Below, in pieces: positions 1 through 64,000 of a stretch of 64,000 nucleotides of DNA. Source of the stretch: Argopecten irradians (taxonomy: Eukaryota; Mollusca; Bivalvia; Pectinida; Pectinidae); NCBI RefSeq assembly GCF_041381155.1, contig NC_091135.1, positions 3,055,620 to 3,119,619 of the forward strand. The letters run 5' to 3'. The position numbers and the translations under genes are program-made. Numbering within the stretch: the first letter of the stretch is position 1; each line of letters opens with the position of its first letter. The notes under the pieces were generated by a model. The model had not been told where the DNA came from. It searched no databases and saw only the letters and a program-made list of their open reading frames with translations.

Positions 1-3000
1 TATGACGTATCATAACAAATTGATCTCAATCTTTGTAAGCTTGCTATAAATGCTAGCTAATTAATATGACGTATCATAACAAATTGATCTTAATCTTTGT
101 AAGCTTGCTATAAATGCTAGCTAATTAATATGGCGTATCATAACAAATTGATCTCAATCTTTGTAAGCTTGCTATAAATGCTAGCTAATTAATATGACGT
201 ATCATAACAAATTGATCTCAATCTTTGTAAGCTTGCTATAAATGCTAGCTAATTAATATGACGTATCATAACAAATTGATCTCAATCTTTGTAAGCTTGC
301 TATAAATGCTAGCTAATTAATATGACGTATCATAACAAATTGATCTCAATCTTTGTAAGCTTGCTATAAATGCTAGCTAATTAATATGACGTATCATAAC
401 AAATTGATCTCAATCTTTGTAAGCTTGCTATAAATGCTAGCTAATTAATAAGACGTATCATAACAAATTGATCTCAATCTTTGTAAGCTTGCTATAAATG
501 CTAGCTAATTAATATGACGTATCATAACAAATTGATCTCAATCTTTGTAAGCTTGCTATAAATGCTAGCTAATTAATATGACGTATCATAACAAATTGAT
601 CTCAATCTTTGTAAGCTTGCTATAAATGCTAGCTAATTAATATGACGTATCATAACAAATTGATCTCAATCTTTGTAAGCTTGCTATAAATGCTAGCTAA
701 TTAATATGACGTATCATAACAAATTGATCTCAATCTTTGTAAGCTTGCTATAAATGCTAGCTAATTAATATGACGTATCATAACAAATTGATCTCAATCT
801 TTGTAAGCTTGCTATAAATGCTAGCTAATTAATATGACGTATCATAACAAATTGATCTCAATCTTTGTAAGCTTGCTATAAATGCTAGCTAATTAATATG
901 ACGTATCATAACAAATTGATCTCAATTCTTGTAAGCTTGCTATAAATGCTAGCTAATTAATATGACGTATCATAACAAATTGATCTCAATCTTTGTAAGC
1001 TTGCTATAAATGCTAGCTAATTAATATGACGTATCATAACAAATTGATCTCAATCTTTGTAAGCTTGCTATAAATGCAAGCTAATTAATATGACGTATCA
1101 TAACAAATTGATCTCAATCTTTGTAAGCTTGCTATAAATGCTAGCTAATTAATATGACGTATCATAACAAATTGATCTCAATCTTTGTAAGCTTGCTATA
1201 AATGCTAGCTAATTAATATGGCGTATCATAACAAATTGATCTCAATCTTTATAAGCTTGCTATAAGTGCTAGCTAATTAATATGACGTATCATAACAAAT
1301 TGATCTCTATCTTTGTAAGCTTGCTATAAATGCTAGCTAATTAATATGACGTATCATAACAAATTGATCTCAATCTTTGTAAGCTTGCTATAAATGCTAG
1401 CTAATTAATATGACGTATCATAACAAATTGATCTCAATCTTTGTAAGCTTGCTATAAATGCTAGCTAATTAATATGACGTATCATAACAAATTCATCTCA
1501 ATCTTTGTTTGATCTCAATCTTTGTAAGCTTGCTATAAATGCTAGCTAATTAATATGACGTATCATAACAAATTGATCTCAATCTTTGTAAGCTTGCTAT
1601 AAATGCTAGCTAATTAATATGACGTATCATAACAAATTGATCTCAATCTTTGTAAGCTTGGTATAAATGCTAGCTAATTAATATGACGTATCATAACAAA
1701 TTGATCTCAATCTTTGTAAGCTTGCTATAAATGCTAGCTAATTAATATGACGTATCATAACAAATTCATCTCAATCTTTGTAAGCTTGCTATAAATGCTA
1801 GCTAATTAATATGACGTATCATAACAAATTGATCTCAATCTTTGTAAGCTTGCTATAAATGCTAGCTAATTAATATGACGTATCATAACAAATTCATCTC
1901 AATCTTTGTAAGCTTGGTATAAATGCTAGCTAATTAATATGGCGTATCATAACAAATTGATCTCAATCTTTGTAAGCTTGCTATAAATGCTAGCTAATTA
2001 ATATGACGTATCATAACAAATTGATCTCAATCTTTGTAAGCTTGCTATAAATGCTAGCTAATTAATATGACGTATCATAACAAATTGATCTCAATCTTTG
2101 TAAGCTTTCTATAAATGCTAGCTAATTAATATGACGTATCATAACAAATTAATCTTAATCTTTGTAAGCTTGCTATAAATGCTAGCTAATTAATATGACG
2201 TATCATAACAAATTGATCTCAATCTTTGTAAGCTTGCTATAAATGCTAGCTAATTAATATGACGTATCATAACAAATTGATCTCAATCTTTGTTTGATCT
2301 CAATCTTTGTAAGCTTGCTATAAATGCTAGCTAATTAATATGACGTATCATAACAAATTGATCTCAATCTTTGTAAGCTTGCTATAAATGCTAGCTAATT
2401 AATATGACGTATCATAACAAATTGATCTCAATCTTTGTAAGCTTGCTATAAATGCTAGCTAATTAATATGACGTATCATAACAAATTCATCTCAATCTTT
2501 GTAAGCTTGGTATAAATGCTAGCTAATTAATATGGCGTATCATAACAAATTGATCTCAATCTTTGTAAGCTTGCTATAAATGCTAGCTAATTAATATGAC
2601 GTATCATAACAAATTGATCTCAATCTTTGTAAGCTTGCTATAAATGCTAGCTAATTAATATGACGTATCATAACAAATTGATCTCAATCTTTGTAAGCTT
2701 TCTATAAATGCTAGCTAATTAATATGACGTATCATAACAAATTAATCTTAATCTTTGTAAGCTTGCTATAAATGCTAGCTAATTAATATGACGTATCATA
2801 ACAAATTGATCTCAATCTTTGTAAGCTTGCTATAAATGCTAGCTAATTAATATGACGTATCATAACAAATTGATCTCAATCTTTGTTTGATCTCAATCTT
2901 TGTAAGCTTGCTATAAATGCTAGCTAATTAATATGACGTATCATAACAAATTGATCTCAATCTTTGTAAGCTTGCTATAAATGCTAGCTAATTAATATGA

Positions 3001-3440
3001 CGTATCATAACAAATTCATCTCAATCTTTGTAAGCTTGGTATAAATGCTAGCTAATTAATATGACGTATCATAACAAATTGATCTCAATCTTTGTAAGCT
3101 TGCTATAAATGCTAGCTAATTAATATGACGTATCATAACAAATTCATCTCAATCTTTGTAAGCTTGCTATAAATGCTAGCTAATTAATATGACGTATCAT
3201 AACAAATTGATCTCAATCTTTGTAAGCTTGCTATAAATGCTAGCTAATTAATATGACGTATCATAACAAATTCATCTCAATCTTTGTAAGCTTGGTATAA
3301 ATGCTAGCTAATTAATATGGCGTATCATAACATATTGATCTCAATCTTTGTAAGCTTGCTATAAATGCTAGCTAATTAATATGACGTATCATAACAAATT
3401 TATCTCAATCTTTGTAAGCTTGCTATAAATGCTAGCTAAT
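1..3440. repeat. 64-bp satellite array, about 53 copies
   Basis: Head-to-tail copies of a 64-bp AT-rich unit that begins TATGACGTATCATAACAAAT and ends GCTAGCTAATTAA. Most copies are nearly identical, with a few recurrent variants: GATCTC to CATCTC, CTTGCTATA to CTTGGTATA, ATGACG to ATGGCG. A 17-bp internal duplication of TGATCTCAATCTTTGTT recurs near 1507, 2292 and 2885. Variant positions repeat every 593 bp across 1941-2533 and 2534-3126, so a higher-order block was copied. The array starts at or before the window edge and ends in unique sequence at about 3440. No spacers separate the copies, so it is not a CRISPR array. Confidence 0.97.
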
Positions 3441-4760
3441 GATATAATGGATCATTTGTTCATCTTCATCAATTTTCACTGTTATCTGTTCAGTAAGAAC
3501 CATATCTACTTTTTTTTAATTGAATAACATATTTTATCTTAGCCCTCGTTAGTTAATTTTCAAATTTTCAAAAGACACTCGCTAAATCTCATGTCTTTTT
3601 GAAATTAAAAAAATTACTAACTCGAGTTTGATAAACATGATAAACAACAGCCACTTGTTGGGGAATCTTTATTTACAGCTCAGAATATTTTAAATTAAAC
3701 AGCAGCCATTGGAGACCATATATGGTTTACTTTTTTACTGAATATTTATTTCATTACCTTACCTTATTTTTCCTGCATTAGTTTTGCCCTAATACCTTTA
3801 GTTGTACCATTGATAACTAACAAACTAAACAAACTAATCAAATCACTTTAGTATGTTCTAGTATAAGCATTCAAATGTTCCTTTTCATTGCTTTATAGAT
3901 GAAGTTATGAATGTTTACTCATCTTCAGTTTACATTAATGTTTTATACCTAGCCACCACAAGTGTAAAGTTGTACATAAATTAGATTTTGTAAACATTTC
4001 ACAATGTCTTATTGCCGTGTTTTATATTGAGTATTATCTCTGCATTTAGTTCCAAACTAAGTACTTGAAGTAGAATGTACTGTGTACTTTGTAATAATAC
4101 GGATTTAAGTCTTACCAACCTCATATCAACAAATCTGCACCTCCCGTGTGTATTGCATATACCCTGAAAACATACTTTATGTCATATAATAGACCACAGG
4201 TATTTGCAATTCCTGATAAATGTAGGTCAGTCGTATAAGTACCACTACATGTTATCATTATATCACGTTGTCTTTTTAAAGTACAAAAAGCATGTATATG
4301 CATGTTACTATGTGCAAGGTTACACTGAACAAACATATACTGGGGGTATATCCAAAACGGTTCCTAGTAAGCATTTAGTGTTATTGGATCGGTTCAATTA
4401 CTGTATATGGATTTAGGCTAGAAATAATCAACCAAAATGTGTATTGATCATTATCAAGACAGATGCAAATGTAACAGTTGTTCGAACATCCTTAGTATTA
4501 TACGAGATAGGTTTAATGTAATGCGGTTACCTATATGTATGCAACGCCTTAAGTAAATTAAAATAGATTTTATAGGCTATAAGTTTCTATTGGAGTCTCT
4601 GTAGTGTTCTTCCATAATCGTTAATTTATGTTGTTGGTCAATGGAAATATATCAATGTTAATTACATTATGAATGTATAGGATTCGGACAAGAATGTATA
4701 CATTTTGTCATTAATTTAAGATTGACACATATTTTACAGCAGAACAACATCATATAGTAT
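3441..4760. other. Unassigned AT-rich DNA
   Basis: No exon with credible splice sites and no recognisable element was found. Short open frames near 4121-4416 overlap on both strands and resemble nothing known. Confidence 0.5.
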
Positions 4761-4880
4761 ACAGTTGTTGACTGGGGGTGAGGGCAACAGACGATTTGTT
4801 GGACCCGAAGACAAACTGTTAACAGTTTGTTTGAGGGTCCAACAAATCATCTGTTGCCCGAAAACCCAGTCGATAACTGT
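4761..4880. repeat. 120-bp palindrome (hairpin element)
   Basis: The left arm starts ACAGTTGTTGACTGGG and the right arm ends CCCAGTCGATAACTGT. The two arms pair through GGGCAACAGACGATTTGTTGG and its near complement. The centre is GTTAAC flanked by AAACT and AGTTT. Inverted GTTATACCCC and GGGGTATAAC motifs at about 4885 and 5023 suggest that a larger hairpin or MITE-like element extends to about 5035. No target-site duplication could be fixed by eye. Confidence 0.7.
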
Positions 4881-5035
4881 TTTGTTATACCCCATTGTGA
4901 CGTCACTCCGGTCCAACAGCACATTTTAACAGTCGATTTTAACAGTTCTTTGGACCGCTCGACGGAACAGTTCATTTGTTGGCATTTTTGTTAATAGAGT
5001 TTATATAGGAACTATTTTATAGGGGTATAACAATG

Positions 5036-6179
5036 TTTATTGTTTTCTAACGCTAACGTGAAGCTGATGTTATTTTTTTCAAAATATCTATAGTGTAAAA
5101 TCAAAACCAAAACAGCCTATAGAATTAGTTAAATTGTAGAGCCAAATATACGCCTGACAACTCTAAACACAGGTTCAATTATATATCACAGAAAGAGAAC
5201 ACATAGTACATGTATTTACAGATTTGTGTTAACTCATACAAAGTAAATGTATTTCTAGAGAGATGAGTAATATCTATACAGTGTGTTATACAGATTGTAT
5301 GCGTAATATGTAAGTATTAGATATACACATATAATCATAGGTACGAACAGCACATGAGGTACACATGATAATGCATGCACTACGTTAATGATTTCCGACA
5401 ATAAACATGAACTGTGTTGTTTGAAGTCCATTAACGCCTCAAAACAACCGTAAATTAAATTAACTAAATTAACCGTAAGCATTGATCTTGACAGTAAGTT
5501 AAACGACTTAAGTATGTCATCAATAATATACGGGTGTCATTCATTTCAACTATAAAATAGGTTTATATACAATGTATACACACACTGATACAATTGCACT
5601 TCGCACATTGGAACCACGCTAAAACACACACCCCTTTTTAGTCGTTTGAAGACAAATAAAACGTAAATTCAATCTGTATGTAGAATTATAATTAATTGAG
5701 TACTTATTATAATACTAATTATAATAAATTATCACATACCTTCTGAACACAAAGAATTTGGTCCATTATATAACCTTTCGCTTCCACAGTCACTTTAAAA
5801 ACATCTGTTCACTTTACCGAAATCTTCCGCTTAAAAAGTAGCCCTTGACTTCATTGAACAAACTTCTAATTGTTATTTGTCTCATGGAAAAATCAACTGC
5901 GATGGAAAGAGGGTGCTGATAGCAGAAGAATAATTTTCTCGCCGTTCGGTGACCCAGGGGCATTAAGTATGCGGCGCATGAATATCGTTTAATTATCGTA
6001 ACTGTGGATGACAAATGTAATCTGCCCTACTTTTCTACGCCTGCCGCTTACTCTCATAAATTAAGTGATAATGAATTTTTAAGCATATTTAAACATCATT
6101 TCCCTGTCATAACACTAAATTCACTTTTTGCTTTTTTTATTCATCAAGACCAAGATTCCCCATATTCATCGAATTGATA
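5036..6179. other. Unassigned DNA
   Basis: Only short, overlapping, low-complexity open frames. Nothing recognised. Confidence 0.4.
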
Positions 6180-8105
6180 CATAATGTACATACTCTATCG
6201 ATACTATGATTCCCTCGGGTCATCATAGTGATGCATACTTCAATCAATACCATGATTCCCCAGGGTTATCGTTCTTATTCAGATTCTAATAATACCATGA
6301 TTCCCCAGGGTTATCGTTCTTATTCAGATTCTAATAATACCATGATTCCCCCGGGTTATCGTTCTTATTCAGATTCTAATAATACCATGATTCCCCCGGG
6401 TTATCGTTCTTATTCAGATTCTAATAATACCATGATTCCCCCGGGTTATCGTTCTTATTCAGATTCTAATAATACCATGATTCCCCCGGGTTATCGTTCT
6501 TATTCAGATTCTAATAATACCATGATTCCCCCGGGTTATCGTTCTTATTCAGATTCTAATAATACCATGATTCCCCCGGGTTATCGTTCTTATTCAGATT
6601 CTAATAATACCATGATTCCCCCGGGTTATCGTTCTTATTCAGATTCTAATAATACCATGATTCCCCCGGGTTATCGTTCTTATTCAGATTCTAATAATAC
6701 CATGATTCCCAAGAGTCATCGTAGTTATATGTTATAGGTATATAATTACCATGATTTCCCCAAGTCATCATAGTCTCAATATCATGATTCACCCGGGTCA
6801 TCGTGGTTATACAGACTCTATCAATAAAACGATTCGCCGGGGTCATCATAGTTATACAGACTCTATCAATAATACGATTCCCTGGGGTCATAGTTATACA
6901 GACTCTATCAATAAAACGATTCCCCCGGTCATCATAGTTATACAAACTCTTTCAATAAAACGATTCCCCCCGGTCATCATAGTTATACAGACTCTATCAA
7001 TAAAACGATTCCCCCCGGTCATCATAGTTATACAGACTCTTTCAATAAAACGATTCCCCCCGATCATCATAGTTATAAAGACTCTATCAATAAAACGATT
7101 CCCCCCGGTCATCATAGTTATACAGACTCTTTCAATAAAACGATTCCCCCCGGTCATCATAGTTATACAGACTCTATCAATAATACGATTTCCCCGGGTC
7201 ATCATACTTATACAGCCTCTTTCAATAATACGATTCCACCGGGTCATCATAGTTATACAGACTCTATCAATAAAACGATTCCTCGGGGTCATTATAGTTA
7301 TACAGACTCTATCAATAAAATGATTCCCCAGGGTCATCAAAGTTATACAGACTCTATCAATAGAATGATTCCCCAGGGTCATCATAGTTATACAGACTCT
7401 TTCAATAAAACGATTCCCCCCGGTCATCATAGTTATACAGACTCTATCAATAATACGATTTCCCCGGGTCATCATAGTTATACAGACTCTATCAATAAAA
7501 CGATTTCACCGGGTCATCATAGGTATACAGCCTCTTTCAATAAAACGATTCCCCGGGGTCATCATAGTTATACAGGCTCTATCAATAAAACGATTCCCCG
7601 GGGTCATCAAAGTTATACAGACTCTATCAATAGAATGATTCCCCAGGGTCATCATAGTTATACAGACTCTATCAATAAAACGATTCCCCGGGGTCATCAT
7701 AGTTGTACAGTCTCTTTCAATAATACGATTCCCCAGGGTCATCATAGTTATACAGACTCTATCAATAAAACGATTCCACCGGGTCATCATAGGTATACAG
7801 CCTCTTTCAATAAAACGATTCCCGGGGTCATCATAGTTATACAGGCTCTATCAATAAAACGATTCCCCGGGGTCATCATAGTTATACAGACTCTATCAAT
7901 AAAACGATTCCCCAGGGTCATCATAGTTATACAGATTCCATCAATAAAACGATTCCCCGGGGTCATCATAGTTGTACAGTCTCTTTCAATAATACGATTC
8001 CCCAGGGTCATCATAGTTATACAGACTCTATCAATATCACAATTCCCTCGGGGCATCATAGTCACACCATCATGCCCCCGGGTCATCGTAGCTATATACT
8101 TACTT
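6180..8105. repeat. 45-bp minisatellite array, two subfamilies
   Basis: About 43 tandem copies. At 6246-6705 roughly ten copies are almost identical and read ATACCATGATTCCCCCGGG plus a TATTCAGATTCT half. From about 6780 to 8040 the copies belong to a second subfamily containing AAAACGATTCCCC, GGGTCATCATAG and TATACAGACTCTATC. Because 45 is a multiple of three, open frames persist on both strands. On the plus strand a 15-residue repeat NTMIPPGYRSYSDSN runs through 6228-6737, and 7320-8111 is also open. There is no signal peptide, splice context or codon bias, and opposite frames stay open equally well, so a repeat is preferred over a gene. The unit is the reverse complement relative of the array at 13196-20285. 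Confidence 0.95.
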
Positions 8106-8202
8106 AAATAATTCATCTATTATTATCATATTTTAAAATATATACTATTATGGAGATACTGACACACATTTTGATTATCTATATAAATAACTTTCTTTTC
8201 AG

Positions 8203-8327
8203 AATGTTACCATTGCACCACATCAAGCGATATCTGTATCTTTACTGCCACTACAGACATTACTCACAAACTTTTCAGATCTTTTAGAAAAAAAAATCAA
8301 TACTGAACTACAAAAACAATTGATCTG
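8203..8327 (+). other. Weak candidate exon upstream of the BEN-like exons
   Basis: The stretch is preceded by a pyrimidine-rich tract and CAG and followed by GGTATAT. One frame is open throughout (starting NVTIAPHQAIS, ending ELQKQLIW) and looks amphipathic. A second candidate exon at 8364-8454 has a good acceptor and donor, but joining the two gives a stop at the junction. These may therefore be alternative exons, decayed exons or chance. No family is recognised. Confidence 0.22.
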
Positions 8328-9003
8328 GTATATATATATGAAATTAATTGCTTGCTTTTATAGACACCAAACAGACCCAGGGCAGTCTTTCAGACAGATG
8401 TACATGTACTTCCGCCAACTCACACTGATTTTCTTCACCCCAGTACATGCCATGGTATGTTAATTGAATTAAATTATATCTAATACCTTATATGGTGTAT
8501 GGGAATGAGAGAGGGCAGTGAACTGAAGTAAAGTTGGGTTTAGGAAAGGTCGTATATATTATAATCACCATGTTGGATTCTTGTCTATTCTTTGAAGTGA
8601 CATGCCAAGTGTCTTTATAGGAATATGATACATTATCTGTATACCCGTGTATATATATATCTGTATAGATTATGGGTAATAATATATAGCTGTGAAGCAA
8701 TATAAGTTCTTTGATATTTACTCCCCGCATTCTTCGCTATAGTTTTTACAAAACATTGTTACATATCAGTCCCTTTATTATGAAAAAAAAGCAGGTACTC
8801 ATATGTTAATTTTCACAAAAAAACAATTGTTATCGATAATTCTTTATCAATAAACTGGTGCACTTTTCAATCCCCCAATTGATGTTTATCTGAATTTTTT
8901 TTAATGAAACACAAGGAATTTTTAGAAAAAGTCTATATTACTTCTTATACAGTATTCATATGTTTCATATCTCTTTTTAATATTGAAATTTAACATTTTT
9001 TAG

Positions 9004-9127
9004 GATTAAGGCCAGATGCCAACCATGCATGTGCACGCCACCAAAGCAAAGGCAACATCAAGAGAAAACTCCAGTCAACAGGGTGCTAAATCCAGTCAAC
9101 AGGGTGCTAAATGATGATGTGAGAGAT
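9004..9127 (+). other. Candidate exon with 21-bp internal duplication
   Basis: Begins after TTTTTTAG and ends at GAGAGAT before a GTAAGT donor. Inside, the 21 bp starting CCAGTCAACAGGG occur twice in tandem (9071-9091 and 9092-9112), giving an SQQGAK-type repeat in one frame and PVNRVLN in another. Immediately beyond, the junction itself is duplicated with the same 21-bp period (GTGAGAGATGTAAG at 9119 and 9140), producing a second donor-like GTAAGA. Which frame is used cannot be decided, and phases with neighbours are not satisfied. It may be a decayed exon of the BEN-like gene. Confidence 0.28.
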
Positions 9128-9317
9128 GTAAGTTCATCTGTGAGAGATGTAAGATCATGAAGTTATGTACTTCATAATCATTTGTAATAAGTTTTGTGTA
9201 CAGATACAATGTTATTAGTTATAGTAACAATAAAAGACTGTCTTCTTCAAAACATTAAATATTAGAATGATAAGTACTGAGTTTTAAAGATAGGAAAAGA
9301 TCAAGCACCAAGAATAT

Positions 9318-9352
9318 AACATGGCCTTGTTAGCTCACCTGGCATGAAGGCC
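9318..9352 (+). repeat. Fragment of a dispersed repeat (TTAGCTCACCTGGC motif)
   Basis: The motif TTAGCTCACCTGGCATGAAGG resembles the end of a hairpin element that I recall as abundant in molluscan genomes. Only one arm is visible here. Naming is from memory and uncertain. Confidence 0.35.
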
Positions 9353-9864
9353 AGTTAAAATCCTTCTTCTTTTGTAGGAATTAAAGAATCTCTTTCTAAT
9401 TTGGTCCGAAACTTATATTATTTATTTTATTTCCTTGTTTTTAAAACATTGTAGAGTTGGAATAAACATATGCAATATAACAATGCAGACAGTGTTGGAC
9501 AATCATTACTACATTTTGCATAGCAAAACAGTACATTGTATGATTATTTATGTAAATATGCCATTTCAGATCATCAGACATACTATTATTGAATGACAAT
9601 GCATTCCTAATGAACATTTCAAAAACTTGCAAATGTTAATATAAGTTCACTTAAATTTGATATTAAATTATCTCGTCGCTTTACATTTGTCATTTGAACA
9701 TTTGTCGAGTAAGTACCTAGATAAATGATTTTGTTTAGTCTTTACAAATAATTTTAAAGTCAAATGAGTTAATAATTTGATAATTTAATAATATGTAGTA
9801 AGATGTAGAGGATCTTTTAATATGTGAATATAGATTTTAATACTAATGTTATGTGAATATACAG

Positions 9865-10006
9865 TGTTCCAACGTATCCTGCATTGGAACCCGATATGGG
9901 GTAAAGTCTCTCTGTGAGGACCTAATGAAAGCCGAGAACAGATGCCGGAAGGTCTCTGCACAGCTGAAGAAGGCTAGAGATTAAATTCAGCAATTGAAGA
10001 ACAATG
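9865..10006 (+). pseudogene. Coiled-coil-type exon with a stop, BEN-like gene remnant
   Basis: Acceptor ATATACAG precedes and GGTATT follows. The frame starting TGT TCC reads a cysteine-containing stretch and then a charged helix (CEDLMKAENRCRKVSAQLKK) typical of a coiled coil. It meets an in-frame TAA near the end (after KKARD) and then continues IQQLKNN. BEN-domain proteins often carry a coiled coil before the BEN domain, which fits the exon at 11097. The stop, together with a phase that does not join the downstream exon openly, suggests a decayed gene. Alternatives are an alternative last exon or an unseen intermediate exon. Confidence 0.35.
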
Positions 10007-10501
10007 GTATTATTAAAACATGCGATTTAAATGTCACCTTATAATAATCTTTAGTTGCATTTTTATGATCAAACCATGTAGTTGAACCAGACAAATCTTT
10101 GGCCATTTCCGAATTACTGAGATATCTTAATATAGGTGTCAGTAAAATTAAGACACTCACTTATACAGAATAGCCTAAAAACTGTTTCCCAAATTTCCTC
10201 TATTGCCTAGTGCAATACATGTACATGTTATGGATACTGAAGTCAATACCGTTTCCATAATGTAAAGTATAGATACCATTACCATGTGACATTCACTTAG
10301 AGTGATAACATTGAAGTATTATTTTTATGGTGTACATAGATACTTAAAATGTTAGTTATGACTATTTTGACTTCACAGATGAAAACACATACCAATGAAA
10401 ATGCAGGTATGGAACTGTGATGTATACCATTAGTCAAGCATACCAAGGTATATGAAGTTAACTCTTCTGAAGCTTGATAATAATATTTTATTATGATTAT
10501 G

Positions 10502-11076
10502 TTAAAGAGACAATTCACTCAGGCTAATTCTTTTACATAACCAAGAAGCCAAATATAGCATAAATGTATTGTTCTACATTTCTTATGAAATATATAACGT
10601 AAAACATTGACAAATTCCTCGACATTGTTAAGTATTTTAATTAATATCGTTCAAATATCAAATCGTTGATCAATACAATTAAGCAGGTACAATATGGACG
10701 CTGTACCCATACCCGAGTCAAAGGCACGCACGTTAAACAAATGAACTACATAACCACTGAGAAGGTGATAAAATGATTTTTAGGCAAGACAATTCACCTA
10801 ACAAGGTAAACACACTACCGTCAGAGCGATTTGAGCAGTTCTGGACAAAAATTGCATTACTCTACGAGCAAGGGACAGGGTTCGGCATACAAGAAGTTTG
10901 ACCACAATGTGTAATGGCGGACAGCGAGCGAGTTTGAACATTTCACACACATGTCACCATCATGGGCATTTCATGCATATCACAGTAAAACCGACTGATC
11001 TAATTTCCATTAGAACTAGTTTTTTCCGATATATGTACAAATTTTAATGTTCTCTTAGACTGAATTGTCCCTTTAA
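10502..11076. mobile_element. 575-bp TTAA-flanked short inverted-repeat transposon
   Basis: The left end reads TTAAAGAGACAATTCACTC and the right end GACTGAATTGTCCCTTTAA, about 16-bp imperfect terminal inverted repeats abutting TTAA at both ends. A TTAA target is the hallmark of the piggyBac superfamily. No transposase frame is inside, so it is non-autonomous. An internal GGCAAGACAATTCACC motif repeats part of the end. It lies in the presumed intron just upstream of the BEN-like exon. Confidence 0.75.
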
Positions 11077-11096
11077 TGTTTTTCTGCCTTTTGTAG

Positions 11097-11299
11097 ATGA
11101 TTGAGCATTTGCCACGTACCGGTGCATATGTGTACCCAAAACACGTCAAGATGGCACAAAAGAAAGTAAAGGGAACCCAAGTAGCGCGGTACGCTATATC
11201 GGTATTCTATACGAATGCAGAGTTGGTTGCTCTTGGGAACTTGTCTGGGGTCCACAGTAAGGAAGGTATGAACCCTACCATTGCAGGAGTAATTGTTGG
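11097..11299 (+). CDS. BEN-domain exon (partial)
   Basis: The exon follows TTCTGCCTTTTGTAG and ends before GTAAGTGA. In phase 0 it encodes about 67 residues: a basic segment (KHVKMAQKKVKG), then QVARYAISVFYTNAEL, a short NLSG and an EGMNPTIAGVIV stretch. This order matches the first half of the BEN domain: a helix with LL..LF, an EEL turn, a LSG motif, then LDP..L..I. BEN domains bind DNA or chromatin partners in the nucleus. The second half of the domain is not clearly seen. A short open stretch at 11470-11585 (RYERQSLSGRGEVFYDNEDP) could hold the C-terminus but lacks a good acceptor. An upstream GTATGA within the exon is an alternative donor. Identification is from family memory and not searched. 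Confidence 0.5.
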
Positions 11300-11599
11300 T
11301 AAGTGAAAGAAAGAAATGTCTTTTTAGATATGCAGCAAAACAATATACATGTATAATGATATCACATTTTTCTAATCATCATTATAGCCTACAATCTAAT
11401 ATGACTGAGTATATGTATAGAGAAATTGCACTGATAAAAGAAACAAACATTAATAATACATAAATCGCTATGAACGGCAAAGCCTCAGTGGCAGAGGTGA
11501 AGTATTCTATGACAACGAAGATCCGTGTTCTGGTGAGCTTGGAGAGAAAGAAGACAGCAGATATATTCTGATGTATTTTATATGTATGTGAATATGAAG

Positions 11600-13195
11600 C
11601 ATTTTTGATTTGTCAGACTATATTTACCATATTTTTGTTCTTATAATTATATATACAAAGTTTTCAACTTAAACTTTTAGTTTAAAATCCTTATGATTTA
11701 CAAGTAAAGCTATATATAAAAATAGGAATGCATATCTGTCATATATATTATAGATAAAAGTTGTGTAGTATTAGTTATAGTAATTATATCAGATATTTTC
11801 TTTCTAAACAATTTAAAGTAAAAATAAAAAAGAATATTCATTTGACAAAAATGATTAAAAATAAATAAATAGAAAAATAAACATACATGTGTACTTTCAC
11901 ACAAGAAAAGCATTGACCAGTAAAATGTGCATAAATATAATTTTTGTTGAGAGCTGAATATATAGTAGGTGTTGCATAGTGACCATAAATGAATTTTATT
12001 TTAAAAGTGTATTTATATGTAATAGTAACTATTCAAGATTATCAAGTCATACATAATTATGTGTATACAGTGTACAATATATTGATGTAAAAAAACCTTT
12101 AAGAATATATTGATGTAAGAATGAAATTTAAGAGTGTAATTTAATCTAAGAATATATTGATGTAAGAATAAAATGTAAGAGTGTAAATTAAGAATGTATT
12201 TATGTAAGAATGAAATTGAGGAGTGTAATGTAAGAGTGCATCGATGTAAGAATGAATTTTAAAGATTATTTTACTGTTTCTGTAAGGTGATCTAGTAATA
12301 ACAGTAACTAATTTTAAGTAAGTTAATTTTAAGAGAGTATGATTTTATTAAACTATTTTACATGATTTATTGAAATGATTAAATCTTACTTTTATTTTTA
12401 TAAATATTTAATAGTTACTTTTCACGATTATTTATCAAATCATATTTAAATATATGCAATGTTTTAGTAAGAATGACTTTTAAAGATTATTTGTATGGTT
12501 CCGTATAAGGTCTCCTAATAGTAAATATTTCACATTTATTTTACACATTTGTCAAGCAAATTTTAAGAGGGTATGATTGTACAGTTAAATGTTACCTTTT
12601 CAGATTATTTAGTTAATGGTAATGGATTTCAGAAATGTGAATTCCAGTTATTCAAACATTCTCTATTTTTCTAACACTTTTGATTTTTTCTTAAAATAGA
12701 TGTTTATGTATTTTATGACTGGCATATATATATCATAATTATAGTAAATTGTGAAATGCACAAAAAGTTGAACATTTACTGTTCATTTTAGATTTTTTTA
12801 CTGTCATAATTAAGGGGTATTATGGTATACCTTTTTGTGCTTTTCTATGATTCAGTACTTGAATTAAGACTGGGCGAGTGTACCTTTTATGTGCCTATTT
12901 TCTGCCTTTGTAAAATTGTACCTAAATTGTGTTGTTTTTTTACTGTAATAAAATAACTGATTAGATGATCATGACATGTGTTGATTGTAATTCTTTTTTC
13001 TTTTTGGTGCCTTTTTAGTGCTAGGTTGGAACCCCTAACCAGATATGGTATCAATCTAGCATTAAAAAGTTATGACTTTTTGTGCCTAAATCAGTATAAT
13101 TTTTTGTGCTTTTTGGTATGGGCAGTCCTCACTCCAATAAAACAAATGATGACACATTGCATATAACAGTAGTATCATTAGGTCAAGTTTATGAT
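11600..13195. other. Very AT-rich unassigned DNA with diffuse short repeats
   Basis: Around 12090-12250 a loose repeat of AAGAATATATTGATGTAAGAATG-like segments occurs about four times at roughly 55-60 bp spacing. No gene signals are seen. Confidence 0.5.
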
Positions 13196-16100
13196 CAGAC
13201 CGGGAATATGTCACTGGAAATGAATTAGACTACCCGGGGTAACAATGATGGTTCCCCGGGGGTATCGTGATATTGTTACAATATGTCAACTACGATGTCC
13301 CGGGGAGCTATTATATACAAAGTTTATAACAATCATGACAATTATAGTACCGATAGTATATCTATAACTACGATGCTCCAGGTAAATCATAGTACTGATT
13401 GAGTGTGTATATGACTACGATGACCTATTGGAATCATGGCATTGATAAAGTATTATCAAAAAGATGACCCAGGGGTATCATGGTATTGATAGAGTAAATA
13501 TCAAAACAATGACCCTGGTGAACCATGGTATTGATAGAGTAAATATCACAACGATGACCCTGGGGAACCATGGTATTGATAAGAGTATATATCACAGCGA
13601 TGACTCTGGGGAACCATGGCATTGATAAGAGTATATATCACAGCGATGACCCTGGGGAACCATGGCATTGATAAGAGGATATATCACGACGATGACCTAG
13701 CTTGATAACATGGTATTGATAGAGTATATATCACAACGATGACCCTGGGAACCATGGTATTGATAGAGTATATATCACGACGATGACCCTGGGAACCATG
13801 GTATTGATAGAGTATATATCACACGATGACCCTGGGAACCATATTGATAAGAGTATATATCACACGATGACCCTGTGGAACCATGGTATTGATAAGAGTA
13901 TATATCACACGATGACCCTGGAACCATGGTATTGATAAGAGTATATATCACGACGATGACCTGGGGAACCATGGTATTGATAAGAGTATATATCACAACG
14001 ATGACCCTGGGGAACCATGGTATTGATAAGAGTATATATCACAGCGATGACCCTGTGGAACCATGGTATTGATAAGAGTATATATCACAACGATGACCCT
14101 GGGGAACCATGGTATTGATAAGAGTATATATCACAGCGATGACCCTGGGGAACCATGGTATTGATAAGAGTATATATCACGACGATGACCCTGGGGAACC
14201 ATGGTATTGATAAGAGTATATATCACAACGATGACCCTGGGGAACCATGGTATTGATAAGAGTATATATCACAACGATGACCCTGGGGAACCATTGGTAT
14301 TGATAAGAGTATATATCACAACGATGACCCTGGGGAACCATGGTATTGATAAGAGTATATATCACAACGATGACCCTGGGGAACCATGGTATTGATAAGA
14401 GTATATATCACAACGATGACCCTGGGGAACCATGGTATTGATAAGAGTATATATCACAACGATGACCCTGGGGAACCATGGTATTGATAAGAGTATATAT
14501 CACAACGATGACCCTGGGGAACCATGGTATTGATAAGAGTATATATCACAACGATGACCCTGGGGGAACCATGGTATTGATAAGAGTATATATCACAACG
14601 ATGACCCTGGGGAACCATGGTATTGATAAGAGTATATATCACAACGATGACCCTGGGGAACCATGGTATTGATAAGAGTATATATCACAGCGATGACCCT
14701 GGGGAACCATGGTATTGATAAGAGTATATATCACAACGATGACCCTGGGGAACCATGGTATTGATAAGAGTATATATCACGACGATGACCCTGGGGAACC
14801 ATGGTATTGATAGAGTATATATCACAACGATGACCCTGGGGAACCATGGTATTGATAAGAGTATATATCACAACGATGACCCTGGGGAACCATGGTATTG
14901 ATAGAGTATATATCACGACGATGACCCTGGGGAACCATGGTATTGATAAGAGTATATATCACAGCGATGACCCTGGGGAACCATGGTATTGATAGAGTAT
15001 ATATCACAACGATGACCCTGGGGAACCATGGTATTGATAAGAGTATATATCACAGCGATGACCCTGGGGAACCATGGTATTGATAAGAGTATATATCACA
15101 ACGATGACCCTGGGGAACCATGGTATTGATAAGAGTATATATCACAACGATGACCCTGGGGAACCATGGTATTGATAAGAGTATATATCACAACGATGAC
15201 CCTGGGGAACCATGGTATTGATAAGAGTATATATCACAACGATGACCCTGGGGAACCATGGTATTGATAAGAGTATATATCACAACGATGACCCTGGGGA
15301 ACCATGGTATTGATAAGAGTATATATCACAACGATGACCCTGGGGAACCATGTTATTGATAAGAGTATATATCACGACGATGACCTGGGGAACCATGGTA
15401 TTGATAGAGTATATATCACAACGATGACCCTGGGGAACCATGGTATTGATAAGAGTATATATCACAACGATGACCCTGGGGAACCATGGTATTGATAAGA
15501 GTATATATCACGACGATGACCCTGGGGAACCATGGTATTGATAAGAGTATATATCACAACGATGACCCTGGGGAACCATGGTATTGATAAGAGTATATAT
15601 CACGACGATGACCCTGGGGAACCATGGTATTGATAAGAGTATATATCACAACGATGACCCTGGGGAACCATGGTATTGATAAGAGTATATATCACAACGA
15701 TGACCCTGGGGAACCATGGTATTGATAGAGTATATATCACAACGATGACCCCGGGGGAACCATGGTATTGATAAGAGTATATATCACCCGATGACCCTGG
15801 GGAACCATGGTATTGATAAGAGTATATATCACGACGATGACCCTGGGGAACCATTGTATTGATAAGAGTATATATCACGACGATGACCCTGGGGAACCAT
15901 TGTATTGATAAGAGTATATATCACGACGATGACCCTGGGGAACCATGGTATTGATAAGAGTATATATCACCACGATGACCCTGGGGAACCATGGTATTGA
16001 TAAGAGTATATATCACAACGATGACCCAGGGGAACCATTGTATTGATAAGAGTATATATCACGACGATGACCCTGGGGAACCATGGTATTGATAGAGTAT

Positions 16101-19100
16101 ATATCACAACGATGACCCTGGGGAACCATGTTATTGGTAAGAGTATATATCACGACGATGACCCTGGGGAACCATGGTATTGATAAGAGTATATATCACG
16201 ACGATGACCCTGGGGAACCATGGTATTGATAAGAGTATATATCACAACGATGACCCTGGGGAACCATTGTATTGATAAGAGTATATATCACAACGATGAC
16301 CCTGGGGAACCATGGTATTGATAAGAGTATATATCACAACGATGACCCTGGGGAACCATGGTATTGATAAGAGTATATATCACAACGATGACCCTGGGAA
16401 CCATGGTATTGATAGAGTATATATCACAACGATGACCCTGGGGAACCATGGTATTGATAAGAGTATATATCACAGCGATGACCCTGGGGAACCATGGTAT
16501 TGATAAGAGTATATATCACAACGATGACCCTGGGGAACCATGGTATTGATAAGAGTATATATCACAACGATGACCCTGGGGAACCATGGTATTGATAAGA
16601 GTATATATCACAACGATGACCCTGGGGAACCATGGTATTGATAAGAGTATATATCACGACGATGACCCTGGGGAACCATGGTATTGATAAGAGTATATAT
16701 CACAACGATGACCCTGGGGAACCATGGTATTGATAAGAGTATATATCACAACGATGACCCTGGGGAACCATGGTATTGATAAGAGTATATATTATCACAA
16801 CGATGACCCTGGGGAACCATTGTATTGATAAGAGTATATATCACCACGATGACCCTGGGGAACCATTGTATTGATAAAAGTATATATCACGACGATGACC
16901 CTGGGGAACCATGGTATTGATAAGAGTATATATCACGACGATGACCCTGGGGAACCATGGTATTGATAGAGTATATATCACGACGATGACCCTGGGGAAC
17001 CATTGTATTGATAAGAGTATATATCACGACGATGACCCTGGGGAACCATGGTATTGATAGAGTATATATCACGACGATGACCCTGGGGAACCATGGTATT
17101 GATAAGAGTATATATCACAACGATGACCCTGGGGAACCATGGTATTGATAGAGTATATATCACAACGATGACCCTGGGGAACCATGGTATTGATAAGAGT
17201 ATATATCACGACGATGACCCTGGGGAACCATGGTATTGATAAGAGTATATATCACAGCGATGACCCTGGGGAACCATGGTATTGATAAGAGTATATATCA
17301 CAACGATGACCCTGGGGAACCATGGTATTGATAAGAGTATATATCACAACGATGACCCTGGGGAACCATGGTATTGATAAGAGTATATATCACAACGATG
17401 ACCCTGGGAACCATGGTATTGATAAGAGTATATATCACAACGATGACCCTGGGGAACCATGGTATTGATAAGAGTATATATCACGACGATGACCCTGGGG
17501 AACCATGGTATTGATAAGAGTATATATCACGACGATGACCCTGGGGAACCATGGTATTGATAGAGTATATATCACAACGATGACCCTGGGGAACCATGGT
17601 ATTGATAAGAGTATATATCACAGCGATGACCCTGGGGAACCATGGTATTGATAAGAGTATATATCACGACGATGACCCTGGGGAACCATGGTATTGATAA
17701 GAGTATATATCACAACGATGACCCTGGGGAACCATGGTATTGATAAGAGTATATATCACAACGATGACCCTGGGGAACCATGGTATTGATAAGAGTATAT
17801 ATCACGACGATGACCCTGGGGAACCATGGTATTGATAGAGTATATATCACACAACGATGACCCTGGGGAACCATGGTATTGATAAGAGTATATATCACAA
17901 CGATGACCCTGGGGAACCATTGTATTGATAAGAGTATATATCACGACGATGACCCTGGGGAACCATGGTATTGATAAGAGTATATATCACGACGATGACC
18001 CTGGGGAACCATTGTATTGATAAGAGTATATATCACGACGATGACCCTGGGGAACCATGGTATTGATAAGAGTATATATCACGACGATGACCCTGGGGAA
18101 CCATTGTATTGATAAGAGTATATATCACGACGATGACCCTGGGGAACCATTGTATTGATAAGAGTATATATCACGACGATGACCCTGGGGAACCATGGTA
18201 TTGATAAGAGTATATATCACGACGATGACCCTGGGAACCATTGTATTGATAAGAGTATATATCACAACGATGACCCTGGGGAACCATGGTATTGATAGGG
18301 TATATATCACGACGATGACCCTGGGGAACCATGGTATTGATAGAGTATATATCACAACGATGACCCTGGGGAACCATGGTATTGATAAGAGTAGTATATA
18401 TCACAACGATGACCCTGGGGAACCATGGTATTGATAAGAGTATATATCACACGATGACCCTGGGGAACCATGGTATTGATAAGAGTATATATCACAACGA
18501 TGACCCTGGGGAACCATGGTATTGATAAGAGTATATATCACGACGATGACCCTGGGGAACCATTGTATTGATAAGAGTATATATCACAACGATGACCCTG
18601 GGGAACCATGGTATTGATAAGAGTATATATCACAACGATGACCCTGGGGAACCATGGTATTGATAAGAGTATATATCACAACGATGACCCTGGGGAACCA
18701 TTGTATTGATAAGAGTATATATCACGACGATGACCCTGGGGAACCATGGTATTGATAGAGTATATATCACGACGATGACCCTGGGGAACCATGGTATTGA
18801 TAAGAGTATATATCACAACGATGACCCTGGGGAACCATGGTATTGATAGAGTATATATCACGACGATGACCCTGGGGAACCATGGTATTGATAAGAGTTA
18901 TATATCACGACGATGACCCTGGGGAACCATGGTATTGATAAGAGTATATATCACGACGATGACCCTGGGGAACCATGGTATTGATAAGAGTATATATCAC
19001 GACGATGACCCTGGGGAACCATTGTATTGATAAGAGTATATATCACGACGATGACCCTGGGGAACCATGGTATTGATAAGAGTATATATCACGACGATGA

Positions 19101-20285
19101 CCCTGGGGAACCATTGTATTGATAAGAGTATATATCACGACGATGACCCTGGGGAACCATGTTATTTGATAGAGTATATATCACGACGATGACCCTGGGG
19201 AACCATTGTATTGATAAGAGTATATATCACAACGATGACCCTGGGGAACCATTGTATTGGTAAGAGTATATATCACGACGATGACCCTGGGGAACCATGT
19301 TATTGATAAGAGTATATATCACGACGATGACCCTGGGGAACCATGGTATTGATAAGAGTATATATCATCACGACGATGACCTTGGGGAACCATGTTATTG
19401 GTAAGAGTATATATCACAACGATGACCCTGGGGAACCATGTTATTGATAAGAGTATATATCACGACGATGACCCTGGGGAACCATTGTATTGATAAGAGT
19501 ATATATCACAACGATGACCCTGGGGAACCATTGATGATAAGAGTATATATCACGACGATGACCTGGGAACCATGTATTGGTAAGAGTATATATCACAGGA
19601 TGACCCTGGGGAACCATGGTATTGGTAAGAGTATATATATCACAGACGATGACCCTGGGGAACCATGGTATTGATAAGAGTATATATCACGACGATGACC
19701 CTGGGGAACCATGTTATTGATAAGAGTATATATCACGACGATGACCCTGGGGAACCATGTTATTGGTAAGAGTATATATCACAATGATGACCCTGGGAAC
19801 CATGTTATTGATAAGAGTATATATCACAACGATGACCCTGGGGAACCATTGTATTGGTAAGAGTATATATCACAACGATGACCCTGGGGAACCATTGTAT
19901 TGGTAAGAGTATATATCACAACGATGACCCTGGGGAACCATGTTATTGGTAAGAGTATATATCACAACGATGACCCTGGGGAACCATTGTATTGGTAAGA
20001 GTATATATCACCACGATGACCCTGGGGAACCATTGTATTGATAAGAGTATATATCACAGTGATGACCCTGGGGAACCATGTTATTGATAAGAGTATATAT
20101 CATGACGATGACCCTGGGGAACTGTGTTATTAAACAGTAAGGATATATTAATGAGGTGACCCCTGGTAACCATTGATTGCATTAAACAGTGAAAACTTTT
20201 AAGCACGAAAGTAAAGTTAGGTGAACCGGGGAATCATTGTTTTAAACATTTATTATATATGGTGACCCCGGGGAACCATAGCATG
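13196..20285. repeat. 45/46-bp minisatellite array, about 150 copies
   Basis: A 7-kb array of units read on the plus strand as TTGATAAGAGTATATATCAC, AACGATGACCCTGG and GGAACCATGGTA. The 46-bp form (GATAAGAG) dominates and a 45-bp form (GATAGAG) is interspersed. Both edges are degenerate: GGTAACAATGATGG and neighbours at 13230-13430, and single diverged units to 20280. Near the right end (19140-20110) a CATGTTATTGGTAAGAG variant accumulates, so homogenisation is local. Reverse-complemented, the unit shares TTCCCC, GGGTCATC and CTCTATCAATA with the 6180-8105 array. Confidence 0.97.
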
Positions 20286-20843
20286 AAGCGGCGTCTATGT
20301 AAATGCTTTAAGTGATCCAATATCAACTCCTATAAGATGTACTCAAATTTAATAATCAAATTCTGAAAAAAAAACATTCAAGTTATACTGTTATTCCTAT
20401 GAATTACGTATGATTATAAGGTACTACAAAATACCGCGCAATGCCACAATTTCCTAGTGATCGGTGATACGACAACGTGAACCGGAAATATATCATTTTT
20501 TCAAGAATAAATCAATGACGTCACAAAAAAGTGTCGTCACAAGATACACGCATTTACATAACCTTATTATACAGCTGTGCCATTTTCTATTATGGTCTAA
20601 TGAGATCATTAAGATTTAATATTTTTTAAGCTGATTTTCTTTGTTTAAAGATAAATTCACCGGTAAAATGTATCCGAATAACATCGAACAATACGTAGAC
20701 ATAAGCAATTAGCGCTTTCGTTTTAAAATCTTTAAGATGCTTATAATGCCTAGATACACTGTTACTGGACGGTAATTTATGACGTCATACCAAGGCGACT
20801 ATGTGACGTCATAGCTGAATAGGAGATAAATATACCTATTATA
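20286..20843. other. Unassigned DNA
   Basis: No gene seen. Several TGACGTCA-type motifs (about 20515 and 20790) occur without other context. Confidence 0.4.
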
Positions 20844-21533
20844 TCAAACAATACTGTTTAATTTAGGTTTGAACAGTTTTTTTTCTCTTCTCTCAATTAA
20901 ATTTTCAGAATATAGTTTATCAAAAGGAAATATGTTAAATTCTTTCCCTCCGCAAATGTCCAACTTTTCGCTTAATTCAATTTTCCTGTACTCTGGAGAT
21001 TGAATGTGCTGTTTGTGCAATCTAACCTGAGCTCTTAATGTACCATTTTCTCCAATGTAGTACTCGTTGAAACCTGGGCATGATATACAGTATATCATTT
21101 TTTAATCAAAAGTTATATTCGCATTCACAGTGAATTGAAGCCTTTAAAACATTATGATCCTCCTTCAACTAGATACTGACAAGTTCCACAGCGCAGATCT
21201 CCACATTTTTTTTACCTTATGTTGAGTATATTCTTTAAAGTTTGATTTGCATAATAGCCTTTACAAGTTTTTAGGTTGTCTTTTGCTGTTGATATATTTA
21301 GTTGTCTTTAATATTACTTCCATGGTTTCATCATGTTTAGCATGTTAAGCATGTTGGTTCACCGGTAGAAGATATATTTTTATTTCGTGGTCGTTACCAG
21401 TGTTATTACGGATTCTTTGTTTGTTGTTCATTCGGGTAGGATTGATTCGATCTGTTCTATCTAGTTCTGTTGTCCGTTTGATTCCATCTTCAATAATGCG
21501 TTCTTGATATCCTTGAGGTGTAAGATTATAAGA

Positions 21534-22017
21534 CTCTTTCATATGTGGATATGAAGGATAGGGATATTCTACCCGAGGGTCACAAAATGTAGTAAAAGCC
21601 GAGGCTTGCCTAGGGTTTTGCAACACTTTGTTATACCGAGGGTAGAATATCCCTATCCTTCATATCCACTTATGAAAGAGTTTTTTCTTTCATACCTCAA
21701 CGTTTTATTGCATTTACAATAATAGTAGTAGACCATTTGAAATAAATTCGAAGAAATCCAAGACTGAGAGTCAATTTTCCATACATGAAAAATTACGTGA
21801 CATTTTCAACAAAACTTCCGTTGTTTGCATCTTTTATAGTAAAACCAGTTAATTTTGTGGGAAAAAAATGTTAAAATTTTACCGAGGAAATATAAATTTT
21901 ATTGTCGCCATGACGTCACGAGGCTTTATTGAATGGGTAGCCATGCAATACAGCCTCAGGCGACATGAGTGTATTGTCCTAGACCAGCAAGTATTACACT
22001 CCTAGGTATGAAAGAAA
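21534..22017. mobile_element. Composite hairpin + TIR element, copy A (inserted in the PLE)
   Basis: Two joined parts. First is a 147-bp hairpin (21534-21680) with arms CTCTTTCATATGTGGATATG and CATATCCACTTATGAAAGAG around AGGATAGGGATATTCTACCC and its complement. Second is a 334-bp part (21684-22017) with terminal inverted repeats TTTCTTTCATACCT and AGGTATGAAAGAAA. It has no coding capacity. It separates the PLE reverse-transcriptase pieces from the downstream linker and nuclease, so it is younger than the PLE. Copy B lies at 27753-28242 in the opposite orientation. Confidence 0.8.
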
Positions 22018-22910
22018 TTGCTTTAAGTCATTTAATGGGATTGGCTTTTGGAATCGTCGCTTATGTCCGTACATACATGTACAGTATTCTACTGGCTAGA
22101 TTGTAAGGTATCGACCTTAAAATATATGTCTTTACATATTTAGCTGTTTTCCATTGTCAATTTAATACTTTTATCCAGCGTATTTAGCAAAGTCAGTAAC
22201 GTATTGAACTTTTCTTTTTCCATGTTCCAAATTAGGACACAATCCATGGTTTTTAAACAAATGCTTTTGCTTCCGCGCTCCAAAAGTCACTGATTTCTTG
22301 GTAAAGTTGGTATTCCAGGTAGCCCAGTATGAGTTTAGCATACGTTGGCGCCATTTTTGTTCCATGGCAGTACCCTTTATCTATTCATACTATTCTTCAT
22401 TGAACGAGAATGAGTTATTCTTCAAAATTCCGTTGCTTCTAACCAATATTCTGATGCTTTAAGTCCAAGTTCGCTTGTGATGTTATCGTGAGTATCCAAT
22501 ATTTCTGGATGATGGCTAAAAAAACCAAATCATTACGCACATATAGCTTAGCATTTTTAAAATAGTACACAACGATTTTAGTAGCATATCTAATAAATTA
22601 CTTAATCATTGTGTAGGAGAATTTGAATCTCCTACAATTGGTGTGAACTTGAGTTTATCCGGGCTAGGAAACGTAACGTATACAGCATTTTCAGACTCAA
22701 TAGCTTCTTTGATTTTGCTTGAATTATGACTTTTTGGTAGGCCGTAAAAATACTCTCTCTGGTAAAATTTGTTAGGTAATCCTGTTCATTGTGCGTTAGT
22801 GATGAAAATCTTTCACAAGTTTACAAATTTTGGCCATTGCTTTTTTGTTGTTGTTTTCATTGATTTTTGTTGTAAAACTGTGTATCCATTAACATTTCCG
22901 TAATACGTCT

Positions 22911-23100
22911 TCAGTGACATAGCACTATAAAAAGGGCAATAGTTCCACTATACAAGAAGACACAACACGAACATACCGCAGTCTCCCAGTACACTCACCT
23001 CGCACAACATACACACAACACACCGCATACATGGGAGTCCGTCCTTACATGACCATAGCTGTTAATAGGACGTTAATAAAACAAACAAACAAACAAAAAA
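22911..23100 (+). mobile_element. SINE-like element with AAAC tail (inserted in the PLE)
   Basis: The body contains ACCGCAGTCTCCCAGTACAC, GGGAGTCCGTCCTTACATGA and CTGTTAATAGGACGTTAATA and ends in an (AAAC)n A-rich tail. The layout matches a short interspersed retroelement family I recall from bivalves. No clear tRNA A/B boxes were verified. It interrupts the PLE between its N-terminal and reverse-transcriptase regions. Confidence 0.55.
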
Positions 23101-23830
23101 TCTTATAAAAATCTGCGTTCATTATGACATTGTCAGCCTCCTTATTACTATACTATCATTGGTGGATAAGTCCTTCGGTGCCTTCTCTTCTTCTCTTGTC
23201 AAATTACTTTTGAAATTTTGATTTCTTAGGTTATTTTCTTCAGATGTGACCTTTTCAAGACTTTCACAGATATAATCTAGTACTTTGTTCCGACTTTTGT
23301 TTGGATTAAACTTTGATTTATTCCTTACCAAATCCACGTGGTGTTCATTGCTGTTGCTGTGGACGAATTCTTTTAATTTTGACTTTCGAGTGTATTCCTT
23401 GACATCAGTTTTCAGTTCTTGTGGATTGGATTTTGGAGTTGGTGTATATTTGAGTCCCTTTATGAAAGTTAAATTTCCGTTTCGTTCAAATTTGTGTTAG
23501 ATAGATTGATGGTTTTGTGGTCGATACGTTTTTCTTTTTGAGATGTTACAATTAGTTCATTTTGTATCTCTGTCCTTGGCTTGGTTTGTTTCCGCGTAAT
23601 AATGTCTGATATTTCTTCCTATGAATGTTGTTCCTCTTTGACGGACCATATTTTTTGGTTTAACATTATACCTTTGGTTTCTTGCGATTTTTCGACTGTA
23701 TGCTTGTGGTTCATTCGGAGTAAATCTGCCTTTCCTAGAGGTAATATTGATACTTTCTCTCTGATTTTGTAGATAGAGTTGCCGACGCGATACTGGTTTT
23801 TGATGCAGTCGTCGTTATTATTGTTTTAAA

Positions 23831-24240
23831 GATATTTTTTTTTATTTTTGTTTGTTTGTTTGGGAAAGGTAGATAGTGGGCCTTTAATTAAAACACGTGA
23901 TCAAAATTAAAAAAATATAAAATCTTATAACCGTAATAGTAGTTTGAATGTGAACGACACTCGTCAAATTGAGCGCTATGTAAAGAATATGAGAAGTTCA
24001 ACGTGACCCAGTTTTTAACCATTGAATATTTTTAAAAGCTGCGTTTAAATTGACTAAGTAGGCAAACCGGTTTTATTATCAAGCTATCTTTTATGTAGTG
24101 TTGGCATCCACCTGTCAAATGACACTCGAAGTATACAATAACCTTTGTATATGTAAATGCAGAAACATGTTTCTGCTAAATAGCAGACTCACAAGCAGTC
24201 AAACCATTTATATGTACAGGTTGTCCCAAATCGAGAACGC
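23831..24240. other. Unassigned DNA
   Basis: Apparently single-copy sequence between the PLE and the direct-repeat/palindrome complex. No gene seen. Confidence 0.4.
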
Positions 24241-24449
24241 GACAGGCTTCTTTTTCAAACCGCAGTCACAAGTCTATTCAGATAAAGTAACGATCTCTGC
24301 ACGGTGTTAAGCATCCTATTCCACATAGATTATATCACACATTATAGATGGTAGCACCCCCCCCCCCCAAACCTCCGTACCAATATTTTTCTGAACCCTT
24401 ATGAAATTATTCAAAAATCATTGGCGTGTTATGCAACAATGATCATTTC
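24241..24449 (+). repeat. Left direct repeat flanking the large palindrome
   Basis: The 114 bp starting GACAGGCTTCTTTTTCAAAC and ending TAGATGGTAG recur without visible change at 27303-27416. Both copies continue into TATGAAATTATTCAAAAA and TTGGCGTGTTATGCAAC. Only this copy contains an extra poly-C stretch of about 45 bp (24355-24399). Confidence 0.9.
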
Positions 24450-27302
24450 TACGCAGGAAATTAAGCTCATGGTGGATTTTTCAGCAAATTTTTCATATTT
24501 TGTTTGACGCAGCAAAAATGTTTCCCAACAATCTATTATTTCAAAAAAGTTTTTTGACCACTTTATCAATCAGTTTAAACAACAACAACAACAAAAACCA
24601 ATGTTAACATTGTATAGGTTCCGGTTATGACGTCATCAAGATGGCCACCATCTCGAATTTCACTTAAAATGAAGAATAGTCAAAACACTGATATTTTTCA
24701 ACTAAAGTAGACAAATGTGGTATCAAAATGACCACAATAGAACGACAAATACATATCAGGACCAAATAATCCAATATGTGTAGTGATATGTACGGAAAAA
24801 AATAAAAAAATAAGCTTTTAAGCTCAAAAAATGGTGATTTTTTCAGCAAATTTTTCATACTTGGCTTGACGCAGCAGAAATGTTTTCCCAACAACAAATT
24901 ATTACTCGTATTCAGTTATTTAAACTCCTATCAATCAGTAAAAACAAAAACAACAACAACAATATATAGAAATGCAAAAAAAGAATTATTGTTATACCCT
25001 CAATTTTGTAGATTAGCAGCGTCTCAAAAAAAACACAACACCTACTGACAAATGTAACCTAAGCTAAGCCTGTGTTTCCGTTAATATCATTAACGGTTCC
25101 CAAAGCGTTTGTGTCTTCGAAAATGAGCACATTCAATGTTTATTTCCTATGCATAGCATAAGCAAAATGTCAGATGGTTACTACAATGTCACTAATATGT
25201 CTTTCACTGGTTCTCAATGATAACCATTATCATTGTGCGTGCTTTCTCGCCTCATTGACCTATCCATTGAAGAGACACGGCATACTGGTAGCTGGTACAT
25301 GCAGCCGAATCAGAGTACTCGAGATATCAGTATCCAATTCGTCGAAAGCCAGATTCGACGTCTTCGATGTCGATGAGCTCATGTGACACTGCATTACCAG
25401 TGTTTTTCTAGCCTTTTATGACCCATCCACGGCCAGAGTTCATATCAGGAACAACAGGTTCAGGGATGTGGGATCTCTTTCAGATTCTAACATATCGTAC
25501 GTATATGCTGTTTCAGACTTCTCCAGCATAATGGAAATTACACCAGATGCACATTCTTCCAATGGTGGATTGGTTCTCCTTAGCACATAACTCCATAATT
25601 CGTATGAAGAATCTTGTGGACCCTCGTGCAACCATAAATGACACAGGTGATATCATCGAGGTCATTAATGAGGGCATAAATGTTAAATGTTTTTTCATTG
25701 GTCTGACTTCTCTCCCACTCCCTTGAAGGTGCTGGTTGTGTCACATCTGGTGTATGCGCAAAGAGACCATTGAAGACTCTCCAGTAGAGAGTTCTCTAAA
25801 GTGCTTTCCAGACTTGGCAAAGAGTGAAACTTCACTGCATACCTCATTTATGACCTCAAAGAATCCACCTGTGCCACTTATGGTCACTGAGGTTCACAAG
25901 AATGAGGAATTGTGCTTCATACGAATTAAGGAGAACCAATTCAACCCTCCGCAGAATGTTGATCTGGTGTATTTTCCATCATGCCAGGGAAGTCTGGAAC
26001 ATCATATACGATATGTGAATCTAGGTAAACTACGTTGGAAAAAGGAAGAGCTCCCACATCCCTGAAGCCGATGTTTCTGATCTTAACTCTGACCATGGAT
26101 AGTTGACAAGTTAGAACCACGATGGTAACCCGGTTAATGTAATGTCACATCAGGTCACCGAGGTCGAAGACGACACTCTGGCGAGAAAGCACGCACAACG
26201 AAAATGATTACCATTAAGAAATATGTGACACTGTAGTAACCATCTTATATTTCCTTGCGTTATACACAGGAAATAAACAATGGATGTGCTCATTCTAAAA
26301 GACACAATATGTTTAGAAAAGTGTCATGGTATTTACGGAACTTTAATTTGATACCCTATAGCTATTAGTTAGCGTTTTTGCTGTAATAATTCAGTTTGAG
26401 AGGCTACTAGTCTACAAAATTTCGAATATGAAAATGGATTATTTTGAAGTCCCACTTAGATATTCAGCCAACTTTAAATTCAAATTTGTTAAGATATAAA
26501 TCGTCAATAGCCAATGTTATATTCAGGAAATTCCAAGACACCCACGAAAATGTAGTGTTAGCGGTTTGGAAAAAATAACAATCATATGCCGCATCCGGTG
26601 ATGTTTTCTAAACCAAATGATGGTATAACAATTCTCTTTTGCATTTCTATATATTTTTGTTGTTGTTGTTTTAACCGATTGATAAGAGGTCAAATAACTG
26701 ATTGTGAATAATAATTTGTTGTTGGGAAACAATTTTTGCTGCGTCAAGCCAAATATGAAAAAAATGCTGAAAATTACTATTTTTGAGCTAAAAATATTAT
26801 TTTTTTCATTTCCTGCGTTCAAATCACTACATATATTGGATTATGTGGTCCTGACATGTATTTGTTTGTTCTATTGTGGTCATTTTGATACCTCATTTGT
26901 CTACTTTAGTTGAAAAATGTCAATGTTTTGACTATTGTTCATTTTTCAGTGAAATTCGAGATGGTGGCCATCTTGATGACGTCATAACCGGAACTTACAC
27001 GATGTTAACATTGGTTTTGGTTGTTTCCGTTGCTTACACTGATTGATAAGTGGTCAAAAAACCTATTAGAAATAATAGATTGCTGTTGGGAAACATTTTT
27101 TGCTGCGTCAAACCATTTTTGAGCTTTAAATCCGATTTTTTAATTTCCTGCGTAGAAATCACTACATATATTGGGTTTTTTTGGTCCTGATATGTATTTG
27201 TTGTTCTATTGTTGTCATTTTGACACCTCATTTGTCTACTTCGGTTGAAAAATGTTAATGTTGAGACTATTTTTTCAATTTTTAGTGAAATTCGAGATGG
27301 CG
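24450..27302. mobile_element. 2.85-kb imperfect palindrome (foldback-type element)
   Basis: The left half (24450-about 25755) is the reverse complement of the right half (about 25755-27302), with diverged arms and some internal differences. Matching landmarks are TTGACGCAGCAAAAATG / CATTTTTGCTGCGTCAA-like, GTTATGACGTCATCAAGATG / CATCTTGATGACGTCATAAC, GTGCGTGCTTTCTCGCC / GAGAAAGCACGCAC, AGGGATGTGGGATCTC / CTCCCACATCCCT, and ATTGGTTCTCCTTAG / AGGAGAACCAATT. Each outer arm contains a tandemly repeated subunit of roughly 320-370 bp. Tandem repeats in long inverted arms are a feature of foldback elements. The inner arms have open frames (109 aa at 25736-26065 plus; a related frame in the other arm) with no recognised domain. 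Confidence 0.75.
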
Positions 27303-27462
27303 GACAGGCTTCTTTTTCAAACCGCAGTCACAAGTCTATTCAGATAAAGTAACGATCTCTGCACGGTGTTAAGCATCCTATTCCACATAGATTATATCAC
27401 ACATTATAGATGGTAGTATGAAATTATTCAAAAATTGGCGTGTTATGCAACATGATCATTTC
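27303..27462 (+). repeat. Right direct repeat flanking the large palindrome
   Basis: Second copy of the 24241 repeat, lacking its poly-C insert. It ends with TTGGCGTGTTATGCAACATG and ATCATTTC. A duplication of this length is far longer than an ordinary transposon target-site duplication. Confidence 0.9.
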
Positions 27463-27594
27463 CATGTTAAAACTTAGAAAGGCAAAACAGCATATTCATA
27501 TTTTATGTTTGATAGAAATACAAACCATGTCTATTAATCATTTATTATCTGTGTTCTATGTCCAGTCCTATATTGCTTCATAACCAAAAGGATA

Positions 27595-27752
27595 AGCTTA
27601 TATATATATTTATATATATTTATGATAGGAACATTTAACAGCTGAGTGAAGTTTGCTCAACCAGAGGCTAGTAGCTCTTGATATACGGACACCTCTATAT
27701 ATGTGTAATACTGCTACACATAATTGTATAGAGGTGTCCATATATATATATA
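27595..27752. repeat. TA-rich microsatellite and small hairpin
   Basis: TATATATATTTATATATATTTA at about 27600 is followed by an inverted repeat, ATACGGACACCTCTATATA (about 27680) against TATAGAGGTGTCCATAT (about 27726). It directly abuts copy B of the composite element. Confidence 0.6.
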
Positions 27753-28242
27753 TTTCTTTCATACCTACGGGTGCAATACTGGCTGGTTTAGGGCAATACA
27801 CTCATGCCGCCAGAGGCTGTATTGCATGCATGGCTACCCATGCAATAAAGCCTCGTGACGTCACGGCGTCAACAAAATTACTATTTACTCGGTAAAATTT
27901 TAACACTTTTTTCACAAACTTGACTGGTTTTACTATAAAAGATGCAAACAACGGAATTTTTGTTGAAAATATCACGTAATTTTTCATGCATGAGAAATTG
28001 ACTTTCAGCCGTGGATTTCTGTGAATTTATTTCAAATTTGCGGGATATTACAGTTGTAAAATTGCAATAAAACGTCGAAGTATGAAAGAAAAATACTTTT
28101 TCATAAGTGGATATGAAGGATAGGGATATTCTACCCTCGGGATCACAAAATGTTTCAAAACCACCGGCAAGCCTCGGGTTTTACTACATTTTGTGACCCT
28201 CGGGTAGAATATCCCTACCCTTCATATCCACATATGAAAGAG
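27753..28242. mobile_element. Composite hairpin + TIR element, copy B
   Basis: The TIR part comes first (TTTCTTTCATACCT to TATGAAAGAAAAA, 27753-28092). The hairpin follows (about 28098-28242, ending CATATCCACATATGAAAGAG). Order and strand are the exact inverse of copy A at 21534-22017. Both copies keep the same two-part architecture, so the composite probably moves or moved as one unit. No coding frame is present. Confidence 0.8.
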
Positions 28243-28439
28243 CCTTATAATATACTAAAACTTTTTAAAGACGTTGGGCATCAGTAGATACTGAAAAAAA
28301 TATCAACACGGCATTCCTTTTCGCTTTTCGAAGTCTTGTAGAATCGTTCAATTCATGGCCTAAGATGAAGTTATAACACCGAAAAATGGACGATTTCTCT
28401 TGGGGTAACGATTGTCAGCTACCGTGTGGAATAAGTACC

Positions 28440-29556
28440 AGGGGCATAGGAAGAAGGACGGGGGGGGGGCAAACATGTCTTTTGCCCCCCCCCCCCCCCC
28501 CCCCATTTTCGCCTAGTAAAATGTTCTAAATATGCACATTTGAAAGAAAAAAGGGTCCTCCTACATATTTTTGTACTTCATTTTTGAAATTTTTCCGCTG
28601 CGCGGCACGTTTCCTAAAACGTTCAAGCACGTAATGTTCAAACCTTTAATAATGGAAATTCAATACACACGAACTAGACTAAAAATTTCCATCAAGAGAT
28701 TATACTATTTCAAAAAATGCTTTTAAAAAGATTATTTTGTTAATATATCTTAGCAAGACAATTAATTTATTATTATTTTGAGTTACATAACAATGTGCCG
28801 GTGGTGTGAATCCGGTGTGTTCAGATCGAGCTCGGTTGCATAATGATATGACGACACTCAAAATTATCATTTCTAAATGCAGGTAACTTTAAATCGAAAA
28901 ATTACCGTGTTAAGAACGCTTTAAAATCATCAAAATATATTGTAAAACTCATCTCAGTCATTCAAAATCGTAATATTTTCCCCGGGGGAGAACCCAGGAC
29001 CCCCAGAACAACAAAAGCTCACGCCTTCGGTGCTCGCAAATACAACAAAATGCATCGTAAAACGCATCGCAACCATTCTAAATTGTAAAAAAAATTCCCC
29101 GAGGTGACCCCCGAACCCCGTAAACACCAAAATCTCGCGCCTTCGGCACCCGCAAATTCAACAAAATGCATCATAAAACTCATCTCAGCCATTCTAGATT
29201 GTAATTTTTTCCCGGGGTTGACCCCCGGACCCCACAAACACCAAAATCTCGCTCCTTCGGCGCTCGCAAATTCAACAAAATACATCGTGAAGCTCATCTC
29301 AGTTATTCTGAATCGTAATATTTTTCCAGGGGATACCCCGGACCCCCCAAACTCGGACGCTAATTTGCGTATTCATTAATTCCCTGTTAGCGACGCCACT
29401 GTCTATAGATGTGTGCAAGGATTATATGTAATGATATATGAAAAACGTATATCAAGTATCTCTCACCTCTCTCGCGCGAGGGGGGTTGTTACGAAATATT
29501 GAGGACCTTTGCCCCCTCCCTCCCCACCCATTACGTTTCATCTTCCTACGCCATTG
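28440..29556. mobile_element. 1.1-kb non-autonomous DNA transposon with target duplication
   Basis: The ends read AGGGGCATAGGAAGAAGG and CATCTTCCTACGCCATTG, imperfect inverted repeats sharing (C/G)NTAGGAAGA. They are flanked by the direct repeat AGTACC (28434-28439 and 29557-29562). A G-run/C-run hairpin lies just inside the left end (28460-28504). A subterminal tandem array of four units of about 115 bp occupies roughly 28930-29370. The superfamily is unassigned. Open frames at 29019-29379 are by-products of the repeated unit. Confidence 0.75.
28930..29370. repeat. About 115-bp tandem repeat, four copies
   Basis: CATCTCAGTCATTC-type landmarks fall at 28950, 29065, 29181 and 29295 (spacing 115, 116, 114). 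Each unit carries a CCCGG-rich stretch, CACCAAAATCTCGC and TCGGCGCTCGCAAATTCAAC. Confidence 0.85.
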
Positions 29557-29562
29557 AGTACC

Positions 29563-30507
29563 ATGGCGGGAACTATAGGGCAACCCGCGTAATGGAAATA
29601 ATCATCTGATACGTCTATTTACTATTTAGAATGGTTTACGAATAAGTCGCTCCACTGCAACGTCCTTGTTCCGGTTACAACAAGTCAACTTCTACCCGCC
29701 TTTAGATTAGAAACGAATATTACTTCCTTCTTCTTTCTAAGTACGGGTTTTGTGTGTGTTTAATTCTTTTCTATACAATAGGTTTCGTTTTTCAAGACAG
29801 AGGTACAACTCATGTGTATGTATTTTTGTAAATGATATTCCCAAATACATAGAAAATATTTCACCGTATGCTAAACTACACACGCCTACTAAAACTACTT
29901 TTCCAAATCACGACAATTGGGTTGGGTTCCCTCACTAACAAGTTAGTCCGTAACTAAAGTCCAACCAGTTTTTATGGGATACTACTTAACAAATTGCATC
30001 CTAAAATAATTATGTGTCAATTAAATTTTTCAGTTGTAATTGCGGTTCCATCAAAGTTAAGATATATTTTTTTATGTTTGTCTTCGTTCATAATGCGTGC
30101 ACATATAGAGCTAAACTGTTTAAATAATTGAACATTTTCCTCGACCAAAATGTGTAGTTTGTCTTTTTTGCCAAAATATAGCACATAAATAACTTTATGT
30201 TAAATAAGAAAAAAATAAATAAAATGGCTACAATGAAAAAAGGTCAGGATCAGAAATTAAATATTTGCATTAAACGTGATTCTAAGATATGAATGTAACG
30301 CTAATCTGCCTTTACTTTAATTGCAGTACAACACTTGTGTTCTTTAAATAGTCTCCTCTGTTAGCTATTGTATAAATTAATGATGTTTGGTTCATGCCTT
30401 ATTTAATGATACGTTTCGCTCAGTATTCGCTCAGTTGACATCATTGGTAAGCGAAGGCTAGCTTGTGGAGATGTATTAAAATTTCTTCAAACAATGGCAT
30501 AGTGTAC
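29563..30507. other. Unassigned DNA
   Basis: No gene or repeat recognised. Confidence 0.4.
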
Positions 30508-30513
30508 TCCTAA

Positions 30514-30831
30514 TGCCATCCTCGATAGTCCAGGGCTTCCGATCGCTTACGATCTCAACACCCCTGGACTTTCTCATAGCGAAATTGAAGGCAGCTCAGC
30601 GGAAAACATTTGACCAATCACAGGGTAGCAAAAATTTCCTTTGAAGACTACAGAGAGACCAACGCCTTACATCAAAGCCACAAATTCAACCACAGTGTAC
30701 CGATATACGGCTCTTTTGATGTACATCAATGACTAAGTTACCTTTTTATTCTGTTGCCTCCAGTTTTGCTATGAATTAGTCCAGGGGTGTAGAGATCGTA
30801 AGTGATCGGAACCCCTGAAGTATCGAGGATG
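30514..30831. mobile_element. 318-bp MITE with about 50-bp TIRs
   Basis: The left end CATCCTCGATAGTCCAGGG and the inner GATCTCAACACCCCTGGACT are mirrored at the right by AGTCCAGGGGTGTAGAGATC and CTGAAGTATCGAGGATG. The direct repeat TCCTAA flanks it (30508-30513 and 30832-30837). There is no internal coding frame, and the superfamily is not assigned. Confidence 0.8.
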
Positions 30832-30837
30832 TCCTAA

Positions 30838-32877
30838 CGCGTACTTTGGACTTCCGGTTGCTGTAAATAATGGTAGTGTCATTGGCATCAAAAAGAAGGA
30901 AAGTACAACTCGGCTAAGGAGAGAATACTAAATGGGTGTACATCAATTCACTACTGACTCATACAGAAGAACTGTAGGTCATCTTATTCTTTTATCTAAA
31001 AGTAAATGGTTGGTTCGAAACCAATACAACCCAATGAAGCAATTGTAGACATTGTGTACCTATCAAGGATTCATGTGACGAGGTTTATTCTGTTTTGTTA
31101 GGATTTTATGACCCTTCAGGTGTACCTTGCTGCTCAGCTGTAATTTAATAGAACTTGATAGATATACAAAATATATTTCTGTCACTCGATCTAAAAAGTA
31201 AATAGCCTTGACATGTCGCCGAGCGCTACTAAATATATGGATTCAATCCATTATGTTGGTGAACCAGACGATGTGTATGTAAAAAATAACAAAAAAAGCC
31301 ATTGGAGAATTGAAATGCGTTCATCGTTAATTCAGGTTGACGTTATGTTATAAATAGTTTCCATTATCATGTCGTTAGGCGGCTACGTTTAAATTATTGA
31401 AAGTAGTTCCGAATGATCTCACACGTGGTTTTGGAACCTCGCGTTGACACACGATAAAGAAAAACTGTCAGTGGGTCTGATTTTGTCTTATGTGAGATCG
31501 GTTGTCACAGAGACTTTTTGTATATTTTTATTAAGTTCTAAATCAAATTTTATTCACAAAATCATACTTACAATATCTATTATATAACATAAAGTGTCCT
31601 CACCTACGAGGAGATTCATTTAACACAAAGCGATATAGATCTACTTTCCATATTTTTATTTTGTTTAATATAAAATGATCTATAATCATTGTATGCATAG
31701 ATACCTCTCAACTACAGGAGGATACCGGATAAAGTATAATCATATCATTATGGCTGACGAGATTTTGTTGTGACAGAGAATATCGCTTAATTCACATATA
31801 TTATATAATACAAATAAAAATGTATATTAAAAAATCAATGAATACATAATGACTAAAGGCTAATCAAATGAATGATGGAAATTGAATGTGCACAACACTG
31901 GAATACTCTTCCTTCTACCGTTTGCCGGTATGATAGGGGTAGATTAATATAATCATATACGGGTCTGACAAGTGGACAGGATTATGTCAACCCGACTGAA
32001 AGATTTTTTCTGGTCAACCTGAGGGATGGCGGCCAAAATCTTCCATGAAGGTTGAGGTATTACTGTCCACTTGAAAACCAATGCTTGATTATTTTTCTCT
32101 CATATTGTAAAGAAAAAATCAGTTGAGAATATTGAGAATGTAATGCGTCATGAAAAAAATAATGACGTCTTCTGCAATAGTCTTCGTATGTAGCGAAGCA
32201 ACCACAGGATTAAAATGATCTTTCCTTACCTTGAGGGTGGGGCAGGGAAATCTACCCAAAGAGAAGATTCTCGACATTTACCTGTCCTACACTGTAGGTA
32301 GGTAATATCCTTTTTCTGCCACTGTGAAAATTCCAAAAATTTTGCAAACTATAAATACGAGATATAAAAAAGCGAACATATAAAATATATTTAATAATGA
32401 ACTGTACCAAAATGAAATATTGTTTTTTGTCAAAAACTTTGGTAAACTGTTTTCATAGTGACAAACAAAAATCTTTATATTTTTTAAATACTTAAATTCA
32501 AAGAAATATTTAACATAGATTGTCATTTCAGATATATAATTATTCAGAATAAGACGATTGAACGAAAACTGAAGGAGATGACTTTGATTTTATCGAACAT
32601 GCGCAATCAGACAAAATTCTATGAATGGTAGAAACCTGAATAGAGTCAATGTTGTCTAGAAGTCCGCATATCAGGTATATCAGGTATGTAGATTCTTTGA
32701 GTGACTCCTCAAATCCACTGTACGTGAGACATTTGATATTTCATACAGAAAATAGATTTTAAAACTATTCATCGTAGATAGTAGAATGTCTGCAGTGCAA
32801 GGTATGTATTTGAAAGTGTTATATCAAATTTGCAGCCTTTGATCATTTATAACATTTAAATACAAAGCAAAAATGTG
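30838..32877. other. Unassigned DNA
   Basis: No supported gene. A short ATGTCTGCAGTGCAAGGTATGT string at 32787 looks like a start codon followed by a donor, but it has no partner exon in phase. Confidence 0.4.
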
Positions 32878-35800
32878 ATGAAAAAGCTGAATAAGTTGGA
32901 GGATATTTTCCACAAAGAATTAAATGTACTTAAATACCGAATGGGATCGCACGATCAAGAGGTGGAAGGAACTGCATTAAAGGTATGTCTATTATAACTG
33001 CTGAGATTTCTGTGACATATATAATGTCACTCTATACCAGAAGCTGATAGAATATACATATCATTCATATCTACGTTAGAAAGAATATCATACTTCAACG
33101 TTTTTATTAAAGACTATACATGGTTTGCCCCAAATCCGTCAAATTTATAAACCTGTAATTTTATGATTGATTTATTGAATCTAAAGTATCTACACTACAT
33201 CCCTGATACAATAAGTGTGATAGTAATGTATCATTAGAGTTGTAGTTGCCTTGGTAACCATCCTAAATATGCATAAATTAAGCGAATCACTGTCCATTTC
33301 ATACATGTATCTAAATATATATTTCATATTTAGTAGACGACGGTTGGGCTAAGTCTTGAAACAGATTAGTAAAAACAGTGGAAGCATCATACAATGTATA
33401 TACTGTATTATATTATATACATGGTCCAGTATTTGCTATACACTTATTTTATGTAATACATATTTTTTCGACTTGATATAACTACAAAAAACACTTTCAT
33501 AGAAAAATCCAAAATGCTAAAAGTTGCGGTAATTAAAATGTCATTGACATGCATTGTTAGTCATAGTTTGAGACCGTACACTTTGACTATCGATGATCGA
33601 TCGTGACCAACCTCGGATGAATCGAATACCCTGTATTCCTCGAGCTATTGATCTGGTCCCCTGCTGTTCAAGTTATAGGGTTTTGCAGTATTCTAAAAAC
33701 ATACTAAATGTTTGAGAAAGAAATGATCATAACATCACACTATTGGTTTTTGATTGGGTTATGAAGAAGGCATATCTGAAACTCTATAATCTGATGACAA
33801 TGGTATTCTTGTATAACCTCCTTCCTCGGGGACGCTTATTGTTGGTATTTTCCTGGATGTAATTAGTTTCACAATATGTAAGCAACATATTTAAAATATA
33901 AGTATCACTTTTATGGTTTCCCATTTCGCGTGACCTACCTCATTATTTAAAATCAGGAAGCTGCAATTGCCCTCTTCTTGTTTAAGTATAGAGATAAACG
34001 GCTTTGCGGCGTGTCGGGGAACTTATGTCAGCGACATTTATAGGGTCAAGAAAATGTTAAAATAGCAAGTTGTATCGCAAACCCTTCAATTTTTATATAG
34101 CGTCCAAGGTAGAGCAAATTAACAAACAACACAGATTTATAACATTTTCAGATAGGATTACACGGATATGCCTTTTCCAAAATATTTCACTTCTATATAT
34201 AGTTACATTTGTATATAAGAAACAGAATTATTACTGCTTACTGCCTCCAACTGTGAGAGGTGCCGGGTACAGCATATCGTCAACCTTCGCTGTACATTTT
34301 ATTACACTTTCTGGTGTTATATGTGTAACGCAACAACTTAATTATGTACAATGAAGCTCAACTCAAATGAATGTGGTTTCTTCAGGGTTTATAGAAGCGA
34401 AGTTAATCTTGAGATTCCAAAACTTTATCGCAAATAAATGCTACGTAGTTCGCGATTCAGCTAAATCATGGAATGAAAGAGGTATCTGTTTCGAAACTCT
34501 CTTAAACTCTAAATAAGATGGATGTATTCCGGAACCCTCTAAAGGTGTCAGAAAGAGCCGACTAGATTCGGACGCTCGGTGTACACTGACTGCACTAAAA
34601 CTCCCACCGATCTAGAATCGAGTATAGCTACACCCGCGGCCGGTGTACACTGTCTACACTTCCTACAGGGGTAGAGCAGGAGTAGAAGGAAAACCAGCAT
34701 GGCGTCATGAATGGTACAATACACGTCAGCGAAGAAATATATGTTCACGCTTCACTGAATATGTCAAAACTTGTATAAGATCATGATACCAAAATTTCAC
34801 AAAATTAACGCTGTAATGCAATATGTGCATGTATATAAAGTGAAAGTAAAGAACCGAGACTGTACTGTAGGCATATTTTTCAGCATTATTTATACGACAA
34901 ACTTTGCATGAAAATCATTTGAAAAGCATGTGGAGGTCTTTTTTCCTCATTTGTGGCAAACTATGACATGTTAGGTGTAAGAAACAAGCTGCAACATAAC
35001 GATGTCACTCCATCGTCACAATTGTTTACACCGTAGGCCTTGATTCGGACGCTATATTGTGATAAAGTGTATCCCAAAAGACTTATTCATTAGACTTAGT
35101 AGATAAAATGTCATTTAGTACGGCGAGGTTGACAAAATAAATGAGAGACACGACTAGGTCCAAATTAAGTTTGTGACATCTGAGACCATGTGGACAATAT
35201 ATACAATATACTTTACATCTGTATACGGAAATATGTGTACTACATTCTGTGCATAATCTGATCATTTGTTTGTAAACAATTCCCTTCTAAGTGTAGATCT
35301 TTTTGTCAAGTAAATATAAGCTAATTATTTCGGATATTGCGCCCAATTTTCATTTTGCGCAGAAAATTTATTGAAGTGTTTTATTTTTTCTCAGTTGTAT
35401 ACTACATACACATTGTGTTAATAGTAACTTATAAAAGAAGTACACGTAGTTACAATTAATTGATTTGATTTATTATGATTTTGAAAAGAAAAAAAGGAAA
35501 ATAAAGAGACATATCATATTTAATAAGGTATGATAAGAATTATCTAGTAGCTCGCAGTATACATTGTAAGGCATTGAATTAGAATTGAAATTAAAGTGGT
35601 ATGCGGGAATCTATCTTTCATCCACAAACACATAAAAGCCACCCGCTATACTGTAGTAGTACTGTATGACTCGCGATGGCCATATTGTAGTAGATCTGGT
35701 TTTGTTTTTCTTTATGTCGAATGGGTCTTTTTCGTTCCCTACGCTGAACATGTACAATAACCACTCTTATTGTGACCATTAACATAGCTTTATATGTGTA

Positions 35801-36954
35801 TGTGTGTATGCTTTCCACCAGTTACGGCTATACAGTGAGGCGTTACGGCCGTATCTACAAACCCTTAATACTGTCTCATCAGGGAAGCACAGCAAGGTAA
35901 ATATTTTTGTCTCGATTTCCTTTCGTTTTGCATTTTGCATAGTGGAATTATTTTATTATTGTTTATCAAATGTGTACCTCGATGTTAAAGTACGGGATCG
36001 TCTCATACATAAACACTTCCCTACTTTTGGATGTTCGCTGTAATTAGCTACAAGATGAATGGTATCCTGCCACTAAGAATTTAATTGTATAAACTACCAA
36101 ATTTTAACTGCAATAATAATAATAAAAAAGGGAGTTTGCATTGGTCCGGTCTTTGGATTTGAATGATACTTTTGAAATTAGAAGGAGATCGAAATAGATC
36201 GTGTATTTGTACAGTTTCGTTTGTCCTAATAACTAAGAAATGTGCATCGTATGTGTACACGCAGGACTCGTGAAGACATTCTATATAAACCCAAGGTTAT
36301 AAACGAAAGTATGAACCTATTGAATAGTGTTACCCAATGCTAGATTTTAGTTAATGATAAACACATTCATCAAACCGGGCTGTAGACTAGGTTTATGCAT
36401 TATTCATCATTTATTCATAATGCTTCCCACTTACTTACACACTGTTATCAAATCTTAAATCGTCTTATGCTTTTTGCATGTACATGTGATATTCAATGGC
36501 GTGAAACTATCTATTCGTTGTATAATAACTCATGCGACACCTTGGTATAGGTCTTTGCTGATGGAAATGTTTAGTAAAATATTAACCTGGGATGAAGCAA
36601 ACCGTTTACACTGGTTTATTTTATTATGATAATTGCTCTGTTGTATTTTAGGTGAATTTTTTTCTTGATTTGTTTGAAATTTGAGGAGATTTATTGGCGA
36701 ATCAGCCTGAAAAACGTCATTTAAGGGACATGGTGTTTACAAACGTAAACCCTCGAACAATAATCTTGCGACGCATTAAATTTCGAGAATGTTTAGAAAT
36801 CCGTGAATTGGTGATTGGTGGGGCTATCAATATAATGTATGTATACTGTTGTTATTTATGATATCATGGATATTATCTCTTGAATTTATCTTTTGTGTTG
36901 CAGCAAAGCAAAGAAACCAAACATCCCACAGTTTTACAACTCTCTAACTCAGAC
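32878..36954 (+). CDS. Candidate three-exon gene segment, unknown product
   Basis: Three short open exons share phase 0: 32878-32982 (35 codons, starts ATG, donor AAG/GTATGT), 35822-35896 (25 codons, acceptor TTCCACCAG, donor AAG/GTAAAT) and 36904-36954 (17 codons, acceptor TGTTGCAG, donor GAC/GTAAGC). The conceptual product begins MKKLNKLEDIFHKELNVLKY, continues LRLYSEALRPYLQTLNTVSS and then QSKETKHPTVLQLSNSD. It is hydrophilic and partly helical, and no family is recognised. No fourth exon in phase was found before the dipeptidase. The exons are short enough that chance is a serious alternative. They could also be upstream exons of a longer transcript. Confidence 0.28.
32983..35821. other. 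Unassigned DNA (intron of the candidate gene, if real)
   Basis: Contains short shadow frames only. CCGGTGTACACTG and CGGTGTACACTGAC at about 34577 and 34638 form a small repeat. Nothing else was recognised. Confidence 0.35.
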
Positions 36955-39198
36955 GTAAGCTAGCACAACGCGTGCAAATACTGAGACGGTATTACGTACA
37001 GTCTGAACGGTCCAGATTTATCTGGATCGTATGGGGGTAACCTCCCATATAACGTATCAAATATTGTTAGAATAAACTGATACCTAACATACCATCGTGC
37101 TATCAAAACATTATACTTACAACGGTATTAAAGTCTTTGATAGGATGACTTCCTATAGTTCGGTGAAATATTTATCTATTAAATCAACAAATGTATAATT
37201 AATTGTTTGGGCCAAAATGGTTCACTGAATGATTCATAATGTACTTCCAAACACCGCACCCCATAACATATAATGGTGGATGAGGTATATATTGAAGTGT
37301 TATAGACCGACACATGTATTAACGAGTTTTCTAAATTAATCATAGCCATGATCTACATGATGTATTTTAAGAATTGTTACTGTATATTGTGAAACTAAGC
37401 TGATGCAAGCAATATTTTAGGTGATTCCAAAAAGTCACCACAATACAACAAATGCTGCTTACATTAAACTCATTGCTTTTGGTATCTGAGTAGTGAATAA
37501 TCATGCTGTACCATGCATGTTTATAACTGTTGAATAACGTCCTATTTAAATAGACTCGTCTGCTGTTTGATTCTACTAATGTTTGTTATGAACAAACACC
37601 ACAGAGAAATGACATAGGCTTACACACATGAGCAATGGAGCGGAAAAGCTAACATAAAAAGCTGTCTGATATGAAAATTAACAAATAGTTTAGGGGTGAA
37701 AAAACATGTCAACGACCCAAGACACCAATGATAAAATTCCGTGTGTATATCGACTTTCTTGTTATATTAGATATAATTTCAGTAATACTACTAAAAGCCC
37801 ATCGCCGCGACAGGATCGTGAGTCAGTGATAAAGACATTCCCAAATTAGAAAATTTCGGAGCAGTTTATGCACCCGACACATATTGTACCGCAAAGTTAC
37901 ATCGACGCTGCAGTATTGGGTGTCACCACGAAACTAGGTCACAAAGAAAATGACACAAACCGGCTCGTCAATAGAATATATTTGTGACAAGACGCCGTCG
38001 TCATTAAATATGTCAAGGTGAATAGCAGGAGTCGACGCGCCTACTTACTTCTACGTCAAACGCTTTATTCAAAACTAGAACTTGGATAAGCAACACGATC
38101 CTGTGTCCTCTATGTGAGAAAAGAGACATCGACAATGATTTCTTTAATATAATTTTCAGATTAAGGTCGTGTATGATGTGTAACACATACTGCAATTCGC
38201 CTTAAATGCATTTGTCTAATTATAAAGCTACTGATAATTGTTGTTTTGTTTCGATGAAGCAAGAGTCGAACGTCCTAATATACGTAACTACATTTGTAAC
38301 GAACTGCAAAACTTTCAGTTCCATCGTGCCAAGGTGCTGATACCTTATATAGACGTAATGGTAATTAAATACGTGAATAATTATAAATTATTTTATTCAG
38401 TTAGGGTTGCATAATATAGACTTTGATCTAGTTTTCAACATGACCCTGTTCGGGACGTATATATGCAACAATGAAACACTTGACTTACATGACAATACTG
38501 ACAAATAAACAAAACATATTTCATTAGTTTGTACGTGATTCGGGTACTTTGATTACACAGATAATTACAAGGTACTATAGTGCATGTTTAAAGAACCGAA
38601 AACAAAAGTGCATACTAATGAAAGAAGTATCATAGATTTGTAATCACATGAAACAGATCCACTTTAAAGTTTATTAACGACAAAAAAAACCCAACAACTC
38701 TCCTGTCTCCATTTCATGATTTCGTTAGTTCTACCAAATGTACGAAATTTATATTTTGTCAGTGAAAAATGATGAGCAAAATATAAATAAAAAAATATTC
38801 AAATACAAAATACACATAATCAATGTAAACAATATAAAAAATTAACAAATTGCTTTGTTTGTCCAAATAACGTATTTAATAGATTATGTACAGTGCGGTA
38901 CTGTTAGATACCAAACATCCTATCGGGTCGTATGGTACTGAGAACTAGCAAATCCAACATACCCCGAAAAACACAACATTCAGCAATATCAAACGAGAAT
39001 TAAGGCATGCATACTAAAGAATGACCAATAGGATTATATGGGTCGAGTGTTGTGAAATCCAATAGCGATGGTACATATAGGTACATGTATTACATGTATA
39101 TATACCGAATTAAAGGAACTGTTTTATGATGTGCTAAAAATAATTACTCAAATCGTCTCCTTCTTGTTATAATGCATTTATATTTTCTGAAATTGCAG
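36955..39198. other. Unassigned DNA upstream of the dipeptidase
   Basis: It should contain the promoter or 5' leader exons of the dipeptidase, because the first coding exon begins at a splice acceptor. A possible small exon at about 37782-37814 (after ATAATTTCAG, before GTGAGT) would keep the frame open into the next exon, but this is weak. Confidence 0.3.
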
Positions 39199-39218
39199 GT
39201 TCAGACTCGTTTTTCAAA

Positions 39219-42200
39219 ATGTCGACTGCAGATTCTATGCAGGGTTCTATGCAGGGTTTGACTACGTCCAAGTTAGAGTTTAAAAAGGGCAGCAGTCGTG
39301 ACCGGCTAATTTTGGGGTTGATCATCATAGGCGGGCTCGCCCTGGTGATTGGTTTAGCCGTGGGGATACCTTTGTCCAAACGAGCCGCTGTGCCCGGTCC
39401 AACGCATGATCCAAACATTGCATTCGCCCGAACGTTCCTGCAGAGTAATGTGTTAATTGATGGGTAAGGTGAAAAACAGGATCACAAATATAAACATCTA
39501 TAAATCTAAAATTTAGAGAAAAGAAGCGCAAGAAAAGTCAAGATTGTAAAATTTTCTGAGGATATTGATAATCAGTTCCACTTTTTCAAAGCTGCTGATG
39601 TTGTTAACACCATGCTGATATATCATCAAGAAGCAAGTCCACACCACATATCCAATCTTTCATGACAAGAAATTAACTGTACTGGATTTACACATTGTAT
39701 AAAATATTGTTTTTGATATTTCTCCATTTGATATTGAAATACCAACAAACTGCGACGCCGTTTAGATACGTAACGTGTCAGATCTGGGACGGTTGTCAGG
39801 TAGTTAAAGAAGCTTCACCAGCAGAACACCCAGCTAGTGTCTGACCATTAACTTTTCTCCTCTCTTGTTCTAGATTAATATGTACTTATAATGCTTTTGA
39901 TCATTTGCGTTTGATTCTGATTGCAGCCACAATGATCTGCCATGGCAGTATCGTCAGTTTTCAAAAAACCACATTTACAATGTTAGTCTGAATGAGGACA
40001 CGAGGATACAATGGCGTAGAGATATGGAAATGACAGACGAATCGTTTCCATTTCTCCCTCCGCAGACGGATATACCAAGGTTACGGGAAGGTGGCGTAGG
40101 TGCCGTGGTAAGTACGAGATATCTTGTTTCAAGTATCCGATATACCAGGGTTACTGGAAGATGACTTATATGGCCCGTGGTAAGTACGATATATCTTGTG
40201 TCTGGTATCCGATATACCAAGGTTACTGGAAGATGACTAAGGCCTTCATCCTTTTGGATACTAAACATTACATATAAAACGTGGCATTTTGTGTAGGGAA
40301 TGAATTGCATGCTTTTAAGGAAAAAAAATTGTGTGTTTTTAGTGGTGGGCGGCTTTCGTGTCCTGTAGTGCCACGGGTAAGGATGCAGTTAGACAAGGCT
40401 TTGACCAGGTAGATGTTATTCACAAGTTTACTGCAAAATACCCAGAAACGTTTACACTGGCTTTGACTGCACACGGTAAGTTAGTGTCGTTAAAGACCCA
40501 CTACCTTACCGACTTTAATTTTTAAAATGGGAACGTAAAATGAGACCGAAAATTTTGTAAAGTTACAAAAGTTATTAACTTACCGTTGATATTACACTCA
40601 TCATCATCTTCGGGAAAAAAATAATTAAGATGAATAAAATGTCAACTTTTATAACGCGGGTCCTCCTATGTTTCCTGCCGTCGTCCTAAATACCACGCGG
40701 TATTTGACTATTACTACGCTAGACGGCAAAACAGCGAAATAAATTTTGACAGTCATCACATATAACGCAGGAAATCTTGCATTTGTCTGGTGTTGTTACC
40801 TAATCTTAGTTTAAACAATATTTTATTCAAATATATACATACATATACACCAATACATACAGACAGCTAGGATGGGAAAACAAGCTAAGAGCTTATATTA
40901 ACCTCATCTTAGGTCATCGATATGTATTTTTATGTTGTTAATATTTTCAGGAAGCTTTTTAATTTTGCTCCGGAAAGGTAGTGGGGGTCTCTTATGGTCT
41001 AACTGATCAAAAGTTCATATAACAATAAGTCATTGTTTGATATTTAATTAAATTGAAATTGGGAGTTGAATGAACAGTAGCCAACGGTTTAATATCTAAA
41101 TACAAATGCTCAAGTGGAGACAGTTAATCAATAAAATGGTTTATCATTTATAACGAAAACACATTATACTTATTATTGTAGATATTGAAACGACATTTGA
41201 TGACGGCAAAATCTCGAGTCTGATTGGTCTGGAAGGGGGGCACACTATCGGAAATACACTCGGAGTTCTCCGGATGTATTATAGAGTTGGTGTTCGCTAT
41301 ATGACCTTGACCCACAGCTGTGACAATGACTGGTAAGCGATTACGTACATGTATCTGTCACGTGAATGGTTACCAATTTTCGGTATTAAATTATTAGTTT
41401 AAGCTACACGTATAGATATATATATGTATGTTTATTAAAGTGTAGTAAATAGCAATAATAAATGACGATTATGCATGGAAAAATTATTATGTAATAGATG
41501 TTTGATGCCTAAAATATTTTTGAATTGTACTGCATAACTATATTAATTTAATCATTGCACTTGTCTTTAATCACACGAACACGGTGCACCTTTCTTGACA
41601 TATTTTAAATGAAGATACCAAATGTGTTCAACGAAAAAGTCAGTTGATGTCAAGTTAAAATAGTTCGAATTTAGGTTGGCAGGAGAACATGCCTCAGTAC
41701 GCTTTTTAAATAAACACAGAATTATGTGGAATCTAAGATATAAATTTCTCATATGTCAACTACAAATCAATGCTTTAGTAATATTCCTTTAGAAAAATCA
41801 CATTTAATACAATTATGAAAGCAAGCTAGGTCATATATGGTACAAAGGAAACACTTAGTTTTCCATGGTCTAGATTATAATAACATTTTATATTTTTGTC
41901 AGGGCCGACAACTACAAGGCTGACCTAAATGGTGGAGTATCGACGGGGTTAACAGATTTCGGCAGGGTAAGGTCATCAATCTGCATATCAAACATTTTTA
42001 TCATTCGTGCTTTTATTATCAGAACTCGGCAAACGAAATGAACTTTGTATAAAAAAATGGGTTCAGCGTCCAGACAAAATGGAGGGTATAAAGGTATTGG
42101 ATGTCAGTGACAGTTTATAAATCATAATGTATCGATAAGCGAAATATCTTTAGAAAAGGTCTCTATAGAAGGCTAAGTCATTTAGGATATCTTCGTATAT

Positions 42201-45200
42201 AAACTATTGGAGACTTAGTCAAACGACCCCAAACAAAAACGGGCCAGTAATTAATCAACCCAGTAAACACGACATAAATGAACTATTTTGATACTGTTGT
42301 TGAAATAGCGATTAATCTAATAAAACGGTTAGTTGGTCCAGAATATTTAATTGATGACGTGGAAAATAAAGAAAAGATATCAGTCGCTTCAACTTTTCGC
42401 TGGATCTACATATTTTTTTGAATTGTTGACAATTGTTACAGTATCTAATGTGCATTTAATCCCAAAATGCAAATATAACTTGATACATCCATGGACAATG
42501 GAATCGAATAAAATATCTTAACAATTATGACGTACTGTCTATTATTAATAGGAGGTTTTCAGTTGACCTAACATTTTAAATAGATGAATTAAACGATCAT
42601 TTTCTTAACGCGAGTCCTCTTATTTTCCCCTATAAACCAAACCGTAGTTTACTCTCACTACGCCACACCGCAAAACAGTTAAATGACTTCCTTATTAACA
42701 TGGTGTTTCACAGGTAATATTGCATTTGTCCATACCATAGATGTACCATTTAATATTATGATCATTATTGTTAAACTTTATTTTTCTTAAAACTATAAGA
42801 AAATGGTTGTACTGCTTTTATCTGTGATTTTGATCCAATGTGATATTTGTAGACCGTGGTCCACGAGATGAATAGGCTGGGGATGATTATAGATGTGTCC
42901 CACGTGTCCTATCAGACTATGAAGGACGCAATACTGACATCGGAGGCCCCCGTCATCTTCAGTCACTCCTCAGTGTTCACTCTTTGTAACCACTACAGAA
43001 ATGTCCAGGATGATGTGCTCTTGCTTCTCGTAAGTTTTAGATACATCTGACCACCAAACAAAGGGTCCAATAGCTACCTAAATAATGATTCACCGAATTA
43101 GATATTAAATTGTGCAAGACGGACAATTAGCTAGATGGATGAAACGACAACCAAACAGACGTATACAACACAAGCGAGCGAACTTTATATATCATTCACT
43201 GATATGCATATGCTTGGCTTGAACTTGGTTACAATGGTTTGATGATTATTTGGCGAGTTAAAAGTCACTTTGCCATAAAGATGCCCGCATGTAGTTCGAC
43301 GACGCGTAGCTTATTGTTAAAATACCTATATAAATATCGATTCAGTAAGTAGAAATGCATGGAATAGTTATTCAAAATCAATAAGATTCGTTATCAAAGC
43401 TACTATAAAGATTTTTGAATGTTAATGAGTATCTTTTTGCTTATGCAGATATCACTACACTTTATTTGAATTGGCCATGAAAAAACATCCATGTGAATCT
43501 GGTCTTCTTATACATGATTTAGGTGTGGTAGTAACAGGTCACACAAATCGGAATTGTTGGATATAGAAGTTGTTTTTACAGATACATTGTACTAAAGACG
43601 CTCGTTTAAGTTTCGTCTTTTGTAACTTAAAAGAAAGTCATTCGCATGAAATAAATTCCATATCCAACAATAACTAACCTCTATTTATCTGATTTTCAGA
43701 AACAAAATGGCGGCATCATTATGATCAACTTTTACACGGGCTACATTCAATGTACCGACGACCATGCCAATACTACGACTGTGGGACAAGTAGCAGGTAA
43801 GAAGCATTTCACATATACATATTTTAATTGTTCACAATTTTGTTATATTATATATATTTGTTTACTACGAACATACAACTAAATTTAAATTATTTAAGCA
43901 TTTATATCTGAGCAGCGTCACATTACAGAATGAAAGTTTATGGTTTGTTGTATTGGCTTAGAAAAATATTGCATCGAAATATAAAATTGAGTCTACTGGC
44001 GAGGGCTTAAATGTATCATATCAGTGCTGTTATGTTAATCACAATCCACATGCTAGCCTAAAACAATAATACTACTGGTCTCCTTAGGTACAACCTTATA
44101 GCCATAGCTGAGGGAGTAGTAGGCCAATCACATGGAAATTGTTACGCTCCAATACAAGATCTAACAATGCCCGTTCAGGATCACCTCAGCATGACCCCAA
44201 TCAGCGTGTCGCCTACGGAATCTTCGGACGGGTTCATTCAGTCGGAAATATAAATGGCTAACAGTACGTCCAGATATGTTCCGATTCTAGGCCATGGGTC
44301 ATGCTGAGGTGACCCCGAACGGAGCATTGTTAGATATTGTATTGAAGCGTAACGTAGCATCGTAGTGGAGCGGAATTACAAGTCTTATTTTAATTAACTT
44401 ACATTGGTTAGATCACAATTACACGGTATCGATTTGAAATCAAAAGTGAATACAGAATATGTCATAGCAATATCACTAGGAATATGAAAAAAATATATAT
44501 CTGTTTAATGGTATTGTTTGGTTATAGATCATTTTGACTATGTGAAGAATCTCATCGGTATTGACCATGTCGCAGTAGGCGCAGACTACGATGGTGTTCC
44601 ATCGTAAGTAAAGTAGGGCTAGACTATAATGGTGTTACTTCGTAATTATAGTAGGGTTAGACTATAATGTTGTTCCTTCGTAAGTATAGTAGGGTTAGAC
44701 TACGATAGTGTTCCTTCGTAAGTATAGTAGGGTTAGACTATAATGTTGTTCCTTCGTAAGTATAGTAGGGTTAGACTATAATGTTGTTCCTTCGTAAGTA
44801 TAGTACTATAATGTTGTTCCTTCGTAAGTATAGTAGGGTTAGACTATAATGTTGTTCCTTCGTAAGTATAGTAGGGTTAGACTATAATGTTGTTCCTTCG
44901 TAAGTATAGTAGGGTTTGACTATAATGTTGTTCCTTCGTAAGTATAGTAGGGTTAGACTACGATGTTGTTCCTTCGTAAGTATAGTAGGGTTAGACTATA
45001 ATGTTGTTCCTTCGTAAGTATAGTAGGGTTAGACTATAATGTTGTTCCTTCGTAAGTATAGTAGGGTTAGACTATAATGTTGTTCCTTCGTAAGTATAGT
45101 AGGGTTAGACTATAATGTTGTTCCTTCGTAAGTATAGTAGGGTTAGACTACGATAGTGTTTCTTCGTAAGTATAGTAGGGTTAGACTATAATGTTGTTCC

Positions 45201-47739
45201 TTCGTAAGTATAGTAGGGTTAGACTATAATGTTGTTCCTTCGTAAGTATAGTAGGGTTAGACAATAATGTTGTTCCTTCGTAAGTATAGTAGGGTTAGAC
45301 TATAATGTTGTTCCTTCGTAAGTATAGTAGGGTTAGACTATAATGTTGTTCCTTCGTAAGTATAGTAGGGTTTGACTATAATGTTGTTCCTTTGTAAGTA
45401 TAGTAGGGTTAGACTATAATGTTGTTCCTTTGTAAGTACAGAATAGTAAGTATAGTAGGGTTAGACTATAATGTTGTTCCTTCGTAAGTATAGTAGGGTT
45501 AGACTATAATGTTGTTCCTTTGTAAGTATAGTAGGGTTAGACAATAATGTTGTTCCTTCGTAAGTATAGTAGGGTTAGACTACGATAGTGTTCCTTCGTA
45601 AGTATAGTAGGGTTAGACAATAATGTTGTTCCTTCGTAAGTATAGTAGGGTTAGACTATAATGTTGTTCCTTCGTAAGTATAGTAGGGTTAGACTATAAT
45701 GTTGTTCCTTCGTAAGTATAGTAGGGTTAGACTATAATGTTGTTCCTTCGTAAGTATAGTAGGGTTAGACTATAATGTTGTTCCTTCGTAAGTATAGTAG
45801 GGTTAGACTATAATGTTGTTCCTTCGTAAGTATAGTAGGGTTAGACTATAATGTTGTTCCTTCGTAAGTATAGTAGGGTTAGACTATAATGTTGTTCCTT
45901 CGTAAGTATAGTAGGGTTAGACTATAATGTTGTTCCTTCGTAAGTATAGTAGGGTTAGACTATAATGTTGTTCCTTCGTAAGTATAGTAGGGTTAGACTA
46001 TAATGTTGTTCCTTCGTAAGTATAGTAGGGTTAGACTATAATGTTGTTCCTTTGTTAGTACAGTAGGGTGAGACTACGATAATGTTCCTTCGTAAGTATA
46101 GTAGGGTTAGACTATAATGTTGTTCCTTCGTAAGTATAGTAGAGTTAGACTATAATGTTGGTCCTTTGTAAGTATAGTAGGGTTAGACTATAATGTTGTT
46201 CCTTCGTGTAAGTATAGTAGGGTTAAACTATAATGTTGTTCCTTCGTAAGTATAGTAGGGTTAAACTATAATGTTGTTCCTTCGTAAGTATAGTAGGGTT
46301 AGACTATAATGTTGGTCCTTTGTAAGTATAGTAGGGTTAGACTATAATGTTGTTGTTCCTTCGTAAGTATAGTAGGGTTAGACTATAATGTTGTTCCTTC
46401 GTAAGTATAGTAGGGTTTGACTATAATGTTGTTCCTTCGTAAGTACAGTAGGGTTAGACTATAATGTTGTTCCTTCGTAAGTATAGTAGGGTTTGACTAT
46501 AATGTTGTTCCTTCGTAAGTATAGTAGGGTTAGACTATAATGTTGTTCCTTCGTAAGTATAGTAGGGTTAGACTATAATGTTGTTCCTTCGTAAGTATAG
46601 TAGGGTTAGACTCCGATGGTGTTCATTCGTAAGTATAGTAGGGTTAGACTCCGATGGTGTTCATTCGTAAGTATAGTAGGGTTTGACTATAATGTTGTTC
46701 CATCGTAAGTATAGTAGGGTTAGACTATAATGTTGTTCCTTCGTAAGTATAGTAAGGTGAAACTGCGATAGTGTTCCTTCATAAGTTTTGAATTATAATA
46801 AAGGCAGGATACGGTGGTGGTCTTTTGTAAGTATTAAACCATTATAGTAAGATGCACTAATTAACATTACTATGCTGATCACATACAGCAATATTGGTAA
46901 TTGTTATCACATTTTTACTAGAAAATTCTACATATACATGTGATTTTGTTAAACATTAAAGTCTCATTCTCAACAAACCAATTTTGCGTTTGTATGTTTG
47001 GGCGGATTGACTACCGTATAACATACTTGAATGACCGTCACTATTGCATGCATGCACAGTAAATGTATTTGAAAGTAAAAGTATGTAAAAGTATATACAT
47101 GTGAAAAGATAGGGTTATATTATTGAAATCATAGTCATATAAATATATTAGCCTACAAGATTGGGGTCTTTAATCTTTTATCAGAGCAATAACTCTGAAC
47201 AATGTCACCATCATGAACAGGTCGGAAATCCATATGATATTAATAAGTTACAATAAAAAATATAGGAGAGTAAGTAAAGGGAAGTAACTCTTACATCTGA
47301 CATCTGCACCATTGACCTTAACTGATTGCCCTAACTATAGGATGCCGTTGACACTGGAGGACGTATCTACCTACCCCATCATAATAGCAGAACTGCACAA
47401 ACGAAACTGGTCGATAGAGGAGTTGCAGAAAGTGACTGGCCAGAACTTCTTAAGGGTGTTTAGAGATGTAGAAGAGGTAAGTGTCTGCTCCTGGTTTGTC
47501 AATTTGTATTCAGAAATAAGCATTTGTACCTCTTCCTGTCGAAACTTCGTCATTTGTAAATGATAAAAGAGGATTTGGATCAGGTTCCTAATAGATTTGT
47601 ATGTGAATCAAAAATCACTATTTTTTCTCTTTTTTTTTTCCTGCAGGTCAAACGGAACAAATCAAACATGTCACCGTACGAAGACATATTGAATGATGAA
47701 GCTTACATACAGGCACATAATTGTACCTCTAGCTTCTAG
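39219..47739 (+). CDS. Membrane dipeptidase (renal dipeptidase / DPEP family), 10 coding exons
   Basis: Zinc dipeptidase, peptidase family M19, which cleaves dipeptides (in vertebrates cystinyl-glycine and leukotriene D4) at the cell surface. Coding exons: 39219-39463, 39927-40107, 40343-40475, 41182-41332, 41903-41966, 42853-43029, 43700-43796, 44528-44603, 47341-47476, 47647-47739. All junctions are GT-AG and in phase, giving 450 aa. A hydrophobic span at residues 30-52 after a basic cytoplasmic start predicts a type II anchor. Expected metal/catalytic motifs are all present: HND (83-85), EGGH (E204), DVSH (H275), SHSS (H296) and DYDG (369-372). The paired cysteines of the family (VSC, THSC, TLC, IQC) are present. 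Vertebrate DPEP1 (411 aa) instead has a cleaved signal peptide and a hydrophobic GPI tail. This protein ends hydrophilic, NCTSSF. Exon 1 starts at an acceptor (39199), so a 5' leader exon lies upstream. The particular paralogue is not assigned. Confidence 0.95.
40069..40245 (+). repeat. Tandem duplication of the exon 2/intron 2 junction (about 71-bp unit)
   Basis: GATATACCAAGGTTACGGG starts at 40069 inside exon 2 and recurs at 40139 (GATATACCAGGGTTACTGG) and 40211 (GATATACCAAGGTTACTGG). The first copy holds the true donor, GTG/GTAAGTACG at 40108. The second copy keeps a donor, GTG/GTAAGTACG at 40180. The third is truncated before it. Use of the second donor would add 72 nt containing an in-frame TGA. 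Confidence 0.9.
44141..44353. mobile_element. 213-bp hairpin MITE in dipeptidase intron 7
   Basis: The left arm GTTACGCTCCAATACAAGAT runs through CACCTCAGCATGACCCC. It is mirrored at the right by GGGTCATGCTGAGGTGACCC and GATATTGTATTGAAGCGTAAC, giving roughly 58-bp inverted arms. There is no coding frame. A target duplication was not identified. Confidence 0.8.
44584..46790 (+). repeat. 38-bp minisatellite seeded by the exon 8/intron 8 junction, about 57 copies
   Basis: The consensus unit is GACTATAATGTTGTTCCTTC followed by GTAAGTATAGTAGGGTTA. The first unit is exonic at its left: GACTACGATGGTGTTCCATC is the end of exon 8, coding DYDGVPS. The following GTAAGTAAAGTAGGGCTA is the start of intron 8. 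Nearly every copy keeps CGTAAGTAT, a near-perfect 5' splice site. Some internal units keep the older ACGATAGTGTTCC spelling, and there are occasional indels (about 45440 and 46205). Each unit also holds TAGGGTTAG, a telomere-like string that the founder unit lacks (TAGGGCTAG). Confidence 0.97.
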
Positions 47740-47811
47740 GAAAAACTGTAGGCTGGAATTGTGAGATTAAGACAACCGACTGTTATTTTCGAACAACACT
47801 TGTTTTCCGAT

Positions 47812-47817
47812 AATAAA
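47812..47817 (+). terminator. Poly(A) signal AATAAA of the dipeptidase
   Basis: AATAAA lies 73 bases after the stop codon, an ordinary distance for a short 3' UTR. A second AATAAA near 48505 could serve a longer form. Confidence 0.6.
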
Positions 47818-47839
47818 CTCTAACTTTTGAATCCACACT

Positions 47840-50800
47840 TATAGAAGTGATTTGATATATGTCAATCAAATTATTGCAAAATCTTCCGAAAGTGACAAAC
47901 TATAACAACAATTGTGCAATGTGAAGAATAACATTTCTATAATTAGTTTTTCTTAAAAATAGTTTGTTCATATACAAAATCCTACTTTCTGATTGGTCGA
48001 CTCTTTTTCTTCATACCTCTATGAAGAAAAAATCCGAGAATGGCGCGAAAACGTCGACGTTGGGTCTTGATTTGAAAAAAAAATAATTTAATGGAAAGCT
48101 ATGGAATCGTACTTTTAAACGTAATTTTTTTTTCAAATAGTTGAAAAAAAGTAAGTCACTATTTTTTTTAATTTCATCGGGTTATGTAATAAATTTTGTT
48201 TGCTAACTAAAATGAACAACAAAGCCAATGACAATATTTAGACTATTATGACTGATTTTTACTTTTCAGCTTTATGTATATGCATTAGATGACACGAGTT
48301 AATTTTGTACTAACTTCTGTGTAAATGTTCTTATTATGTATCAGTATTAATGTGTATTTATAACATCTATCAATGAAATGGGGAATAACAAAGTTCATTA
48401 ATATGTTTATATTTTGTAACAATTTTGTACTTTATCATTTTTAACATGATATAATCCTTAGATTTGAAATCAATGTAATTATTACTATCCGAATTAAATC
48501 CAGAATAAAAACAACTTACGGGCGCCATTCTATTTATCTTCCTTCAGGATGGGCTTCATGTCAACTATATGTTCAATCTAGTAACAGAATATTGCTTTAG
48601 TATACCTGTAGTATCATATTTGTATTTTTGTATTATTATTTCATTCTATCATGACAAATGTGTTACTGTACTTGTGTATGCAATTATTACACGGATTGTG
48701 TTATAACCCTCTGACATTGGAAAGGAATTCATCATTGAGTATTGGGTTTTTTTCTGAATCGAGACAAAAACGCGTTTCAATATATGGTTTTACTGATTTT
48801 ATTCAGAAATCCGTTGTTTGATTCATTCATATCTCCGTAAACAAAGAGTCACATGAACAAATAAGAAAACAAAATATGTGCATGGTACTAACAAAACAAA
48901 AAAGTAAGATAATATATATCAAGAAAAAGGAGAACACAAGGCAAAAAATAATGATATAAATAAAATAAAAAAAGAGATAGATATAAAAGTTTCAGAAATA
49001 CTATCATTTATTGAATTATATTTGAATGTGAAAGAAAGTATAAGATTACATGTTGGCTACCAACAAATATGCTGAATTGCAACTACCGTATAAGCACTAA
49101 GTAAGTATACACTTACATATACAGTTATAAGTAAAGACATTGAATTGCTACACTCGATATACTAATGCATTGCAACCTGTGTAAAAATATCACATGGTTA
49201 GCAGAACAGTTTTAAGTAAAGACATTGAATTGCTACACTCGATATACTGATGTATTTTGTAGTTTTGACCATTGACTTTTTACCTACATACATGTAACCT
49301 AGGTTTGGACACATCTATTTGTGACCCCCTAATCTGATATTAAACCATCAAACAATTACACTACGTTGACTTGTCAATGAAATTCTATTCGGGTACTAAT
49401 GACTTTTTCACTCCTTGCAAGAGTTTTAACGGATTCTATAATCACCTTTCGATAATATGAATTGACCCGTGTATTCCGTAACGTTAAAACAGACATTGTT
49501 CAATGTCTAAAAACACAAAAAAATGTTATTAAATAAATTATGCAAATAACAAGATATTTCCCTTTTTCTCACAATGTTTTCCATACTTGGTTATTTACTG
49601 TTTAACACTCTCATTTTATTGCAGATATAAACAGCACTTACACGTTTATACCTCTCAGTCATTCACATTCGTTCAAAATAAATATTTTATATTATAAATT
49701 AAATTGGAATTTTTATGATATACACTGTATGGGAGATAACTCTTGTATAAAATAAGAAGAAGGGAGACAATGCCGTTTCACACATTCTAATATTCAATAA
49801 CACGTTTAATACATAAACCTATAAGTTAAAAAAGTTAATTTGAAGTTATTATAATAACAGCTAAATTAAGTACTTGTAAGGCTAATTTAAGTATCCAAAG
49901 ATTAATTATCTTGTTTAAATTAAGTTTGAAAATGTCATTCGTTATCGGTTTTAACAACACAGTGCATGAACCATTGTTATAGTTCACGACATTTTTATAG
50001 CATCTGATTGCCCAAAATCACAATTGTAAGTCCATCTGAGAGGATATGGAATTGGTTAAACGTATTGTTCAGTGATCTAAGACATACTTAATCTCCATTG
50101 CATATCAATTTATGGATTTTATGTAGCTAAATGTAATATGTTATACACAAGGATATATCTTACATTGTTTTATTCAACATGTCAATTTATCTGTGGAAAC
50201 ACATACTATAATTATTAATATAACACCATAATATGCTTTACCAATATCTTTCATCCGATCAAAAATTGTTTAATTCATGAAACTTAATGTCGCTGTAAAT
50301 GTGTACATCGGAGCTCCTTGTTCATGACATCGACACCAAATTAAATAGTTACGTTAACCAGTGAGACCATAAGTAATGTGTGCCGTAATTGGCATACTCA
50401 CGATTCTATAAGAACCTTTAATTTGATATTAACCATAAAAATACTAACATTTTGAGAATTACAGTACTTAAAATACAAAGGTTTTAGTTTTTACAAAGTC
50501 AAATAAAAGCTTAAAAAATGAATTCACTGTCGAAATCATGATATTTACGTCTACAGTACAGTAAAATGAGAAAGCATGGTCAATCCAATAAGTCGTGGCT
50601 AACCATTTCATCTCACATTTTCACATTGATATTTGTAACTATAAAGTAACAATTGCAGTCATTCTAAAGCTAGCATCTACACAGACATGTTCGTTCATCC
50701 AGACATTTTAATATTAAACCTATACAAAAGGATTTGAGCGTACACTGCAAGTGATGATATTATTCTGTTTTACATAGTGGATGTATCAATAATGTCTCAA

Positions 50801-51040
50801 CAGTCAATACCATTGAATTTTAAACTTAGATATATTTGGATCTAGATATATGTTTAATGTTAACTATATAATGTTCTTTAACCTATACACCTATACTTAC
50901 ACTTACAACTTATATGATATAGTACCATATTTACCGAGTCCATAAATAAAGTACTAAAACAAACTTATTCCCGCATACGGTTCCTATTTGCATCTCATGG
51001 GTTGTAAATACCGCGAAAAGTAATTTCTGTGAAAAATATC
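47840..51040. other. Unassigned AT-rich DNA
   Basis: No gene found. There is a small hairpin (TTTTTCTTCATACCTCTATGAAGAAAAA, 48005-48032, within a GATTGG-containing stretch). A duplicated segment TAAGTAAAGACATTGAATTG, then CTACACTCGATATACT, occurs at about 49128-49163 and 49213-49248. Confidence 0.4.
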
Positions 51041-51046
51041 CTTCGA

Positions 51047-51490
51047 CTAAAAAACATGAAAACACCATATCATGTAGTATTTAAATAAAAGAAAAGATTC
51101 AAAAAGGAAGAAGTAGCAAAACCACATTTTTGAGACTTTGGTCAATACATAGCCAAGTAAAAGGGGATTTGTAACACTTCCTGCCATTGTAGAAGTGAAA
51201 AAGATGGATGAAATTTTACCTGTGATTTTCACAAAGGTAGTATTTGTCGATGCCAGTGTTAAAGGGAATATGACAGATTAAAGAAATCCAAAAAGTGAAG
51301 CCACTACCCAAATACCACCGGAAGACGAATATGTCATACTTAATGCTAGAATGGCGAAGGAAAGGAACACTAATACCACCTGGGTTCCTTCGTAAATAAC
51401 AAATGACGTCATTTTACTCATGACAGTTCCATAAATCCCACCAATCACAACACTCACAAAATACGCTGACGTCAGCAATACTGCCGTCAC
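51047..51490 (-). pseudogene. MFS transporter fragment (sugar-transporter-like), broken
   Basis: One minus-strand frame covers two membrane-rich stretches. The upstream one reads TAVLLTSAYFVSVVIGGIYG and then SKMTS (51278-51490). The downstream one reads KITGKISSIFFTSTMAGSVT and NPLLLGYVLT (51047-51232). They are joined in frame across FGFL, a TAA stop (51278-51280) and SVIFPLTLAST. The FGF.SVIFP...GK.SS.F...G pattern is that of the C-terminal half of major facilitator proteins such as the sodium-dependent glucose transporter 1/MFSD4 group. The N-terminal half is absent. The frame enters the minisatellite at 51484 and no homologous sequence follows beyond it. A single sequencing error could mimic the stop, but the loss of the 5' part supports a pseudogene. 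Confidence 0.65.
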
Positions 51491-51639
51491 GTCATCTCAT
51501 CACCCACCAATACTGCCGTCACGTCATCTCATCACCACCAATACTGCCGTCACGTCATCTCATCACCACCAATACTGTCGTCACGTCATCTCATCACCCA
51601 ACAATACTGACGTCACGTCATCTCATCACCACCAATACT

Positions 51640-53460
51640 GCCGTCATCTCATCACCAGCAATACTGCTGTTACGTTATCTCATCACCCAACAATACTGCC
51701 GTCACGTCATCTCATCACCCGTAAATACTGACGTCACGTCATCGCATCACCCAACAATACTGACGTCACGTCACCTCATCACCACTAATACTGCCGTCAT
51801 CTCATCACCACCAATACTGACGTCATCTCATCACCACCAATACTGACGTCACGCCATCTAATCACCACCAATACTGACGTCACGTCATCTGATCACCAGC
51901 AATACTGACGTCACGTCATCTCATCACCCAACAATACTGCCGTCACGTCATTTCATCACCACCAATACTACCGTCATCTCATCACCCGCCAATAATGACG
52001 TCACGTCATCTCATCACCCAACAATACTGACGTCACGTCATCTCATCACCCGCCAATACTGACGTCACGTCATCTCATCATCCGCCAATACTGCTGTTAC
52101 GTCATCTCATCACCCAAAAATACTGACGTCATGCCATCTCATCACCCGCCAATACTGCCGTCAAATCATTTCATCGCCCATCAATAGTGCCGTCACGTGA
52201 TACATATGTATCATCACCCATTAGTACTGCCGTCAGACCATCTCATCGCCCATCAATACTGCTGTTACGTCATCTCATCACCACCAATACTGCCGTCATC
52301 TCATCACCACCAATACTGCCGTCATCTCATCACCCAACAATACTGACGTCACGTCATCTCATCACCCGCCAATACTGACGTCACGTCATCTCATCACCCA
52401 ACAATACTGACGTCACGTCATCTCATCACCACCAATACTGCCGTCACGTCATCTCATCACCACCAATACTGACGTCACGTCATCTCATCACCCAACAATA
52501 CTGACGTCACGTCATCTCATCACCACCAATACTGCCGTCATCTCATCACCAGCAATACTGCTGTTACGTTATCTCATCACCCAACAATACTGCCGTCACG
52601 TCATCTCATCACCCGTAAATACTGACGTCACGTCATCGCATCACCCAACAATACTGACGTCACGTCACCTCATCACCACTAATACTGCCGTCATCTCATC
52701 ACCACCAATACTGACGTCATCTCATCACCACCAATACTGACGTCACGCCATCTAATCACCACCAATACTGACGTCACGTCATCAGGCCCCGATTTCTCGA
52801 AACAAACTTAAGTTAAAAACTGACTTAAGTCTAAAGTATTCATATAAGTTACATAAGGAGAAAAACTTAAGTTATGACTTAAGCCTGCACTTTTGTTTCG
52901 AGAAATCGGGGCCTGATCACCAGCAATACTGACGTCACGTCATCTCATCACCCAACAACACTGCCGTCACGTCATTTCATCACCACCAATACTACCGTCA
53001 TCTCATCACCCGCCAATAATGACGTCACGTCGTCTCATCACCCAACAATACTGATGTCACGTCATCTCATCACCCGCCAATACTGACGTCACGTCATCTC
53101 ATCATCCGCCAATACTGCTGTTACGTCATCTCATCACCCAACAATACTGACGTCATGCCATCTCATCACCCGCCAATGCTGCCGTCAAATCATTTCATCG
53201 CCCATCAATAGTGCCGTCACGTGATACATATGTATCATCACCCATTAGTACTGCCGTCAGACCATCTCATCGCCCATCAATACTGCTGTTACGTCATCTC
53301 ATCACCACCAATACTGCCGTCATCTCATCACCACCAATACTGCCGTCATCTCATCACCCAACAATACTGACGTCACGTCATCTCATCACCCGCCAATACT
53401 GACGTCACGTCATCTCATCACCCAACAAGACTGACGTCACGTCATCTCATCACCCAACAA
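51640..53460. repeat. Segmental duplication (about 0.9 kb) inside the minisatellite
   Basis: Distinctive unit strings recur in the same order. GCTGTTACGTTATC occurs near 51666 and 52560 (offset 894). GATCACCAGC occurs at 51891 and 52915. A stretch with ACGTGATACATATGTATC is found near 52196 and 53220 (offset 1024). The change in offset is mostly the MITE at 52793 in the second copy. Confidence 0.9.
52793..52915. mobile_element. 123-bp MITE inserted in the minisatellite
   Basis: Perfect terminal inverted repeats CAGGCCCCGATTTCTCGAAA and TTTCGAGAAATCGGGGCCTG surround an interior rich in CTTAAGTTA-type palindromic bits. The corresponding site in the other array copy (about 51888) is empty, reading CGTCATCTGATCACC. 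Confidence 0.9.
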
Positions 53461-54780
53461 TACTGACGTCACGTCATCTCATCACCAGCCAATACTGACG
53501 TCACGTCATCTCATCACCCAACAATACTGACGTCACGTCATCTCATCACCACCAATACTGACGTCACGTCATATCATCACCCAACAATACTGACGTCACG
53601 TCATCTCATCACCCAACAACACTGACGTCACGTCATCTCATCACCACCAATACTGACGTCACGTCATCTCATCACCCAACAATACTGCCGTCACGTCATC
53701 TCATCATCCGCCAATACTGACGTCACGTCATCTCATCACCCAACAATACTGACGTCACGTCATCTCATCACCACCAATACTGCCGTCATCTCATCACTAC
53801 CAATACTGCCGTCATCTCATCACCAGCAATACTGACGTCACGTCATCTCATCACCCAACAATACTGCCGTCACGTCATCTCATCACCCGCCAATACTGAC
53901 GTCACGTCATCTCATCACCACCAATACTGCCGTCATCTCATCACTACCAATACTGCCGTCATCTCATCACCAGCAATACTGACGTCACGCCATCCAATCA
54001 CCACCAATACTGACGTCACGTCATCTCATCACCAGCAATACTGACGTCACGTCATCTCATCACCCAACAATACTGCCGTCACGTCATCTCATCACCCGCC
54101 AATACTGACGTCACGTCATCTCATCACCCAACAATACTGACGTGCCGTCATCTCATCACCACCAATACTGCCGTCATCTCATTACCCGCCAATACTGACG
54201 TCACGTCATCTCATCACCCAACAATACTGACGTCACGTCATCTCATCACCCGCCAATACTGACGTCACGTCATCTCATCACCCGCCAATACTGCTGTTAC
54301 GTCATCTCATCACCCAACAATACTGACGTCATGCCATCTCATCACCCGCCAATATTGCCGTCAAATCATTTCATCACCCATCAATAGTGCCGTCACGTGA
54401 TATCATCACCCATTAGTACTGCCGTCAGACCATCTCATCACCCACCAATACTGCTGTTACGTCATCTCATTACCCCCACAATACTGCCGTCACGTCATCT
54501 CATCACCCACCAATATTGCCGTCACGTTATTTTATCACCCACCAATACTGTTGTCACGCCATCTCATCACCCACCAATACTACCGTCATTTCATCACCCA
54601 CCAATACTACCGTCATTTCATCACCCACCAATACTGTTGTCACGCCATCTCATCACCCACCAATACTACCGTCATTTCATCACCCACCAATACTACCGTC
54701 ATTTCATCACCGACCAATACTACCGTCATCTCATCACCGACCAATACTGACGTCACATCATTTCATTTTTGCCGTCAAGC

Positions 54781-55190
54781 GATTTTAACATGTACAACCT
54801 CTTTCAAACATGTTTATTTTATGAATTGATAAATTACAATTATCATTTTAGCTTTTATTATTTTACCTAAGCATTTTGTTGTTGATCATTTTCCGTGACA
54901 TTTCTTGATTTCGATATAATAGTTAAGATTTTTATTTTTATTTTTGATAAAAGAATATTCTTGATTTTATTTATATCACTATCGACAACTAAATAAGTAT
55001 TATAAAATGTCTAAAAGAAGTACTAAGATTAGTTATATACATATATCCAGCGTGAACTATTTCTCTGTATAATATTTTAATTTGATCTTTACATTACTGT
55101 ATCCAATAATTTTATGTTTCCACACAAGTTGGAAATCAACCGACATTGTTAGATTGGTGTGTCCCATTGCGGTGCTAATTAAGATAGAAT
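54781..55190. other. Unassigned AT-rich DNA
   Basis: It lies between the array and the 3' end of the minus-strand secreted-protein gene. Nothing recognised. Confidence 0.4.
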
Positions 55191-55210
55191 ATGAATTCAT
55201 ATAAAAGGTC

Positions 55211-55216
55211 TTTATT
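55211..55216 (-). terminator. Poly(A) signal of the secreted Met/Pro-rich gene
   Basis: On the minus strand AATAAA occurs about 210 bases after the stop codon at 55423-55425, giving a 3' UTR of ordinary length. Confidence 0.6.
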
Positions 55217-55422
55217 TATAACAACCGAAAATAGCATAAACCATACAAACAAAGTCCATGATGTTATTTATAACTTGCTGATCAGGTCAATCGCTGCCTT
55301 CCTCACAAATTTCCAAACATGTCGAAGCAAGTCCATCAATGGGAGAGTTGCTGTATTTACTACTGTACACCATTTGATGCAGATCACACGGAAAAGACGC
55401 TGGTATTCCAATCCGCCGTGGT

Positions 55423-57437
55423 TTATTTACCCATTCCTGACATGAACATGAATGGTAACATATCCTCATCAATCATATTTGTAGCCATCATCATTGGGAG
55501 AAGGTTGTTTCCTCCAAACATTCCTTTCTGAGGTTTCCTGGGCATCATGAACGGAGGCATTCTCATTCCAGGCCGAAAGTTCATAAACGGTCGAGGTGGT
55601 AGTGCACCTGGTCCAGGCCAATAATCTGACGTAGAGAAAAATAGTGTCGCATGTTCGTTTTAATACTGAAAACCATTAATTATCAGACAAATTTTGTATC
55701 AACAATTTAAACACAGATTTGTGAAAAGAGAGCTTTCATGTTTACTATCATCATCTTATTCTGTCTCTAAACTAAAGACACGCCCCTTATGTATGATTAG
55801 CTATTTCAGCTGATATATTCAGAACGTTGGTTCAAATCGAGATAGAATAGAGTCTATTTCGTTGATAGATTGTAATTTTAGTGTTATTAGCAGTTTAAAT
55901 ATGGATACAAACACACAGTATTGATCAAGCACATTAGTAGGCTTGAAAACACCAACAAAAATGTAACTAAAAATTGAAAAATAATTGCAAATGTTTTCAA
56001 CTGAAACTGAGAAATATCATGACCTGGCACTCAAATGAATTCCACCCACAAACTACATGAATTTTACATGAAAGAACTTCAGGATCAATGTCAGGTCAAT
56101 TACACTTAATGTGAATTCATATCAAAATCACATACATTTTATATATGTTATGTCAATTTAAATTTAAATTACTTACTCTCTTCAGGTAAATGTAACAAGT
56201 GCAAAAAAGTTACCTGTAATTGACCTAAATGTACTTAAAGACATTTTGCCTGTGCATAAGTGAAAGCTGTCAAGAGCCAGTAAGCGGGACTAGGGATGGT
56301 TCGTCGTTGTTGGTGAATATGTAAATTATCTTATTTGAATTCATTCATTCTCGTTCCATTAATGTAATAATAATAATCTATTTAACGTTGTATGGTCTGT
56401 TACTTGTTGTATTTTTGGCAAAGAAAAAGTATTTAGAGTGTTTTACATATTTTTCCACCTCTCTACATTTTATACTTTCGATATTTACAGACTTTTGTGA
56501 AGTTCGCATTCGCAATGTTAAACAATTAAATTAAAATATTGATTTTTAACGTGTTCACATCATGAAAGATTAGTAGGTCATTCACCTATCATAGCCAACT
56601 ATGGAATTATACCAAACCCCAATAGTCTACTAATTATATAAGCTACCGTCTCATCATGTAAGGGTCATAGGTCATTCACCTATTATAGCCATCTATGGAA
56701 TTACATATCGAACCCGAATAATCCCTTAAATTACCGTCACCTATCATAGCCAACTATAAATATTATCTAACCCCAATAGTCTATTAAGCTACCGTCACAA
56801 TGTAATTACGTAGTGAAACTATTGGAAGTAACTTAGATCCGTTAGAATGGCAGAAAACGACACATTTAAACAGGATATGGAGTATAAAGAATTCCTAATT
56901 AGTCGTTCGGAAACATAAATATTCATTTGTCATAAAAAAGACACAAAACTTTTTCTATTACGTATATTATGATTAGGACATAAATATTTTTATTATTATT
57001 TTTTATTCCCGTATTTTGAATGTGTCAAGTGTGCAGGATATAATTCTACAGAATATTTCGTCCTTCTTTCGTATGTAAAAATATGCGTTTATTAGCGGCC
57101 ACGGAGTGTTTCAAAGGTAACACCATAACAAAACCATTCAAATGAAATATCGGTCCGGTTTGTAGATATGCAATGTTCATTTTGATACACTATATACTTG
57201 TCCTTGTGTGTTTGCATTGAATCGACCGGTTTTTTTTTTTTAAATGTTCTCGGACTTCGCCAATTTATATTTAACCAATTTTTTTACTATAAAAAAATGA
57301 TCCCTGATAACGAAATATGTCTTACCTTTGGAGGGCTTGGGGGCGACTGCATTGAATGGTTGGACGGGTACATTCTGTGCTTGCGTCACTAGCACCATGG
57401 CTACCATAGTAACCAAAAGGACCAATAAGGATCTCAT
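55423..57437 (-). CDS. Small secreted Met/Pro-rich protein, 2 coding exons, unknown function
   Basis: The coding exons are 57437-57326 and 55625-55423, joined in phase 1 (donor AAAG/GTAAGA, acceptor CTACGTCAG/ATTATT). Together they encode 104 aa. Residues 1-20 (MRSLLVLLVTMVAMVLVTQA) form a clear signal peptide with a likely cut before QNVPVQP. The mature part of about 84 residues has no cysteine, about 16 Pro and about 14 Met, with PPRPFMNFRPGMRMPPFMMP and PMMMATNMIDEDMLPFMFMS. Exon 2 begins at the acceptor CCCCAACAG, five bases before the ATG. A leader exon and TATA box lie upstream at 58343-58394. I do not recognise the family. Possible roles are matrix or shell protein, copper or redox-active Met-rich peptide, or secreted defence peptide, and the sequence does not decide between them. 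Confidence 0.82.
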
Positions 57438-58342
57438 GTTTTCTGTTGGGGAAAATAATACACCAATCATTTGAGAGTTATATTTCAGAACAAACAAACA
57501 TCTTTTATCTCTATAGAGATCAGAATTACTTATCCATCGCATAAAAAAACAAACACGTTCAGTACTTTTATATGCACTTGCCTTTCCATTTTACATATCA
57601 ATGGCTGTAATGTTTTATTGATCAACTGATATTATTGAAATAATGACCCAATGTTAACGCTCCCTACAGTTTGTCGGTATGAGAGGCGAGATCCGATGGT
57701 TCCGTCACTACAATGTAAGACAGGTGGACGCCGTAATAATAGTGTTTATGACATAGCTGTATGACTTGGTCAGTTAGTTATGTGGTAAAATGAAATACGA
57801 AAGACTACCGTTGAATAATCAATATCTAACACGGTTACATATAACAGTGCATGGACAAAAAATACACTAAAACTATTTGTACAAATGTAAACAAGTTATT
57901 TGAACTGTAATATTTTGAAAATGTTTTACACAATCTATGCCTACAGTATACGTTTTATCTATATTTCAATTGATATCACATATGTGGTAAGAAACTGTAT
58001 TAATTCTAAAATTAGAAATAAACAGTTACAACATCAAGCGAAGCGTATTCTGATTGCATTATAACCAGACATATATAGAGCATAACCATTTGGATTTCTG
58101 ATTATTTCATGAAAAGGCTTTCATAATTCAAAACAGCCTATGACTGAACAAAACCTTACAATGATGTTGGTCGATAATAACCAATTTCTAATTTTCCAGA
58201 TGTGTACAATGTTACCTTTTAGAAAGTCTAACAAGGAAGTTCGTGATTACTTATCGAACCACTAAAACCGTCGGATCTAAATATGGAAATTGGAACATAA
58301 CCACAAGAAGTAGATACTGAAAATGAGTATTAGCCCACTTAC

Positions 58343-58365
58343 CTTTCAAGGTGTCTGTTGTTTTA
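58343..58365 (-). other. 5' leader exon of the secreted Met/Pro-rich gene
   Basis: Minus-strand ACACCTTGAAAG ends at a strong GTAAGTG donor. It lies 22-45 bases downstream of a TATA box, so the exon is probably only about 20-25 nt long. The transcription start is inferred from TATA spacing. Intron 1 would be 57443-58342. Confidence 0.55.
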
Positions 58366-58386
58366 TAACAAATCTGATCGTCAGCC

Positions 58387-58394
58387 TTTATATA
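58387..58394 (-). promoter_or_regulatory. TATA box (TATATAAA)
   Basis: The minus strand reads GAGGATATATAAAGGCTG, a canonical TATA box with GC-richer flanks. It is correctly spaced from the leader-exon donor of the secreted-protein gene. Confidence 0.65.
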
Positions 58395-58399
58395 TCCTC

Positions 58400-60140
58400 T
58401 ATGGTAACACGACGTGGTCTCCAAAACAGGCCACAAATTATTGGAGAGCAACACCCACATATTTTAGTGCAAATTTTTCTCCATATTCGTTAGGTTTTAA
58501 CTCCTGATATTAATAATTGTATTGTTGTGGGATGTGAGTAGAAGAGTTGCCTATCGGTTATCTAATTTAGATGATAGTTCATTTTGTGTTTTGCCATTTA
58601 AAATTTGTTCTAGTACAAAAACAGCCAAACAATACCTATCGCAATAAGCGACACGACGACACCATTTCAATTAAATTGGTTTTAGTTGGAAATAACAGCA
58701 CACGCTGCATATTTGTTAAACTTTTTATAGATTAAGAAGGAACGTGGAGCAATTCTTAGAATTCAACTTTTCTATAAAAACTTTGATTGCATTGTTTTAG
58801 TACAACGTGGAGAGGAGACGTTTAGTGGGGTTCTATCTTTTAGTGCAACGCGGGGAGAAGGGGCGACATTACCCATGATACGAACATGCGACAATGTTAT
58901 CATAACGATACGTGATATGCCCATGGAATAGTCGGCTCTCTGGTAAGAAAAGAAAACATAAATTAATAGCATTAACGATGACATGGGAAATTTTCGTATT
59001 AAAGACAACTGTTTGCGGTGAAACAAGGTCGGAAATAGTAATATAATTAATATTTCGATAACAATCAGCAAAATCTAAAAAATAAAAAACCGACATCACT
59101 ACTAACCGAAACAAACTGTCTTATTTCATCGATTTCATAACTCTTAATATATTCTTAACGTAGACCGTCCCTTCTGTGACGTCATACGTTTGTTACGTCG
59201 CTATCCGAATCCCGGCAAACGTATTTTATTTCTCCGTACCCACCTATTACAACTCGCTTCTTAAATCGGCATTCGAGCAAGTATTTCGTCTAGAACCTTT
59301 TCGAGTGTTTACTTGAAGTGTATAAATATAAAGGTGTGCAAATCGGTAAAAACTAACAAGGGTAGATGAATAACATAAAACGTTGAAAAGTGCTACAGAT
59401 TCGCCTATTTTTTTAACATTTTCAGACCAAAATTTAAGGGGTTGTAGGAAGCAAATCGGTCATAATTTGAAAAATAATGCGGTGAGGTATACTTTTTATT
59501 GGCTTTTCGTATTGCAAATAAGCCAGTCTTCATGGAAATTCTAAAAAATCGATTTTTCCTGAGATCATTTTTTTCAGAAAAAAAAGAAAATATTACTATT
59601 TTTATGCAACTTTTCACTAAAATTGGGTCCGGACTTAATTTTAAAATAACGATATTTCGTTTTATTGTGGAAAACCCAGCTTATTGGATATAGTAATGAA
59701 TTCTATATCACCTACTGAAGGTATGAACATGTTACAGGTATATTATTTATATGTTAACGGATGCTACAGGGAGGAAATATTATTTATTTAAAAATCCTTA
59801 AAATCCGGATTAATAAGTCATTTGTACATATCTTTAAGCAACCCTGGAAGAAAAATTAACCCGGTGACATATGATTTTTATGCGGTTTTTGTGATCAGGG
59901 TATACTTAAAATCAAAATATCAAAAAATGAACGAAATCCATGAGAGGAAACCAGAAGGGACGGTCTACCTTAATGTAAATGTACTCCCCAATCTACGCTA
60001 TTACATTTTCCAGGTTTTTAGCCGAAGCTATATGTTTCCGTTTGGAAAGAGAAATAAGGACATGCGCTGTCTTGAATCAATCGGAACTCCTCGGGCTTTC
60101 TCGTTTACAGAAAGTGCCGAAGGTTCCCGATTGGTCTTAC
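58400..60140. other. Unassigned DNA
   Basis: There is a small imperfect duplication (TTTAGTACAACGTGGAGAGG near 58796 and TTTAGTGCAACGCGGGGAGA near 58839). A 148-codon plus-strand frame at 59822-60268 runs into the next element and has no recognisable domain. Confidence 0.35.
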
Positions 60141-60422
60141 ATATTACAGAGTTACCTCCAGTAAGGGTAGGTATCCATTGTGACGTCACTATTTTGTTAG
60201 CGATAATTACGTTGTTTTCTCTGAAAATTGTGACGTCACGTATTCCGTTTTGCATATTACATAATTAGCTTCCTTGTTGGTAGGCATCGATTGTTACGTC
60301 ATTATTTTGTGGGCGCTATTCACGTCGGTTAGTTTTTTTCTCCGAAACGTATGACGTTACGCTCGTAAACACATGACGTCAGAATCAATACCTGCCCGCA
60401 AGGTCAGATAACTCTGTAATAT
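60141..60422. mobile_element. 282-bp short TIR element
   Basis: ATATTACAGAGTTACCTCC...GGGTAGGTAT at the left is mirrored by ATACCTGCCCGCAAGG...AGATAACTCTGTAATAT at the right. TGACGTCA-type motifs lie just inside both ends, and an internal near-duplicate (GTAGGCATCGATTGTTACGT) repeats part of the left end. It is non-coding. Confidence 0.75.
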
Positions 60423-60712
60423 ATGCAAATTCAGATTTTGTAGATACTCATCTCTAAATCGGTATTTGTTTAGCATCCTCACTCGTGTTGACTACGCCGG
60501 TGTGATATAACTTTGTGACCTGCATGCCTGGGGTACTTTCCCCATAGTTACAGATGAGGACTCTCAACCTTCTAACATCATTGGAATGCTTGAAACAGAG
60601 TTGATTTTTTACGAGGTGAAGCTTGCGGTGGTACGATAGGATAAGATAAGCCAAGGTCAAACGCATCATCCGAAGTGATTAACAATCTCAGCTGCATCAA
60701 AGGCGCGAACCA

Positions 60713-60730
60713 AGCGCCCCCTAGCGGTAG
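60713..60730 (+). promoter_or_regulatory. CTCF-like motif
   Basis: AGCGCCCCCTAGCGGTAG matches the core of the bilaterian CTCF site (GCGCCCCCTAGTGG). It is a strikingly GC-rich island in AT-rich DNA. Motif resemblance only. Confidence 0.35.
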
Positions 60731-60739
60731 GTGAAACGG

Positions 60740-62196
60740 GCGTAATGTTTATTCTAGTTTGAAATAATAACGTTTGTATCTGTCCTTTCTTCTACGTAGT
60801 ACATGTACTTCCTTTTCACAAAATGAATCAATATCATTAAAATAAAACCACGCAATGTAACTCACAAGCTTGTGCAATTAAAATAGCTGTAGAGAAATAA
60901 TGGAAAAGAAATAGGTTACATTCTAAAAATACGTGCTAAGTAACGTAAATCTGTCTATAAATGAGTATCAAAAAGATGAATATTTTCCGACAGCTCATTT
61001 AAAAATTGATAAAACCAACGTGTTACCATAAATAGAATTTGCATATGAAGTTTTGAAATGAAGTAGAACAAGCGTGACCCTATGTAATAAATTATATAGG
61101 GTTACATGTACCACGATAGGCTGGGAACGAGTAATTTTAAACAGTGGTCACTGCAGCTAACTTTGTTAGAAATAAAATAAAATTGTTATACATTAAAAGA
61201 GAAGTCAAAGTTTCAAACAAATCTACTTCCTGCTACTTTAAGTTAAATCAGACACAAATATATTTTACCTCATTGATTATGGTGTTACATGTAAATCCAG
61301 TCCCTGTTCATCTTTAAGTCACTTTTCTGTAGCGTGACTGTTTCAGTACCTATTCTAGTACCTTCTTACTACTTAGTTTTCTACGCTCTTCATACCACAT
61401 CAAAGTATTCATCTGGTGTGTTGGTATAATTGATCATGTTTCTGATGTGCCAAGATCTACAAATGCTGATATTATTATTCATAGAGATATCAATGTAAAC
61501 AATGAATAATATTCAGTCAAACTTTCACATTATTTAAAATAGGATTCGAATAATTATGTGAATATTCCATCCCAATTCATGTTATCTTCATTAAAAATAA
61601 TACCTTTGTTGAAATGGTCTGGTATCATCTCCTCGAATCTGTGTTGACCATTTAGTTATCAACTGACGTACAAAGAGAAAAGCTCAATGAATCTTCGCAG
61701 GTATGATATTGTAGACATTTTGCCGATCAAAACTCGAAGAAAATTTGATCCCGAAATGTTTAGAAATTAATAAGTCATATACATCGTTAAAGCCACATAT
61801 CGAAAATATGAATTTGCTCAGATTTAATTCCATCGTTTTAGTTCAAGTCTCGAAAAAAACCGCAAAAATACCCGATAATACGATTTCATATTCATACTTT
61901 TATTATACCTTTACTACTATACTTTATTTTTACTCAACGTAATATATTAATATACATGTTTCAATTGATTAAATATGAAATATTATATAGTTCCTAAGTA
62001 AAGTAGATGTTTATAAAACAGTAAGAACAATATCAATATGGTAGATTCATTTAAAATTCCATAGTTCAAAATGATTTATAATATATAAATAATGAGAATC
62101 CATTGATAGTATTTATATATAGTGTCTACATTAAAGATACAGATATTTTATTTGTCATAACCTCAATTTAATATTCATGATTGGCTTCTAATATAC
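60740..62196. other. Unassigned AT-rich DNA
   Basis: No gene or recognisable repeat. Confidence 0.4.
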
Positions 62197-63638
62197 ATGA
62201 GTGGACTGACCAAAGGAGAACAAGCTATTATAGAGATTCCAGGTATGTATGCTTTGATGATTTGGAATATAACTAGATTAGTAATGCGGTGTGTATATGT
62301 CTCCGTCATACTAGCGAGCGATTCGGAAGTGACACTTCTGTCCATAAGACAGTCTTCGTACATTTGTATATTATGTACGTATATCGAGTAGGTATGGGAA
62401 GTCGTGTAATTATGATTTATAGAGATAAGGTGCCAGTTATAACCGTACTCCTGACCCCAGATCACAGCCAGGTCACGTAATATATATACAGCTACTTCGT
62501 CAGCGTACGGCGTTTATTTCTTATTTATTGTAGTAGGCACCGATGTGCATCTATGCCGAACGTGCATAGATATAGCCCATTACACCTACACCAGATATAT
62601 TCATTAATGAATAAAAAAGCTGTAAACAAAATCCCGTGTGTTACCTTTATTTTGATTGGTTTGAAGTGTGTAATTGGTATATTTTGATTGGTTATATGAG
62701 TAACATCGTGTTAGATGTTCGACTCCACCTTAGGAACCAATTACAGAAATATGTCTAGTGTTTACACCTGACAATACGTGCGCTAGTTTTTTGTTCCGGC
62801 CGATCGTCGTCACAGCCAACCTGTCCACTTACGGTCAAGCTGGTCATCCATCAAACATCGTGACCGCGGAAAAAGGGTCTTTCGCCATCACCTATAGTTA
62901 GTCAAGAATCATGACTCGTTTTTCACTCTGATATATGGACTAGGGATTTCCTTTCTGGTAAGTTTAAACATTTTCACTCTAGGGCCTATTTAATTAGACA
63001 CGTGTTTCTAACACGTTCAGTTCTCGGAACCTAAATAATGAGAGTGTAAAAGGTGGGTAAAAAGTGTTACTAATCCCGTGCGCCCCAAGCGATGTTAATT
63101 ATTTATTAACACTATCTCCATGTATGTTATAAGTAACGCCAAATTCATGGAAGAAAATCACTTATTTGTATTTTTAGAGATCCTTGTTTGTTCACCATTC
63201 TCATTAAAATCATATATTTAAAGTTTCTGTTGGCCTCATTGGATACAGACACTCAACTATCCTTTTCATAATAAAATAAGGAAAACAGCAACCATTATTT
63301 AAAACTTATATGAATCATGATTTCAAAATATTCATATCTTAATATTGTTTGGAATTTTAAAAAACAAAAACAAACAAAAAACCTATAGAATGATTTCATT
63401 TTCGATCATCAAGACATAAATATCATATATCTTTTGGACACATATGTTTTAAGCATGACAGTTTTGTCTAAAGTAGCAATTTACTAGTGGTATATCATAT
63501 TATAATGATCATGTCTTTATCACTATAGTTACCGAGGCAAAAGCCGGTTATGACAATGTGAGCTATATATGTATTGCATCCTCTAAAACATCCGACAGAC
63601 AGTTTGTTTTACAGAGTAAATTACGTTCTTACATATAA
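62197..63638 (+). CDS. Candidate two-exon small gene or gene start, unknown product
   Basis: Exon 62197-62242 begins ATG, encodes MSGLTKGEQAIIEIP and ends CCAG/GTATGT. Exon 63529-63638 follows TTATCACTATAG and stays open for 36 codons in the matching phase (VTEAKAGYDNVSYICIASSK, then TSDRQF) to a TAA. A GTAAAT donor shortly before the stop (about 63616) could carry the gene past the window edge. No family is recognised. The exons are short, so chance pairing cannot be excluded. Between them, around 62930-62958, a TTTCTG/GTAAGTTT donor might mark a separate leader exon. Confidence 0.25.
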
Positions 63639-63639
63639 G

Positions 63640-64000
63640 TATCGTCAAATCAGTGCGGATAAAATAACACAATGCATATCGCCAAAATGTTTTCAGTAGC
63701 AAGGATATCTGACTATCACTTCAGTTTTGCCATGGGTTCAGGGATGGATATAACGACAGTGTTAGTAACCAATAGATTATAAAGGATGTCGCTATCCCTA
63801 CTGCCGATAACGCTTGTAGTGAGGAGTGTTGCTATTTATCAAAAACTCAATGTACATCCGTCTGTTGTCTCCTTGGACAGATGGTCAAATCGTTGACTGC
63901 TATTTATAAATGAACCGCGCGTATTACATTGTAGAACGCTTCACATAAGAGAACCACTTCGATAGAGAACAGTATGATAATAGCTGTGATAATGTATTGA
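63640..64000. other. Unassigned DNA at the right edge
   Basis: No feature recognised. Confidence 0.3.

Follow-up and report, generated by a model that had tools for sequence, protein, structure and literature searches.

A minisatellite of decoy 5′ splice sites in a scallop dipeptidase gene derives from the exon 8/intron 8 junction

Introduction

Intron 8 of a membrane dipeptidase gene in the scallop Argopecten irradians carries a 5′ splice site that is repeated in tandem dozens of times. The locus raises the questions of where these copies came from, whether the cell makes any use of them, and whether splice junctions are places at which such repeats tend to begin. We examined it in a window of 64,000 nucleotides (NC_091135.1, forward-strand positions 3,055,620 to 3,119,619; window positions are counted from its first nucleotide) and in further loci of the same genome.

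A comparable system has been described in human. Intron 18 of ABCA7 contains a 25-bp variable number tandem repeat (VNTR) that starts with the exon 18 donor (De Roeck et al. 2018, PMC5954066). The donor opening this VNTR of 12 to 427 copies stays in use, retention of one unit is found independently of array length, and where the array is longer, expression is lower and the following exon is skipped more often. The likeness is that of an intronic minisatellite that adjoins an exon and repeats that exon's donor in every unit. The ABCA7 unit is C-rich, 25 bp long and begins at GT, whereas the unit in the scallop intron is AT-rich, 38 bp long and includes 20 nt of coding exon each time; human alleles are moreover length-polymorphic with measured RNA effects, whereas the array described here is known from the DNA of a single assembly.

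Results

Origin of the array from the exon 8 junction

The plus strand of the window encodes an M19 membrane dipeptidase, whose joined exons 2 to 9 match human renal dipeptidase DPEP1 (1itq) with an E value of 7e-91. Exon 8 (44528..44603, plus strand, 76 nt), the acceptor of which was inferred from ..GGTTATAG and the reading frame, ends in ..GTT CCA TC|GTAAGT and supplies, with its last 20 nt, the exonic half of the first repeat copy. The true 5′ splice site, GTAAGTAAA (44604..44612, plus strand), opens an intron of 2737 nt (44604..47340, plus strand) that is followed by exon 9 (47341..47476, plus strand), which is preceded by ..CTATAG and has the next donor at 47477. Splicing at TC|G joins exon 9 in the same frame as in DPEP1, the alignment being free of gaps across the join (DFDGVPR-VPEGLEDVS), and exons 8 and 9 together match Pfam M19 (E 3e-22). 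When translation was continued past exon 8 into the intron, DYDGVPS was followed at once by an in-frame TAA stop codon, as an earlier note on this DNA had stated. By eye, we also spotted a MITE-like inverted-repeat element in intron 7, directly upstream of exon 8, and located its ends at 44141-44353.

The tandem array (44583..46786, plus strand; TRF period 38, 57.7 copies) was resolved into about 58 single units by wraparound alignment starting at the real donor (44604). The founder unit spans the real exon 8/intron 8 junction, with 20 nt of exon and 18 nt of intron. We found 55 intact GTAAGT sites in 44605-46790 when the true site was excluded, which bears out the earlier count of more than fifty decoys, and a broken core in three units, at 44642 (position +5), 46054 (+3) and 46781 (+1). 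Between consensus and founder, 6 of 38 positions differ, of which four lie in the exon part and two in the intron part. The array adjoins its exon and its unit takes in the true donor, as in a donor-including intronic VNTR. The unit-by-unit alignment and the DPEP1 frame agree with the earlier proposal that the unit joins the end of exon 8 to the start of intron 8 and that the true donor is copy one, and they support an origin of the array from this junction.

This genome is rich in tandem repeats, and an array born elsewhere, as a satellite or transposon, could in principle end at exon 8 by chance. However, the exact 37-nt consensus string has 29 matches in the 846-Mb genome, all 29 of them within the intron 8 array (exact matching only), and the unit holds coding sequence that is conserved in M19 paralogues and in DPEP1. 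A dispersed satellite or transposon origin was rejected on the ground that the exact unit occurs at no other locus by exact matching, and we regard a birth elsewhere as very improbable indeed.

Growth and homogenization of the array

The two ends of the founder have AGAC in common (GCAGAC in the exon, CTAGAC in the intron), so that short-homology slippage or template switching is the likely route, a hint at how the first duplication may have come about. Unit-by-unit alignment revealed that units at both ends of the array are among the most diverged and that the middle is mostly uniform, with founder-like units scattered within it at 44680, 45128, 45560 and 46054. Adjacent or nearby units share the same variants, for example 46208 and 46246, 46591 and 46629, and 46130 and 46284. 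Together with the uniform middle, this sharing among neighbours carries the mark of unequal exchange. Since six positions separate founder and consensus, the array is older than its present uniformity. Furthermore, an old and diverged copy of the exon-end/donor segment lies beyond the array (46806..46832, plus strand; 20 of 27 bases identical, with none of 2000 shuffles as good), showing that the duplicated segment formerly extended further.

These patterns are best accommodated by homogenization in the absence of selection, which the earlier note had offered as the plain alternative, the donor being matched in quietness by other 6-bp windows of the unit (see below). We consider it probable that a short segment across the exon 8/intron 8 junction underwent neutral tandem duplication, that unequal exchange then expanded and homogenized the array, and that the first donor stayed in use, leaving the remainder as simply intron. 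The choice of donor, the neutrality of the array and the mechanism of duplication are inferred. On this reading, the array would be tolerated because the upstream exon still precedes the first donor, which would be the one used. Decoys would then be used rarely if ever; splicing from one would lengthen the mRNA by 38n nt and bring in a stop at once, and the product would be degraded.

Variation at the donor among copies

The earlier note had pointed to a near-invariant U1-binding part of the unit. In the intron 8 array, 2 of 336 donor cells depart from the majority (0.6%) against 63 of 1792 other cells (3.5%), as counted over 56 units that each cover at least 80% of the consensus, with the unit at 46781, mutated at +1, set aside. 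The scarcity of donor changes therefore stands; a special conservation of the donor does not, because 11% of the 6-bp windows of the unit vary as little as the donor or less. The share of equally quiet 6-bp windows was 0.68 in an enolase array and 0.11 in an ALG3 array, both described below, 0.56 in the second M19 gene, 0.49 at locus L051, and 0.54 and 0.66 in two arrays at locus L040. In none of the seven donor-containing arrays was the donor quieter than 90% of the other 6-bp windows.

When the seven arrays were pooled, 28 of 1320 donor cells varied (2.1%) compared to 296 of 7958 others (3.7%). This leans towards donor conservation, with cells that are non-independent because the copies have common ancestry, and the difference is mostly contributed by the intron 8 array and ALG3. 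Selection on the donor was considered as an explanation and set aside, as consistent support was lacking in the seven arrays tested; there is no consistent sign of such selection across them.

U1 pairing and possible roles of the decoys

The 5′ end of U1 in this genome is ATACTTACCTG, and the decoy sites are complementary to it. The commonest decoy forms 8 continuous pairs with U1 (duplex energy −8.3 kcal/mol), a form shared by 46 of the 59 sites scored, and the true site reaches −7.3 kcal/mol, which makes it one of the weaker donors in this gene (the other eight range from −5.7 to −12.7 kcal/mol). The claim that the decoys had improved on the founder holds for one base only, the consensus change A>T at +8, which adds one U1 pair. 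Since U1 pairing is slightly stronger at the decoys than at a weakish true site, the sequence does not make a preference for the first donor obvious. The in-frame TAA after the true donor means that use of any decoy would end the protein at the same serine, as the earlier note had foreseen. Apart from the array, we observed a tandem cluster of 30 U1 snRNA matches at C7:7837784-7877915, most of them at a spacing of about 1.18 kb, interrupted by a single gap of 6.9 kb.

The decoys might be functional, either docking U1 against premature polyadenylation or keeping the intron in as a retention switch, so that dipeptidase output falls. The 55 intact sites, the identical form of most scored sites and the stop met immediately past the true donor would fit such a role, as would the lower expression and increased next-exon skipping that accompany longer arrays in human ABCA7. 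On the other hand, the donor is conserved no more than other 6-bp windows, and intron 8 of three M19 paralogues lacks a donor array, that of the paralogue on C2 (locus L033) holding only two small AT-rich repeats. Arrays of a like kind also occur in unrelated genes with no common sequence. We therefore judge a function for the decoys unlikely; the three roles put forward in the earlier note, U1 docking, a buffer against splicing noise and a retention switch, find no support here. Judging from the sequence, the array most likely does nothing needed and the first donor is the one used. The parallel with ABCA7 makes it plausible that the dipeptidase gene bears a mild cost that would rise with array length.

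Junction arrays in other genes

The earlier note took the intron 8 array as singular; that impression gave way when several arrays of like kind were found in the same genome. The first copy is a genuine exon end in enolase, in ALG3 and in the second M19 gene; for two more genes the same holds with less certainty. The enolase array on C1 comprises 60 copies of 41 bp (exon Pfam E 5e-10) and the ALG3 array, also on C1, about 50 copies of 37 bp (exon Pfam E 2e-12); in the M19 paralogue on C2, the exon 7 end ..NTTTVYQVAG|GTTAGT opens an array of 23 copies of 61 bp. These three have the same architecture as the intron 8 array and unrelated units. A third exon-end GTAAGT array on C1 follows an exon that resembles V4R weakly (E 0.01, below the cut-off). 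Of the six GTAAGT arrays among the matches listed for the initial 1.6 Mb of C1, three start at an exon end, and no exon-end start was found, judging from flanking frames, for the GTAAGT arrays of loci L037, L039 and L041. The dipeptidase gene of the window itself holds a second junction duplication, in which the end of exon 2 with GTAAGTACG is repeated (40069..40238, plus strand; 72 bp, 2.4 copies, diverged), below the threshold of the junction test described in the next section.

We also surveyed 11 loci of 10 kb each, spaced evenly on C1. With the all-satellite locus L043 set aside, 11 arrays of at least 3 copies and a unit of at least 20 bp were obtained, and one of them, tested by homology, was of the donor-junction kind. 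This one, at L051, has 14 copies of 55 bp and follows an exon that resembles PAS weakly (E 0.011, below the cut-off), in a gene that is presumably AhR. Tandem arrays make up 16% of the 11 loci, more than half of that coming from the one all-satellite locus.

Several further repeats were seen in passing. The entire 10 kb of L043 (C1:8000001-8010000) consists of a 157-bp satellite, and a similar unit was noticed by eye in L036. Within the window, minisatellites at 6187-8062 (45 bp) and 13408-20122 (46 bp, other strand) have, by eye, a common core like ATACCATGRTTCCCCNGGGTYATCGTT, which suggests a single family of dispersed repeats. At L040:1720-2313, the last copy of an 11-copy 54-bp array resembles an intron-exon (acceptor) junction, a mirror of the donor arrays; the exon there has an open frame and gave no Pfam match. 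Intron 7 of the third M19 gene (L035) contains 36 copies of a 39-bp unit starting about 30-70 nt past the exon 7 donor, which is excluded from it, with a related 32-bp stretch at the start of the array.

Donor junctions as birthplaces of arrays

The occurrence of similar arrays in other genes of the same animal suggests that splice signals may often give birth to such repeats. The intron 8 array would then be one product of a general preference, in which 5′ splice junctions seed minisatellites through transcription- or splicing-linked mutation. This reading extends the neutral duplication favoured above and is compatible with it; neither excludes the other.

Two perfect donor words were compared with controls. 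Among the matches listed, CAGGTAAGT was found at 64 loci, 4 of which were arrays of at least 3 copies, and AAGGTAAGT at 23 loci, 1 of which was such an array. A pair of control words matched in composition to CAGGTAAGT gave 98 and 100 loci among the matches listed, with no array of at least 3 copies and 2 pairs; the first 100 places were listed per word, all on C1. Counted by word alone, irrespective of exon status, the contrast is 5 of 87 donor-word loci against 0 of 198 control loci listed (Fisher P 0.002); the five arrays stand at C1 positions 337803, 4915672, 5148387, 5402872 and 487315. Genome-wide, triple-tandem CAGGTAAGT has 3107 matches against 91 for its reversal, the single words differing only 3.6-fold (19404 against 5409), and triple AGGTAAGT has 7905 against 992. 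The exon-end starts of half of the listed GTAAGT arrays at the beginning of C1 point the same way.

However, over the initial 1.6 Mb of C1 the hexamer GTAAGT has 6 array loci and its reversal TGAATG has 5 (13 in 3.56 Mb) among the matches listed, and the 9-mer contrast drops to a Fisher P of 0.03 when pairs are counted too. The listed places all lie on a single chromosome, and the control words sample intergenic DNA as well. As a single word, reversed AAGGTAAGT is in fact commoner than AAGGTAAGT (19562 against 13185 matches). Among 31 donors in four M19 genes, 2 passed a duplication test, one of them the intron 8 array itself, which is no excess over a background of 791 among 13780 sampled 24-mers with a local copy; these donor places were chosen by a weight table, and a few may be wrong, and the duplication at exon 2 in the window did not reach the threshold. 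The 2.6-fold surplus of GTAAGT over the reversed hexamer (87217 against 33483 matches) was rejected as proof, since it reflects array length and no excess is seen at the level of arrays. Collectively, a donor preference in minisatellite birth stands at near even odds, and junction seeding as an account of the intron 8 array falls just short of evenly balanced.

Discussion

The kind of array found in intron 8 is already known, and a possible new point is how frequently it recurs in this genome. The 6-16 gene, which we take to be IFI6, reportedly carries a minisatellite with multiple splice donor sites, to go by the title of a 1995 paper by Turri, Cuin and Porter (NAR 23:1854). By that title, it resembles the present array in being a minisatellite that supplies several splice donors, and it seems to be a second known case beside ABCA7. 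Surplus intronic splice sites are also a feature of the decoy exons and decoy splice sites of retained introns; those are studied as functional decoys, whereas the array here is without a supported function. Among the matches listed in the literature searched, with subscription papers mostly outside it, no genome-wide account of junction-seeded arrays was found.

Such arrays are natural tests of how the spliceosome picks the first among dozens of near-equal donors, and ABCA7 shows that they can bear on disease. It is a serious though rather doubtful possibility that 5′ splice junctions are minisatellite hot spots in this animal, in which case, among introns that have a perfect donor, several per cent would open with an array whose first copy is the real junction and would have dozens of decoys downstream for the spliceosome to pass over. 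If true, this would suggest that tandem duplication has a source linked to splicing or transcription. Should seeding at junctions be common, the genome would provide many independent cases in which to study intron growth, the start of minisatellites and the limits on decoy use.
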